DNA from: Oceanospirillaceae bacterium
GTDB taxonomy: Bacteria > Pseudomonadota > Gammaproteobacteria > Pseudomonadales > Balneatricaceae
Assembly: GCA_013373085.1 (NCBI GenBank)
Contig: JABXIM010000028.1
Coordinates: 33,235 to 97,234 of the forward strand
Direction: 5' to 3'
Length of the DNA: 64,000 nucleotides
This document shows positions 1 through 64,000 of this stretch, one piece after another (positions within the stretch are counted from its first letter, which is position 1; each line of letters begins with the position of its first letter). The position numbers and the translations under genes were made by a program. The notes under the pieces were generated by a model. It saw only the letters and a list, made by a program, of their open reading frames with translations. It was not told where the DNA came from and did no database searches.

Positions 1-194
1 CGAGAACCACTGGCGTTTTATCGAGTCAATCATCTGTAGTCCGTTGTCAGGTTCAGGCACCGCCAGGGTGCTATGCCGGTCAAAAGCATTGTCCGTCCGG
101 TCTGTTCAAAACGTGTGTCCGCGGCAACCCGGCCGGGTATTTTTCAGCCCGGCTCCGGGCTAAATCAGCGAAACACCATGAGCTCCAGAACGCA

Positions 195-219
195 CTCAGC
201 CCCGGCAAGCGGGGCTGAG
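195..219. other. Stem-loop (CTCAGCCCCG-GCAAG-CGGGGCTGAG) downstream of uraA
   Basis: 10-bp perfect inverted repeat, 5-nt loop; no clear U-tract on either strand. Confidence 0.5.
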
Positions 220-306
220 CACAGAAAATGTACAGGGAGGGCCGCGCGCGTACCCTAACGACTCGGGACCGGAGCGTCAAGGCAGCGCCGGCCTCGAGCC
301 GGGATT

Positions 307-1605
307 TCAGCGGGTATGCTCGATGATATCGTCGACGACCTCCTTTTCTTCGTCGAGATCATCGCGATCCGGTGCGTCGCGCGGCAGGACGAGATTCAGG
401 ATGATCGCCGCGATGCCGCACAACGCCACGCCCTGCAGGCTCGAAGCGCCCTCCCCGATCACCATGCCGCCGATACCGAACACCAGCACCGTGGCGACGA
501 TCACCAGGTTGCGCTGCGCCGACAGGTCGACGTGGGCCTTGATCAGGGTATTCATGCCGACGGCGGCTATGGAGCCGAACAGCAGGATCAGAATCCCCCC
601 CATCACCGGCGTCGGGATGGTCTGCAGCAACACGCCGATCTTGGCGACGAACGCCAGGGCGATGGCGAAGATCGCCGCCCAGGTCATCACCGCCGGGTTA
701 AACGCCCGGGTCAGCATCACTGCGCCGGTCACTTCCGAGTAGGTGGTGTTCGGCGGACCGCCGAGCAGCGCCGCGGTCGAGGTGGCCAGACCGTCACCGA
801 GCAGGGTGCGATGCAGGCCGGGTTTGCGCAGGTAGTCGCGACCGGTAACGTTGCTGATCGCCAGTACGTCACCGACGTGCTCGATCGCCGGCGCGATAGC
901 CACCGGCAGCATGAACAGGATCGCCTGCCAGTTGAATTCCGGCGTCACAAAGGCCGGCACCGAGAACCAGGCTGCCTCGCCAACCGGTGTGAAATCAACC
1001 ATTCCCATCGCCAGCGCCGTCAGGTAACCCACCACGACGCCCGACAATATCGGCACCAGCCGGAAGATACCGTGGGCGAACACCGCGACGGCCAGAGTGG
1101 TCAGCAACGCCGCCATCGACACCAGCATCGCATCCCCGTAGGCGAACAATTCCGCAGCGCCGTCGCCGGTCTTGCCCATCGCCATGTTGACCGCCACCGG
1201 CGCGAGACCGAGACCGATCACCATGATAATGGGGCCGGTGACCACCGGCGGCATCAGATGATGAATGAACCCCACACCTCGCAACCGTACCGCCAGCGAC
1301 AGCAACAGATACAACACACCCGCCGCCATCAGGCCTCCCATCGTTGCCGGGATGCCCCACGCCTGAACGCCGTAAATGATCGGTGCGATAAAGGCGAACG
1401 ACGAGGCCAGAAACACCGGCACACTGCGACCGGTCGCGACCTGGAACACCAGCGTGCCGGCGCCGGCGGTGAACAGCGCGACGCTGGGGTCGAGGCCGGT
1501 CAGCAAGGGGACCAGCACCAGTGCACCGAAGGCGACGAACAGCATCTGGGAACCGGCCAGTACGCCGCGCCAGCCACTGACCGGGAATTCGCTTACATTT
1601 GCCAT
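307..1605 (-). CDS. uraA: Uracil permease, NCS2 family (uracil-xanthine permease)
   Basis: 432-aa polytopic ORF with NCS2 features (QTIPTPVMGGI, GGPPNTTYSE); adjacent to upp. Confidence 0.93.
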   Translation of the reverse strand: MANVSEFPVSGWRGVLAGSQMLFVAFGALVLVPLLTGLDPSVALFTAGAGTLVFQVATGRSVPVFLASSFAFIAPIIYGVQAWGIPATMGGLMAAGVLYLLLSLAVRLRGVGFIHHLMPPVVTGPIIMVIGLGLAPVAVNMAMGKTGDGAAELFAYGDAMLVSMAALLTTLAVAVFAHGIFRLVPILSGVVVGYLTALAMGMVDFTPVGEAAWFSVPAFVTPEFNWQAILFMLPVAIAPAIEHVGDVLAISNVTGRDYLRKPGLHRTLLGDGLATSTAALLGGPPNTTYSEVTGAVMLTRAFNPAVMTWAAIFAIALAFVAKIGVLLQTIPTPVMGGILILLFGSIAAVGMNTLIKAHVDLSAQRNLVIVATVLVFGIGGMVIGEGASSLQGVALCGIAAIILNLVLPRDAPDRDDLDEEKEVVDDIIEHTR

Positions 1606-1614
1606 CGCCCGCTC

Positions 1615-2241
1615 CTACTGGGTGCCGAAGATCTTGTCACCGGCATCACCAAGGCCGGGCAATATATAGCCTTTGTCGTTAAGCCGCTCGTCGATCGAGG
1701 CGGTAAAAATATCGACGTCGGGATGGGCCGCCTCGACCTTGCGGATTCCCTCGGGTGCTGCCACCAGCACCAGCACGCGAATGCTGCTGCAGCCGGCTTT
1801 TTTCAGCATATCGATGGTCGCCACCAGGGTGCCGCCGGTCGCCAGCATTGGGTCGATAATCAGCGCCATGCGCTCGTCGATATCGTTGGCCAGCTTCTCG
1901 AAATAGGGTACCGGCTCCAGGGTTTCCTCGTTGCGGTATAGACCGACCACCGAGATCTTGGCGCTCGGCACCAACTCCAGTACGCCTTCCAGCATGCCGA
2001 GACCGGCCCGCAGTATCGGCACCACGGTGAACTTTTTGCCCTTGATGCGTTCAGCCTGGACCGGGCCGCACCAGCCCTGCACTTCGTAGGGCTCCAGCTC
2101 AAGGTCCTTGGTGCCCTCATAGGTCAGCAGGCAGGCCACCTCGGATGCCAACTGGCGGAAGCTTCGGGTACTCAGATTGACGGAACGCATCAGGCCCAGC
2201 TTGTGGCGGACCAACGGATGTCGGATTTCATGAACGCTCAT
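1615..2241 (-). CDS. upp: Uracil phosphoribosyltransferase
   Basis: PRPP-binding motif [14 protein letters not shown]; full-length 208 aa. Confidence 0.97.
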
Positions 2242-2539
2242 CGGTATCTCTCATTCAGGTGGCATTGGGTAGTCGCTGGGTAAGCGTGTGCCCACTCCAA
2301 GCCCGGCATGGCAAAATCGCGTGAATCCTAGTCAAAGCTGGACGGTTTGTCATCTTGCCTTTTGACCATATGGACAGTATTTTGAACGGTTTGCCGCAGT
2401 CGTTCGACGAAAGCGCAGCCGCTTGTACTTCCACAAAAACCGTCTTTATTGATATAGGGCGCAGGTGCGGGCGTTTCGACAATCACCTGCGCGCAGTTGC
2501 GCCAAGACCTCAATCTTTTGACCAATAGCCGAATCTGCG

Positions 2540-3100
2540 ATGAGCGAAAACGATCTGGACCATATCCGACAGGTATACGCCGAAGCCGACCTGCTGCACA
2601 GCGCAGAGGAAGTCGAGGCGTCCATTGATACCATGGCCGAAGCCATCAGCGCCGAGCTCGGCGACCGCAACCCGGTGCTGTTCAGCATCATGAACGGTGG
2701 CCTGGTCATCGGCGGCAAGCTGTTGACCCGCCTCGAGTTTCCACTGGAATCGAGCTACCTTCACGCAACCCGTTACCGCAACAGCACCAGCGGCCACGAA
2801 CTGGAGTGGAAAGTGCCGCCGATGATCGAGTTTCGCGACCGCCCGGTACTGATCATCGACGACATCCTCGACGAAGGTCACACCCTTGCCGAGATTATCG
2901 ACTATTTCAGGCGTGAAGGCGCCGGCGAGGTTTATACCGCGGTATTGATCGACAAGGTGCACGACCGCAAGGCGCGCGCCGATCTGAAAGCCGATTTCGT
3001 CGGCTTGGAAACCGTCGACCGCTACGTCTTCGGTTACGGCATGGATTACAAGGGCTACTGGCGCAATGCGCCCGGCATATTCGCCGTCAAGGGGTTGTGA
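2540..3100 (+). CDS. hpt: Hypoxanthine-guanine phosphoribosyltransferase
   Basis: PRTase motif RPVLIIDDILDEGHTL; 186 aa. Confidence 0.88.
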   Translation: MSENDLDHIRQVYAEADLLHSAEEVEASIDTMAEAISAELGDRNPVLFSIMNGGLVIGGKLLTRLEFPLESSYLHATRYRNSTSGHELEWKVPPMIEFRDRPVLIIDDILDEGHTLAEIIDYFRREGAGEVYTAVLIDKVHDRKARADLKADFVGLETVDRYVFGYGMDYKGYWRNAPGIFAVKGL

Positions 3101-3863
3101 CCGGATGCAGTTCATCGAACAGCGCGACGAATTCCTTGGTCAGCTTGTGGTTCGGCGCCAGGTGAATCAGCGGCCGAGACTCGTCGTGTGACTCACGCAT
3201 TTTCACCGATGACGAGATACGGGTATTCAGCAAGGGCAGCTGTTCTTCGGCGAGCTGCGCCACGATTTTCTGCGGCAGCGACGCCCGCGGCTGGAACTGG
3301 TTGACGACGATCCCTTCGACTTGAAGCGCCTCATTATGGTCGATCTGGGTTTCCCGCACGTTATCGAGCAGACTGTATAGCGCCTGGCGCGCGAACTCGT
3401 CGCAGTCGAACGGGATCAGGCAACGCTCTGCCGCCACCAGAGCCGAAAGCGTGAAGAAGTTGAACGCCGGCGGAGTATCGATGTAAATAGCGTCGTACTC
3501 GTCGAGCCGGTTCAGCGCATCGCGCAGCTTGTAGATCTTGTGCTTGGCTTCGAGCTTGGCATGCAGATCACCGACTTCAGGGCTGGACGGGATCAAAAAC
3601 AGGTTTTCGTACGGTGTTTCATGTACGAACTCGTCAGCGGAGGCCGGCTTGAGTTGCCGCGTCAGTATCTGTTCGAACAGGCCATGGATATCGGCCTGGG
3701 TATGGGCGGCGTTCTCGCCGAGCAGATACTGGGTCGAGTTGCACTGGGGGTCGAGATCGACAATCAGCGTCCTCAAACCTCGGGCCGCACTGATCGCAGC
3801 AAGGTTGGTCGTGATACTGGATTTGCCGACGCCGCCCTTCTGATTGAATACGACACGCTTCAT
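3087..3863 (-). CDS. ParA family ATPase (orphan, no adjacent parB)
   Basis: Deviant Walker A VFNQKGGVGKSSITTN; LIVDLDPQCNST; start at internal Met (MKRVVFNQ). Confidence 0.92.
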   Translation of the reverse strand: MKRVVFNQKGGVGKSSITTNLAAISAARGLRTLIVDLDPQCNSTQYLLGENAAHTQADIHGLFEQILTRQLKPASADEFVHETPYENLFLIPSSPEVGDLHAKLEAKHKIYKLRDALNRLDEYDAIYIDTPPAFNFFTLSALVAAERCLIPFDCDEFARQALYSLLDNVRETQIDHNEALQVEGIVVNQFQPRASLPQKIVAQLAEEQLPLLNTRISSSVKMRESHDESRPLIHLAPNHKLTKEFVALFDELHPVTTP

Positions 3864-3933
3864 CGATGCACTCCGAACGCTTTTATTATTCACTCGGCAT
3901 TTAACCGGGCATTCCTGCCTGCTTCACTATCGT

Positions 3934-4017
3934 CCTTGAAAACCTGAGGGGTTGCCCCCCCAGGCGTTCAAGGATTCGTATCGGGGCTACGACCAGTTAT
4001 GATGCATCCATGCATCA
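3934..4017. promoter_or_regulatory. parA upstream region: nested hairpin (3934-3973) plus palindrome TGATGCAT-CC-ATGCATCA (4000-4017)
   Basis: Inverted repeats CCTTGAA/TTCAAGG with inner CCTG/CAGG and GGGG/CCCC; perfect 8-bp arms around CC. Confidence 0.5.
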
Positions 4018-4070
4018 ACTAAGGGTGAACGGTATATGCCTGCCGTTTCGCTTCCCCCGCCACCATGGGA

Positions 4071-5090
4071 TCAACCTTCCGACAGCAGATCGCGCAGGTC
4101 GATGATCCCCGCATTGGCCCGGGAAATGTAGGAAGCCATCACCAGGGAATGGTTGGCAACCAGGCCGAAGCCGGTGCCGTTGAGGATGAATGGACTCCAG
4201 ATGGTATTCTGCGTCGCCTCGAGTTCCCGGATGATCTGCTGCAAACTAACCAGCGCTTCCTTCTTCTCCAGGGTTTCGGCGAAATCCATTTCCACACCTT
4301 GCAGGAGATGGAGCAGCGCCCAGGCGGTGCCGCGGGCTTCGTAGAAAACGTTATCGATCTCCATCCAGGGCGTTTTGTAATCGACTTGATTGGCAGCCTG
4401 CGCTGACGATGACTCGACAGCGCCGAGAGCGTGCCGTCCGACGCTGGCACTGAGCCGCTGCGACAGGCTGCCGAGGCGTGTCGAGACGTCCGCCAGCCAC
4501 TCCCGCAGGTTGTCGGCACGGGCGTGAAACTCGGCCTCTCCGCCACCGGCCAACATGCGTGACTGGTAGGCGCGAAGATGCATCAGTGCCTTGCGGTATT
4601 CACGCTCGGTTGGTGGCAGCAGCCAGCTGTTGTTATTGAAGTGCAGCAGCGGCTCGGCCTCGATAAGATCCGGATCTTCGGTCGACTGCGATTGCGACCG
4701 GCTGAACGCCTTGCGCATCGCGCGGCTTGCATCGCGCGCCTGCACCAGCGCGCCATATTCCCAGCGCGGCACGTTGTCCAGCCAGACACCAGGCGGCAGG
4801 CGGTCGTTGCGGAGATAGCCGCCGGGCTTGTCGAGCAGGGTTTCGACGATATGGATCAGCGCGCCGGTGGTATGGGCTCCGACCACGACAGGCGCGCCGG
4901 CGGCCTGTTCCGACACCACTTCGCCGACTTCGAAACGGCCAGGTTCCCAGCTCCAGAACATGCCCAATATGACGCAAACAAGCAGGTACAGCCCGACCAG
5001 AGCCAGCACCCACTTGAACCAGCCACTGGAGCCGAAACGGGCACTCAGCCGGTCCCAGCGCGTGAGCCACCAACGCTGCAATTTTTCCAA
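4071..5090 (-). CDS. DUF2333 family membrane-anchored protein
   Basis: N-terminal TM (WFKWVLALVGLYLLVCVILGMF) and typical PPGVWLDNVP...WEYGALVQARD; start uncertain (TTG near 5090 with AGGAAAAGGA upstream). Confidence 0.75.
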   Translation of the reverse strand: MEKLQRWWLTRWDRLSARFGSSGWFKWVLALVGLYLLVCVILGMFWSWEPGRFEVGEVVSEQAAGAPVVVGAHTTGALIHIVETLLDKPGGYLRNDRLPPGVWLDNVPRWEYGALVQARDASRAMRKAFSRSQSQSTEDPDLIEAEPLLHFNNNSWLLPPTEREYRKALMHLRAYQSRMLAGGGEAEFHARADNLREWLADVSTRLGSLSQRLSASVGRHALGAVESSSAQAANQVDYKTPWMEIDNVFYEARGTAWALLHLLQGVEMDFAETLEKKEALVSLQQIIRELEATQNTIWSPFILNGTGFGLVANHSLVMASYISRANAGIIDLRDLLSEG

Positions 5091-5381
5091 GATGCTTTCC
5101 TTTTCCTCGACGGCACCGCACCGCCATCCGCTGCGGAAATATATGCTGCAACGCACTATTACCGATTTGCCGTAGAGGGTCAATGGCGCTACAGGAGGCG
5201 GGCTGGCCGTTTTCTGTTCAGAAAAAGACCTCAAGAGGCTAAACAAAGCGGGAAATCAACCGTAACTTCTTTGAAATAGCCGCTAACAGCACACTCACAG
5301 GGGTTTTAATGGACACCCTTGGCAGTTTCATGCACACTAGGCGGTCAATTCGCCCTTACAGCTGATTTTCGAGGCATCTGG

Positions 5382-5819
5382 ATGGCCAGGATCCTGGTCC
5401 TGCACGGACCCAACCTGAACCTGCTCGGTACACGTGAACCCGGCATCTACGGCGCTACCCGGCTGCAGGATATCGATGCAGCGCTGGAAAGCCAGGCCCA
5501 AGCCGCCGGACACGCCCTGAGCAGCTTCCAGAGCAATGCCGAACATCAATTGATCGACCGCATCCACGCTGCACGTGACGAGGACGTCGCCTTCATCATC
5601 ATCAACCCGGCGGCCTTCACGCACACCAGCGTGGCGCTGCGCGATGCATTGCTGGCGGTGGACATTCCGTTTTACGAGGTCCATCTGTCCAACGTGCATG
5701 CGCGCGAGGCCTTCCGCCATCATTCGTATTTCTCCGATGTGGCGAAGGGCGTAATCTGCGGTTTCGGTAGTCAGGGCTATGAATTCGCACTCAGGGCTGC
5801 AATCAACCAGCTACCCTGA
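5382..5819 (+). CDS. aroQ: Type II 3-dehydroquinate dehydratase
   Basis: [49 protein letters not shown]. Confidence 0.96.
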
Positions 5820-5868
5820 GCACTTGCCAGTAAAACCATTGTCACCACGAATTGAAGACGAGACCAGA

Positions 5869-6333
5869 ATGGATATCCGCAAAGTCAAGAAACTGATCGA
5901 GCTGCTGGAAGAATCCAACATCAACGAAATCGAGATCAAGGAGGGCGAGGAGTCCGTTCGTATCAGCCGCCTGTCCCAGAACGGCGCCACGCCGATGGTG
6001 ATGCCGCAGGCTTACGTTCAGCAGGCACCCATCGCCGCTCCGGCACCGGTGGCCGCGCCGGCTGCAGCCGCCGAACCCGCCGCAGCCGAAGAGCCGAACG
6101 GTCATGTCGTGCGCTCGCCGATGGTCGGCACTTTCTACCGCTCCCCGTCTCCGAGCTCGCCTGCATTCATTGAAGTCGGCAAGAGCGTCAAGGCTGGCGA
6201 TGTGATCTGCATCGTCGAAGCCATGAAGATGATGAACCAGATTGAAGCCGACAAGTCCGGCGTCATCGAAGCCATCCTGGTCGAAGACGGCCAGCCGGTC
6301 GAGTACGACCAGCCGCTGGTCACCATCGTCTAA
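5869..6333 (+). CDS. accB: Acetyl-CoA carboxylase biotin carboxyl carrier protein
   Basis: Biotinylation motif VEAMKMMN; Ala/Pro linker; followed by accC. Confidence 0.97.
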
Positions 6334-6364
6334 GCGCCGCTGCATCAGATCAAGGAATTAACAG

Positions 6365-7705
6365 ATGCTTGAAAAAGTCGTCATAGCCAACCGGGGCGAA
6401 ATCGCGCTGCGGATACTGCGGGCCTGCAAGGAGCTGGGCATCAAAACCGTCGCGGTTCACTCCGTAGCGGACCGCGACCTGATGCACGTACGCATGGCCG
6501 ACGAGGCCGTCTGTATCGGCCCGGCACCGTCTCCGGCGAGCTACCTCAACATCCCGGCGATCATCAGCGCCGCCGAAGTGACCGATGCCAGCGGTATTCA
6601 CCCCGGCTACGGCTTCCTCGCCGAGAACGCGAACTTCGCCGAGCAGGTCGAACGTTCCGGCTTCAAGTTCATCGGCCCGACCGCCGACGTCATCCGCCTG
6701 ATGGGCGACAAGGTCTCCGCTATCGAGGCAATGAAGAAAGCCGGCGTACCCACGGTGCCGGGTTCCGACGGACCCCTGCCCGAAGATGCCGAAGAAATCC
6801 ACGCCATTGCCCAGCGCATCGGCTATCCGGTGATCATCAAGGCTGCCGCCGGCGGCGGTGGTCGCGGCATGCGCGTGGTGCACACCGAAGCGGCGCTGCT
6901 GAACTCGATCCATATCACGCGCTCCGAAGCCGCTGCGGCCTTCGGCGACGATACGGTGTACATGGAGAAGTTTCTCGAGAATCCGCGTCACGTCGAGGTA
7001 CAGGTGCTGGCCGACGGGCAGGGCAACGCCATCCATCTCTACGATCGCGACTGCTCACTGCAGCGCCGTCATCAGAAGGTGGTCGAGGAAGCGCCGGCGC
7101 CCCATATCGATCCCGATGCTCGCCGTCACGTGCTGCAGTCCTGCATCGACGCCTGCATCACCATCAACTATCGCGGAGCTGGCACCTTCGAGTTCCTCTA
7201 CGAAGACGGCCGTTTCTACTTCATCGAGATGAACACCCGCGTTCAGGTGGAGCACCCGGTCACCGAAATGGTTACCGGCGTCGATATCGTCAAGGAACAG
7301 CTGCGCATCGCGTCCGGCGAGAAACTGTCGCTGACCCAGGACGACATCGTCTGCCGGGGTCACGCCTTCGAGTGCCGCATCAACGCCGAGGACCCGAAGA
7401 CCTTCATGCCGAGCCCCGGCAACGTCAAGCACTTCCACTCACCGGGCGGTTTCGGCGTCCGCGTGGACTCGCACCTGTACAGCGGCTATACCGTGCCGCC
7501 CAACTACGACTCCCTGGTGGCCAAGCTGATCACCTATGGCGAGGACCGCGAGATCGCGCTGACGCGCATGCGCAATGCGCTGGACGAGATGCTGGTCGAG
7601 GGCATCCGCACCAATATCCCGCTGCACCAGGATATCGTGCGCGATACCAACTTCGCCAAGGGCGGCGTCAACATCCACTACCTGGAAAAGAAGCTGGGGC
7701 TGTAA
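6365..7705 (+). CDS. accC: Acetyl-CoA carboxylase biotin carboxylase subunit
   Basis: [36 protein letters not shown]; 446 aa. Confidence 0.98.
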
Positions 7706-7763
7706 AGGCAACCCCAGCTTCTAGCGGCAGTCGGGCAGCAACCCGCCTGTCGCCGCCGGAACC

Positions 7764-7786
7764 AAGCCCGCATCCGCGGGCTTTTT
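7764..7786 (+). terminator. Rho-independent terminator after accC
   Basis: AAGCCCGC-ATCC-GCGGGCTT followed by TTT. Confidence 0.8.
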
Positions 7787-7878
7787 CATGGCAGGCCTGC
7801 CTCGGTCACGCACCTATGCCCGGGTGGGCCTGCCTGTCCCCGCTACCGCTACCTTTCGCCTCCCCTAACCTTACGCCC

Positions 7879-7910
7879 ATGGCTCATGGCTCATGGCTCA
7901 TGGCTCATGG
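7879..7910. repeat. Heptanucleotide tandem repeat (ATGGCTC)x4.6
   Basis: Direct reading: atggctcatggctcatggctcatggctcatgg. Confidence 0.9.
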
Positions 7911-7990
7911 CGTCCGACAATGGTTCCCCACGGCTTCCGAATCGGCCATACTCTTCCTTATTCTATTTATGCAAGCGATACGGACTCCTT

Positions 7991-8884
7991 ATGCCCTGGC
8001 TACAAATCAAGCTCTCGATCAAACCCGATGTGGCGGAGCAGTACGAAGATATCCTGCTGGCAGCCGGCTGCGCGGCCGTCACCTACCAGGATTCGGCTGA
8101 CGAGCCAATCTTCGAACCGGACCTCGGCACCACGCCGCTCTGGTCCGACACCACCATCACCGGGTTGTTCGCCGCCGAGCATGATCTGAAGGAGACGGAA
8201 AAGATCGTGCGCGAAGCGCACGAACAGCTGTTCCCCGACCAGCCGCTGCCCGAGTTTCGGGCCGAGATCCTGGAGGACAAGGACTGGGAGCGCGAGTGGA
8301 TGAGCAACTACCACCCGATGCGCTTCGGTCAGCGGCTCTGGGTCTGCCCGAGCTGGCGAGAAGCCCCCGAGCCCGATGCCGTCAACCTGATGCTGGATCC
8401 CGGCCTGGCATTCGGCACCGGTACCCACCCGACCACCGCGCTGTGCCTGGAATGGCTCGACGCCGAGCCGCTAGCCGGCAAAGGCGTGACCGACTACGGC
8501 TGTGGCTCCGGCATTCTGGGTATCGCCGCACTGTTGCTGGGCGCCGATTCGGTTCTGGCAGTCGACATCGATCCTCAGGCGCTGCAGGCCACCCGCAGCA
8601 ATCTGGAGCGCAACAATCTGGACGTCAGTCGGCTCGAGGCCTGCCTGCCGGAACAGGCGCCGGAGAGAGAATCCGACGTCCTGGTCGCCAATATTCTCGC
8701 GGGCCCGCTGGTCGAGCTGGCGCCAACGCTGGCCAAGCGGGTGCGCAGCGGCGGGCGCATCGCGTTGTCCGGCCTGCTGGAACAGCAGGCCGAAGAGATC
8801 CAGGCCGCCTACAGCCCCTGGTTCCGCCTCGACCCGATTGCCGAGCGCGATGGCTGGATCCGGATTTCCGGCACCAGACTCTGA
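7991..8884 (+). CDS. prmA: Ribosomal protein L11 methyltransferase
   Basis: MPWLQIKL start; [43 protein letters not shown]. Confidence 0.96.
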
Positions 8885-8912
8885 CCCAAACAGGATCTAC
8901 CCGGGTTAAGCC

Positions 8913-9890
8913 ATGCAAGACGGCCTGATCACCGAATGCCCCGAATGCCAGACCCGCTTCAACGTATCCGAAGGCCAGCTGCAGCTGGCCAACGGCAAGG
9001 TACGTTGCGGCGCCTGTCTGCGCGTGTTCGACGCCAGGGCGCAGCAAATCGGGGCGTCTGAAGCCGGCTCGCCCGAGCCGGTGCTCGATTCGCCGGTTGT
9101 AGCCAGCGGGACATCCGACGACACTTTCAGTATCGAGACCGAGACACCAGTGGGTATCGGAACTCCGCCGCCAGCTGAAACACCTTTACCCGGTCCTGAA
9201 GCCGCGCCACGGCCGGCACCGGCCGTGCAACAGTGGGCCCCACCGCCCCAACCTCATCCAGTCCCACCCGAGCCCTCGCGGCCACCGCAGGAGACAACTC
9301 CCGAACCTTCGGCGGAACCGCCTGCGCCGGTCCGACTGATGCCGAGCCTGTCGCTGAACGAACTTCATGCGGAACCGCTGCAATTGGAGCGGGAGCCGGA
9401 ACCGGCATCGCCCGCCGCCATCCTGGGCTGGGGACTGGGGTGCCTGCTGGCCCTTGTTCTGCTGGCAGCTCAGCTGAGCTGGTTCAACCGCCTCGACTGG
9501 GCGCGGCAGGATCAGCTCGCCGGTTTCTACGAGATCCTCTGCCATCAGGTCCAGTGCAACATCCCGCCGCGTCGCGATATCGCGCAGATTCACAATCTCC
9601 AGCTGGTCGTCCGTGCCCACCCCGAGTACCAGGACGCGCTCAGCGTGCACCTGCTACTGGAGAATGACGCCGGTTTCGAACAACCCTTCCCGGCTATCGA
9701 CCTGAGTTTCGCCGACATCCGCGGCCGTACCGTCGCCAGTCGGCGCCTGGAACCGGCCGACTATCTCGACCCCGACCTCAACCCGTTGCGCATGGATCGC
9801 AGCCAGCCCTACCAGGTCAACCTCGAGATCCTCGATCCCGGCCGACGGGCCGTCAGCTATGAAGTCCAGCTGGCACCCGCCCGGCTTTAG
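8913..9890 (+). CDS. Zinc-ribbon (MJ0042-type) and DUF3426 domain membrane protein
   Basis: CPECQTRFNVSEGQLQLANGKVRCGACLRVFDA; Pro-rich linker; one TM; DUF3426-like C-terminus. Confidence 0.85.
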   Translation: MQDGLITECPECQTRFNVSEGQLQLANGKVRCGACLRVFDARAQQIGASEAGSPEPVLDSPVVASGTSDDTFSIETETPVGIGTPPPAETPLPGPEAAPRPAPAVQQWAPPPQPHPVPPEPSRPPQETTPEPSAEPPAPVRLMPSLSLNELHAEPLQLEREPEPASPAAILGWGLGCLLALVLLAAQLSWFNRLDWARQDQLAGFYEILCHQVQCNIPPRRDIAQIHNLQLVVRAHPEYQDALSVHLLLENDAGFEQPFPAIDLSFADIRGRTVASRRLEPADYLDPDLNPLRMDRSQPYQVNLEILDPGRRAVSYEVQLAPARL

Positions 9891-10069
9891 CGCCGCGGCC
9901 CGATTAGCACCAGCCCGCCAATTGCGCAAGCCTGATTTTGCTCAATTTTTCATCACTTACGGGTTGGAGCGGCTGGTACGAAGGGGTATCATTGGCCGCC
10001 TTCCTTGAGTGAACCGGTACGGAGCCCTCGCGGCTTCGCGGTGTTGTTTTCTCTGAAATAAGGTCAACC

Positions 10070-11056
10070 ATGTTCCGAATCGGACCCTACTCCATTGACA
10101 GTCAGGTGGTTCTGGCCCCGATGGCAGGCGTTACCGACCGGCCTTTTCGCCAGCTCTGCCGGCGACTGGGCGCGGGCATGGTCGTATCCGAAATGGTGAC
10201 CTCCGATACCCGGCTATGGAACAGCCGCAAATCAGCCCACCGGCTCAACCACGACGGCGAACCGGAGCCCAGATCCGTGCAGATCGCCGGCGGAGACCCC
10301 GAGATGATGGCCGAGGCCGCACGGATGAACGCGGCGCGCGGCGCCCAGATCATCGACATCAATATGGGGTGCCCGGCAAAAAAGGTCTGCAACAAGGCCG
10401 CCGGTTCCGCACTGCTGCAGGACGAGCCGCTGGTTCGCGACATCCTGCAGGCTGTGGTCGAGTCGGTCGCTGTGCCGGTGACGCTGAAAATCCGCACCGG
10501 CTGGAACCCGGACAACCGCAACGGCGTCCGCGTGGCGCGGATTGCGGAAGCCGCCGGGATCCGGGCACTGGCCGTTCACGGTCGCACCCGGGCCTGCGGT
10601 TACAAGGGCGCGGTGGAATACGACACCATCAGAGAAATCAAGCAGACAGTGGCCATCCCGGTGTTTGCCAACGGCGATATCGACTCGCCGCTAAAGGCAC
10701 GCCAGGTGCTGGACTACACCGGCGCCGATGCCGTGATGATCGGTCGAGCGGCCCAGGGGCGTCCCTGGCTGCTGCGCGAGATCGATCATTACCTGCGCCA
10801 CGGCCGTTTGCTGGCAGCACCAAACCGGCAAGAAATCACGGAAATCCTGGTCGAGCATGTGCAGGCACTGCACCAGTTCTACGGTGAGTACATGGGTGTG
10901 CGCATCGCGCGCAAACATGTGGGCTGGTACCTGCAGGCCGAACCGGGCGGCCGTCTCTTCAGACAGGCTTTCAATCAGTTGGAAACAGCAGACGATCAGT
11001 TTACCGCCATCGACGGCTTTTTTGCGCAGGACGCAAACGCCGGCGCGGCGGCCTGA
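10070..11056 (+). CDS. dusB: tRNA-dihydrouridine synthase B
   Basis: [43 protein letters not shown]; upstream of fis. Confidence 0.96.
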
Positions 11057-11082
11057 TCACAGGCAATGGACAGACACCCAAA

Positions 11083-11370
11083 GTGGATATTAAAGAAATC
11101 AAGCAGCCGACTCTCGCCGCGCAACAGCCGCAGGACGCTCCGAACCAGACACTGCGTGACAACGTTCACCAGTCGCTGACGAACTACTTCAAGCAGCTGG
11201 ACGGTCAACCGGTCACCGATGTCTACCAGATGGTGCTGGCCGAAATCGAAGCGCCGTTGTTCGAAACGGTCATGGCCTATACCAAGGACAACCAGACCAA
11301 AGCCTCCCAGCTGCTCGGTCTGAACCGCGGTACGCTGCGCAAGAAGCTGAAGCAGTACGGACTGCTGTAA
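11083..11370 (+). CDS. fis: Fis family nucleoid-associated DNA-binding protein (GTG start)
   Basis: C-terminal [25 protein letters not shown]; dusB-fis synteny. Confidence 0.95.
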
Positions 11371-11407
11371 CCGATTTCCTTTTCGTCAACCGGAACCCCG
11401 AAATAAC

Positions 11408-12997
11408 ATGGCAGAGCAACAGATTACCCATGTCCGCCGTGCGCTCATCAGCGTCTCGGACAAGACCGGCATCGTCGAATTCGCCCGGGCGCTGGTAGCC
11501 CGTGGTGTCGAGATCCTCTCCACCGGCGGCACCTTCAAGCTGCTGCGTGAGCAGAACATCGACGCCGTCGAAGTGTCCGACCACACCGGCTTCCCGGAGA
11601 TGATGGACGGCCGCGTCAAGACCCTGCACCCGAAAATCCATGGCGGCATCCTCGGCCGTCGCGGCACCGACGATGCGGTCATGAACGAGCACGGCATCGC
11701 GCCGATCGACATGGTAGTGGTCAACCTCTACCCCTTCGCCGCCACCATTGCGCGTCCGGACTGCGACCTGCCGCTGGCGATCGAAAACATCGACATCGGT
11801 GGTCCGACCATGGTGCGCTCTGCCGCCAAGAACCACAAAGATGTCGCCATCGTCGTCAACGCCGGCGACTATGACGCCATCATTGCCGAGCTCGAAGCCA
11901 ACGACGGCCTCAGCTACAAGACCCGCTTCGACCTGGCGGTGAAGGCGTTCGAGCACACCGCCTCCTACGACGGCATGATCGCCAACTACCTCGGCGCCAT
12001 CGTCGACGGCAGCGAAGAGCAGCCGGCCGATTTCCCGCGCACCTTCAACACCCAGTTCGTCAAGGCGCAGGAGATGCGCTACGGCGAGAACCCGCATCAG
12101 AAGGCGGCTTTCTACGTCGAAGCCAACCCTGCCGAAGCCAGCATCGCCACCGCGCGCCAGCTGCAGGGCAAGGAGCTTTCGTACAACAACGTCGCCGATA
12201 CCGATGCGGCGCTGGAGTGCGTCAAGAGCTTCACCAAGCCGGCCTGTGTCATCGTCAAGCACGCCAACCCGTGCGGCGTCGGTGTCAGCCCGGAAGGCGG
12301 CATCCGTGAGGCCTACGAGCTGGCCTACGCCACCGATACCGAATCTGCCTTCGGCGGCATCATCGCTTTCAACCGTGAGCTGGACGGGGATACCGCCAAG
12401 GCCATCGTCGAGCGACAGTTCGTCGAAGTCATCATCGCTCCGCGCATCAGCGACGCCGCCCGCGAAACCGTTGCCGCCAAGGCCAACGTGCGCCTGCTCG
12501 AATGCGGCGAGTGGCCGGCCGAGCGTCACGCCGAACTCGACTACAAGCGCGTCAATGGCGGTATGCTGGTACAGAGCCGCGACATCGGCATGGTTACTGC
12601 CGACGACCTCAAGGTGGTGACCAAGCGCGCACCGACCGAGCAGGAGATCCACGACCTGATCTTCGCCTGGAAAGTGGCCAAGTTCGTCAAGTCCAATGCC
12701 ATCGTCTACGCCAAGAACCGTCAGACCATCGGTGTCGGCGCCGGCCAGATGAGCCGCGTCAACTCGGCGCGTATCGCGGCCATCAAGGCCGAGCATGCCG
12801 GTCTCGAAGTCAAGGGGGCGGTCATGGCGTCGGACGCCTTCTTCCCGTTCCGCGACGGCATCGACAACGCCGCCAAGGTCGGCATCACCGCGGTGATCCA
12901 GCCGGGTGGCTCGATGCGTGACGAAGAAGTCATCCAGGCGGCCGACGAAGCCGGCATCGCCATGGTCTTCACCGGCATGCGCCACTTCCGCCACTAA
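11408..12997 (+). CDS. purH: Bifunctional AICAR formyltransferase/IMP cyclohydrolase
   Basis: [32 protein letters not shown]; 529 aa. Confidence 0.98.
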
Positions 12998-13002
12998 TTC
13001 CG

Positions 13003-13092
13003 GAAAGCTGCGAACTTGAGCGGCAGGCGGCAGGCGGACAAGGTTTCGAACCGGCCCCGCTTGCAGCCTGTCGCTTTTGTCTTGCAGCTTTC
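13003..13092. repeat. purH-purD spacer: inverted pair of degenerate heptamer tracts (GAAAGCTGC...GCAGCTTTC arms)
   Basis: 9-bp perfect terminal arms; left tract contains (GCGGCAG)x2.6; right tract is a degenerate reverse-complement version. Confidence 0.6.
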
Positions 13093-13108
13093 TCCGTAGG
13101 AGAAACTG

Positions 13109-14398
13109 ATGAAAGTACTGGTTATCGGCTCCGGCGGACGCGAGCACGCTCTGGCCTGGTCCGCTGCCCGAGACGCGGCGGTCGAGAAGGTGTTCGTCGC
13201 GCCCGGCAACGCCGCCACCGCCACCGAAGCCAAGCTCGAAAACGTCGCCATCGACGTGCTGGACCTGGATGCTCTGGTCGCCTTCGCCCGCGACAACGCC
13301 ATCGGCATGACCATCGTTGGTCCCGAGGCGCCGCTGGTCGCCGGCGTCGTCGACCGCTTCCGCGAAGCCGGCCTGCCGATCTTTGGCCCGACCGCCGCCG
13401 CCGCCCAACTCGAGGGTTCCAAGGCCTTCACCAAGGACTTCCTGGCCCGTCACCGGATTCCGACGGCCGAGTACCAAAACTTTACCGAAATCGATCCCGC
13501 CATCGCCTACGTACGCGAGAAAGGCGCGCCGATCGTGATCAAGGCCGACGGCCTCGCTGCCGGCAAGGGCGTTATCGTCGCCATGACGCTTGACGAAGCG
13601 GAAGCCGCGATCCGCGACATGCTGGCGGGCAATGCCTTCGGCGACGCCGGCAGCCGCGTCGTGATCGAGGAGTTCCTCGACGGCGAGGAAGCGTCCTTTA
13701 TCGTCATGGTCGACGGCAAGAATGTCCTTGCGATGGCAACCAGCCAGGACCACAAACGCGTTGGCAACGGCGATTCCGGTCCGAACACCGGCGGCATGGG
13801 GGCCTACTCCCCGGCGCCCGTGGTCACGCCCGACATCCACCAGCGCGTCATGGACGAGGTCATCATGCCGACGGTGCGCGGCATGGCGGCCGAAGGCAAC
13901 GAATACACCGGCTTCCTCTATGCCGGTCTGATGATCATGGCCGACGGTACGCCGAAGGTCATCGAGTACAACTGCCGCTTCGGCGACCCGGAAACCCAGC
14001 CGATCATGCTGCGCCTCAAGTCCAGCCTGGTCGAACTGTGCCAGGCCGCGATCGAGCGCCGTCTCGACCAGGCCAGCGCCGACTGGGATCCGCGCCCGTC
14101 CGTTGGCGTGGTGATGGCGGCCGGCGGTTACCCGGGCGACTATGCCAAGGGCGACGTCATCAGCCTGCCCGCCGAGACGCCGGCCGACACCAAGATCTTC
14201 CACGCCGGCACCAAGCTGGTCGACGGCAACGTGGTGACCGCAGGCGGCCGCGTGCTCTGCGTCACCGCGCTCGGCGACAGCGTCACCGATGCCCAGCAGC
14301 GGGCCTACAACCTGCTGCAACAGGTATCCTGGAACGATGCCTATTTCCGTACCGATATTGCCTACCGGGCCATCGCGCGGGAAAAGGCCGAAAGCTAA
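13109..14398 (+). CDS. purD: Phosphoribosylamine--glycine ligase
   Basis: [33 protein letters not shown]; 429 aa. Confidence 0.98.
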
Positions 14399-14471
14399 GC
14401 CTTCCTCCACCCTGACAAGTTCATTTCTGAACCAGTCAAAGAAACCATACAAGCCGCGCACCCAAACTTAC

Positions 14472-14555
14472 GGGCACTTCCCCGCGGCGAACAAAATTGG
14501 CACCATGCCGAATCATTCGCGGCGGGGAAGTGCCCTGTGGGTACGCCGCTCCCAC
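14472..14555 (-). repeat. 84-bp dispersed palindromic repeat, copy 1
   Basis: GGGCACTTCCCCGCGGCGAA / TTCGCGGCGGGGAAGTGCCC arms plus GTGGGTACGCCGCTCCCAC; reverse complement matches 38620-38703. Confidence 0.8.
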
Positions 14556-14590
14556 GATTGGCCTTCGGCTGATTGACAACCAGAATACCA

Positions 14591-14615
14591 ACAGCCACCT
14601 TAGGGTGGCTGTTTT
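14591..14615 (+). terminator. Rho-independent terminator-like hairpin
   Basis: ACAGCCACC-TTAG-GGTGGCTGT followed by TTT. Confidence 0.7.
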
Positions 14616-14662
14616 CGCTTTCCCACGAGTTGCAGCTTCTTCAATGCCGAGGTAACCGAAAC

Positions 14663-15280
14663 ATGACCCTGAGTATCTGGCTGACCCTGCTGGCAGCCGC
14701 CACCCTGATCAGCCTGTCTCCCGGCGCCGGCGCAGTGACCGCGATGAGCCATGGCCTGAGCCAGGGCGTACGTGGCGCCCAACCGGCGATCCTGGGGCTT
14801 ATCAGCGGCTACGGTACCCAGATTGTCGTCGTCGGCATCGGCCTCGGCAGCCTGGTGGCCGCATCCGTCACGCTCTTCACCGTCATCAAGTGGATCGGCG
14901 TCGCCTACCTGGTCTGGCTGGGTATCCAGAAATGGCGCGAGAAAGGCGACTTCGAACTCGGCGCCGCGAAGCCGGTGCACTGGCATCGCGCCTACCTGCA
15001 AAGCCTGCTGATCAACATCACCAACCCCAAGGGTCTGGTCTTCCTGGTGGCGCTGATCCCTCAGTTTCTCGATCCGCACGCCCCTCAGGCGCAGCAATTG
15101 CTGATTATCGGCAGCACCCTGGTGGTGGTCGACTGGTGCGTGATGACCGGTTACAGCCTGCTGGCTTCTCGGCTGCGTGGCTGGATGCGCAATGCCCGCG
15201 CGCGCCGTACGCAGAACCGTGTTACCGGCAGCGCCCTGATCGGTGCCGGCCTGGTGTTGTCCGGCGCCCAGCACGCCTGA
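14663..15280 (+). CDS. LysE/RhtB family amino-acid exporter
   Basis: SPGAGAVTAMSHGLSQGVRGA; NITNPKGLVFLVALIPQFL. Confidence 0.88.
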   Translation: MTLSIWLTLLAAATLISLSPGAGAVTAMSHGLSQGVRGAQPAILGLISGYGTQIVVVGIGLGSLVAASVTLFTVIKWIGVAYLVWLGIQKWREKGDFELGAAKPVHWHRAYLQSLLINITNPKGLVFLVALIPQFLDPHAPQAQQLLIIGSTLVVVDWCVMTGYSLLASRLRGWMRNARARRTQNRVTGSALIGAGLVLSGAQHA

Positions 15281-15384
15281 CTACAGGATACCCGCCGCAG
15301 CGGTTGCGGCGGTCTGCCGCCGACAAGGTATAATCGGCTCTGTCCGAAACCGCCGCCACCTCGCCGACAGGGATGTAAACGCCG

Positions 15385-16434
15385 ATGTTGACCGCTCCGA
15401 GATGCTCGTTTTCCGTGCTGCTGGCAATACTGCTGAGCGGCTGCGGTAGCCACTCGCCGCATGACGAAGTACCGCCGCCGGAATCGCCTTACTGCCTGCG
15501 CGGCGGCAGCGGCGACAGTTTCAGCTGCGATCCGGACAAGCAGGAGCCGATCGACACCGACGTTCGCGAAGTACGTATCGACGATGCGGACCTCCAGGCC
15601 CGCCTCGCGGACATCAAGCAATGGCTGCGCAGCGAAAAAGCCGCAATGAAGGACAACCCCGGCACCACCGACGAGTCCGACATCCGCCTGCCGCCACCCC
15701 GGCAGCAGCCGGAAACGCGCTCGGCCGAGACCCCCGCCCCGCCATTGCCCAGCCTGCTGCCGGACGCCCGCTATCGCGAATCACTGGCAGAGGCCGACCG
15801 TCTCCAGCGCCAGGGCTACCCTGAACATGCCCGGCAACTTCTGAAGCAGCTGACCCGGGAGTTCCCGCATCGCCCGGAAGCCTACAACAACCTGGGGGTG
15901 TTGCTGGCGGCAAACGGCCAGTACAGCGCCGCCGTCGAGCAGCTGCGCCAGGCGCTCGAAACGCACCCGCACTATGCCCGTATCCACGACAATCTGCGCG
16001 AGCTTTACGGCGCCATCGCCGGCAATACCTACAACGACGCACTGGGCATGCGCCGCGTGCATGTCGCGCCGAAACTGCAACCCCTGGCGGCGGCGGAGGA
16101 CGCCGATGACGACGACAGTATCGCCGCTCTCGTCGGAACCCGAATCGAACACTGGGCCGAAGCGCCCGGTTATACGCCGGAGCAGCAGGCACAACTCTAT
16201 ATCCCGGGTTATCGACCCGATGCCGATACCAACCACCGCCAGTGGCTCGAATCGCTGGCGGCCGATGACCGCGTGATGCGGTTACGGGAGTACGAACTCG
16301 CCGTTATGGGCCCGGACTGGGTCGAGGTGCTGGTGACCGCCAGCCACTCCGGCTCCGGCGATGTCGAACAGTGGGCGCTGACGCTGGTGCGTAACGGCAA
16401 CCGCTGGCTGATCAGTTCAGAGCGCCGCGTATAG
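15385..16434 (+). CDS. Tetratricopeptide-repeat lipoprotein
   Basis: Lipobox LLSGC; TPR segment RQLLKQLTREFPHRPEAYNNLGVLLAANGQYSAAVEQLRQALETHPHYA. Confidence 0.75.
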   Translation: MLTAPRCSFSVLLAILLSGCGSHSPHDEVPPPESPYCLRGGSGDSFSCDPDKQEPIDTDVREVRIDDADLQARLADIKQWLRSEKAAMKDNPGTTDESDIRLPPPRQQPETRSAETPAPPLPSLLPDARYRESLAEADRLQRQGYPEHARQLLKQLTREFPHRPEAYNNLGVLLAANGQYSAAVEQLRQALETHPHYARIHDNLRELYGAIAGNTYNDALGMRRVHVAPKLQPLAAAEDADDDDSIAALVGTRIEHWAEAPGYTPEQQAQLYIPGYRPDADTNHRQWLESLAADDRVMRLREYELAVMGPDWVEVLVTASHSGSGDVEQWALTLVRNGNRWLISSERRV

Positions 16435-16469
16435 ATTGCGGGAAGCCTCCCCGCGCCTGCCGCCTAGCT

Positions 16470-16487
16470 CCGGAGCAGCTGCTCCGG
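16470..16487. promoter_or_regulatory. 18-bp perfect palindrome CCGGAGCAGCTGCTCCGG upstream of dehydrogenase/2-oxoacid dehydrogenase cluster
   Basis: Direct reading. Confidence 0.4.
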
Positions 16488-16711
16488 CCCGCCAATTCCC
16501 CGCCTCCCGGTTCATTTCGCACTCGCAAAATCAAGTACTTATTTTCATTTCAGCCCTGAACTTTGACGAAAGCTGTGCTATCCAAAAGGTAACCGAGCGC
16601 CTTCGCGACAGCTGTCACCACCACCCCGCGTGACCGACCGACGGCGCCCCGGGCCCACAAGGCCCGAGAAGCAGGTGCATACCGCGCCGCAGACATACGG
16701 AGGACCCCGTC

Positions 16712-17767
16712 ATGTTCAGACAGCTGGAAAAAGCAGGTCTGGCCGATCTTCATTTCGCAGCCGATCCCTCGACCGGCCTCAGAGCCATCATCGCCATACA
16801 TTCCACCGTGCGTGGCCCGGCCATCGGTGGCTGCCGCTTCATCGCCTACGACTCCGACGACGATGCCATCACCGACGCCATTCGGCTGGCACGGGGAATG
16901 AGCTACAAGGCAGCACTGGCGGACCTGCCCCATGGCGGCGGCAAGGCGGTGGTGCTGAAGCCGCAGGGCGATTTCGACCGCACCGCGCTGATGCAGAGCT
17001 TTGGCCGCTTCGTCGACGCACTCGGCGGCCGCTACATCACCGCGATGGACAGTGGCACCCAGGTCAGCGATATGGACGCAATCGCCACCCAGACCCAGTG
17101 GGTCAGCTGTACCAGCCAGGCAGGGGATCCTTCGCCCTACACGGCCCAGGGGGTTTTCGAAGGCATCTGCGCCGCGGTACGCCATCGCCTGGGCCGCGAC
17201 CGCCTCACCGGCGTCAGTGTGGCATTGCAGGGCCTCGGTCACGTGGGTTTCGCCCTGGCGCGGCAGCTTCATGACGCCGGCGCGCAGTTGCTGGTCTGCG
17301 ACCTGGACAAGGGACGCGTCGAGCAGGCGGTACAGGCCTTCGGCGCCCGCAGCCTGGCACCGGATGAAATCTACGCGGCACCGGCTGACGTCTTCTGCCC
17401 CTGCGGTCTTGGCGCCGTCATCAACGACGATACCCTGGCGCAACTCAACTGCTCCATCGTCGCAGGCTCTGCCAACAACCAGCTGGCCGAGGCGCGCCAT
17501 GGCGAGCTGTTGCGCGAGCGCGGCATTCTTTACGCCCCCGATTACCTGATCAACGCCGGCGGCCTGATTTTCGTCGCAATGAACCATGCCGGTTCTCCGG
17601 CACATGCCATCGCCGACAAGGTCCATGGCATCGGCACCGAGCTGCAGGCCCTGTTCCAGCAGGCCGACCGCGAGGGTCTCCCGACCAGCCTGGAGGCGGA
17701 CAAGCGGGCCGAGGCCATCATCGCCCGGGCCTCGTCCCATGCCGAGCACCAACACAGCGCCGCCTGA
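16712..17767 (+). CDS. Glu/Leu/Phe/Val dehydrogenase family (leucine dehydrogenase-like)
   Basis: GMSYKAALADLPHGGGKAVV; VALQGLGHVGFALARQLHDAGAQLLVCD. Confidence 0.88.
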   Translation: MFRQLEKAGLADLHFAADPSTGLRAIIAIHSTVRGPAIGGCRFIAYDSDDDAITDAIRLARGMSYKAALADLPHGGGKAVVLKPQGDFDRTALMQSFGRFVDALGGRYITAMDSGTQVSDMDAIATQTQWVSCTSQAGDPSPYTAQGVFEGICAAVRHRLGRDRLTGVSVALQGLGHVGFALARQLHDAGAQLLVCDLDKGRVEQAVQAFGARSLAPDEIYAAPADVFCPCGLGAVINDDTLAQLNCSIVAGSANNQLAEARHGELLRERGILYAPDYLINAGGLIFVAMNHAGSPAHAIADKVHGIGTELQALFQQADREGLPTSLEADKRAEAIIARASSHAEHQHSAA

Positions 17768-17785
17768 TGCCGGGAGGACTCATAG

Positions 17786-18880
17786 ATGACGAACATCGCT
17801 TACCAGGGGGAAATACGCTTCAGCCGCTACCTCGACGCCGCGGGCCAGCCTGTGACCGAGCTGCCTGGCTGGGCCGAAAGCCCGGAGATACTGGTCGAGT
17901 ACTATCGCCAGATGACGCTGGCGCGACAGTTCGATACCAAGGCGATCGCACTGCAGCGCACCGGCCAGCTGGGCACCTATCCGTCACTGCTCGGGAGCGA
18001 GGCCATAGATATCCCGACCGCCAGCCTGATGCATGGCGAGGACGTGCTGATTCCCTACTACCGAAACCACGCCATGCAGGTGATGCGCGGCAGCGACTGG
18101 CGTGACGTGCTGTTGTACTGGGGCGGAGACGAACGCGGCAGCGCCAACCCGGCACAGCGCCAGGACCTGCCCAACTGCGTGCCCATTGCGACCCAGTGCC
18201 TGCATGCCTGCGGCGTCGCCACCGCTTTCCGCATCCGTGGCGAGAAGCGCGTCGCCGTGACCCTGTGCGGCGACGGCGCCACCTCCAAGGGCGACTTTCT
18301 CGAAGCGCTCAACGTCGCCGGTACCTGGCAACTGCCGCTGGTGTTCATCGTCAACAACAACCAGTGGGCAATTTCGGTGCCGCGAGCAATGCAGTGCGGC
18401 GCACCGACACTGGCGCAAAAAGCGATCGGCGCCGGCATCCGGGGCGAACAGGTCGACGGCAACGACGTTATCGCGGTCCACGAGGCAGTGGCGCTGGCGC
18501 TGGAGCGGGCCCGCGGCGGCAAGGGACCGAGCCTGATCGAGGCGATCAGCTACCGCCTGTCGGATCACACCACCGCCGACGATGCCACCCGCTACCGCAG
18601 CGGCGACGAACTCAAGGCCGGCTGGGAACAGGAACCGGTCAAACGGCTGCGCAACTACCTGCACGGCCGCGGCTGGTGGAACGAAGATCTGGAACAGGCC
18701 TGGCAGACCGAAGTCAGTAAGCGCATACAGCAGGCGGTCGACGACTACCTCGCCACCCCGGTGGACGATCCCGGCGCAATGTTCGACCACCTTTATGCCG
18801 AGCTGCCCCCCCAGTTGGTGGCGCAGCGCGAGCGGGTATGCGCCCGGGCGGAGACCCGCCGCCAACAGCGGCAGGGCTGA
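17786..18880 (+). CDS. 2-oxoacid (pyruvate/branched-chain) dehydrogenase E1 component, alpha subunit
   Basis: ThDP motif LCGDGATSKGDFLEALNVAGTWQLPLVFIVNNNQWAISVP. Confidence 0.92.
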   Translation: MTNIAYQGEIRFSRYLDAAGQPVTELPGWAESPEILVEYYRQMTLARQFDTKAIALQRTGQLGTYPSLLGSEAIDIPTASLMHGEDVLIPYYRNHAMQVMRGSDWRDVLLYWGGDERGSANPAQRQDLPNCVPIATQCLHACGVATAFRIRGEKRVAVTLCGDGATSKGDFLEALNVAGTWQLPLVFIVNNNQWAISVPRAMQCGAPTLAQKAIGAGIRGEQVDGNDVIAVHEAVALALERARGGKGPSLIEAISYRLSDHTTADDATRYRSGDELKAGWEQEPVKRLRNYLHGRGWWNEDLEQAWQTEVSKRIQQAVDDYLATPVDDPGAMFDHLYAELPPQLVAQRERVCARAETRRQQRQG

Positions 18881-18906
18881 GGCACGGCAGACAGGAGGAA
18901 CGCGGC

Positions 18907-19890
18907 ATGAATGAATCAATCACGCTGGTCGAGGCCGTCAACCTGGCGCTGGCGCATGAAATGGCTGCCGATAAAGATGTCGTTCTGCTGGGAGAGGACA
19001 TCGGTGTCAATGGCGGTGTATTCCGCGCCACCGTCGACCTGCTGGAGCGCTTCGGGCCACGCCGCGTCATGGATACCCCGCTGGCCGAAAACCTGATCGC
19101 CGGGCTCGCGGTGGGCCTGTCGACCCAGGGATTGCGGCCGGTCGCCGAAATCCAGTTCATGGGGTTCATCTTCCCGGTGATGGAGCAGATCATCAGCCAC
19201 GCCGCGCGCATGCGTAACCGCACCCGCGGCCGCCTGAGCTGCCCACTTGTCGTGCGCGCCCCCTTTGGCGGCGGCATCCATGCGCCCGAGCATCATTCCG
19301 AAAGCACCGAAGCGCTGCTGGCGCAGATTCCGGGACTGCGGGTCGTAATCCCGTCGTCACCAGCACGGGCCTACGGGCTGTTGCTGGCGGCGATCCGCTC
19401 ACCCGACCCGGTCATTTTTCTGGAACCTAAACGGATCTACAGAGCGGTCAAGCAGCCGGTCGAGGACAACGGCCAGGCGCTGCCCCTCGACACCTGCTTC
19501 ACGTTGCGCGAAGGCAGCGACATTACCCTGATCAGCTGGGGCGCCATGGTCAAGGAGACGCTCGAGGCGGCCGACGAACTGGCTCAGCAGGGCCTCAGCT
19601 GCGAGGTCATCGATGTTGCCACCCTCAACCTGATGGACCAGGACACCCTGCTGGCCTCGGTCGGCAAGACCGGCCGTGCCGTCATTGTGCACGAGGCCCC
19701 TGGGCACGGCGGCATGGGCGCCGAGATCGCCGCCACGCTGTCGGAACGCGGCCTGCTCGACCTGCAGGCGCCAATCGCCCGCGTAACCGGCTATGACACC
19801 GTCATGCCCTATTACAGGCTCGAACACCACTATCTGCCGAGGGCGGCAGACATTGTCGATGCCGCCCGACAGACCCTGGAGTTCGCATGA
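18907..19890 (+). CDS. 2-oxoacid dehydrogenase E1 component, beta subunit
   Basis: MNESITLVEAVNLALAHEMAADKDVVLLGEDIGVNGGVFRAT; PFGGGIHAPEHHSES. Confidence 0.93.
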   Translation: MNESITLVEAVNLALAHEMAADKDVVLLGEDIGVNGGVFRATVDLLERFGPRRVMDTPLAENLIAGLAVGLSTQGLRPVAEIQFMGFIFPVMEQIISHAARMRNRTRGRLSCPLVVRAPFGGGIHAPEHHSESTEALLAQIPGLRVVIPSSPARAYGLLLAAIRSPDPVIFLEPKRIYRAVKQPVEDNGQALPLDTCFTLREGSDITLISWGAMVKETLEAADELAQQGLSCEVIDVATLNLMDQDTLLASVGKTGRAVIVHEAPGHGGMGAEIAATLSERGLLDLQAPIARVTGYDTVMPYYRLEHHYLPRAADIVDAARQTLEFA

Positions 19891-21005
19891 AATACTTCAA
19901 GCTGCCCGACCTCGGTGAAGGATTGCCCGAGGCAGAAATCCTCGAATGGCACGTCAAGGAAGGCGACAGCGTCAAAACCGACCAGGTCGTGGTCTCGGTC
20001 GAAACCGCCAAAGCGATTATCGAAGTCCCCTCGCCCCAAGATGGAACCATTGCGCACCTTTTTGGTGCTCCCGGCGATACCATCCACACCGGCGAACCCC
20101 TGCTCGAATTCGAGGGCGATGACGCTTCCAGCGATGCCGGCACCGTTGTCGGTGCGATTCAGCGCGCTCGCGACCAAAGCACCCGCGACGAGTTCATCAT
20201 TGGTGCATCACCCAGCACTCGCGCACACCATTCCACACGGGCGACACCGGCCGTTCGCGGCCTGGCGCAGCGCCTCGGCGTCGATATCGGCAGCGTCAGC
20301 GGCAGCGGCCGCGACGGTCTGATTACCGCCGACGATATCGAGCAGGCGGCGCAACTTAACCGAAGTCTGGGCGCGCCGGAACCCTTGCGCGGCGTACGCA
20401 AGCAGATGGCACGCAACATGGCCGAGGCCCACGCCCAGGTGGTGGCGGTGACACTGTTCGACGACGTCGATATCGACCACTGGCCAGACGGTACCGACAT
20501 CACCATGCGTCTGGTGCAGGCCATCGCAGCGGGCTGCGCCCGCGAACCCGCGCTCAACGCCTGGTTCGATGGCCGGCATCTGGTCCGACGCCTGCAGAAT
20601 ACCGTAAACCTGGGGGTAGCCGTGGATACCGAACAGGGGCTGTTCGTGCCCGTGCTGCGTGACATCGGCAGCCGTGACCGCGAGGATCTGCGCGCCGGTC
20701 TCGACCGGCTGCGTGCCGACGTACGAGCACGCACCATACCGCCATCCGAGTTGCAGGGCGCCACCGTTACGCTGAGCAACTTCGGCACCCTCTGCGGACG
20801 CTATGCCACACCGGTGGTGATGCCGCCCCAGGTGGCCATTGTCGGCGCCGGCAAAATCCGCCGTGAACCGGTGTGGTTCGGCGACCATGTCGAGGGGCAT
20901 CGGATGCTGCCGCTGTCGGTGACATTCGACCATCGCGCGGCCACCGGCGGAGAAGCGGCCCGTTTTATGCAGGGCATGATAGAAACACTGCGCGCCGATG
21001 CTTGA
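19887..21005 (+). CDS. 2-oxoacid dehydrogenase E2 acyltransferase (one lipoyl domain, PSBD, catalytic domain)
   Basis: Lipoyl motif VSVETAKAIIEVPSP; PSBD RGLAQRLGVDIGSVSGSGRDGLITADDI; catalytic FDHRAATGGEAARF. Confidence 0.92.
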   Translation: MKYFKLPDLGEGLPEAEILEWHVKEGDSVKTDQVVVSVETAKAIIEVPSPQDGTIAHLFGAPGDTIHTGEPLLEFEGDDASSDAGTVVGAIQRARDQSTRDEFIIGASPSTRAHHSTRATPAVRGLAQRLGVDIGSVSGSGRDGLITADDIEQAAQLNRSLGAPEPLRGVRKQMARNMAEAHAQVVAVTLFDDVDIDHWPDGTDITMRLVQAIAAGCAREPALNAWFDGRHLVRRLQNTVNLGVAVDTEQGLFVPVLRDIGSRDREDLRAGLDRLRADVRARTIPPSELQGATVTLSNFGTLCGRYATPVVMPPQVAIVGAGKIRREPVWFGDHVEGHRMLPLSVTFDHRAATGGEAARFMQGMIETLRADA

Positions 21006-21025
21006 TCATATCCTCTGAACTTGCC

Positions 21026-21065
21026 CCGGCGTGCCGCATCAAAGCTGTGACGAGCGCCGGTTTTT
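21026..21065 (+). terminator. Probable Rho-independent terminator after E2
   Basis: CCGGCG...CGCCGG followed by TTTTT; long loop. Confidence 0.5.
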
Positions 21066-21199
21066 GCTTTTATTCCAGCAACCCCCATTGGGCACACCAA
21101 AGGTGGGCTACACTTGATTCAAAGGAGGGCATTAAGGAACGAACGGAACCGTAAAAACCTTGCCAATCAAGTGGTAATGAGACAGGAAGGTAGCCAACT

Positions 21200-23122
21200 A
21201 TGAGCATTTTTGAGCACTTCAAAGCGCGCTATTCAGCGACGCAGCAGGAAGAGATGAGCCTGCATGAGTACCTTGCGCTATGTAAATCGGATCCCCTGGC
21301 CTACGCCAACGCGGCCGAACGCATGCTCAAGGCGATTGGTGAGCCGGAGACAGTCGATACCGCCAGGGATTCGCGACTGAGCCGCATCTTTTCCAACAAA
21401 GTGATCAAACGGTATCCGGCCTTTAACGACTTCTATGGTATGGAGGAGGCGATCGAAAACATCGTTTCCTACTTCAAGCACGCCGCCCAGGGGCTCGAGG
21501 AACGCAAACAGATCCTCTATCTGTTGGGTCCGGTCGGGGGCGGTAAATCCTCGCTGGCCGAAAAGCTCAAGCACCTGATGGAACACGTGCCTTTCTACGC
21601 CATCAAGGGTTCGCCGGTATTCGAATCGCCGCTGGGGCTGTTCACCCCCGAAGAGGACGCCGACATCCTCGAGCAGGAATACGGCATCCCGCGCCGCTAT
21701 CTCAAGGGCATCATGTCGCCCTGGGCCGTCAAGCGTCTGCGCGAATACGGCGGCGATATCAGCCAGTTCAGGGTGGTCAAGCTGTATCCGTCGATACTGA
21801 ACCAGATCGCGATCGCCAAGACAGAACCCGGCGACGAGAACAACCAGGATATCTCGAGCCTGGTGGGCAAGGTCGATATCCGCAAGCTCGAGGAGTTTCC
21901 GCAGCACGACCCGGATGCCTACAGCTTCTCCGGCGCGCTGTGCCGCGCCAACCAGGGCATGATGGAATTCGTCGAGATGTTCAAGGCGCCGATCAAGGTC
22001 CTGCACCCGCTGCTCACCGCCACCCAGGAGAGCAACTACAACAGCACCGAGGGCATGGGCGCTATTCCCTACGACGGTATTGTGCTGGCGCACTCCAACG
22101 AGTCCGAGTGGCAGTCGTTCAAGAACAACAAGACCAATGAAGCCTTCATTGACCGTGTCTACATCGTCAAGGTGCCCTATTGCACCCGGGTTTCGGAAGA
22201 GGTCCGCATCTACGAGAAGCTGCTCGAGAACAGTTCACTCAACGAATCGCCCTGCGCACCCGACACCCTGAACATGCTGGCGCAATTCACCACTCTGTCG
22301 CGCATCAAGGAGCCGGAAAACTCCAGCATCTATTCGAAGATGCGTATCTACGACGGCGAAAACCTCAAGGATACCGATCCCAAGGCCAAGTCGCTGCAGG
22401 AGTATAAGGACGCTGCCGGGGTCGACGAGGGCATGAACGGCCTGTCCACCCGCTTCGCCTTCAAGATCCTGTCCAAGGTGTTCAACTTTGACCCGACCGA
22501 GGTATCGGCCAACCCGGTGCACCTGCTCTACGTGCTGGAGAAGGAGATCGAGCAGCAGCAGTTCCCGACGGAAACCCAGGATCGCTATATTGGCTTCCTC
22601 AAGGAATACATCGCGCCGAAGTACATCGATTTCCTCGGCAAGGAAATCCAGACCGCCTACCTCGAGTCCTACTCGGAGTATGGTCAGAACATCTTCGACC
22701 GCTACTGCACCTACGCCGACTTCTGGATTCAGGACCAGGAGTACCGCGACCCCGAAACCGGTGACATTCTCGACCGTCAGGCCATCAACGAGGAACTGGA
22801 GAAAATCGAAAAACCGGCCGGCATCAGCAACCCGAAGGATTTCCGCCACGAAATTGTCAACTTCGTGCTGCGCGCCCGGGCCAACAACCATGGCAAGAAT
22901 CCGACCTGGATGAGCTACGAGAAGATGCGTACGGTCATCGAGAAGAAGATGTTCTCGAATACCGAGGATCTTCTGCCGGTCATTTCCTTCAACGCCAAGG
23001 CCTCTTCGGAGGACCAGCGCAAACACGGGGAGTTCGTCAAGCGCCTGATCGACCGCGGCTACACCGAGAAGCAGGTGCGGCTGCTGTGCGAATGGTACAT
23101 CCGGGTACGTAAATCCCAGTAA
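21200..23122 (+). CDS. prkA: PrkA/YeaG family serine protein kinase
   Basis: P-loop LLGPVGGGKSSLAEKLK; 640 aa; followed by yeaH and spoVR. Confidence 0.96.
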   Translation: MSIFEHFKARYSATQQEEMSLHEYLALCKSDPLAYANAAERMLKAIGEPETVDTARDSRLSRIFSNKVIKRYPAFNDFYGMEEAIENIVSYFKHAAQGLEERKQILYLLGPVGGGKSSLAEKLKHLMEHVPFYAIKGSPVFESPLGLFTPEEDADILEQEYGIPRRYLKGIMSPWAVKRLREYGGDISQFRVVKLYPSILNQIAIAKTEPGDENNQDISSLVGKVDIRKLEEFPQHDPDAYSFSGALCRANQGMMEFVEMFKAPIKVLHPLLTATQESNYNSTEGMGAIPYDGIVLAHSNESEWQSFKNNKTNEAFIDRVYIVKVPYCTRVSEEVRIYEKLLENSSLNESPCAPDTLNMLAQFTTLSRIKEPENSSIYSKMRIYDGENLKDTDPKAKSLQEYKDAAGVDEGMNGLSTRFAFKILSKVFNFDPTEVSANPVHLLYVLEKEIEQQQFPTETQDRYIGFLKEYIAPKYIDFLGKEIQTAYLESYSEYGQNIFDRYCTYADFWIQDQEYRDPETGDILDRQAINEELEKIEKPAGISNPKDFRHEIVNFVLRARANNHGKNPTWMSYEKMRTVIEKKMFSNTEDLLPVISFNAKASSEDQRKHGEFVKRLIDRGYTEKQVRLLCEWYIRVRKSQ

Positions 23123-23149
23123 CAGTACCGGGCGCAGTCTGTCCGGTCA

Positions 23150-23201
23150 GGTCGAGGCCCGGTCAGCTGACGCCGGATTCTCCGGCGTCAGGGCCTCGAC
23201 C
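23150..23201 (+). other. Intercistronic long hairpin between prkA and yeaH
   Basis: GGTCGAGGCC...CTGACGCCGG-ATTCT-CCGGCGTCAG-GGCCTCGACC, 20 bp of pairing with a 7-nt left bulge. Confidence 0.75.
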
Positions 23202-23217
23202 GGTTAAGGAGTAGGGT

Positions 23218-24504
23218 ATGAGCTACATCATTGATCGTCGCCTGAACGCAAAGAAGAAGAGCACCGTCAATCGGCAGCGCTTCCTGCGTCGCTATCGCAA
23301 GCATATCAAGCGTGCTGTCGAAGAGGCGGTCAATCAGCGCTCAATCCGGGATATCGATCAGGGTGGACAGGTCACGATTCCGAGCCGGGACATTTCAGAA
23401 CCGGTTTTCCACCATGGCGACGGCGGCCAGCGCAAGCGCGTCTATCCCGGTAACAAGGAGTTTGTTGAAGGCGACGAATTTCGCCGTCCCCAGGGCGGTG
23501 GTGGTGGCGGTGCCGGCAAGGGCAAAGCCAGCAACCAGGGTGAAGGCATGGACGACTTCACGTTCAACATCAACCAGGACGAATTTCTCGATTTCCTGTT
23601 CGAAGGGCTGGAACTGCCCTATATGGTCAAGAAGAAGCTGCGCGACGCCACCCAGTTCGAAACCCGGCGCGCCGGTTTCACCAGCTCCGGCTCGCCGGAA
23701 AAACTGCATATCGTGCGTTCGCTCAGAGCCGCGCACGCCCGTCGCATTGCCCTGTCGGGGTCGGATCGCAAGCGCATCCGCGAGCTCAAGAAGGAGCTCT
23801 GGTCGCTCGAGGATAATATGACGGACCCCGAAACCAAGGCCCGTTGCGATGCGCTGCGCGCCGAGATCGAGGACCTCGAGAAGAAGGTGCGGCGTATGCC
23901 CTTCATCGATGACTTCGACCTCAAGTTCAACAACCTGGTGCGGATTCCGGTGCCGTCGAGCAAGGCGGTGATGTTCTGCGTCATGGACGTTTCGGGTTCA
24001 ATGACCCAGGCGATCAAGGACATGGCCAAGCGCTTCTTCCTGCTGCTCTACCTGTTCCTGACCCGGAACTACAAGCAGATCGAAGTGGTGTTTATCCGCC
24101 ACCATACCCATGCAAAAGAGGTGGACGAAGAGGAGTTTTTCTACTCCCGCGAAACCGGCGGCACCATCGTGTCCAGCGCCCTGACGCTGACCGGCGATGT
24201 CATCCGCGACCGTTATCCGGCCGGCGACTGGAACATCTATGTCGCCCAGGCGTCCGATGGCGACAACTGGGACGGCGACTCCGACTCCTGTCGCCAGATA
24301 CTGATCAATCGCGTGCTGCCACACGTGCAGTACTATGCCTACGTCGAAATCACCACCGGTCCGCATCAGAACCTGTGGCTGGAATACGAACGGGTGCGCG
24401 AAGCCTTCCCCGAGACCTTCGCGATGCACCAGATAGAGGAGGCCTCCGATATCTATCCGGTATTCCGCAAGCTCTTCGCCCGCAAGATGGAGGGTGCTGC
24501 ATGA
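23218..24504 (+). CDS. yeaH: YeaH/YhbH family (DUF444) protein
   Basis: [48 protein letters not shown] (VWA-like). Confidence 0.95.
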
Positions 24505-26030
24505 GCGCGACCAAGAAGAAACAAAAGCAGCCGCTCTCGACGGGATCGGAGTGGACGTTCGAACTCATCGAAGCCTACGATCGAGAAATCGGACGCCTGG
24601 CGGGTGAATTCGGCCTGGATACCTATCCCAACCAGATCGAAGTCATCACCTCCGAACAGATGATGGACGCCTACTCGTCCGTCGGCATGCCGCTCAACTA
24701 CAACCACTGGTCCTTCGGCAAGCAGTTCGTCGAGACCGAGCAGCGTTACAAGCGTGGCCAGATGGGCCTGGCTTACGAGATCGTCATCAACTCGGATCCC
24801 TGCATAGCCTACCTGATGGAGGAAAACACCATGACGATGCAGGCACTGGTCATCGCCCACGCCTGCTACGGACACAACTCCTTCTTCAAGGGCAACTACC
24901 TGTTCCAGACCTGGACAGACGCCACCGCAATCATCGATTACCTGCTGTTCGCGAAGAAATACATCACCGACTGCGAAGAGCGCTATGGGTCCGAGAATGT
25001 CGAGGAATTGCTCGACTCCTGCCACGCGCTGATGAACTACGGCGTCAATCGCTACAAGCGGCCGAAGCCGATTACCGCCGACGAAGAGCGCAAACGCCAG
25101 CAGGCACGGGAAGAGTACATCCAACGCCACCTCAACGAGCTCTGGAATACCATCCCGCACAAGGACGCACCGGAAGCCGCGCAGGAAATTCACTTCCCGA
25201 AAGAGCCGGAAGAAAACATTCTCTATTTCATCGAGAAGAATGCCCCGCTGCTGGAGCCCTGGCAGCGGGAGGTGGTGCGCATCGTGCGCAAGGTCTCGCA
25301 GTACTTCTATCCGCAGAAACAGACCCAGGTCATGAACGAAGGCTGGGCCTGCTTCTGGCACTACAACCTGTTGCATGGCCTCTACGACGAAGGGCTGGTC
25401 ACCGATGGCTTCATGATGGAGTTCCTGCACAGCCATTCCAGCGTGGTCTACCAGCCGCCGTTCGACTCGCCCTACTTCAGCGGCATCAACCCCTATACCC
25501 TGGGCTACAACATGATGCAGGACATTCGCCGCATCTGCGAACGCCCGACCGACGAAGACCGCGAGTGGTTCCCGGAGCTGGCCGGCACCCCTTGGCTGGA
25601 AGCCATGCACTACGCCATGCACAACTACAAGGACGAGAGCTTCATCCAGCAGTACCTGTCGCCGACGCTGATACGCGAGCTCAAATTGTTCACCATCATG
25701 GACGATGCCGAGAGCCCGACCCTGAAGGTCTCGGCAATCCACAACGAAACCGGATACCGGCGCATTCGCGAGGATCTCTCGGCGCAGTACAATCTCGGCA
25801 ATCGCGAACCCAACATCCAGGTCTACAACGTCAACGTACGCGGCGACCGCTCGCTGACGCTGCGCCACTACATGTACAATAACCAGCCGCTGGGCGAGAG
25901 TGCCGACGAGGTGCTCAAGCACCTGCATCGCCTCTGGGGCTTTGACGTGCACCTGGAGTCGGTCAAGCCGGACGGCACCGTCTGCGCCCAGCACCACTGC
26001 CCACCGCGCGAGGTGCTGGAAACGCTCTGA
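24501..26030 (+). CDS. spoVR: SpoVR family protein
   Basis: [25 protein letters not shown] overlap with yeaH. Confidence 0.95.
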
Positions 26031-26038
26031 ACCGAGGG

Positions 26039-26066
26039 CGCCCCGGTATCGTTCGATGCCGGGGCG
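26039..26066 (+). other. 12-bp hairpin between spoVR and hit
   Basis: CGCCCCGGTATC-GTTC-GATGCCGGGGCG (one T.G wobble); no U-tract. Confidence 0.7.
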
Positions 26067-26097
26067 ACAGCACATTGCACCCATTCAGAGGACTACC

Positions 26098-26463
26098 ATG
26101 GATTGTCTGTTCTGCAAGATACTGGAAAAGCAAATACCCGCCGATGTGATCTACGAGGATGATGAGGCTATCGCCTTTCGCGATATCAATCCGCAGGCGC
26201 CGTTCCACGCGCTGGTGATTCCGCGCCGCCATATCCACAGCCTGAACGACATGGCGCCGGAGGATCGCGAGACCGTCGGGCACCTGGTGATGGTGGCGTC
26301 GAAGCTGGCCGAAGAGCACGGTTTCGCGGATGACGGCTACCGCACGCTGTTCAACTGCAACAGCCACGGCGGCCAGACGGTGTTCCATATCCATCTGCAC
26401 GTCCTCGGCGGTAAGCCGATGGGCTGGCCTCCCTATACCGAGACCCTCAAAACCCCGGTTTAG
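26098..26463 (+). CDS. HIT domain (histidine triad) protein
   Basis: MDCLFCKILEKQIPADVIYEDD; HGGQTVFHIHLHVLGGKPMGWPP. Confidence 0.95.
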   Translation: MDCLFCKILEKQIPADVIYEDDEAIAFRDINPQAPFHALVIPRRHIHSLNDMAPEDRETVGHLVMVASKLAEEHGFADDGYRTLFNCNSHGGQTVFHIHLHVLGGKPMGWPPYTETLKTPV

Positions 26464-26474
26464 CGACCACCCGC

Positions 26475-26512
26475 AGGTTGGGTGGAGTGGCGCGTAGCCA
26501 CGAAACCCAACA
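26475..26512. repeat. GGTTGGGT...ACCCAACA hairpin repeat, copy 1
   Basis: ggttgggt-gga-gtggc-gcgta-gccac-ga-aacccaac. Confidence 0.7.
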
Positions 26513-26561
26513 TTTAACATCCCGGACAATAGTCGCCGCTGACGCCTCCCCTTTGCTGCCA

Positions 26562-27329
26562 CTAGCTGGATTGCAATGCCCTGCGCATCTCGTCGATCTC
26601 GAAGGTTTCGATCAACGCTGCGCCTCTTGCGAACAACGCTTTCGCCAGCCCCGGCTCTGCAACCTCGAACAGCGCCAGCCGGGTATGCTTGCCGAGCTGC
26701 AACGTCCCGTCCGGCAGATCGCGATAGTCCAGGAACAGATAGTCAGGGGCCAGCCTTTGCCAGTCCAGATCGCTTGGTTCCGGCCAGCGGTGTTCGACCG
26801 CCCCGACACACCAGCCGGCCGCCTTGGCCAGATGCAGGACTGCACGCTCGTAACTGATCAGCACGACGCTATCGCGACAGCCGTCGAGTTCAGCCGCGAC
26901 CGCCCGGAGCACGACCTCGTTGCCGAACTGGCCGATCGCTTCGGGCTTGAGTTCGATGAAGAAGCGAACCTCCGGCCATGCGTCGATCAGCACAGCCAGT
27001 TGCGCCAGCGTCGCCAGCGGCTCCTGTACGAAACGCGAGCCGAAACGGGCGGGATAAGGGCAACGCAACGCCGGCAGCGCGCTGCTGTGCAGCTGATGGA
27101 TATCACCCGGACATCCACACATACGTTCTAGGCCGGGATCGTGAAAGACGACCGGCACCCTGTCCGCAGTCAGCTGTATATCGACTTCGACGTAACGGGC
27201 GCCGGCCTCAAGTGCCTTACGCACAGCCAGCAGCGTGTTCTCCGGATAACGCGCCGCATACCCCCGGTGCGCCACCAGGCGGTCGGCCGCCCCCCAATCA
27301 GTTGTTGCCACATCGAGACTCCCGAGCAA
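26562..27329 (-). CDS. Glycerophosphodiester phosphodiesterase family protein
   Basis: LVAHRGYAARYPENTLLAVRKALEAGARYVEVDIQLTADRVPVVFHD. Confidence 0.93.
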   Translation of the reverse strand: MLGSLDVATTDWGAADRLVAHRGYAARYPENTLLAVRKALEAGARYVEVDIQLTADRVPVVFHDPGLERMCGCPGDIHQLHSSALPALRCPYPARFGSRFVQEPLATLAQLAVLIDAWPEVRFFIELKPEAIGQFGNEVVLRAVAAELDGCRDSVVLISYERAVLHLAKAAGWCVGAVEHRWPEPSDLDWQRLAPDYLFLDYRDLPDGTLQLGKHTRLALFEVAEPGLAKALFARGAALIETFEIDEMRRALQSS

Positions 27330-27474
27330 CGGAAATACAAATTAGGACCATTTCTGCAACAGTAAATTGCTCTAACGTATCCGCCAAACCGCTGGCCACA
27401 GTGCTAGACTGTTCCTCACTTATCTGGAACGTCTTCCAGCATAGTTCTCTTTTTACGTGCAGTGCTTATTCATC

Positions 27475-27504
27475 ACTCCGGTGCCGCAAGGCCCGGAGTT
27501 TTTT
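27475..27504 (+). terminator. Intrinsic terminator in the leader of the bcr-like gene
   Basis: ACTCCGG-T-GCC-GCAA-GGC-CCGGAGT then TTTTT; GNRA tetraloop; about 75 nt upstream of ATG 27580. Confidence 0.75.
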
Positions 27505-27579
27505 ATCGCAAGCCGCTGCCGTATACCGACTCTACTGGCACCCCTATTCGCCCCGGTGTCGAACAACCCAAAGGTCCCG

Positions 27580-28797
27580 ATGCGAACGGAAAAAGCCTTT
27601 ATCGCCATGCTCGGCCTGCTGATAGGCCTGACGCCGCTATCTATCGACATGTATCTGCCGGGCATGCCGGCCATTGCCGGCAGCCTTGAGGCCTCCACCG
27701 GAGCCGTGCAGCAGACACTGACGGTCTTCCTGATCGCCTTTTCGCTGCCGCAACTGGTGTTCGGGCCGCTATCCGATGCGCTCGGCCGACGGGTCATCAT
27801 CATCGTCGGACTCGCGCTCTTCATCGGCGGCAGCGTGCTCTGCTCGATGGCCCCCAGCATCGGCTGGCTCCTGGTGGCTCGCGCGCTTCAGGCGGCAGGC
27901 GCCTCGGCAGTCGCGGTCACGGTACCGGCACTGGTCAAGGACCGCTACAGCCACGAAGCCTTTGCGCGGACCATGAGTTTCATCATGATGGTGATGGCGG
28001 TAGCGCCGCTGCTGGCACCACTGCTCGGCAGCCTGGTACTGAATTTCGGCGGCTGGCGCCTGATCTTTGGGGTGTTGACGCTGATCGCCGTAATCGGACT
28101 GCTGTTGTTCTGGCGCTACATCCCGGAGACGCTGTCGTCGGAGCGCCGCAACCCGCTTAGGGTTGGCCATCAGTTGCGCAACTACCGCCGGCTGCTGCTG
28201 GACCGCCACGCGCTTTGCTTTATGCTCAGTGCGGGCTTCCTGTTCGCCGGTATGATGGCATTTGTGGCGGCCTCCCCCTTCGTTTACATCGAACTCTACG
28301 GCATTCCCGAGCGCTTCTACGGCATCCTGTTCGGCCTCAATGTGCTGACTCTGATGGCGCTGACAATGCTCGCGAACCGCTTCATCCACCTGGGTTCCGG
28401 GCGCATTCTGCAGATCGCGTTCGGACTGGTCGGCCTGGTGGTATTGCTGTTGCTCTGGCTGAGCGCCCAGGAACGGCCGCCACTGGCATTGATCGTCATT
28501 AGCGCCATGCTGTTCGTCGGCAGCTATGGCGCCATCAGCGCCCATACCATGTCGATGGTCATGAACCGGTTCGCCGCCATTTCCGGCAGCACTTCTGCGC
28601 TGAGCGGTACGCTGCGCTTCGGCACCGGGTCGCTGGGCGGTGCTGCCGTCGGTCTGCTGCACGATGGCAGCGCTGCATCCATGACATGGGTCATGGCGGG
28701 AACCGGCGTGCTGGCGATCCTGTCATTTGTTCTTGCCGGTCGTCCACCCGCTACGACCGCCCAATCGGCGCATCGAAACGAAACAAAGGCTGCCTGA
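27580..28797 (+). CDS. Bcr/CflA family multidrug efflux MFS transporter
   Basis: LTPLSIDMYLPGMPAIA; FLIAFSLPQLVFGPLSDALGRR; AAAGGT Shine-Dalgarno-like sequence before ATG 27580. Confidence 0.92.
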   Translation: MRTEKAFIAMLGLLIGLTPLSIDMYLPGMPAIAGSLEASTGAVQQTLTVFLIAFSLPQLVFGPLSDALGRRVIIIVGLALFIGGSVLCSMAPSIGWLLVARALQAAGASAVAVTVPALVKDRYSHEAFARTMSFIMMVMAVAPLLAPLLGSLVLNFGGWRLIFGVLTLIAVIGLLLFWRYIPETLSSERRNPLRVGHQLRNYRRLLLDRHALCFMLSAGFLFAGMMAFVAASPFVYIELYGIPERFYGILFGLNVLTLMALTMLANRFIHLGSGRILQIAFGLVGLVVLLLLWLSAQERPPLALIVISAMLFVGSYGAISAHTMSMVMNRFAAISGSTSALSGTLRFGTGSLGGAAVGLLHDGSAASMTWVMAGTGVLAILSFVLAGRPPATTAQSAHRNETKAA

Positions 28798-28803
28798 GGT
28801 CTG

Positions 28804-29616
28804 TCAGACCGAATGGTCCGGATCGCCCGAAAGATAGCCCCCCAGCACACGGAAAACAGCGTCGGAGGTATTGCGCCCGGCAAGTCCGTCTTCGCGCAAA
28901 AAAACGTCGGGAAAGCGATTCAGCCCCTGCTGTAACAACAGCGCGTTGGCGTCGTAGCGATCCGGCCCCCAGACCACCAGCGGTCCCTTTGACGCAGCAG
29001 CATCGGTCGACGCCGCAGTTGTCGGGGCGGCGGCGACCGCCAGCCCGGACTCGCGTTCTTCGAGGCGGCGCAGCAGCACGGCAGCACCCAGCTGCTGGGA
29101 GACCGCGCTGTCGGACCAACGCCCATCGGCCACGTACTTGCCTGCGCTGTAAAGCTGTGAACCGCTCCAGAGATACGGACTCAGCACCTCCGGATGGTAC
29201 TTGCGGTAACCCCAGCCGTTGTAACGCTCGAGCTGGTATAGGGTGCCCGCGAGGCTCCAGTCGTGCCAGTCGTCCAGCCCCTTGAAGGTCAGGGCGTCGC
29301 GGGCGCTCTCCTCCCAGGTGAACGGCGGACTGCCTTCCGACGGCCGCCCCTTGGGTACCCGGACCGTCCGCCGACTGAGGCTGTCGCCATTGTGCAGATG
29401 GCGACTGAAATTGAGCGAAGCCTCCATGTTGTGGATAACCGCCACGAAGCTCCAGGGAATGCCCAGCCCTTCGGTCGCCACCTCGTAACGGGCGCGGTTG
29501 GCGATCAGCTTGTCGACGATATCGTCCACCGTCGCCTGCCGCTCCGGCCTTATCCGGCATGCATCGAACAGGCGCCGATACTCGGCCGCCAGCGCTTCGG
29601 TCAGTTTGACACTCAT
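28804..29616 (-). CDS. Lysozyme-family / peptidoglycan-binding-like protein (COG5526-like)
   Basis: AVIHNMEASLNFSRHLHNGDSLSRRTVRVPKGRP; NGWGYRKYHPEVLSPYLWSGSQLYSAGKYVADG; no signal peptide seen. Confidence 0.7.
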   Translation of the reverse strand: MSVKLTEALAAEYRRLFDACRIRPERQATVDDIVDKLIANRARYEVATEGLGIPWSFVAVIHNMEASLNFSRHLHNGDSLSRRTVRVPKGRPSEGSPPFTWEESARDALTFKGLDDWHDWSLAGTLYQLERYNGWGYRKYHPEVLSPYLWSGSQLYSAGKYVADGRWSDSAVSQQLGAAVLLRRLEERESGLAVAAAPTTAASTDAAASKGPLVVWGPDRYDANALLLQQGLNRFPDVFLREDGLAGRNTSDAVFRVLGGYLSGDPDHSV

Positions 29617-29667
29617 TTCGTTTCCTCCCGGGAGACAGGGGCCCGAACAGCTGGCCCTTGTTGTGTT

Positions 29668-31199
29668 CTAACGCCAGGGATCAACCCGCAGAACCAGCTC
29701 GGCACTAAGACCGGGCCGTACCCGGGCACCGGTTCCAATCGGTACCCTGACCTCACGTCGGCCATGGCCAAGATCCTTGATTGGCAGGGACCGCGTCGCG
29801 ACGCCATGTCCGTTTTCCCGGGCACTGCCGTACCGTACCGTGCCGTCCCGTACCGCAAAGGTATAGCTTTCGCTGAACAGGAACCCTTCGACGTAATCAT
29901 CGAACCAGAAGCGGTTATCGATCTCGAACTGGGGCACCCGCACCGCCAGATCCAGCCCAAACGTCAGGGCAGTACCACGGGTGATGGCCGCACGGGAGAG
30001 ATAGCCGCTGAACAGGTATACCGCCTTGCCCGCACCGATCAGCTCGTCATAGGTCTTGAGTATCGCGGACTCCTGATCGAAGCGACGCTCGTTCAGGGTA
30101 TAGGTCGCGGCTCCCCGGACACGGGCGGTGGCATCGATGTAATAGGAGCCCCGCACCTTGTGGCCACGATCCTTCTGCTCCTGAACCGCCTTTGGCAGCA
30201 GCAGTTCCCGGAACTCCAACGTTGCGCTCACCCGCAGGTCCCCGAACAGGAAACGCTGCAGGTTCTGATAGCCGGACTCCGAGTTGACGATGCCGTAATG
30301 GCCGGAATGACTGCGATGGGTCACGGCACGGGGGCCCCGCGGACCCAGGCGTTTTCCATCAGCACCAGGCCGTCGCTCAGGGGGCCTGTGGTTTGCCGGG
30401 CGAGGCCGAAGAACGCCTTGTAGTCGCGATAGTTCGAGCCGATAAAGCAGAAAAAACGCTCCGGCGGGAAGGCGTCACCAAGTTCGTTGGCTCCCTGCCG
30501 ATCGGACAGGCCGAGATAGTCGCGAATTCTATCCCGGTCGAAATTGCCGAGCTGCAGCCGGTCGAACGCGCCGATATCCGGTACGTTGATACCGAGGATA
30601 TCGATGCCGTTATGCGGCGTGCCGTAGGTAAAGACCTTTTCCACCAGACTGTCGTTCGGCTTTCCCGGCACCAGTTCCAGCCCGGGGTTATCCGTGGGGT
30701 CCGGTGCGCCGGCACGACAGATTTGCTGCAGGTAACAGCGGCACACCAGCCCTCCCATCGAGTGCGCCACCAGGTGAACTCGGAACGCCTTGCGCGCCTG
30801 GTCCGTCGCGCAGACCGCATCCCGTACCCGCAGGATGAAGGCGCGCAGGTCGGCACCGAACTGCTCCATGCTGCGACGCTGGCCGCTGCCGAGCGAGCTG
30901 GAGACCTTTTCGTAGTAGCGGAAAACCCAGATCGAGCGTGCTGCCGCCTCGCCCGGCCTGTACTCGTCGTTTCCATGACGATAGGCGTCCTCGTAGTGAT
31001 GATCCTTGATCAGTCGCAGCAGCGGCGACTCGAAGATGAACTTGCGCGGACGCTTGGTGTAGTCCTGCCGCAGCAACGTGGAACCGCGGTTGAAGCCCAT
31101 GTAGGGATCGGCGGTGGTGTCTTCCACTTCCTGCATGGTGGCGGCGTAACCGCGGACATAGATGATGGGATAATAGGGTGCTTCGATGCGTTCGGCCAT
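29668..31199 (-). pseudogene. Esterase/lipase (alpha/beta hydrolase) split by an apparent 1-nt deletion into 30321..31199 and 29668..30324
   Basis: VAHSMGG nucleophile elbow in the first ORF; THRSHSGHYGIVNSESGYQNLQRFLFGD continues in the other frame; inserting one C in CCCCC (minus strand, near 30330-30338) restores ...ENAWVRGAPRAVTHRSHSGHYG... Confidence 0.75.
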
Positions 31200-31272
31200 G
31201 AACGAGCCTCCCTGCCGATGGAGGTCTTCGTCAGACTGATGGGCGCCTGGACGACTTCAAGACCGGACCAGC

Positions 31273-31295
31273 GCCGGTCGCGACGCGCGACCGGC
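31273..31295 (-). terminator. Strong hairpin downstream of acnA (terminator-like, no U-tract)
   Basis: GCCGGTCGCG-ACG-CGCGACCGGC perfect 10-bp stem. Confidence 0.45.
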
Positions 31296-31343
31296 ACCTA
31301 CTGGCCCTAAGTGTAGTCCCAGCTACAAACAGCTGTTTGAATT

Positions 31344-34052
31344 TTACTCATCCTGGGCGTCGGGTTCCTGTCGTGCCGATGCCAACTGGCGCAGCACGTA
31401 ATGCAGGATGCCGCCGTGTCGGTAATAGTCCCACTCGACCGGCGTGTCGACCCGCACCCGGACGCGGAACGCGGTCCTGGTGCCGTCGGGCGCCGTCGCG
31501 GTGACGGTCAGCTCGGCGGGCTCACCATCGAGCGCTTCGAGATCGAAAACCTCCTCTCCGCTCAGGCCCAGTCGCTGCGCCGACTCACCCTCGAGGAACT
31601 GCAGCGGCAGTACGCCGAAGCCGACCAGGTTGGAACGATGGATGCGCTCGAAACTGCAGGCGATGACCGCACCGATACCAAGCAGGCGGGTCCCCTTGGC
31701 AGCCCAGTCCCGGCTCGAACCGGTACCGTATTCGGCGCCCGCCAGCACCACCAGAGGAACGCCCTCATCGCGATAACGCATTGCCGCATCGTAAATGCTC
31801 AGGCGCTCACCGGATGGATAGTGGGTGGTCCAGCTGCCTTCGGTTCCCGGTGCCAGCTCGTTGCGCAGGCGCACGTTGGCGAAAGTACCGCGCATCATCA
31901 CCTCATGGTTGCCACGCCGCGAGCCGTAGCTGTTGAAATCGGCGGGCTGCACGCCCTGATCCTGCAGGTACAGCCCCGCCGGACTGTCGGGCTTGATGCT
32001 GCCGGCCGGCGAAATATGGTCGGTGGTGATGGAGTCCCCCACCTTGACCAGGCAACGCGCCCCGGTGACAGGACGCAGCGCGTCCGGCGTCGCCCCCATA
32101 CCCTCGAAATAGGGTGGGTGCCGGATATAGCTCGACGCCGGCCATTGGTAGGTTTTGCCTTCAGGCACCGGCAGCTGGCGCCAGGCCTCAGGGCCCTTGA
32201 ATACATCGGCGTAGCGACTGCGGTACATCTCGGAGTTGATGCAGCACGCCATCAGCGACTGCACCTCCTGCTGGCTGGGCCAGAGGTCTTTCAGGTATAC
32301 GTCCCGCCCCTTGCTGTCGCGGCCAAGCGGTTCGTCGTAGGGGTCGAACGCCAGGGTTCCCGCCAGGGCAAAGGCCACCACCAGCGGCGGCGACGCCAGG
32401 TAATTGAGCCGCACGTCGGGATGGATCCGCCCCTCGAAGTTGCGGTTGCCGGACAGCACCGAACCGACGACCAGCTTGCCATTGCGAATCGCCTCGCTGA
32501 TCGGCGCTTTCAGCGGCCCGGAGTTGCCGATACAGGTCGTGCAGCCGTACCCCACCAGGTTGAACCCCAGGGCGTCCAGCGCGTCCATCAACCCCGACTC
32601 CTCGAGGTAGGCGGTGACCACCTGGGAGCCCGGTGCGAGCGATGTCTTGACCCAGGGCCGCGTTTTAAGCCCCAGCGACACCGCCTTCTGCGCCACCAGC
32701 CCCGCGGCCAGCATCACCGCCGGGTTGGAGGTATTGGTACAGGAGGTGATGGCGGCAATCACTACATCGCCATCCCTCAGCATGTGCTGCTCGCCGTCGA
32801 GCTCGAAGGCCTCGCCGCCATTCTGCAGTACGACACCGGCATCCCCGTGCCCCCGTTCTTCGCGCAGCGCAGCGAGCAGGGAGCGTTTCGAGTCGGTCAG
32901 CGCGATACGGTCCTGGGGCCGCTTGGGTCCTGCGAGGCTCGGCACGACCTGGCTCAGGTCGAGTTCGAGAATTTCGGTGTACTCGGCCACCGGGCTGTTT
33001 TCGTCGCGCCATAGCCCCTGCAGCCTGGCGTAGGCCTCCACCAGCGCACACTGCTCCTCGCTGCGACCGGTTTGCCGGAGGTAGCGCAGAGTTTCGTCGT
33101 CGAGCGGGAAAATCCCACAGGTGGCGCCATACTCGGGCGCCATGTTGGCGATGGTCGCCCGATCCGCCAGCGGCAGGTCGTCGAGCCCTTCGCCGAAGAA
33201 CTCGACGAATTTGCCGACCACGCCCTGTCGTCGCAGCATCTGGGTAACGGTCAGAACCAGATCGGTGGCGGTGGCGCCTTCAGACAGGCGGCCGCTGAGG
33301 CGAAAGCCCACCACCTGCGGTAACAGCATCGTGACCGGCTGGCCGAGCATCGCCGCTTCCGCCTCGATACCGCCGACGCCCCAGCCGAGCACCCCGAGGC
33401 CGTTGATCATGGTGGTGTGTGAATCGGTGCCGACGAGGGTATCGGGATAGGCCAGCGGCGGTTTCCCCTCCTCTTCACGGGTCATCACCACCGACGCCAG
33501 GTATTCGAGGTTGACCTGGTGCACGATGCCGGTACCCGGCGGTACCACCCGGAAGTTGGCGAACGCCTTTTGTCCCCAGCGCAGGAACTTGTAGCGCTCC
33601 TCGTTGCGCTCGAACTCGATGCGTGTGTTGAGATCCAGCGCACTGGCGCTGGCATAGTGGTCCACCATCACCGAGTGGTCGATAACCAGATCCACCGGTT
33701 CCTGCGGATTGATCAGTTCGGGATCACCACCGAGATCGCGCATGGCGTCGCGCATCGCCGCCAGATCCACCACCGCCGGCACGCCGGTAAAGTCCTGCAA
33801 CACCACCCGGGCGGGCGTGAAGGCGATCTGTACCGAGGGTTCGAAATCCGGGTCCCAGCGGCACAGGGCATCGATGTCGTCACGCAGCACGGTACGACCA
33901 TCCTCCCGGCGCAGCAGGTTTTCCAGCAGGATCTTCAGTGCATAGGGAAGTCGGGCGATATCGTACAGATGATCCAGCGCATCGAGCCGATAGTAGCGGT
34001 ACTCGCGCTCACCGACCTCGAACGTATCCAGGGCATCGAAACTGTCGTGCAT
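31344..34052 (-). CDS. acnA: Aconitate hydratase AcnA/IRP type
   Basis: [52 protein letters not shown]. Confidence 0.97.
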
Positions 34053-34126
34053 GTTTGCCTCCCTTGCAGCATTTCGTCGAGTCTCGAAAAGAGTGACCAC
34101 GGACGCGGGCGCCCGTTCAGTTTCAC

Positions 34127-34537
34127 TCAGGCATCGTCGGGCGGTCCCTTGAGCTCCACGGTATTGCCTTCCGGGTCGAGGACATAAATCGATGGCCCGG
34201 TGCCTTCGGCGCCGTAACGCCGTTCCACCGGACCGGCTTCAAGGCCCTTTGACGACAGGTATTGGCGAATGGCTTCGCCATCAAAGGGGTCGAGACGCAG
34301 GCAGAGATGGTCGAGGTTGCGCCCTTCCCGGCCGGGCGCGGCGCCGCCGGCCTTGCCGATCTTGCCGTCGACCGTCACCAGGTCGATCAGGCTGTTCCCG
34401 GCACGCAGCTGGTACAACCCCAGATCCTCCTTCGCCCGCTCCAGCGGACAACCGAGGATATCGCGATAGAAATTCAGCATCGTTTCGAGGTCCTGGACAC
34501 GCAGGACCAGGTGATCGAGAGCGGTAATATGGATCAT
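34127..34537 (-). CDS. VOC (glyoxalase/bleomycin resistance) family protein
   Basis: [46 protein letters not shown]. Confidence 0.9.
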
Positions 34538-34594
34538 GGAGCCTCCGCTGTCCAAATCTATATAGGATAGCAGCCGGCGCGCCTGCTGAAGCTG

Positions 34595-35209
34595 TCAGGC
34601 CAGCAGGCGTAGCGCGATGCCCCACATCACCAGGCAAATGATGGCGTCCAAAAGGCGCCAGGCGCGCGGATTGCGAAACAGCGGCGCCAGGCGCGGCGCC
34701 CCCAGCCCCAACAGCATGAACCAGGTGAACGACGCCAGCACGGCTCCGGCGCCAAACCAGTAGCGCAACTGCTCGCCATGCTGGGTGGCGATACCGCCCA
34801 CCAAAACCACGGTATCGAGGTAGGCATGGGGATTCAGCAGACTGACCGCCAGCGTGGTCAGCAACACCGACTTCAGCGACCGGCCCGCGTCCCCGCTCGT
34901 TTCGAGACCGGCGGGTTTCAGCGCCGACCGCAAGGCGCGCAATCCATAGTAGAAAAGGAATAGCGCGCCGCCGATACGGGCAACCTGCAACAGTAGCGGC
35001 GAATCGCTTATCAGGGCCCCCATACCGATGACGCCGAGGCAGATCAGCAGCGCATCGCTAAGGCTACACAGCAAGGCCACGGGCCAGTGATACTGGCGCC
35101 GCACGCCCTGAGCCAGCAGAAAGGCGTTCTGTGCACCTATGGCCACGATCAGGCCGCCCCCGGTGAGGAAACCTTGCAACATGACGGTCGATTGCAGTGC
35201 GCTGATCAT
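34595..35209 (-). CDS. argO: LysE/ArgO family amino-acid exporter
   Basis: GGGLIVAIGAQNAFLLAQGVRRQYHW; divergent from argP-like regulator. Confidence 0.88.
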   Translation of the reverse strand: MISALQSTVMLQGFLTGGGLIVAIGAQNAFLLAQGVRRQYHWPVALLCSLSDALLICLGVIGMGALISDSPLLLQVARIGGALFLFYYGLRALRSALKPAGLETSGDAGRSLKSVLLTTLAVSLLNPHAYLDTVVLVGGIATQHGEQLRYWFGAGAVLASFTWFMLLGLGAPRLAPLFRNPRAWRLLDAIICLVMWGIALRLLA

Positions 35210-35280
35210 GTCAGGCGGGCCTCCTGGTCGGTCAGGCAGTGGATTCAACGGGGGCCATCTTGACCGGGACAACGACTAAA

Positions 35281-35317
35281 GTGAAACTAATGTTTTTTAT
35301 AAAACATTAGTGAAACT
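35281..35317. promoter_or_regulatory. argO/argP intergenic AT-rich palindrome
   Basis: ACTAATGTTTT-TTAT-AAAACATTAGT perfect 11-bp arms, flanked by direct repeat GTGAAACT (35281, 35310). Confidence 0.65.
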
Positions 35318-35321
35318 GATT

Positions 35322-36242
35322 ATGCTGGATTATCGTCAGATTCAGGCGCTGGCCGCCGTGATCGAGGAACAAAGCTTCGAGCGGGCAGCCGTCAAACTGC
35401 ATATCACCCAGTCCGCGGTTTCGCAGCGCCTCAAGCAACTGGAGGAACGCCTGGGTCAAGCACTGGTCATCCGTTCCAGTCCGGTACGGGCAACGTCTGC
35501 CGGGCAGCAGGTACTGAAGCACTACCGCCAGGTCAGTCTGTTGCAGAAGGAGCTGCTGCAGGAGATTTACGATAGCGACGACGCCAGCTTCACGCGCCTG
35601 GCCATTGGTCTCAACGCAGACAGCCTGAGCACCTGGTTTCTGCCGGCATTGCAGCGCCTGCTGGAACAGGAGAAGCTGCTGCTGGAGCTCAAGGTGGACG
35701 ATCAGGACCAGACCCATCACCTGCTGCGCACCGGCGAGGTGATTGGTTGTATCACCGCCAGTCCCGAGGCGATGCAGGGCTGCAACTGCATCCCGCTGGG
35801 CGTGATGCCCTACCGTTGCCTCGTCTCGACGCAGTACCTCCGCACCTACCTCGCGGACGGCGTCACGGCCGATGCCCTCCGGCGCGCGCCTGCCGTGGAG
35901 TACAACCACAAGGACGCGCTGCACTGCCGTTACCTCGAACGCTTCTATGGCCTGGCGCCGGGCGACTTTCCGCGCCACCGCGTGCCCTCGCCGGAAGCCT
36001 TCCTCGACCTGATCGTGCGCGGATTCGGGGGCGGCATGGTCCCGGACCAGCAGAGCAAGCCGTTCCTCGAGCGGGGACTGGTCGTCGACATGGCCCCCGG
36101 AAATTATCTGGCGGTGCCGCTGTACTGGCATGTCTGGAACCTGAAGACGCCGCTGGCCCGCCGCCTCACCGACACCTTGCTACGCGGAGCCGAACAGCAC
36201 CTGGAGCCCTTTTCGGCGCATCCGGTGCTGACGCATCCGTGA
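35322..36242 (+). CDS. argP: LysR-family regulator ArgP/IciA
   Basis: MLDYRQIQALAAVIEEQSFERAAVKLHITQSAVSQRLKQLEERLGQ; divergent argO. Confidence 0.92.
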   Translation: MLDYRQIQALAAVIEEQSFERAAVKLHITQSAVSQRLKQLEERLGQALVIRSSPVRATSAGQQVLKHYRQVSLLQKELLQEIYDSDDASFTRLAIGLNADSLSTWFLPALQRLLEQEKLLLELKVDDQDQTHHLLRTGEVIGCITASPEAMQGCNCIPLGVMPYRCLVSTQYLRTYLADGVTADALRRAPAVEYNHKDALHCRYLERFYGLAPGDFPRHRVPSPEAFLDLIVRGFGGGMVPDQQSKPFLERGLVVDMAPGNYLAVPLYWHVWNLKTPLARRLTDTLLRGAEQHLEPFSAHPVLTHP

Positions 36243-36294
36243 ATTCTGCCAGGTGGTAACTGACGAGCGGTGAGCAGCGAGGTTGATGGGCACA

Positions 36295-36345
36295 GAATGC
36301 GGTTTGCCGTGGCAACGCTCAAGTCCGCCTTGCAAAACCGCATTC
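36295..36345. other. Inverted repeat upstream of pta-ack operon
   Basis: GAATGCGGTTTGC (36295-36307) / GCAAAACCGCATTC (36332-36345). Confidence 0.5.
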
Positions 36346-36433
36346 GGGATTGATGGCGGTCATAGCCACCGCTGTTGCGCTGCAACATAATGATGCTATA
36401 CCGCTTTAGACGGCTATCAAATGGAGAGGCCCT

Positions 36434-37387
36434 ATGCTCGTGACCGAAACGCCACCGGCGCACAACCAACTCGAGTTCTTTATCGAGCAGGCGCGCAAGG
36501 CGCGCCCGATTCGCACGCTGGTGGTCCATCCCGTGGATGCCAACAGTCTCGGCGGCGCACTGGAAGCCGCCGCCCAGGACCTGATCGAACCTGTCCTGGT
36601 CGGCCCGGAATCCCGAATCCGGTCAACCGCAGATGAACTAGAGCTGGATCTGGACGGGATCGAGATCGTCGACTGCGCCCACAGCCATGCTGCCGCAGAA
36701 ACCGGCTGCGAGCTGGTCCGGAGCGGCCACGGCGAGGCGCTGATGAAAGGCGGTCTGGGCACCTCGGAGTTGCTGGGCGCCGTGCTCCACAAGACGCGGG
36801 GAATCCGCACCGAGCGCCGTCTGAGCCATGTCTTCGTGTTCGATATCCCCAGCTACCCGAAACCCCTGGTGATCACCGACGCCGCAATCAATGTGACGCC
36901 GGACCTGGACGTCAAGCAGCATATCGTCCAGAACGCCATCGACTTCTGCCGCGGGCTGGGCGTCGCGACACCGAAGGTGGCCATTCTGGCGGCGGTGGAG
37001 AAGGTCAAATCGAGCATGCAAAGCACCATCGACGCCGCGGCACTGTGCAAGATGGCGGACCGGGGCCAGATCGTCGACGGCATCCTCGACGGGCCGCTGG
37101 CGTTCGATAATGCCATCTCGCGCGAGGCCGCGCGCGACAAGCATATCAACTCACCGGTTTCCGGCGACGCCGATATCCTGCTGGCGCCCGATCTGGAGGC
37201 GGCCAACATGATCGCCAAACAGCTGGTCTACCTCGCCAATGCCAAGTCGGCTGGCCTTGCCCTTGGCGCACGGGTCCCGATTATCCTCACCAGCCGTTCC
37301 GACAAGCTGCTGGCCCGGCTCGCCTCCTGCGCGCTGGCGTCGCATATGGTCCATGACGGCAGTTCGATGACGCGGGGGGATACATGA
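36434..37387 (+). CDS. Phosphate acetyl/butyryltransferase
   Basis: MKGGLGTSELLGAVL; VFVFDIPSYPKPLVITDAAINVTPDL; followed by acetate kinase with ATGA overlap. Confidence 0.88.
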   Translation: MLVTETPPAHNQLEFFIEQARKARPIRTLVVHPVDANSLGGALEAAAQDLIEPVLVGPESRIRSTADELELDLDGIEIVDCAHSHAAAETGCELVRSGHGEALMKGGLGTSELLGAVLHKTRGIRTERRLSHVFVFDIPSYPKPLVITDAAINVTPDLDVKQHIVQNAIDFCRGLGVATPKVAILAAVEKVKSSMQSTIDAAALCKMADRGQIVDGILDGPLAFDNAISREAARDKHINSPVSGDADILLAPDLEAANMIAKQLVYLANAKSAGLALGARVPIILTSRSDKLLARLASCALASHMVHDGSSMTRGDT

Positions 37388-38562
37388 GACTGATTCTGGC
37401 CGTCAACGGCGGCTCCTCCAGCCTAAAATGCGGTCTATACGAGCCGTCAGGCAACACGCCCCAGCTGCGCTATCGCCTGCAGCTCAAGGATGCACTGGGT
37501 AAGCCAAAACTGGAAATACGCCACGGCGACGGCAAGGCGCTGGAACAGCGGGCACCGGATTTCAGCCGTATCGCCGCCGACCACCGGCACGTGGCAGCGC
37601 TCAACCTGGTACTGGACTGGATCGAAACCGAACTGTCCCACTGCGAGCTGCTCGCGGTTGGCCACCGTGTCGTGCACGGCGGTGCCGAGCTGGCGGCACC
37701 GATGCCGGTGGACGATGCCCTGATCGAGACGCTGCGGGGATTCAATCCGCTGGCGCCGCTGCACCAGCCGTTCAATATCGAACTGATCGAAGCCTGCCGG
37801 CGACGATTGCCGTCTGTGCCGCAGACCGCCTGCTTCGACACCATGTTCCACGTCGGCCAGAGTCCGCTGGAGCGCCGCTATGCCCTGCCCCGGCGTTTCG
37901 CCGAAGAGGGCGTGCAGCGCTATGGCTTTCACGGCTTGTCCTACGCCTACATTCAGCGCCAGCTGGACGCCCTTGGCGAAGGACAGGGGCGTTCACTGCT
38001 GTGCCATTTTGGCGCCGGTGCCAGTATGTGTGCGGTGCGGGACGGCCACTCGGTCGCCTCCAGCATGGGCTTCACCGCGGTCGACGGACTGCCGATGGGC
38101 AGCCGTTGCGGCAACCTGGATCCTGGCGTGCTGATCTACCTGATGCGCCGCCACGGCCTGGACGCCGATGCACTGGAAAAGCTGCTGTACAAGGAAAGTG
38201 GCTGGCTCGGCGTTTCCGGCGTCAGCGCCGAGATGCTCGATCTGCACGCCAGCAGCGACCCCCATGCCGACGAGGCAATCGAGATGTTCGCCTACCGCGC
38301 CGCGCTTGAGGCGGGACGACTGAGCGCCGCGCTGCAGGGGTGTGACCGGATCGTTTTCACCGGCGGCGTCGGCGAAAACGACGCCAATGTTCGCACCCGG
38401 ATGCTGTCACGACTGGGCTGGCTCGGCATCCGGCTGGACCCGGCGGCCAACAGCCGGGGCGACGCCGTCATCAGTACCACGGACAGTGCCATCGAGGTGC
38501 GCGTGATCCCGACCCATGAGGGCACGATGATCGCGCAGCACGTGCTTGAGAAACTGTCGTAA
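37384..38562 (+). CDS. ackA: Acetate/propionate family kinase
   Basis: LAVNGGSSSLKCGLY; VGHRVVHGG; GFHGLSYAYI; IVFTGGVGEND. Confidence 0.95.
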   Translation: MRLILAVNGGSSSLKCGLYEPSGNTPQLRYRLQLKDALGKPKLEIRHGDGKALEQRAPDFSRIAADHRHVAALNLVLDWIETELSHCELLAVGHRVVHGGAELAAPMPVDDALIETLRGFNPLAPLHQPFNIELIEACRRRLPSVPQTACFDTMFHVGQSPLERRYALPRRFAEEGVQRYGFHGLSYAYIQRQLDALGEGQGRSLLCHFGAGASMCAVRDGHSVASSMGFTAVDGLPMGSRCGNLDPGVLIYLMRRHGLDADALEKLLYKESGWLGVSGVSAEMLDLHASSDPHADEAIEMFAYRAALEAGRLSAALQGCDRIVFTGGVGENDANVRTRMLSRLGWLGIRLDPAANSRGDAVISTTDSAIEVRVIPTHEGTMIAQHVLEKLS

Positions 38563-38619
38563 ACGGCGCTTCGCCGTGGGGCGCGGCTCCCACAAATACC
38601 CCTATATGACGACACACCC

Positions 38620-38703
38620 GTGGGAGCGGCGCACCCGAAGGGCACTTCCCCGCCGCGAATGCTGTAGCCCGGTGCAGGATTTATTTGCCACGGGGAAGTG
38701 CCC
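38620..38703 (+). repeat. 84-bp dispersed palindromic repeat, copy 2 (adjacent inverted REP-like arm at 38564-38591)
   Basis: GTGGGAGCGGCGCACCCGAAGGGCACTTCCCCGCCGCGAATG...CGGGGAAGTGCCC; about 68/84 identical to the reverse complement of 14472-14555 by hand count. Confidence 0.8.
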
Positions 38704-38717
38704 TTGGGGTAAAGCGC

Positions 38718-39464
38718 CTAGGCGCCATTCCCGCGCTGGCGCACCGCTTCGAACAGACACACGCCGGTGGCAACGGAGACGTTGAGGCTGCTGACCTCTC
38801 CGGCCATCGGGATTTTCACCAACTGGTCGCAGTGCTCACGCGTAAGCCGGCGCATACCCTTGCCCTCGGCCCCCATCACCAGAGCCATCGGGCCCTGCAG
38901 GTTGGCGTCATAAACCAGCTGATCGGCTTCGCCGGCGGTGCCGGTGATCCAGATACCGCGCTGCTGCAACGACTGTAGCGTGCGCGACAGGTTGGTGACC
39001 TGGACATAGGGCACGGCCTCCGCCGCACCGCAGGCGACCTTGGACACCGTGGCATTGAGCGGCGCCGACTTGTCCTTGGGTGCGATGACCGCCTGCACGC
39101 CGGCCGCATCGGCGGTACGCAGGCAGGCACCGAGGTTGTGCGGATCCGTAACGCCGTCGAGCACCAGCAGGAACGGCTGCGTCTCGAGCCCATCGAGCAG
39201 TTGCTCGAGATAATTCTCATCGTGCGAACGCATCGGTTCGCAAACCACCAGCACGCCCTGGTGCACACCGCCGTCGGCCAGTTGCTCGAGCTCCTGCCGG
39301 GTCACGACCTGCGGCCGTATGTGAGCTCCCGCCGCCAGCTCAAGCACCTGCTGCATGCGCTCGTCACGGCGGCCTTTCTGAACCAGCAGTCGCTTGATGC
39401 GCTTGGCATCCTTTTTCAGCGCGGTACGCACCGCATGCTGACCGAATAAAATCTCATCCTGCAT
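38718..39464 (-). CDS. rlmB: 23S rRNA (guanosine(2251)-2'-O)-methyltransferase
   Basis: MQDEILFGQHAVRTAL; SPOUT motifs VLDGVTDPHNLGACLRTADAAGVQAVI, GAEGKGMRRLTREHCD. Confidence 0.95.
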   Translation of the reverse strand: MQDEILFGQHAVRTALKKDAKRIKRLLVQKGRRDERMQQVLELAAGAHIRPQVVTRQELEQLADGGVHQGVLVVCEPMRSHDENYLEQLLDGLETQPFLLVLDGVTDPHNLGACLRTADAAGVQAVIAPKDKSAPLNATVSKVACGAAEAVPYVQVTNLSRTLQSLQQRGIWITGTAGEADQLVYDANLQGPMALVMGAEGKGMRRLTREHCDQLVKIPMAGEVSSLNVSVATGVCLFEAVRQRGNGA

Positions 39465-40482
39465 TGCGCATTTCCTCTTTCGCACCGACCCAGTCCCCGG
39501 CCTGCTCGGCGACCAGTTTTGCCAGCAGCTCGATAAAGGCCGGGGCATCGTTCAGCGCCGCGATATAGCGGTATTCCTCTCCTCCTGCCTTGAGGAAGGC
39601 ATCCCGGTTCTCGACCGCGATCTCTTCCAGCGTCTCCAGGCAATCCGCAGTGAAGGCCGGCGAAATGATATCGACCCGTTTGATACCCTGTCCCGGCAGC
39701 GACTCGAGGGTCTTGTCCGTGTAGGGTTGCAACCAGGCCTTGGGGCCGAAACGCGACTGAAAGGTCGTCAGACACTGCTGGGCATTCAGCCCCAACGCCT
39801 CGCGCAGTCGCTCGCTGGTGTCGAGGCACTGGGCACCGTAGGGATCGCCGCGATCGACGTATTCCTGGGGAATACCGTGATAGGACAGGATCAAACGTTC
39901 GGCGTCGCCCTGAGCCTTGCGGTGCTCGCGCACACTCTGCGCCAGCGCTTCGATATAGGCGGGGTGGTCGTAAAACTGCTTGACGACGCGGATGTCCAGC
40001 ACCTCGCGCCTGCCCTGCTGAAAGCGCGCGATCTGATCGTAGATCGGCGCGGTGGTGGTGGCCGAGTACTGAGGATACAGCGGTATTACCAGAATCCGGC
40101 CATAGCCGGTGTCCGCCAACGCCTGTAGCCTGGCCTCCAGCGCCGGGGAGCCATAGGTCATGGCGGCGAAAACGTCCGGGCTATGTCCCGGAAAACGCTG
40201 CTGCAGCCTCAGCTGCAATGCCGTTACCTGACTGTTGAGGATACGCCGCATCGGCGAGTCATCCTCCCAGATCGACGCATACAAACGGGCCACGCGGCGC
40301 GGGCGCAGGTTGAGGATGATCAGGTTGAGTACCGCCAGCCACAGCCAGCGACGCGGGCCTTTACCCTCCACCACGCGCGGATCGGAGAGAAACTGCTTCA
40401 GGTAGCGGCGGACCGCGCCCGCTTCCGGCGCGTCCGGCGTGCCGAGGTTGGCCAGGATAATGGCTGTCTTTTGCTGCATCAT
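39454..40482 (-). CDS. hemH: Ferrochelatase
   Basis: KTAIILANLGTPDAPEAGAVRRYLKQFLSDPRVV; LILSYHGIPQEYVDRGDPY. Confidence 0.96.
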   Translation of the reverse strand: MMQQKTAIILANLGTPDAPEAGAVRRYLKQFLSDPRVVEGKGPRRWLWLAVLNLIILNLRPRRVARLYASIWEDDSPMRRILNSQVTALQLRLQQRFPGHSPDVFAAMTYGSPALEARLQALADTGYGRILVIPLYPQYSATTTAPIYDQIARFQQGRREVLDIRVVKQFYDHPAYIEALAQSVREHRKAQGDAERLILSYHGIPQEYVDRGDPYGAQCLDTSERLREALGLNAQQCLTTFQSRFGPKAWLQPYTDKTLESLPGQGIKRVDIISPAFTADCLETLEEIAVENRDAFLKAGGEEYRYIAALNDAPAFIELLAKLVAEQAGDWVGAKEEMRNAG

Positions 40483-40574
40483 GTCCTGTCGTGACTGGTT
40501 AGGAGACCCGCAGGGTCCCGGTTCGAAAATCGCGTGCGCCCTGGCGCCCGCCAAGACCTGCTGTCGAGGCCCTG

Positions 40575-40862
40575 TCAGAGGGTGTGAACCTCGTGCCGGT
40601 CCTGTCCCTGGTTATCGCGCCAGAGCACTTCCAGGCGTCCGCCCCGGGCTCCCTGGAAGCGAAACCGTACGAAGGGATCCCGGGCCAGCGCATCCGACAG
40701 GTCCGCGCTGAAAATCCGCTCGCCGTCGTAACGCACTTCCAGCTCCTGGATGAAGTCGGCCGCGCCCACGTCCGCACCGCAGAGCCGGCCGGGTGTCATC
40801 GGATGACTCAGGAACAGCTGCACCGTGACGATATCGCCCTGTACCCTGGCCTTGACCCTCAC
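40575..40862 (-). CDS. soxZ: Thiosulfate oxidation carrier complex protein SoxZ (GTG start overlapping the soxY stop)
   Basis: VQLFLSHPMTPGR...DFIQELEVRYDGERIF...DPFVRFRFQGARGGRLEVLWRDNQGQ. Confidence 0.88.
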   Translation of the reverse strand: MRVKARVQGDIVTVQLFLSHPMTPGRLCGADVGAADFIQELEVRYDGERIFSADLSDALARDPFVRFRFQGARGGRLEVLWRDNQGQDRHEVHTL

Positions 40863-41326
40863 GCTCCCGCCTCCTCGAATGGCTTGCCGCGACAACCATC
40901 GAGGATGATGCGCACCGGTTGGCTGTTGCGATACAGATTGCCATTGGACTCGACCACCACCGAGACCTCGCTGGAGCGTACCAGCCGCAGCCGGGTCGCC
41001 AGTTCGGGCAGCGCGCGCGGGCCAAACACCACCAGCGCGGCCAGCGGCTTGGGATTCTCATGCACCAGCAGCGCCATGCGCGTCACCCTGGGCAGGCGCG
41101 TCGAGACCATCACCGGTACCAAGTCGCCGTGGTAGGCGTTGGTGGGAATTTTCAATTCGATTTCCACGGCTGCCAACACATCGCTGCGGCCGAACGCCGC
41201 GCGCAGGGCGTCATCGGGCAAGGCGCTGTCGAAGGCGCCCCTGTTCCAGGTCGCCAGCGCACGCAACGGTGCCAGCGCGAGCATGCCTGCGGTTACCAGT
41301 CGCCTGATCAGCATTCGACGATGCAT
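40859..41326 (-). CDS. soxY: SoxY-like thiosulfate oxidation carrier protein with atypical C-terminus (DGCRGKPFEEAGA)
   Basis: LVHENPKPLAALVVFGPRALPELATRLRLVRSSEVSVVVESNGNLYRNSQPVRIILDGCRG; twin-Arg-like N-terminus RRLVTAGM; adjacent soxZ. Confidence 0.82.
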   Translation of the reverse strand: MHRRMLIRRLVTAGMLALAPLRALATWNRGAFDSALPDDALRAAFGRSDVLAAVEIELKIPTNAYHGDLVPVMVSTRLPRVTRMALLVHENPKPLAALVVFGPRALPELATRLRLVRSSEVSVVVESNGNLYRNSQPVRIILDGCRGKPFEEAGA

Positions 41327-41493
41327 TATCTGCTCCTGTGCTTCCAACCTGCGAGCAGACCGCCGCCTGTCTCTGCATAAGCGACCGCAGCTGCGTCTGT
41401 ACGTCAGGAACTCGCCGGGGCCGCAGGCAATGGTAATGCATCCTGGCGTGCAGGTGGGATAGCGAAAGGCTATTTTTCGCTATTCGCGGGCCC

Positions 41494-41525
41494 AAAAAAG
41501 AAGGGCCGCTGATCAACAGCGGCCC
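41494..41525 (-). terminator. Rho-independent terminator of adk
   Basis: Minus strand GGGCCGCTG-TTGAT-CAGCGGCCC-TTCTTTTTT. Confidence 0.88.
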
Positions 41526-41546
41526 TGGAACGGATCCTTGCCAGCG

Positions 41547-42230
<684 letters not shown>

Positions 42231-42784
42231 TTATCCGTTCGCGTGCCTGGCGCTGCCATCTGCGACAAAAAAACTCATTGCTCCGCACGGTAACCAGCCG
42301 GAGACAGGGTCACAATTCGACATTAGCACTAACGCACTGAGGAAAAAGGCAGCAAGGCGGGTGTCGTCCACAGGCCGGACACGCGATTTTTCGTCAGCAC
42401 GCTATGAAACCGTCCCGGCTCGAAAAGGGACGATGTACAAAAAAGGGTATTGAGAGTACGCCAAAAGCAGGGGGAGCATCAAGTCCGGGGGCGACAGAGC
42501 CCAATCCACGAGCGTCAATATAACCGCCAACGTCCCACTGTCGCCAGTTTTTGGGCACCAGCGGCTCCAACCGGATTGATGAAAAGTCACCTGCCCGCTG
42601 TAACAGCATGAAAGATCGGCTCAAATCACCCGTCTTTTAACCATAAACGCACTCATTTCGCCGATCTTTGTTGTACAGCTGCAGTACCACCGATGCTTTT
42701 CAATCACCTGCGCGGGGCCCTTTCAAGCCCCGCTCAGGCAGTTTGATGACCAACATCATCGCCGCACAGCTGTCCGCACGCGCG

Positions 42785-45391
42785 TCAACCGGTGTTGCGC
42801 ATACCTGCCGAGATGCCCGACATCGTCACCATCAGCGCCCGCTCCAGACGGCTGTCGGGCTGGGTCCGGTCACGCAGCAGCAGCTCCGCCTGAAGGAAGT
42901 GCAGCGGGTCGATATAGGGATTGCGCACTTCGATCGACTGGCGGATCACCGGTTTGTCCGTCAGCAGGCAGTCCTGCTGCTTGATTTCGTTGACCAGTTC
43001 GATGGCACGCATCAGGCGGCCGCGCAGACTCGACCCGAGCACCCGCAGCTCCTCCGAAACCAGTCGCGTATCGTAGTAGGCGGCGATATCGGGGTCGCCC
43101 TTGGCCAGTACCATCTCCAGCATGTCGATGTTGGCATGAAAAAACGGCCAGTCGCGATACATGCGATGCAGCAACGGCAGCTGCCCTCCGCCAACGGCGG
43201 TATTCAGCGCATTGTCGGATCCGAGCCAGGCCGGCAGCATCAGCCGGATCTGGGTCCAGGCAAAGATCCAGGGAATCGCCCTGAGGCTCTCGATACCGCC
43301 TTCGGCCCGGCGCTTCGCGGGACGGGACCCCAACGGCAGCTTCGCCAGTTCCAGCTCCGGCGTGGCGGCGCGGAAATAGGGCACGAAATGTTCGTCTTCC
43401 CGGACCACGGCGCGGTATTCGCGCATCCCTTCGGCCGCCATCCGCTCCATCTGTTCACGCCATTCCGGCTGCGGGCCCGGTGCCGGGTCCAGCGTCGCCT
43501 GCAGCACCGCGCCGGCATACAGCTCCAGGTTGCGCGTCGCGATCTCCGGGATGCCGAACTTGAAGCGGATCATCTCGCCCTGCTCGGTCACGCGCAAACT
43601 GCGGTCCACCGATCCCGGGGGCTGCGCCAGAATGGCGGTATGACTCGGACCGCCGCCGCGGGCAACGGTACCGCCGCGGCCGTGAAACAGCGTCAGGCGC
43701 ACATCGTGCTGCTGACAGAGTGCCGTCAGCGACTCCTGGGCCTTGAACTGGCCCCAGGCCGCGGCCAGCTGGCCTGCGTCCTTGGCAGAGTCCGAGTACC
43801 CGATCATCACCTCCTGGTGACCGGCGATATACTCCCGGTACCAGTCGATCGACAGCAAGGCATCGATGCAGTCGCGGGCGCCGTCGAGATCATCGAGTGT
43901 CTCGAACAGCGGCACCACTCGCATGTTGTGACGGATGCCCATTTCCTGCAGCAACAGCACCACCGCCAGCACGTCCGACGGGTTACTCGCCATCGAGATC
44001 ACGTAACTGCCGAGGGACCGGGCCTCGGTTTCGGCCGTCACCCGGCAGGTATCCAGAACCTCCTGCACCGACTCCGATGGTTGCCACTGGCGCGGCAGCA
44101 ACGGACGCCGGCTGCGCAGTTCGCCGAGGAGATAGTCGCAGCGGCGCTGCTCGTCCCACTCGCTGAAGCGGCCAAGGCCGTAGAAAGCCGTCAATTCGTC
44201 AAACACCTCGGCGTGGCGGTCGGCATTCTGGCGGATATCGAGGCGCACCAGGGTCATGCCGAAACAGGCGACGCGCCGGATCAGGTCCTGCAACATGCCT
44301 TCGGCAATGATCTGCATGCCGCACTCGCTGAGCGAGCGATAGCACAGCAGTAGCGGTTCGAGCAGCTCTTCCTCGCGCAGCAGGACCGCCTTAGGCGGCG
44401 CCGTCTCGCCGCGCAGACGCGCCTTGAGCCAGCTCTTGGTGCGGCCGAGGGCATCGCGCACTTCCGCCAGCAGCTCGCGATAGGGTTCTGCGGCCCCGCT
44501 GACCCGGTTGCGCAGCTCGCTGTTGCAGTGGCTCATCGAAAGCTCGGCCCGCAGCAGGTCGACATCGCGGTAATAGAGATCGGCCGCCTGCCAGCGGGCC
44601 AGCAGCAGCACTTCTTCGGTCACCGCTGCCGTGACGTTGGGGTTGCCGTCCCGGTCTCCCCCCATCCAGGAAGCGAACCGCACCGGACAGCAGTCCAGCG
44701 GCAGACAGACACCCAGGACCTCGTGCAACTGCTCGTCGAGGTGACGCAGAAACTTCGGCACCGCCTGCCACAGGGAATTCTCGATCACCGCGAAACCCCA
44801 CTTGGCCTCCTCCACCGGCGTCGGCCGCTGCTTGCGGATCTCATCGGTGTGCCAGATCTGGCTGATCAGCTCGCGCAGTCTGTGCTCGACCTTCTCGCCG
44901 CGGTCGAGCCGTTTCAGGCAGTCGGCGATGGCATCGAATTTCTGTATCAGGGTACGGCGATTGACCTCCGTCGGATGTGCCGTAAGCACCAGGTCGACAG
45001 CCATGTCGCCGAGCCCATCGGCGATCTGCTGCACGCTGACACCGCGCTCGAGCAGCCGCCTAAACAGCTGGCCGATCGATTCCGGCGTATCCTGGCCCAG
45101 GTCTTCCAGATGACGGCGGACCCGGTGATGCTCTTCGGCAATATTGGCCAGGTTGAGGAACTGGGTGAAGGCACGCGCGACCGGCAGTACCTCGTCTTCG
45201 CTCAGGGTTTCCAGAACGCTGAGCAACTCATCGTGTTCGCTGTCCTGCTCAACCCGGCCGGCCTTGGCGAGCTTGCGGATATGTTCCACCTTGTCGAGAA
45301 AAGCCTCGCCGAGCTGATTCTCGATCGTCTGTCCCAGGCAGTCGCCCAGCATCCGGACGTCGTCCCGTAAGGCTTCGTGCAAATCGGTCAT
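42785..45391 (-). CDS. ppc: Phosphoenolpyruvate carboxylase
   Basis: VLTAHPTEVNRRTL; MGGDRDGNPNVTA; MIGYSDSAKDAGQLAA; FHGRGGTVARGGGP. Confidence 0.98.
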   Translation of the reverse strand: MTDLHEALRDDVRMLGDCLGQTIENQLGEAFLDKVEHIRKLAKAGRVEQDSEHDELLSVLETLSEDEVLPVARAFTQFLNLANIAEEHHRVRRHLEDLGQDTPESIGQLFRRLLERGVSVQQIADGLGDMAVDLVLTAHPTEVNRRTLIQKFDAIADCLKRLDRGEKVEHRLRELISQIWHTDEIRKQRPTPVEEAKWGFAVIENSLWQAVPKFLRHLDEQLHEVLGVCLPLDCCPVRFASWMGGDRDGNPNVTAAVTEEVLLLARWQAADLYYRDVDLLRAELSMSHCNSELRNRVSGAAEPYRELLAEVRDALGRTKSWLKARLRGETAPPKAVLLREEELLEPLLLCYRSLSECGMQIIAEGMLQDLIRRVACFGMTLVRLDIRQNADRHAEVFDELTAFYGLGRFSEWDEQRRCDYLLGELRSRRPLLPRQWQPSESVQEVLDTCRVTAETEARSLGSYVISMASNPSDVLAVVLLLQEMGIRHNMRVVPLFETLDDLDGARDCIDALLSIDWYREYIAGHQEVMIGYSDSAKDAGQLAAAWGQFKAQESLTALCQQHDVRLTLFHGRGGTVARGGGPSHTAILAQPPGSVDRSLRVTEQGEMIRFKFGIPEIATRNLELYAGAVLQATLDPAPGPQPEWREQMERMAAEGMREYRAVVREDEHFVPYFRAATPELELAKLPLGSRPAKRRAEGGIESLRAIPWIFAWTQIRLMLPAWLGSDNALNTAVGGGQLPLLHRMYRDWPFFHANIDMLEMVLAKGDPDIAAYYDTRLVSEELRVLGSSLRGRLMRAIELVNEIKQQDCLLTDKPVIRQSIEVRNPYIDPLHFLQAELLLRDRTQPDSRLERALMVTMSGISAGMRNTG

Positions 45392-45549
45392 CCTGTCTCC
45401 CCCATTGCGGACCGGAAACGCCGGCCCTTCCCGTACTTCGACCATAATAGATTTGCCGGCATGATGGGAAGATGGCGCTTTGTAGGGGGAACCGATGGCG
45501 GTGCGGATGATGGTGCCACCACGGGCCCGTGGCGGCCGAGGAAGTGCCG

Positions 45550-46356
45550 TCAGAGACCTTTGGCTTTGGCCTCGTCCCAGAGGGCATCGAGTTCGTCGAG
45601 GCTGAAGTCATGCCAGTCGCGATCCGACGCCGCCATGGCATCCTCGATATGGGAAAAGCGCCTCGTGAACTTGGCGTTGGTGCCGCGTAGCGCCGCTTCC
45701 GGGTCAACGCCAAGGTGACGGGCCAGATTGACCTGGGCGAACATCAGATCCCCGAGCTCGTCGGTGATCTCGTCCTGAGCGCCCCGGGCGATGGCTTCGC
45801 GCAGTTCCGCGATTTCCTCTTCGATCTTGTCGAGCACCTGCAATGTCTGCGGCCAGTCGAAGCCGACGCGGGCGGCACGCTTCTGCAGCTTGGCCGCACG
45901 GCTCAGCGCCGGCAGCGCCAGCGGCACGTCGTCGAGCACGCCGGTCTTGGCCTTGTCGTCACGTTCCTGCTGCTTGATCGCCTCCCAGGTCTCCCGGATC
46001 TCGGTGTCGCTGCGGGTCTGATCCCCGGCGCGCGATTCCAGGGTGCCGGCAGGAAACACGTGCGGGTGCCGGCGAATCAGCTTGCCTACCAGGTTGTCGA
46101 CGATCGCGTCGAAATCGAACCGACCCTGCTCCTCGCCGAGCCGGGCATAGAAGATCACCTGGAACAGCAGGTCACCGAGTTCGTCCCTGAGGTGCGCCCA
46201 GTCCTGACGCTCGATGGTATCGGCCACCTCGTAAGCTTCTTCCAGGGTGTGGGGCACGATGCTGGCGAAATCCTGTTTCAGGTCCCAGGGGCAGCCATCG
46301 GCGGGATCGCGCAGGCGCGCCATCAGGGTCACGAGGTCGTCGATTCGGTATTGCAT
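45550..46356 (-). CDS. mazG: Nucleoside triphosphate pyrophosphohydrolase MazG
   Basis: LMARLRDPADGCPWDLKQDFASIVPHTLEEAYEV; ELGDLLFQVIFYARL; second EITDELGDLMFAQVNLARHL. Confidence 0.96.
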   Translation of the reverse strand: MQYRIDDLVTLMARLRDPADGCPWDLKQDFASIVPHTLEEAYEVADTIERQDWAHLRDELGDLLFQVIFYARLGEEQGRFDFDAIVDNLVGKLIRRHPHVFPAGTLESRAGDQTRSDTEIRETWEAIKQQERDDKAKTGVLDDVPLALPALSRAAKLQKRAARVGFDWPQTLQVLDKIEEEIAELREAIARGAQDEITDELGDLMFAQVNLARHLGVDPEAALRGTNAKFTRRFSHIEDAMAASDRDWHDFSLDELDALWDEAKAKGL

Positions 46357-46425
46357 CTTGATTCCTCTATGGGCTTTATCCGCGGATTAGGGGTTACGCG
46401 ATGCTCGCAAAGCGGCCAGACCCCG

Positions 46426-46462
46426 TAGGTTGGGTCTAGGTCCGAAGGACCGTAACCCAACA
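46426..46462. repeat. GGTTGGGT...ACCCAACA hairpin repeat, copy 2
   Basis: ggttgggt-cta-ggtcc-gaa-ggacc-gta-acccaac. Confidence 0.7.
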
Positions 46463-46612
46463 CCGAGGTTTCGGGCATGTAAGGTGCCAACCGATACCAA
46501 TCGATCTGCACTGCGATCGATATGGCGGGTTACGGCGCAGTGGACATCAGCACGAACCGGAAATACCGGCGGGATTCGCACCTTAACCCACCCTCCGGTT
46601 CGTGCCACTCGC

Positions 46613-46633
46613 ATACCACTTACCACTCACCAC
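46613..46633 (-). repeat. Degenerate heptamer array (GTGGTNN)x3 abutting the relA stop codon
   Basis: + strand ATACCAC TTACCAC TCACCAC running into CTA (relA stop, 46633-46635). Confidence 0.75.
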
Positions 46634-48921
46634 TAGGTCGTGAACCCGCTGCGCTGGCGGTGCACGTCGATCACATTGGGAATCTGGTTGATCTTGTCCA
46701 TGATGCGGCCAAGCAGTTCCAGGCGGGATATCTCGATGGTGATCGACAGCCGGGCGATATTGCTCTTGCGATCGGTCAGGGTGTTGGCCGCCAGAACGTT
46801 GAGGTTGCTGCTGGCCAGCTCCATCATGATATCGCGCAACAGGCCCGAACGGTCGAATGCCTCGATCATGATATCGACCGGATAGGTGGCTTCGCTCTTC
46901 TCGCCCCAGTCTACCTCGATCATCCGCTCCGGCTCCTGCTCGCGCAGCCCCAGCGCATTGCTGCAATCCTCGCGATGAATCGATACCCCGCGTCCCTGGG
47001 TGATATAGCCGACGATGGGATCGCCCGGCACCGGCTTGCAGCAGCTGGCCATGACGGTCAGCAGGTTGCCGACACCGCGGATGCGTATCCCTTCGTCTGC
47101 GCTCCCCGTATCCCGGGGTGCCGATGCCGGCAGTTCGAGGTCGAGCTGTTCGTCGTGCTGATCGACCTCGACCTGCCGCTGGGCGGCATTGATGATCTGC
47201 GACAGACGCAGGTCGCCGGCGCCAAGCCCGGCGTACATGTCTTCGATGGCGCGATAATGCAGGTCGTGCGCGATCCGGCCCAGGTTGATCTCACGGATAT
47301 CCAGCGCCAGACGCTTGAACTCCCGCTCGACGATATGGCGTCCGGCATCGGCATTCTGCTCCCGCGCCTGGGTCTTGAACCAGTGCGAGATCTTGGCCCG
47401 CGCCCGCGATGTGGTGACGTAGCCGAGGTTGGCGTTGAGCCAGTCTCGGCGTGGCTGCGCTTCCTTCGCGGTCATGATCTCGACCTGATCGCCGGTCTGC
47501 AGTGCACGGGTCAGCGGGATGATGCGTCCGTTGACCTTGGCGCCGCGGCAACGATGGCCGATTTCGGTATGCACACGATAGGCGAAATCCAGTGCCGTGG
47601 CGCCATTGGGCAGGTCCAGCACATGGCCGTCCGGCGTGAAGACGTATACCCGGTCCTGGGCGACGTCGCCACGCAGCATCTCGCCGAAGGCTTCGCTCTG
47701 TCCAAGGTCGTCGTGCCACTCGAGCACCTGGCGCAGCCAGGCGATCTTGTCTTCGTAGGAGGTGCTGCGACTGTTGGTGTCGGTCCCCTTGTAAAGGTGG
47801 TGGGCACAGACGCCCAGCTCCGCTTCCTCGTGCATGTCGTGGGTGCGGATCTGAATTTCCAGCACCTTGCCCTCGGGCCCGATCACGGCGGTGTGCAGCG
47901 AGCGGTAGCCGTTGGGTTTGGGCGACGCGATGTAGTCGTCGAATTCGTGGGGAATATTGCGCCAGAGACCGTGGACAATGCCCAGCGCGGTATAGCAGTC
48001 GCGGGTTTCAGGCACCAGAATCCGCACCGCGCGCACATCGTAGACCTGACTGAACTCGATATTCTTGCGCTGCATCTTTCGCCAGATGCTGTAGATATGC
48101 TTGGCACGCCCCATCACGTCGCCATCGATATGGACGGCCTGGAGCTCGCCCTTGAGGAGCTCGACCACCTTGTCGATGTATTCCTGGCGGTCGAGGCGTT
48201 TCTCGTCCAGCAGCTTGGCGATTTCCTTGTAATCGTTCGGCTTGAGGTAACGGAACGACAGGTCCTCCAGTTCCCACTTGATATGACCGATGCCAAGCCG
48301 GTGTGCCAGCGGCGCGTAGATGTCGAAGACTTCCCGGGCCACCAGGTAACGCTTGCGCCTGGACCCGGTCTTGACGCCACGAATGGCGCAGGTGCGCTCG
48401 GCGATCTTGATCAGGGCGACGCGAACGTCGTCGATCATCGCCACCAGCATCTTGCGTACGTTGTCGACCTGGTTGACGCCGGTACCGAGGACCGTTTCCT
48501 CGAAGCGGGGATTCTTGCGCGTGCCGATGGCTGCCATCTGCAGCACCCCGTCGATCAGCTGCGCCGCTTCGCCACCGAAGAGCTCCGAGACCCGCGCCAG
48601 GCTCAGCTTGCCTTCGCGGACCGAGCGGTAGAGGATCGCCGCGACCAGGGTGACCTGATCCTGCTGCAGTTCGGCCAGTATGCTGGCCATGTCGAGGCCG
48701 GTGCGATAGCTGCCCGTGGCCTCGTTGGTCCTGGCGGACCAGAGATCGTCATCGTTACCCCTGACCGCCGCCTGCTCCTGGGCGTTATGGACCAGTTCAC
48801 AAGCCCGGCGAATTTCATCGATATCGGCGATCTGGGCCTGCTGCTGCAGCTTCTCGAGCCACAACTCCAGATCCACACTGCCATCCTCGCGGACGGGATG
48901 GTCTTCTCTTACTTTTACCAT
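46633..48921 (-). CDS. relA: GTP diphosphokinase (RelA)
   Basis: IYSIWRKMQRKNIEFSQVYDVRAVRILVP synthetase motifs; TGS; ACT; HD region lacks the HD...ED residues (AILYRSVREGKLS). Confidence 0.95.
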   Translation of the reverse strand: MVKVREDHPVREDGSVDLELWLEKLQQQAQIADIDEIRRACELVHNAQEQAAVRGNDDDLWSARTNEATGSYRTGLDMASILAELQQDQVTLVAAILYRSVREGKLSLARVSELFGGEAAQLIDGVLQMAAIGTRKNPRFEETVLGTGVNQVDNVRKMLVAMIDDVRVALIKIAERTCAIRGVKTGSRRKRYLVAREVFDIYAPLAHRLGIGHIKWELEDLSFRYLKPNDYKEIAKLLDEKRLDRQEYIDKVVELLKGELQAVHIDGDVMGRAKHIYSIWRKMQRKNIEFSQVYDVRAVRILVPETRDCYTALGIVHGLWRNIPHEFDDYIASPKPNGYRSLHTAVIGPEGKVLEIQIRTHDMHEEAELGVCAHHLYKGTDTNSRSTSYEDKIAWLRQVLEWHDDLGQSEAFGEMLRGDVAQDRVYVFTPDGHVLDLPNGATALDFAYRVHTEIGHRCRGAKVNGRIIPLTRALQTGDQVEIMTAKEAQPRRDWLNANLGYVTTSRARAKISHWFKTQAREQNADAGRHIVEREFKRLALDIREINLGRIAHDLHYRAIEDMYAGLGAGDLRLSQIINAAQRQVEVDQHDEQLDLELPASAPRDTGSADEGIRIRGVGNLLTVMASCCKPVPGDPIVGYITQGRGVSIHREDCSNALGLREQEPERMIEVDWGEKSEATYPVDIMIEAFDRSGLLRDIMMELASSNLNVLAANTLTDRKSNIARLSITIEISRLELLGRIMDKINQIPNVIDVHRQRSGFTT

Positions 48922-49157
48922 GGCACTAAGCCACTCCTGTATTCGCGGAAACTCTGTCGCTGTTTCCGGATGGCTCGTCCATCTTGCTTCCCTTCGAAAC
49001 CCGACGGCGACCACCTGACTTGCCTATTATTCTTGTATAAAAAACGCCGACAAGTGGCCTGTCAGGGGCCGGCGGCGGACAAGCGGCACATTCTAGACGT
49101 TTCGACATGCAAGCGCGAGCAAGTTCCATGCGCGACGAAACAGTCCGCAAAAACGGC

Positions 49158-49178
49158 AAAAGGCCCCGCAGGGCCTTT
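49158..49178 (-). terminator. Rho-independent terminator downstream of cysM
   Basis: AAAGGCCC-TGCG-GGGCCTTT. Confidence 0.75.
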
Positions 49179-49210
49179 CCACTAATTCCGAAAATTCGTA
49201 TCCGGATGCC

Positions 49211-50110
49211 TCAGGGCTGGCTGTAAACGCCGGTGGACAGGTAACGGTCGCCACGGTCGCAGATAATGCATACGATGACGGCATTCTCGACCTGCTGCGA
49301 CAGACGCAGCGCGCCGGCCACCGCGCCTCCCGAGGAGACACCGCAGAAAATACCTTCCTGCCGCGCCAGTGCGCGCATGGTGTCTTCAGCTTCACGCTGG
49401 CCGATATCGATAATCTGGTCGACGCGCGCCGGGTCGAATATTTTCGGCAGGTATGCCTGGGGCCAGCGACGGATGCCCGGAATGTGGGCACCATCGCCAG
49501 GCTGCAGGCCAATGACCTGAATTTCGGGATTCTGCTCCTTGAGGTAGCGCGAGGTCCCCATGATGGTGCCGGTGGTGCCCATCGATGAAACGAAGTGGGT
49601 CACGCGGCCATGGGTCTGCTGCCAGATTTCAGGACCGGTCCCCAGGTAGTGCGCCTCAGGGTTGTCGAGGTTGGCGAACTGGTCCAGCACCCGGCCGCGG
49701 CCTTCCGCCTCGAGCTGGTCGGCAAGATCACGGGCGCCTTCCATGCCCTCTTCCGCGGTGACGGTGATCAGCTCGGCTCCGTAGGCGGTCATCGAGGCCT
49801 TGCGCTCCTCGCTGGCGTTGTCCGGCATGATCAGAATCAGCTTGTAGCCCTTGATCGCCGCCGCCATCGCCAGCGCGATACCGGTATTGCCGGACGTGGC
49901 TTCGATCAGCGTATCGCCCGGTTTGATATCGCCGCGGGATTCCGCCTGCTGAATCATGCTCATCGCCGGCCGGTCCTTGACCGAACCCGCGGGATTGTTG
50001 CCCTCGAGCTTGCACAGGATGATATTGGAGGTGTCTCCGGGCAGACGCTGCAGCCGGACAAGGGGCGTCTTGCCGACGAACTCTTCGATGGTGGGAAACT
50101 CGATACTCAT
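49211..50110 (-). CDS. cysM: Cysteine synthase B
   Basis: KLEGNNPAGSVKDRPAMSMI; EATSGNTGIALAM; GIFCGVSSGGAVAGAL. Confidence 0.95.
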   Translation of the reverse strand: MSIEFPTIEEFVGKTPLVRLQRLPGDTSNIILCKLEGNNPAGSVKDRPAMSMIQQAESRGDIKPGDTLIEATSGNTGIALAMAAAIKGYKLILIMPDNASEERKASMTAYGAELITVTAEEGMEGARDLADQLEAEGRGRVLDQFANLDNPEAHYLGTGPEIWQQTHGRVTHFVSSMGTTGTIMGTSRYLKEQNPEIQVIGLQPGDGAHIPGIRRWPQAYLPKIFDPARVDQIIDIGQREAEDTMRALARQEGIFCGVSSGGAVAGALRLSQQVENAVIVCIICDRGDRYLSTGVYSQP

Positions 50111-50276
50111 GGCATGTTACCGGAGACGGTTAGAAGCTTATAACGAAACGGCATATAAAATGTATATATTATGCCAGTTTTAGATCCGGGCATCATAGGG
50201 GAAAGCGCCCCGCCACGTCAATGACGCTCGCCGGCCACGCGGTCGACGCCGGGATCAGGCGCGGGACACCCGCACC

Positions 50277-50660
50277 TCAGCCGGCGCTGCTTTCGGCCAC
50301 CACGAACGCCACAACCAGTTTCTGCTCGTCGCTGTAGGACAGATGCAAACGCCTGACCCCAAGTTCCCGGGCCCGGGTCTCGGCACCGCCGTTGAGGCGG
50401 ATTTCCGGCTTGCCCAGGCTATCGTGACACACCTCCAGGTGATGCCAGCTGACGCCCCGGCCGATACCGGTCCCCAGCGCCTTGACCGCGGCTTCCTTGG
50501 CGGCGAAGCGCTTGGCCAGGTAGCGCGACTGATCCCGGCTGGCCTCGAATCCCGACAGCTCGAACGGCGTCAGGACCCTCGATGCCAGCCCGGGGGTGCG
50601 CGCCAGCGCCGCCTCAATACGGGCGATCTCGAGGATGTCGGTGCCGATTCCGGCGATCAT
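50277..50660 (-). CDS. acpS: Holo-[acyl-carrier-protein] synthase
   Basis: [39 protein letters not shown]. Confidence 0.96.
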
Positions 50661-51430
50661 CGGCTCAGGGCGTCCCGCTGCGGCTGGACCCGGGCCTGCG
50701 TCTCGAGCATCAGCCGGCGCATTTCGCTGACCGCTTCCTTGAGCCCGACGAACAGGGCCCGCGCAATCAGGCCGTGGCCAATATTGAGCTCATTGAGGTG
50801 AGGGATTTCGGCGATCTGCTCGACGTTGTGGTAGTGCAGTCCGTGTCCGGCATTCACCACCAGACCCCGCTCCCAGGCATACCGGGCCGCCTCGCGGATA
50901 CGGGCCAGTTCCGCCTTCTGCCCGGCCGCTGTCGTGGCATCCGCGTAGGCGCCGGTGTGCAGTTCGATGACCGGTGCGCCGCAGCGCAGCGTGGCATCGA
51001 TCTGGGCGGGCTCGGGATCGATGAACAGCGAGACTTCGATCCCGTCCGCCGCCAGACGGTCGCAGGCCGCCTTGATCTTGGCCTCCTGGCCGACGATATC
51101 GAGACCGCCTTCCGTGGTGAGTTCTTCACGCTTTTCCGGTACCAGGCAACTGTGGGCCGGACGGATCTCGGCGGCGAAGGCGAGCATCTCTTCGGTGACG
51201 GCCATTTCGAGGTTCATGCGGGTCTGCAGCACGTCGTTGAGCAGGCGGATATCCCGTTCCTGGATATGACGCCGGTCTTCCCGCAGATGCACGGTAATGC
51301 CGTCGGCACCGGCCTCTTCCGCGAGGATGGCGGCCTGGACCGGGTCGGGGTACCGGGTTCCGCGGGCCTGGCGCAGGGTGGCGATATGATCGATATTGAC
51401 CCCCAGCAGCAATCGACTCGGTTCAATCAT
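50657..51430 (-). CDS. pdxJ: Pyridoxine 5'-phosphate synthase
   Basis: [41 protein letters not shown]. Confidence 0.97.
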
Positions 51431-51443
51431 CTATGGCTCCTTA

Positions 51444-52169
51444 TTATGAAACATCGGGCGCGGGGCTCTTCGATGGACGCGTCCGCTGGAAAAGATCCCG
51501 GCTGCGCAGCGCCCTGTCGCCGAGCAAGCGGTCGATCAGCAGGCGCATCAAACGCTTGGCAGCGCGGCGCACCTGCGGATCACGATAATCGTCCTGGGCC
51601 ACGGCCTGCAGCTGCCAGCCATGGAAGCAACGCGGTGCTGCGCCCTCGGGCACCCGGGAAACCGGACTGAGTCCACCTTCCTGATCCAGCAGATAGAGGG
51701 CCGATGCATTGAGCCCCTGCAGGTCCGGCGCATAACCGGTTTCGCTGAGCAGTTGCCGCTCGAAAGTGCGCAGCGCACCTTCTATATCGTCACCGCCGAC
51801 CAGTTCGTTGAGCACGTACTGATAATAGACATAGAGCCGCGGGTGGGGATCGAGGGGCTGCAGCAGACGCTGCAGTAATTCGTTGACATAAAGACCGCAG
51901 AGCAGTGCCCGCCCCTGCAGGAACAGCGGCGGCGCAACCGGTTCGGCCAGACACAGGGTCTTGAGTTCCTGCCGCCCCTGCCAGCTCAGCTGCAGCGGTA
52001 CGAACGGCTGAATGGAGGCGCGCAGTTTGGAACCCGGCCGGCGCGCACCGCGCACCACCAGGCTGATCTTGCCGTGCTCGAGGCTGAAGCAATCGGTCAG
52101 CAGACTGGTATCACGATAGGGGCGCGCATGCAGAACGTATGCGGCCTGGCCGTCCAGGCGGTACTCCAT
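51444..52169 (-). CDS. recO: DNA repair protein RecO
   Basis: AYVLHARPYRDTSLLTDCFSLEHGKISLVVRGAR; downstream of era. Confidence 0.94.
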   Translation of the reverse strand: MEYRLDGQAAYVLHARPYRDTSLLTDCFSLEHGKISLVVRGARRPGSKLRASIQPFVPLQLSWQGRQELKTLCLAEPVAPPLFLQGRALLCGLYVNELLQRLLQPLDPHPRLYVYYQYVLNELVGGDDIEGALRTFERQLLSETGYAPDLQGLNASALYLLDQEGGLSPVSRVPEGAAPRCFHGWQLQAVAQDDYRDPQVRRAAKRLMRLLIDRLLGDRALRSRDLFQRTRPSKSPAPDVS

Positions 52170-52238
52170 GCCGGTACCCGCGTCAGATATGCCGTAACCG
52201 GCGGCGCCCGGCGGCGTGCCGGCCCGACGTTACGGTTT

Positions 52239-53177
52239 TCACAACGGGTCATCGTAGCCGAGACTGCGCAACGCGCGATCGTCGTCGGCCCAGCCTTTGC
52301 GGACCTTTACCCAGAGATTGAGCATGACCTTGCTGTCGAACATGCGCTCCATTTCGAGCCGGGCATCGCGACCGATGGTCTTGAGGCGGGCCCCTTTGTC
52401 GCCAATCACGATACGCTTCTGACCTTCCCGCTCCACCAGGATCAGCGCGCTGATCGTCAGCAAACCATCTTCGTGCTGCACGAATTCCTCGATCTCCACG
52501 GTGGTACCGTAGGGAATCTCGTCGCCGAGGTTGCGCATCAGCTTTTCGCGCACCAGTTCCGCCGCGACGAAGCGGGAACTGCGATCGGTGATCTGGTCTT
52601 CCGGATAGAAATGCATGCCGGCCGGCATATGCTCGGCGACGATTTCCTCGAGACGGTCGACGTTGTGTCCGCTCTTGGCCGACAGCGGAACGATTTCGGC
52701 CACCTCGAGCTTGGCGGTGAGCGCTTCCAGGTGCGGCAGCAGCTCGGTCTTGTCCTTGAGCTGGTCGACCTTGTTGACGGCCAGTACCACCGGGCATCGC
52801 ACCCGGGCCACTTTGGTCAGCACCAGCTCGTCTTCATCGGTCCAGGCGGTACGATCGACCAGGAATACCACCAGATCGACATCGCGCAGCGCGTCCGAAG
52901 CCGCCTTGTTCATGTAGCGGTTGAGCGCCTTGCCCTGCTCCTTGTGCAGGCCCGGGGTATCGACGTACACCACCTGCAGGTCTCCCTCGGTCTTGATGCC
53001 GAGGATCTGGTGACGCGTGGTCTGCGGCTTGCGTGAGGTGATGCTGAGCTTCTGCCCCAGAATGCGGTTCAGCAGCGTCGACTTGCCCACGTTCGGACGA
53101 CCGACGATCGCCACGTAACCGCAGCGCTGGTCACCTTCGTATTGGGGTATTTCCGGCAACTCGAATTCGTCGCTCAT
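52239..53177 (-). CDS. era: GTPase Era
   Basis: [34 protein letters not shown] domain [19 protein letters not shown]. Confidence 0.98.
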
Positions 53178-53860
53178 CCGCGGGGCTCCTGCTGCAATTC
53201 AACCAGCGCAAGCCGCGCCGCTTCCTGTTCCGCCTGGCGCCGACTGCTGCCAACACCCTCGGTTGCCTGGCTCAGCCCCGCCACGTGACAGCGGATATGA
53301 AACGTCTGGGAGTGCGCTTCGCCCTCGACACCGACCAGCTCATACTCCGGCAGCGCCAGACGGTGTCCCTGCAGGTGCTCCTGCAGACGGGTCTTGGCGT
53401 CCTTGAGCGACTCGTTGAGATCGAGTTCGTCGAGTCTCTCGTCGAACCAGCGCAGAATAAAGCTCCGGCAGCACTCGAGATCGCTGTCGAGATAAATCGC
53501 ACCCATCACCGCTTCGGTGGCATCGGCAAGGATGGAGTCACGCCGATAGCCGCCGCTTTTCAGCTCGCCGGAGCCCAGGCGCAGATAGTCGCCGAGCTTG
53601 AGTTCGCGCGCGATCTCGGCCAGGGTTTCGCCCTTTACCAACCGCGCCCGCAGTCGACTCAGCTGACCTTCGCGGGCCTGGGGAAAACGCGCGTAGAGCG
53701 CATCGGCTATGACGAAATTGACGATGGAATCGCCGAGAAACTCCAGGCGTTCGTTGTTGCGCTTGCCGCAGCTGCGGTGCGTCAGCGCCAGCTCCAGCAA
53801 TGCAGGGTCTTTGAACTCATAGCCGATACGCCGGCTCAGTTCAGCGGTGGGTTTGATCAA
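53174..53860 (-). CDS. rnc: Ribonuclease III
   Basis: [37 protein letters not shown]-terminal dsRBD. Confidence 0.97.
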
Positions 53861-54246
53861 GGCTTGGTAACTTCGTAATGCTCTTGGAATTTAACCACGG
53901 CGTCGACGTTGTAGAACATCGGCACGCGCTCTTCGTAGGCCAGATCGAAATGGATGACACCGTCGATATTCTCGATCTTGAGGAAATCCTCGCGGGACAG
54001 CTCCGCACGGACCTGGTTGATAATGGCGCGATCATAAATCGTGCGGCGGATCTGGCGGAATTCCTTGCTTACCTGGTCTCGATCATGCACGACGTTTTCC
54101 AGAATCGACTTGAAGGTCGCATGATCCTTGTAAGGCGTAAACAACTTGAAAGCGACGGCAAAAAAGATACCCGCTACGATCAATCCAACCATGATTGAGA
54201 AGAACGACGCGCCTTTTTCCCTTTTGAACACTGCCATTTTGTCCAT
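53857..54246 (-). CDS. DUF4845 domain protein
   Basis: Single TM ([22 protein letters not shown]) and position between lepB and rnc. Confidence 0.85.
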
Positions 54247-54252
54247 CCTCTA

Positions 54253-55065
54253 TTAATCAATCAGGCGCACGTCACCGAAGCTCGGCAGGCTGAAGAAGGT
54301 TTCCCAGTGCATCCAGACCGCAAATGCCTTGCCCACCAACAGCTCATCCGGCACGAATCCCCAGTAACGGCTGTCATTGCTGTTATCGCGATTGTCACCC
54401 ATCACGAAGTACTGGCCTTCGGGCACCACCCACTCGCCGACAAGGCCGGGGCTGGCTACATCATGGTAGACCTGGTGCTGTACCCCGTCCAGATTCTCCA
54501 CCAGCAACAACTGCTTGGGATTGATCGGCGGCAGTTGCGCCAGCAGCTGCTGCGGTTGAGGCTGGCCGTTCACGAACAGCATCTTGTTCTGGTAGCGGAT
54601 ATGATCGCCCGGTACGCCGACCACCCGCTTGATGTAGTTGACGGACGGATCCTTGGGATATTTGAACACCACCACGTCACCGGCCTCGGGATCGTTGATG
54701 CCGACCACCTTCGAATTCAGCACCGGCAACCGCAGTCCGTAGTGAAACTTGTTCACCAGGATGAAGTCTCCGACCTTCAGTGTCGGCAGCATAGAACCGG
54801 ACGGGATCTGGAAGGGCTCAACCAGGAAGGAGCGCAGCAACAGCACCAGCAGCAGAACCGGGAACAGTGAACGGGACAGATCCACCCAACCGGGCACCCG
54901 GTTCAGCTGCGCCAGCGCGTCTTCCGGAATACCGCCGGCGAACTGGGCGCCGGCCTGCCGGATCCGCTCCTGTCGCGCCGGCGCCAGCCAGAAACGATCG
55001 ACAATCCAGCCGACCGCCGTCAACAGCGTTGCGACCACCAGCACCAGTGCGAAATCGAAGTTCAT
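54253..55065 (-). CDS. lepB: Signal peptidase I
   Basis: PSGSMLPTLKVGDFILVNKFHYGLR; KRVVGVPGDHI; FVMGDNRDNSNDSRYWGFVP. Confidence 0.97.
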   Translation of the reverse strand: MNFDFALVLVVATLLTAVGWIVDRFWLAPARQERIRQAGAQFAGGIPEDALAQLNRVPGWVDLSRSLFPVLLLVLLLRSFLVEPFQIPSGSMLPTLKVGDFILVNKFHYGLRLPVLNSKVVGINDPEAGDVVVFKYPKDPSVNYIKRVVGVPGDHIRYQNKMLFVNGQPQPQQLLAQLPPINPKQLLLVENLDGVQHQVYHDVASPGLVGEWVVPEGQYFVMGDNRDNSNDSRYWGFVPDELLVGKAFAVWMHWETFFSLPSFGDVRLID

Positions 55066-55074
55066 CGTCAGTCC

Positions 55075-56874
55075 TTAACTGTCCACCTTGAGCACGGCGA
55101 GGAAGGCGTCCTGCGGGATCTCGACCCGGCCAACCTGCTTCATCCGCTTCTTACCTTCTTTCTGCTTGGCCAGCAGTTTCTTCTTGCGGCTCACGTCACC
55201 GCCATAGCACTTGGCGAGGACATTCTTGCGCAGCGCCTTGACCGTGGTCCGGGCGATCACCTTGCCCCCCAGTGCCGCCTGGATCGCCACATCGAACATC
55301 TGGCGGGGAATCAGCTCCTTCATCTTTTCGCACAATTGGCGCCCCCGATACTGGGCGTTGTCCTTGTGCAGAATCACCGCCAGAGCGTCGACTTTCTCAC
55401 CATTGATAAGGATGTCCATGCGCACCAGCCTGGCCGCTTCGAAGCGCACAAAGTTGTACTCGAGCGATGCGTAGCCGCGGCTGACCGACTTGAGACGATC
55501 GAAGAAGTCCAGCACCACCTCGGCCATCGGCAGTTCGTACTTGAGCTGCACCTGGCGTCCGACGTAATGCATGCCGAGCTGGTTGCCACGTTTTTCGACA
55601 CAGAGACCGATCACCTGACCGACGAACTCCTGTGGCACCAGGATGTTGGCCTCGACGATCGGTTCGCGCATTTCGCGAATTGCCCCGGGGTCCGGCAGCT
55701 TGGACGGGCTGTCGATGTGAATGACCTCGCCGCTGTTGAGCTCCAGCTCGTAGACCACCGTCGGCGCGGTCGTCACCAGGTCGAGGTCATATTCCCGCTC
55801 CAGGCGCTCCTGGATGATTTCCATGTGCAGCATGCCGAGAAAGCCGCAGCGGAAACCGAAGCCCAGAGCGTCCGAGGTTTCGGGCTCGAAAAACAGCGAG
55901 GCGTCGTTCAGTGTCAGCTTGTCCAGCGCCTCGCGGAAATCCTCGTAGTCATCGGCATCGGTCGGGAACAGGCCGGCGTATACCTGCGGCTGAACCTTCT
56001 GGAACCCCGGCAGACTGGGCACGTCCGGGGTTTTCGCCAGCGTCAGGGTATCACCGACGGGCGCGCCATGGATGTCCTTGATACCGGCAATGACGTACCC
56101 CACTTCGCCGGCCCTGAGTTCGCCGGTGGCGGTCTGCTTCGGCGTGAAAATGCCGACCTGGTCGACGGGATAGGACAAGCCGGTCGACTTCACCAGGACC
56201 TTGTCCTTCTTGCGCAACACCCCGTGCTTGACCCTGACCAGGGAGACGACGCCCTGATACTTGTCGAACCAGGAATCGATGATCAGCGCCTGCAACGGGG
56301 CTTCGAGATCGCCCTCCGGCGCGGGGATCTTTTCGATCAGGGCTTCGAGCACATCCTCGACGCCCAGTCCGCTTTTCGCGGAACAGGGGACGGCGCCGTC
56401 CGCGTCGATACCGATCACCTCCTCGATCTCCTGCCGGACGCGCTCGGGCTCGGCCTGCGGCAGATCCATCTTGTTCAGGATCGGCAGCACCTCCAGGCCC
56501 TGGTCGAGAGCGGTGTAGCAGTTGGCAACCGACTGGGCTTCGACGCCCTGTGCCGCGTCGACGACCAGCAACGCGCCCTCGCAGGCGGCCAGCGAACGCG
56601 ATACCTCGTACGAGAAGTCCACGTGTCCCGGCGTATCGATAAAATTCAGCTGGTAGGTTTTGCCATCACGCGCCTCATAGTTCAGCGTGACGCTCTGGGC
56701 CTTGATGGTGATACCCCGTTCGCGTTCCAGCTCCATGGAATCGAGAACCTGCGCCGCCATTTCCCGTTCCGTCAGACCGCCGCAGGTCTGGATAAAACGG
56801 TCGGCAAGGGTCGACTTGCCATGGTCAATGTGGGCAATGATGGAAAAGTTGCGAATATGTTGGAGGTTACTCAC
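55075..56874 (-). CDS. lepA: Elongation factor 4 (LepA)
   Basis: [47 protein letters not shown]; 599 aa. Confidence 0.98.
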
Positions 56875-57045
56875 GTTCGATATTCTCGGGATCGCAGGAT
56901 CCTGGACTGAGGGTGGCCGTTCAAAGCGACGCAGTGTACCGCATTTACCGGGACACGGCTATCTGGGCACGGAGGGCGCTCGGGCTGACCCGCAGCCCAT
57001 CGCGCCATCGGCGGACGGGGCTGCAGACTGCCCCGACTGTGGATA

Positions 57046-58443
57046 TCACTCGAGTTTGAGGGGAATGAACATCGGGCTGCCGCGTCGAACGATGCGCAGC
57101 GGAACCGGACGATCGGACGGAAGCGCTTCAACACTCTGCTCGAACTGCTCGACGTTTTCGACCACCTGGCCGTTGACCATGGTAATGACGTCACCCACCA
57201 CAAGCCCGGCATCGGCACCGGCGCCAGGTTCGATACGCTCGACCACGACACCCGAGCGCAGGTTCCACTTCGCCTTGCGCTCCTCGTCGAGCGGACCCAC
57301 CTGAAGGTTGAGACGGTTGGATTTCGGCACCACCTGCCTGGACGTTCCGGCGAGCAGATCCTGATCTTCGGGCAAGATCCCGATTTCAACCTTGACCCGT
57401 TCGCGTTCTCCGGCCCGAACGATATCCACCATCACTTCGTCACCGGGCTTGATACGGCCGACTTGCGGCGGCAGGTCGGACGAGAGGTCGATTGGCTTGC
57501 CGTCGAAGCGATAGATGACATCACCTTCTTTGAACCCGGCGGCTTCCGCCGGGCTTCCCGGCAGCACTTTCGCAATCAGCGCTCCGGCGGGCTTGTCGAG
57601 ACCGAAGGATTCCGCCAGTTCGCGGCTGACTTCCTGGATGATCACACCGAGCCAGCCCCGCGTCACATGCCCCTGCGTACGCAGTTGGTCGGCCACATCG
57701 ATGGCGACGTCGATCGGGATGGCAAACGACAGCCCCATGAAACCGCCAGAGCGGGTGTAGATCTGCGAATTGACGCCGACCACTTCGCCATCGAGATTGA
57801 ACAGGGGACCACCGGAATTGCCGGGATTGATCGCCACGTCGGTCTGAATGAACGGCACATAGGTCTCGTTTGCCAGCGCCCGCTCAGTGGCGCTGACGAT
57901 ACCGGCGGTGACGCTGTGATCGAAGCCAAACGGCGAACCGATCGCCAGCACCCATTCGCCGACCTCAAGCTTTTCGGACGATCCCAACCGAACGACAGGC
58001 AGGCCGCTGGCATCGATCTTGAGCACCGCGACATCCGAACGCTCGTCGGAGCCGACCAGCTCTGCCTCGAGCTCACGTCGGTCATTCAGCCGCACCAGGA
58101 CCTTGCTGGCACCACTGATGACGTGATGATTGGTCAGGATGTAGCCATCCTGGCTGATGATGAATCCGGATCCGAGAGACCGTGGTGCGGGGCGGGCGCG
58201 TTCCTCGAGCTCCGGCAACTGGCGGAAAAAGTGCTTGAACATTTCCGGCAGCTGGTCAGCTCCCGGTCCTTCGAACGGATCGAAGGAATGGACATCGCCG
58301 CCCCGCTCTTTCGGTACCGTGCTGATATTGACGACAGCGGGCGCCGTTTCCTTGACCAGCGATTTGAAGTCGGGGAGCTGAGCCTGAACCGGCATCCAGG
58401 CCAGGCACAGCAGCAAACCAAGCACCATTCTGACAGACTGCAT
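57046..58443 (-). CDS. DegP/Q/MucD-type periplasmic serine endopeptidase (two PDZ domains)
   Basis: LTNHHVISGA; TDVAINPGNSGGPLFN; PDZ segments; signal peptide. Confidence 0.95.
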   Translation of the reverse strand: MQSVRMVLGLLLCLAWMPVQAQLPDFKSLVKETAPAVVNISTVPKERGGDVHSFDPFEGPGADQLPEMFKHFFRQLPELEERARPAPRSLGSGFIISQDGYILTNHHVISGASKVLVRLNDRRELEAELVGSDERSDVAVLKIDASGLPVVRLGSSEKLEVGEWVLAIGSPFGFDHSVTAGIVSATERALANETYVPFIQTDVAINPGNSGGPLFNLDGEVVGVNSQIYTRSGGFMGLSFAIPIDVAIDVADQLRTQGHVTRGWLGVIIQEVSRELAESFGLDKPAGALIAKVLPGSPAEAAGFKEGDVIYRFDGKPIDLSSDLPPQVGRIKPGDEVMVDIVRAGERERVKVEIGILPEDQDLLAGTSRQVVPKSNRLNLQVGPLDEERKAKWNLRSGVVVERIEPGAGADAGLVVGDVITMVNGQVVENVEQFEQSVEALPSDRPVPLRIVRRGSPMFIPLKLE

Positions 58444-58454
58444 GAATTCCTACC

Positions 58455-58901
58455 TTATGATGATTGGGGTATCACTTTTAACAGAATCGGCTGATACTGG
58501 CAGTCGCGCCCCAGGCGCTGACCCAGAATACGGGCAACCAACAACCCCACTGCCAGTCCCACAGCACTCCCCAGGATCGCAGGAAGCTCAGAATCGCCTT
58601 GCAGCGTCCCAAGATAACCGCCGACAAAAAGCAGCAGCAATGGAAGCGTATACAGCAACAGTGAGGCCTTGAGGAAAGAACCTTCGCGGATACCGATGAT
58701 CACCTGGTCGCCGACACGCACGTCGACACCGGCAAGGTTTTCCACACGGAGATCTTCACTTTTGCGGCTGGCGTACTCCGCCAGGGCTTTCTGCCCGCAC
58801 CCCTTGCTGGCGCTGCACGACATGCAGCTACTGGTGCGGCTGGACGAGATCCATACAACCTGGTCGTCGACGGCCACGACGCGGCCGGTTTCTTCGAGCA
58901 T
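58455..58901 (-). CDS. rseC: SoxR-reducing system / RseC family protein
   Basis: Cys cluster SSCMSCSASKGCG; two TM helices; between sigma-E anti-sigma gene and mucD-like gene. Confidence 0.88.
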   Translation of the reverse strand: MLEETGRVVAVDDQVVWISSSRTSSCMSCSASKGCGQKALAEYASRKSEDLRVENLAGVDVRVGDQVIIGIREGSFLKASLLLYTLPLLLLFVGGYLGTLQGDSELPAILGSAVGLAVGLLVARILGQRLGRDCQYQPILLKVIPQSS

Positions 58902-58903
58902 AC

Positions 58904-59755
58904 TCAGTCGCGCACCTGAACCGAGGAGGCAATCCGGTCGGCAATCATCAATGGCACGTCACCGACCACGGTGACGAAATAGTCCCCCTGCCGGCGACCC
59001 ACTGCCACCATATCGGCCGACTGCGCCACACCCTCGGCAACGGACTGCCGACCGAACGGCTCGACCGAGACCGACACCGAATGGCGTCCATCCGAATACA
59101 GCATCACTTCGGATTCCGGCAGCACTTCGTGGCGCACGTTACGAAAGCCGTCGGGCAGCCAGTTGGTGCGACATACCGGCTTCTTGGCACTCATCATATG
59201 CTGATGCTGGTCGATATACCTTTCCAACCCGCGAGACAGCCGGATCACGTCACCCTGTGGCTCGAGTCCGGCAAGGGAGCGCTGCTGCCCGAAGTGAGCC
59301 CTGACAAAGTCATCCGAGGCCGACACGCCCGGCAAACTGATTTGCGGCCGCGAGTCGGCGACATCGGTGACCGTCTCACGATTGAATCCCTGAACGCCGA
59401 GTATCACGGCAGCCGTGACCGATGCCGCTGTCGCCATGCTTACCAGCGGCTTCCAAAAGCCACCGGGCCGCGGCGACGTATCTCCGTTGGCAACCGCCGC
59501 GGTGACTTCAGTGGTAATATCCGGCTCATACTCGTCCGACGGCAGACCGCTTACCCGCGCCATGACGGCTGCACTGATGTCAGTGTTAACGGTATCGCGC
59601 TCACCTCGAATCGCCGAACGAATCAGGTGGTAACGCTGCCATTTCTGCCCCAGCTCCGACTGCTGCTCCATCCGGTCGAGCAGCCTGCGTACTTCAAACT
59701 CGCTGGCTTCGCCATCCACAAGCGCAGATAAAGAGTCGTTGAACTGTTCACCCAT
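58904..59755 (-). CDS. RseA/MucA anti-sigma-E factor fused to an RseB/MucB C-terminal domain
   Basis: N-terminus NDSLSALVDGEASEFEVRRLLDRMEQQSELGQKWQRYHLIRSAIRGE (RseA_N-like); TM WKPLVSMATAASVTAAVILGV; C-terminus TNWLPDGFRN...VMLYSDGRHSVSVSVEPFG...GDYFVTVVGDVPLMIADRIASSV (MucB_RseB_C-like). Confidence 0.78.
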   Translation of the reverse strand: MGEQFNDSLSALVDGEASEFEVRRLLDRMEQQSELGQKWQRYHLIRSAIRGERDTVNTDISAAVMARVSGLPSDEYEPDITTEVTAAVANGDTSPRPGGFWKPLVSMATAASVTAAVILGVQGFNRETVTDVADSRPQISLPGVSASDDFVRAHFGQQRSLAGLEPQGDVIRLSRGLERYIDQHQHMMSAKKPVCRTNWLPDGFRNVRHEVLPESEVMLYSDGRHSVSVSVEPFGRQSVAEGVAQSADMVAVGRRQGDYFVTVVGDVPLMIADRIASSVQVRD

Positions 59756-59801
59756 GGTTGTTCCTCAAACACATTTCCAACACGTCTCCCACGGCTATCC
59801 G

Positions 59802-60389
59802 TCACTCCGCGAGGAAAGGTTCAATCTCTTTGTCGATCGCTTCCCGCGCCCTGAATATACGGGAGCGTACCGTCCCGACCGGGCAGTCCATGACATTGGC
59901 GATATCTTCATAGCTCAATCCCTCGAACTCCCGCAGCGTCAGAGCAACGCGCAGATCTTCAGGCAGACGATCCAGCACTCGTTTGACCATCGCCTCGAGC
60001 TCATCCCGGTACAGGTTGTTCTCCGGCGACTCGATATCCTTGAGATCACTGTCACCGCCGATGTAATGCGCGTCTTCGACTGTCACATCCACATCCGGCG
60101 GGCGCCGCCCCTTGGCCACCAGATGATTCTTCGCGGTGTTGATCGCAATCCGGTACAACCACGTATAGAAAGCACTATCTCCGCGGAATTTGGGCAAGGC
60201 CCGGTAAGCCTTGATAAACGCTTCCTGCGCCACATCAAGCGCCTCGTGATGGTCGTAGACATATCGGCCGATCAAACCGACAATCTTGTGCTGATACTTC
60301 TTTACCAGCAGATCGAACGCTCGACTGTCACCAGCCTGCACGCGCTTAACCAATTGTTCGTCAATCGCGCTCTGACTCTCGTTTGACAC
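59802..60389 (-). CDS. rpoE: RNA polymerase sigma factor RpoE/AlgU
   Basis: DEQLVKRVQAGDSRAFDLLVKKYQHKI; LREFEGLSYEDIANVMDCPVGTVRSRIFRAREAI. Confidence 0.97.
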   Translation of the reverse strand: MSNESQSAIDEQLVKRVQAGDSRAFDLLVKKYQHKIVGLIGRYVYDHHEALDVAQEAFIKAYRALPKFRGDSAFYTWLYRIAINTAKNHLVAKGRRPPDVDVTVEDAHYIGGDSDLKDIESPENNLYRDELEAMVKRVLDRLPEDLRVALTLREFEGLSYEDIANVMDCPVGTVRSRIFRAREAIDKEIEPFLAE

Positions 60390-60511
60390 TCCGGATCCTT
60401 AATGTCCACGCTAAGTTGCCGCCCCGGCTCGGGGAATAATGACGTGAAGTATGGCGGCGGCCACTACATCATTGCAACCTCTTCAGAATCCGACCTGCGC
60501 GAGCTAACAGG

Positions 60512-60539
60512 TATGAACCTGAGGTGAATTTTAAGTTCC
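60512..60539 (-). promoter_or_regulatory. Candidate sigma-E (autoregulatory) promoter upstream of rpoE
   Basis: Minus strand GGAACTT-N16-TCATA, about 120 nt upstream of the rpoE start. Confidence 0.55.
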
Positions 60540-60650
60540 GGTCTCGGGACAAAAAATTCGTGCCAGAACCACCAGATATTCACGAACAGGCCCTACAGGG
60601 GGCATAATTGTGTCCCTTCCCTACACATCCAGGGGTATTCAGGGCTCAAT

Positions 60651-62261
60651 ATGACCACTGAACACATCTATGACGTTTTGATCATTGGCAGCGGGGCGGC
60701 CGGCCTCAGCCTGGCGCTGAAGCTGCCGGGCCATTTGCGCGCCGCCGTGCTGAGCAAGGGCGACCTGACCAGTGGTTCCACCTGGCTGGCACAGGGCGGG
60801 ATTGCCGCCGTGCTGGACGAGACCGATACCGCCAGGGATCATTTCGCCGACACCATGATTGCCGGCGGCAACCTCAGTCGCCAGGCAGCTGTCGAATACA
60901 CCGTCACGCACGGCCCGGAGTGCATCGAGTGGCTGATCGACCAGGGGGTTCCCTTCACACGCGACGAGAGTCAGTTTCACCTGACCAAGGAGGGCGGCCA
61001 CTCACATCGCCGCATTATCCATGCGGCCGATGCCACCGGCCAGGCAGTGCAGCAAACCCTGATCGACAAGGCCAGGGCCGCCGGCAATATCGACCTGTTC
61101 GAGTCGTGCATCGCGGTCGATCTGATTACCCGCCGCAAACTGCGCCTGCCGGAGAACCGCTGCGTCGGCGCCTATGTGCTCGACAACAAGAGCGGCGAGG
61201 TCAAGCTGTTCCGCGCCAGCCACGTCGTGCTGGCAACGGGCGGCGCCTCCAAGGCCTATCTGTATTCGAGCAATTCGGACGGCGCCTCCGGCGATGGTAT
61301 CGCCATGGCATGGCGCGCGGGCTGCCGCGTGGCGAATCTGGAGTTCAACCAGTTCCACCCGACCTGCCTGTACCATCCTCAGGCGAAGTCGTTTCTGATC
61401 ACCGAAGCCGTGCGCGGTGAAGGCGGCCACCTGCTGCTGCCCGACGGCACCCGCTTCATGTCGCAGTTCGATCCTCGCCAGGAACTCGCCCCGCGCGACA
61501 TCGTGGCCAGGGCCATTGACCACGAGATGAAACGTCTGGGCTGCGACTGCCTCTACCTGGACATTTCCCACAAAAGCCCGGAATTTATCCAGTCCCACTT
61601 TCCGACCATCCGTCAGAAATGCCTAGAGTACGGCATCGACATCACCCGCGACCCCATACCCATCGTACCGGCCGCCCACTACACCTGCGGCGGCGTCATC
61701 ACCGACATTCGCGGGCGCACCGACATCCCGGGGCTCTACGCCATTGGCGAAACGGCCTTTACCGGCCTCCACGGCGCCAACCGCCTGGCCTCGAACTCCT
61801 TGCTGGAGTGCCTGGTATTCGCATCGGCCGCCGCCGAGGATATCGCGGCACAGGAAGGGATCGCACCGGAGCCGGACCTGGCCGTACCGGCCTGGGATGC
61901 CTCCCAGGTCACCGACTCGGACGAAGACGTCATCATATCGCACAACTGGGATGAGCTGCGCCGGTTCATGTGGGACTACGTCGGCATCGTCCGCACGACC
62001 AAGCGCCTGCAGCGCGCGAAACACCGCGTGGACCTGTTGCATCAGGAGATTGCAGAATACTACAGCAACTATCGCGTCACCCGGGACCTGCTGGAACTGC
62101 GCAACCTCGCCCTGGTGTCCGACCTGATCATTCAATCGGCCATGCAGCGCCGCGAAAGCCGCGGCCTGCACTACACGCTGGACTACCCGGAGCTGGCGCC
62201 CGAAGCGCGGGACACCATCCTGACACCGGTCAATTACCAGTGGCCCGACCAGGTTCACTAA
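60651..62261 (+). CDS. nadB: L-aspartate oxidase
   Basis: [55 protein letters not shown]; divergent from rpoE. Confidence 0.97.
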
Positions 62262-62673
62262 GCTCGACCGGCGCCAGCCGAGCCAGCACGGCCAGGCGCC
62301 TGAAAGCTTCCGGACTCACGCTATCGGAGGCGATCAGCAGGCGCCTGCGCCCCCGGGCGTAACGCAGCCGAACAACCAGCAGCCAGGGGAGCAGCGTTAT
62401 CGACTCGATCCTCGTTGCCGGTTGCCAGCCGAGGCCGGGCACACGGAACGACAGCTCCCGCCGATCGGCATCCCAGCGCAATCCCGTCACCGCGCTTGCT
62501 CTGCCGCGCCGAAACCATAACCAGGAGGCGGCAATCAGCAGCGGCGCAAGCAGCTTGCAGTAGAGCGGCAGCGCCGACAGACCTATCAACAACATCAGGC
62601 CCAGGTGCGCCACGACGTTAAATCGCAGCAACCATCGCGACGGCCCGATGGAGATTTCAGCCGGGCTGAACAC
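62230..62673 (-). CDS. ygfX: YgfX/CptA-like membrane protein (GTG start)
   Basis: Two TM helices near the N-terminus; directly downstream of and overlapping sdhE; start [17 protein letters not shown]. Confidence 0.65.
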
Positions 62674-62911
62674 GGTCCAGTATGATCCTGACGATCCGGG
62701 CCAGATCCGGATCTTCAGGCTCCGCACGCTGCATGAACCAGACGAAGAGATCCTGATCCTCGCAGGCCAGCAGCTTGACGAACCGATCCTGGTCCTCGGA
62801 CGGCAACTGACGGAACGCTTCGTCGACGAACGGCACGAACAGCACATCGAGTTCCAGCATGCCGCGACGACTCTGCCACCTCAGTCGCCGAATATCTTCA
62901 TCGCTATACAT
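62657..62911 (-). CDS. sdhE: FAD assembly factor SdhE
   Basis: [54 protein letters not shown]. Confidence 0.95.
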
Positions 62912-63096
62912 AGGCTTACTCTTCCAAGACCAGACAAAGCTGGCGGTTGTACCATTTTCTCGCAGCGTAGCCCAGCACCGGGTACAGCAAAAGGGGCTTC
63001 ACACTCCGCCGACCTCCGAGCGGATGTGCTCGCCGGGTGGATGCTTTACTAGTATTATTACGCAGCTATCCACCCAGCCGTAACAGACCGAAGACC

Positions 63097-63936
63097 ATGC
63101 TGACTGATCAGGATCTGAAAGACACCATCACCCAGAGCGTTGCCATTGCCCTGTCCGAAGATATCGGCGACGGCGACATTACCGCCCGCCTGATCCCGGC
63201 CGAACAGCCCGGCCATGCACGGGTGATCTCGCGGGAGCGGGCCGTCATCTGCGGACAGGACTGGGTCAACGAGGTGTTCCGGCAGGTAGATCCGAACGTA
63301 GAAATCATCTGGCACGTCAGCGACGAAACCCTCGTCAAGTCCGACCAGCTGCTGTTCGAAGCCAGGGGTTCGGCACGCTCGCTGCTGACCGCCGAGCGCG
63401 CCGCGCTGAACTTCCTGCAGACGCTCTCCGGCACCGCCACCGTCAGCCGCCACTACGCTGACCTCGTCAAGGACACCGGCGTACGGCTGCTCGATACCCG
63501 CAAGACCCTGCCCGGCCTGCGCAAGGCGCAAAAATATGCCGTCACCTGCGGCGGCTGCTTCAACCACCGCATCGGCCTCTTCGACGCCTTCCTGATCAAG
63601 GAAAACCATATCCTCGCCTGCGGCGGCATCGCCGCGGCCATCGAAACCGCGCGCGCAAACGAGCCCGGCAAGCCGGTCGAGATCGAAGTCGAAAACCTGG
63701 CCCAGCTCGACGAAGCCCTCGCCGCCGGCGCCGACATCGTCATGCTCGACAATTTCAGCCTCGAGGATATGCGCACCGCGGTCAAAACCACCGCGGGTCG
63801 CGCCAAGCTGGAAGCATCCGGCGGTGTGAACGAAGAAACCCTTAAAGGAATTGCCGAAACCGGCGTGGATTATATTTCCATCGGCGCGCTGACCAAGCAT
63901 TGCCAGGCTGTCGATCTGTCGATGAGGCTGGTTTAA
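63097..63936 (+). CDS. nadC: Nicotinate-nucleotide pyrophosphorylase (carboxylating)
   Basis: [85 protein letters not shown]. Confidence 0.98.
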
Positions 63937-64000
63937 GTTAGTGGTTAGTGGTTAGTGGTTAGTGGTTAGTGGTTAGTGGTTAGTGGTTAGTGGTTAGTGG
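63937..64000 (+). repeat. Perfect heptanucleotide tandem array (GTTAGTG)x9+, running off the window end
   Basis: Direct reading; begins on the first base after the nadC TAA. Confidence 0.97.

Follow-up and report, generated by a model that had tools for sequence, protein, structure and literature searches.

A one-chain RseA-RseB' fusion without the RseB N-domain is fixed in a gammaproteobacterial family and has probably arisen on more than one occasion

Between rpoE and rseC, where E. coli K-12 carries two genes in the order rpoE-rseA-rseB-rseC-lepA, a 64,000-nucleotide stretch of an Oceanospirillaceae genome (the window) has a single gene, which raises the question of what has become of RseB. 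Sigma-E control is a textbook example of regulated proteolysis. Reviews describe it as a two-input gate, in which misfolded porins act via DegS and off-pathway LPS acts via RseB, the lipid input being unsettled (PMC8103513). The gene in question is a single unbroken ORF of 283 aa (58904..59755, minus strand, as are all features given below). It is flanked on one side by the rpoE/algU sigma factor gene (59802..60389; Sigma70_r2 and r4_2 domains) and on the other by rseC/mucC (58455..58901; RseC_MucC, E = 9e-33), mucD, which encodes an HtrA-type periplasmic protease with two PDZ domains (57046..58443; Pfam), and lepA (55075..56874; identified from sequence). The order rpoE-fusion-rseC-mucD was found in 20 of 20 family loci, one of which (L055) has broken frames. 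In that locus (L055/L164, from the complete genome of Aliamphritea spongicola, whose completeness is estimated at 78%), rpoE, the fusion C-domain, and mucD all appear to be frame-broken, more likely through sequence errors than biology.

The initial annotation read the ORF as one continuous frame whose two halves derive from RseA and from the C-terminal domain of RseB, and profile matches above the curated cut-offs bear this out. Residues 6 to 79 (59519..59740) match RseA_N, the sigma-E-binding cytoplasmic domain (E = 4.7e-16; 59.6 bits against a cut-off of 24). The RseB/MucB C-terminal domain occupies residues 195 to 281 (58913..59173; assigned by Pfam, phmmer, and Foldseek), with a match to MucB_RseB_C (PF17188) over residues 196 to 280 (E = 4.5e-16; 59.2 bits against a cut-off of 30.1). 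NCBIfam models recovered the same two halves with scores under the equivalog cut-offs, as expected because the matches are partial. In phmmer searches of the PDB, the N-terminal part aligned to the AlgU-bound MucA cytoplasmic chain (6in7) and to RseA (1or7), and the C-terminal part to MucB (6in8, 6in9, and 6jau) and RseB. A single transmembrane helix, placed at residues 103 to 121 (59393..59449) by a hydropathy peak, alignment, and conservation, separates the cytoplasmic N-domain from the periplasmic part, and rpoE is encoded upstream. By its predicted features (RseA_N, one transmembrane helix, and the RseB-docking helix alpha-I described below), the protein classes as an RseA/MucA class I anti-sigma-E factor. 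It is not a separate secreted RseB with a signal peptide; the C-domain sits on the RseA chain.

The annotation had further proposed that there is no separate rseB and that the N-terminal sensor domain has been lost, and both proposals held. The RseB N-domain (PF03888) is absent from the 283-aa protein in a Pfam search. The source genome, a draft of 5.78 Mb in 249 contigs with an estimated completeness of 100%, gave no match to PF03888 at E ≤ 0.001; at E ≤ 0.1 it gave two very weak matches (E = 0.047 and 0.058), far under the cut-off. The only PF17188 match over the cut-off in that genome is the fusion's own.

Alignment of the junction indicates what was removed. In relatives with two genes, a short tail (...G.(L/M)P(F/Y)AR...) extends RseA beyond alpha-I (e.g., LxxYxxQHAE), and the C-domain of canonical RseB starts at W..xW(L/V)PxGF. 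In the fusions, alpha-I runs to the initial W of the C-domain with few residues between; the tail of RseA has thus been removed, and with it the signal peptide and entire N-domain of RseB. The RseA part had been thought to keep its own periplasmic C-terminus, and here the earlier reading needs correction, since the tail after alpha-I is gone. The junction residue is C195 in the window protein and Trp in most relatives, and is equivalent to MucB W214. AlgW cleaves MucB at 211-TVAW-214 (PMC8545111), so the join lies at a natural domain border. The alignments show that the fusion arose from an ancestral rpoE-rseA-rseB-rseC operon by in-frame loss of the 3' end of rseA together with the signal peptide and N-domain of rseB.

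The survey of relatives called for by the initial annotation showed that the architecture is family-wide. The C-domain is present in 113 of 117 family genomes and in all 16 genera, nearly always in frames of 260 to 330 aa, and RseA_N and the C-domain lie in one chain in 27 of 27 diverse members tested. Genera named as carriers are Marinobacterium, Neptuniibacter, Neptunomonas, Amphritea, Aliamphritea, Nitrincola, Motiliproteus, and Pontibacterium; M. nitratireducens is the nearest to the window, at 83%. NCBI files Marinobacterium in Oceanospirillaceae, and the GTDB name for the group of Marinobacterium and its kin is, we take it, Nitrincolaceae. Intact RseB was found in none of the 117 family genomes. 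The other families of the order have a separate RseB with both domains, typically of 310 to 400 aa. The RseA-RseB' architecture is therefore fixed across one gammaproteobacterial family. The literature searched, which took in few subscription papers, yielded no description of such a fusion.

A class-wide sample of 369 genomes was searched for both RseB domains, with matches to PF17188 in 236 and to PF03888 in 234. Five of the sampled genomes have PF17188 but no PF03888: that of the window, G500, G616, G630, and G495. At the four further loci rpoE is followed by one chain with RseA_N, a transmembrane helix, and the C-domain, and then by rseC, although the matches in the G495 fusion are weak (E = 0.0022 for the C-domain and 0.01 for RseA_N). 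In the small order that holds G500 and G616, the C-domain lies in such a chain in five of six genomes (fusions L175, L176, and L246 to L248). The G630 fusion is L183, and G515, from the same family as G630, has separate rseA and rseB (L185). In a tree of RpoE, RseA_N, and the C-domain, the family of the window forms one group (88/89), the G500 group stands apart, and G630 is placed among genomes with two genes. A tree that united the G500 group with the family of the window in one clade was rejected, if modestly, in a test that covered these two groups (p-AU = 0.0255). The fusion thus probably arose more than once; given the tree placement and the rejected joint clade, at least three independent origins are likely, and a fourth is possible. 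Two further observations were made in this material. The G500-group fusions (L246 to L248, L175, and L176) share a conserved stretch, TEWVEV.G.W(V/I)ERW(I/V)NP, between the transmembrane helix and alpha-I. RseB-like proteins that are divergent or partial were also noted as L179 (G230), as L181 (G129), and for genus g29; L179, near the start of the available stretch, keeps the C-domain and only part of the N-domain.

Conservation was computed over 85 distinct fusion sequences. Mean information was 3.32 bits for the transmembrane helix, 2.61 for alpha-I, 2.75 for the C-domain, and 1.57 for the periplasmic linker outside alpha-I. Within the transmembrane helix, A110-A111-S112 is invariant (85/85) and aligns with AAC of E. 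coli RseA, the RseP site. Alpha-I (residues 169 to 188, 59192..59251; DVIRLSRGLERYIDQHQHMM) was assigned from alignment with canonical RseA tails, conservation, and structural models, and is predicted to bind the RseB C-domain; its most conserved residues are I171, R172, Y180, and H184. Of the 85 fusions, 80 retain H184, the counterpart of MucA H170, and a change of H170 abolishes binding of MucA to MucB (PMC7400510). MucA W158 and R162 are also essential for that binding (PMC7400510); by spacing from H170 they map to R172 and G176 of the fusion. The linker is otherwise variable, with one conserved island, SDDFVRAHFG, at residues 147 to 156 (59288..59317; family consensus S.D.VRAQFG), 28 to 37 residues ahead of H184. 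The AlgW site of MucA, A136 (134-VLAG-137), lies 34 residues before H170 (PMC8545111, PMC7400510), and the same distance before H184 leads to residue 150, inside the island. Because it is conserved and has MucA-like spacing, we infer that the island is a candidate region for site-1 cleavage by AlgW/DegS.

Alpha-I is deleted or degenerate, with the C-domain kept, in L046, L048, L049, L050, L054, and L059 within the family, and likewise in the fusions of G630 (L183) and G495, L184 being among the sequences affected. A C-domain position, P268, drew attention in these sequences: it is P in 60 of 60 canonical RseB proteins, S in six alpha-I-minus sequences, and S or T across L046, L048, L049, L050, L054, L059, L183, and L184. 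A link between this change and loss of alpha-I is suggestive and not significant, with eight alpha-I-intact fusions also lacking P and three independent pairs.

AlphaFold models were built for the whole protein (27 sequences) and for residues 133 to 283 (71 sequences). Both have a confident C-domain, a helix at 175 to 188, and an unstructured linker, and both match RseB/MucB in Foldseek (E about 1e-7); the pose of alpha-I is without confidence (pLDDT about 67 to 69, pTM 0.56). The source genome also encodes, beside hisD, an HtrA protease (L169) that has a hydrophobic segment at its N-terminus and a single PDZ domain. With an E value of 7e-103 to TIGR02038, under that model's cut-off, L169 is a candidate DegS/AlgW-like protease. 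RseP is present with a score over its cut-off, and judged from these genes the DegS/AlgW-RseP proteolytic route appears to be intact.

Set against E. coli RseA and RseB (1or7, 3m4w), the fusion shares RseA_N, the single transmembrane helix, the RseB C-domain fold, the rpoE-rse-rseC-lepA operon, and the presence of DegS- and RseP-type proteases; it differs in being one chain rather than two, without the RseB N-domain and signal peptide and without the RseA tail after alpha-I. The closest solved relatives of both halves are MucA and MucB of the P. aeruginosa AlgU system (6in9, 6jau), with which the fusion has in common alpha-I with its conserved Y and H, MucD downstream, and an AlgW-like protease, whereas the MucB N-domain with its lipid-A pocket and MucA alpha-II are missing. 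In the fusions of the G500 order and in L183, a single chain encoded between rpoE and rseC likewise joins RseA_N, a transmembrane helix, and the RseB C-domain, and G500, G616, and G630 lack PF03888 as the window's genome does; they belong to separate lineages, however, and the G500 group keeps alpha-I whereas L183 does not.

In the solved complexes, alpha-I of RseA/MucA docks on the C-domain of RseB/MucB, a universal contact; the lipid-A binding pocket belongs to the N-domain; and in the E. coli complex the RseA segment with the DegS site is buried in a hydrophobic pocket of RseB (PMC7400510), which we take to be mainly N-domain. With the N-domain removed, the switch should lose both its lipid input and its main shield, and it keeps the docking domain in tethered form. 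The initial annotation had the shielding domain held in cis. This stands insofar as the RseB C-domain is on the chain, but the retained part is the RseA-docking domain, and the segment with the cleavage site goes to the N-domain pocket. Its view of the switch as independent of the RseB lipid sensor gains support from this reasoning.

We favor, at a probability of roughly 0.55, a model in which the fused domain acts as a cis clamp, activation is driven by proteolysis, and lipid-A sensing is lost. Sigma-E would still be sequestered by the one-chain anti-sigma factor; alpha-I would pack in cis on the fused C-domain, clamping the linker, and the clamp would keep the periplasmic part bulky until the site-1 cut. 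The DegS/AlgW-like protease would cut near residues 147 to 156, and RseP would then cut within the membrane. Such a switch would answer mainly to protease-activating signals (misfolded outer-membrane-protein C-termini), and lipid would no longer have to release a separate RseB, the lipid-A-binding N-domain being gone. The strong conservation of alpha-I in most members counts for this model; the low-confidence pose of alpha-I and the mapping of MucA W158 and R162 to R172 and G176 count against it, and cis shielding cannot explain all cases, since fusions without alpha-I exist. Some lipid input may persist, since AlgW itself is lipid-responsive in vitro (PMC8545111).

Those fusions without alpha-I bear most on the nearest alternative, in which the fused C-domain serves chiefly as steric bulk that bars the intact protein from the PDZ size filter of RseP until a site-1 protease, unregulated by the C-domain, removes it. 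The PDZ tandem of RseP does exclude RseA whose periplasmic domain is intact (PMC7728848), and retention of the C-domain in alpha-I-less fusions (e.g., L046, L049, L059, L183, and L184) is unexplained by cis clamping. Pure bulk, however, would call for neither a conserved docking helix nor a conserved C-domain surface, yet in most members alpha-I is clearly better conserved than the linker; we consider this reading unlikely. That several lineages of fusions conserve the C-domain, even where alpha-I is gone, would also suit a new sensor, gained or kept, with a partner or ligand in trans. No linked candidate partner was seen, the neighbors at 20 loci being the usual rpoE, rseC, and mucD, and we know of no ligand function for the RseB C-domain alone, which makes a new sensor improbable.

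It is less probable still, indeed very unlikely, that a diverged LolA-like protein supplies the lost N-domain in trans. At E ≤ 0.1, PF03888 scored over the cut-off in 12 of 117 family genomes; all of these matches are weak and partial, many of them in proteins of about 295 aa, such as L063 and L064, whose cross-match to the RseB N-domain profile makes them easily taken for RseB. The best of them, L063, was tested and rejected as RseB: it belongs to another family (PF17131 LolA_like, E = 1.6e-44), and the source genome's own PF03888 matches are at E = 0.047 or worse. Although the source genome is a draft in 249 contigs, an error of assembly or sequencing, or a pseudogene in decay, has a negligible chance of explaining 85 distinct, independently sequenced fusions with strong domain conservation, and an assembly deletion is excluded by recurrence of the fusion in independently sequenced genomes, some of them complete (AP025763.1, NZ_CP092123.1, and the one-contig G029 and G033).

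The fusion is thus a variant of the known sigma-E control system, real, fixed in a family, and probably repeated. Annotation models built for single protein families likely label such proteins as plain RseA or RseB and so miss the change. The fusion is a natural separation of the two domains of RseB and suggests that the RseB C-domain has a value of its own when tied to RseA. A broader proposal, which we put forward tentatively and at somewhat less than even odds, is that several gammaproteobacterial lineages independently dropped the lipid-sensing arm through a similar fusion, so that a gate with two signals, protein and lipid, would have become a one-chain switch driven only by the protease signal, with the RseB docking domain as a built-in clamp. 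The family without the N-domain and the further lineages provide natural experiments on the need for the lipid input.
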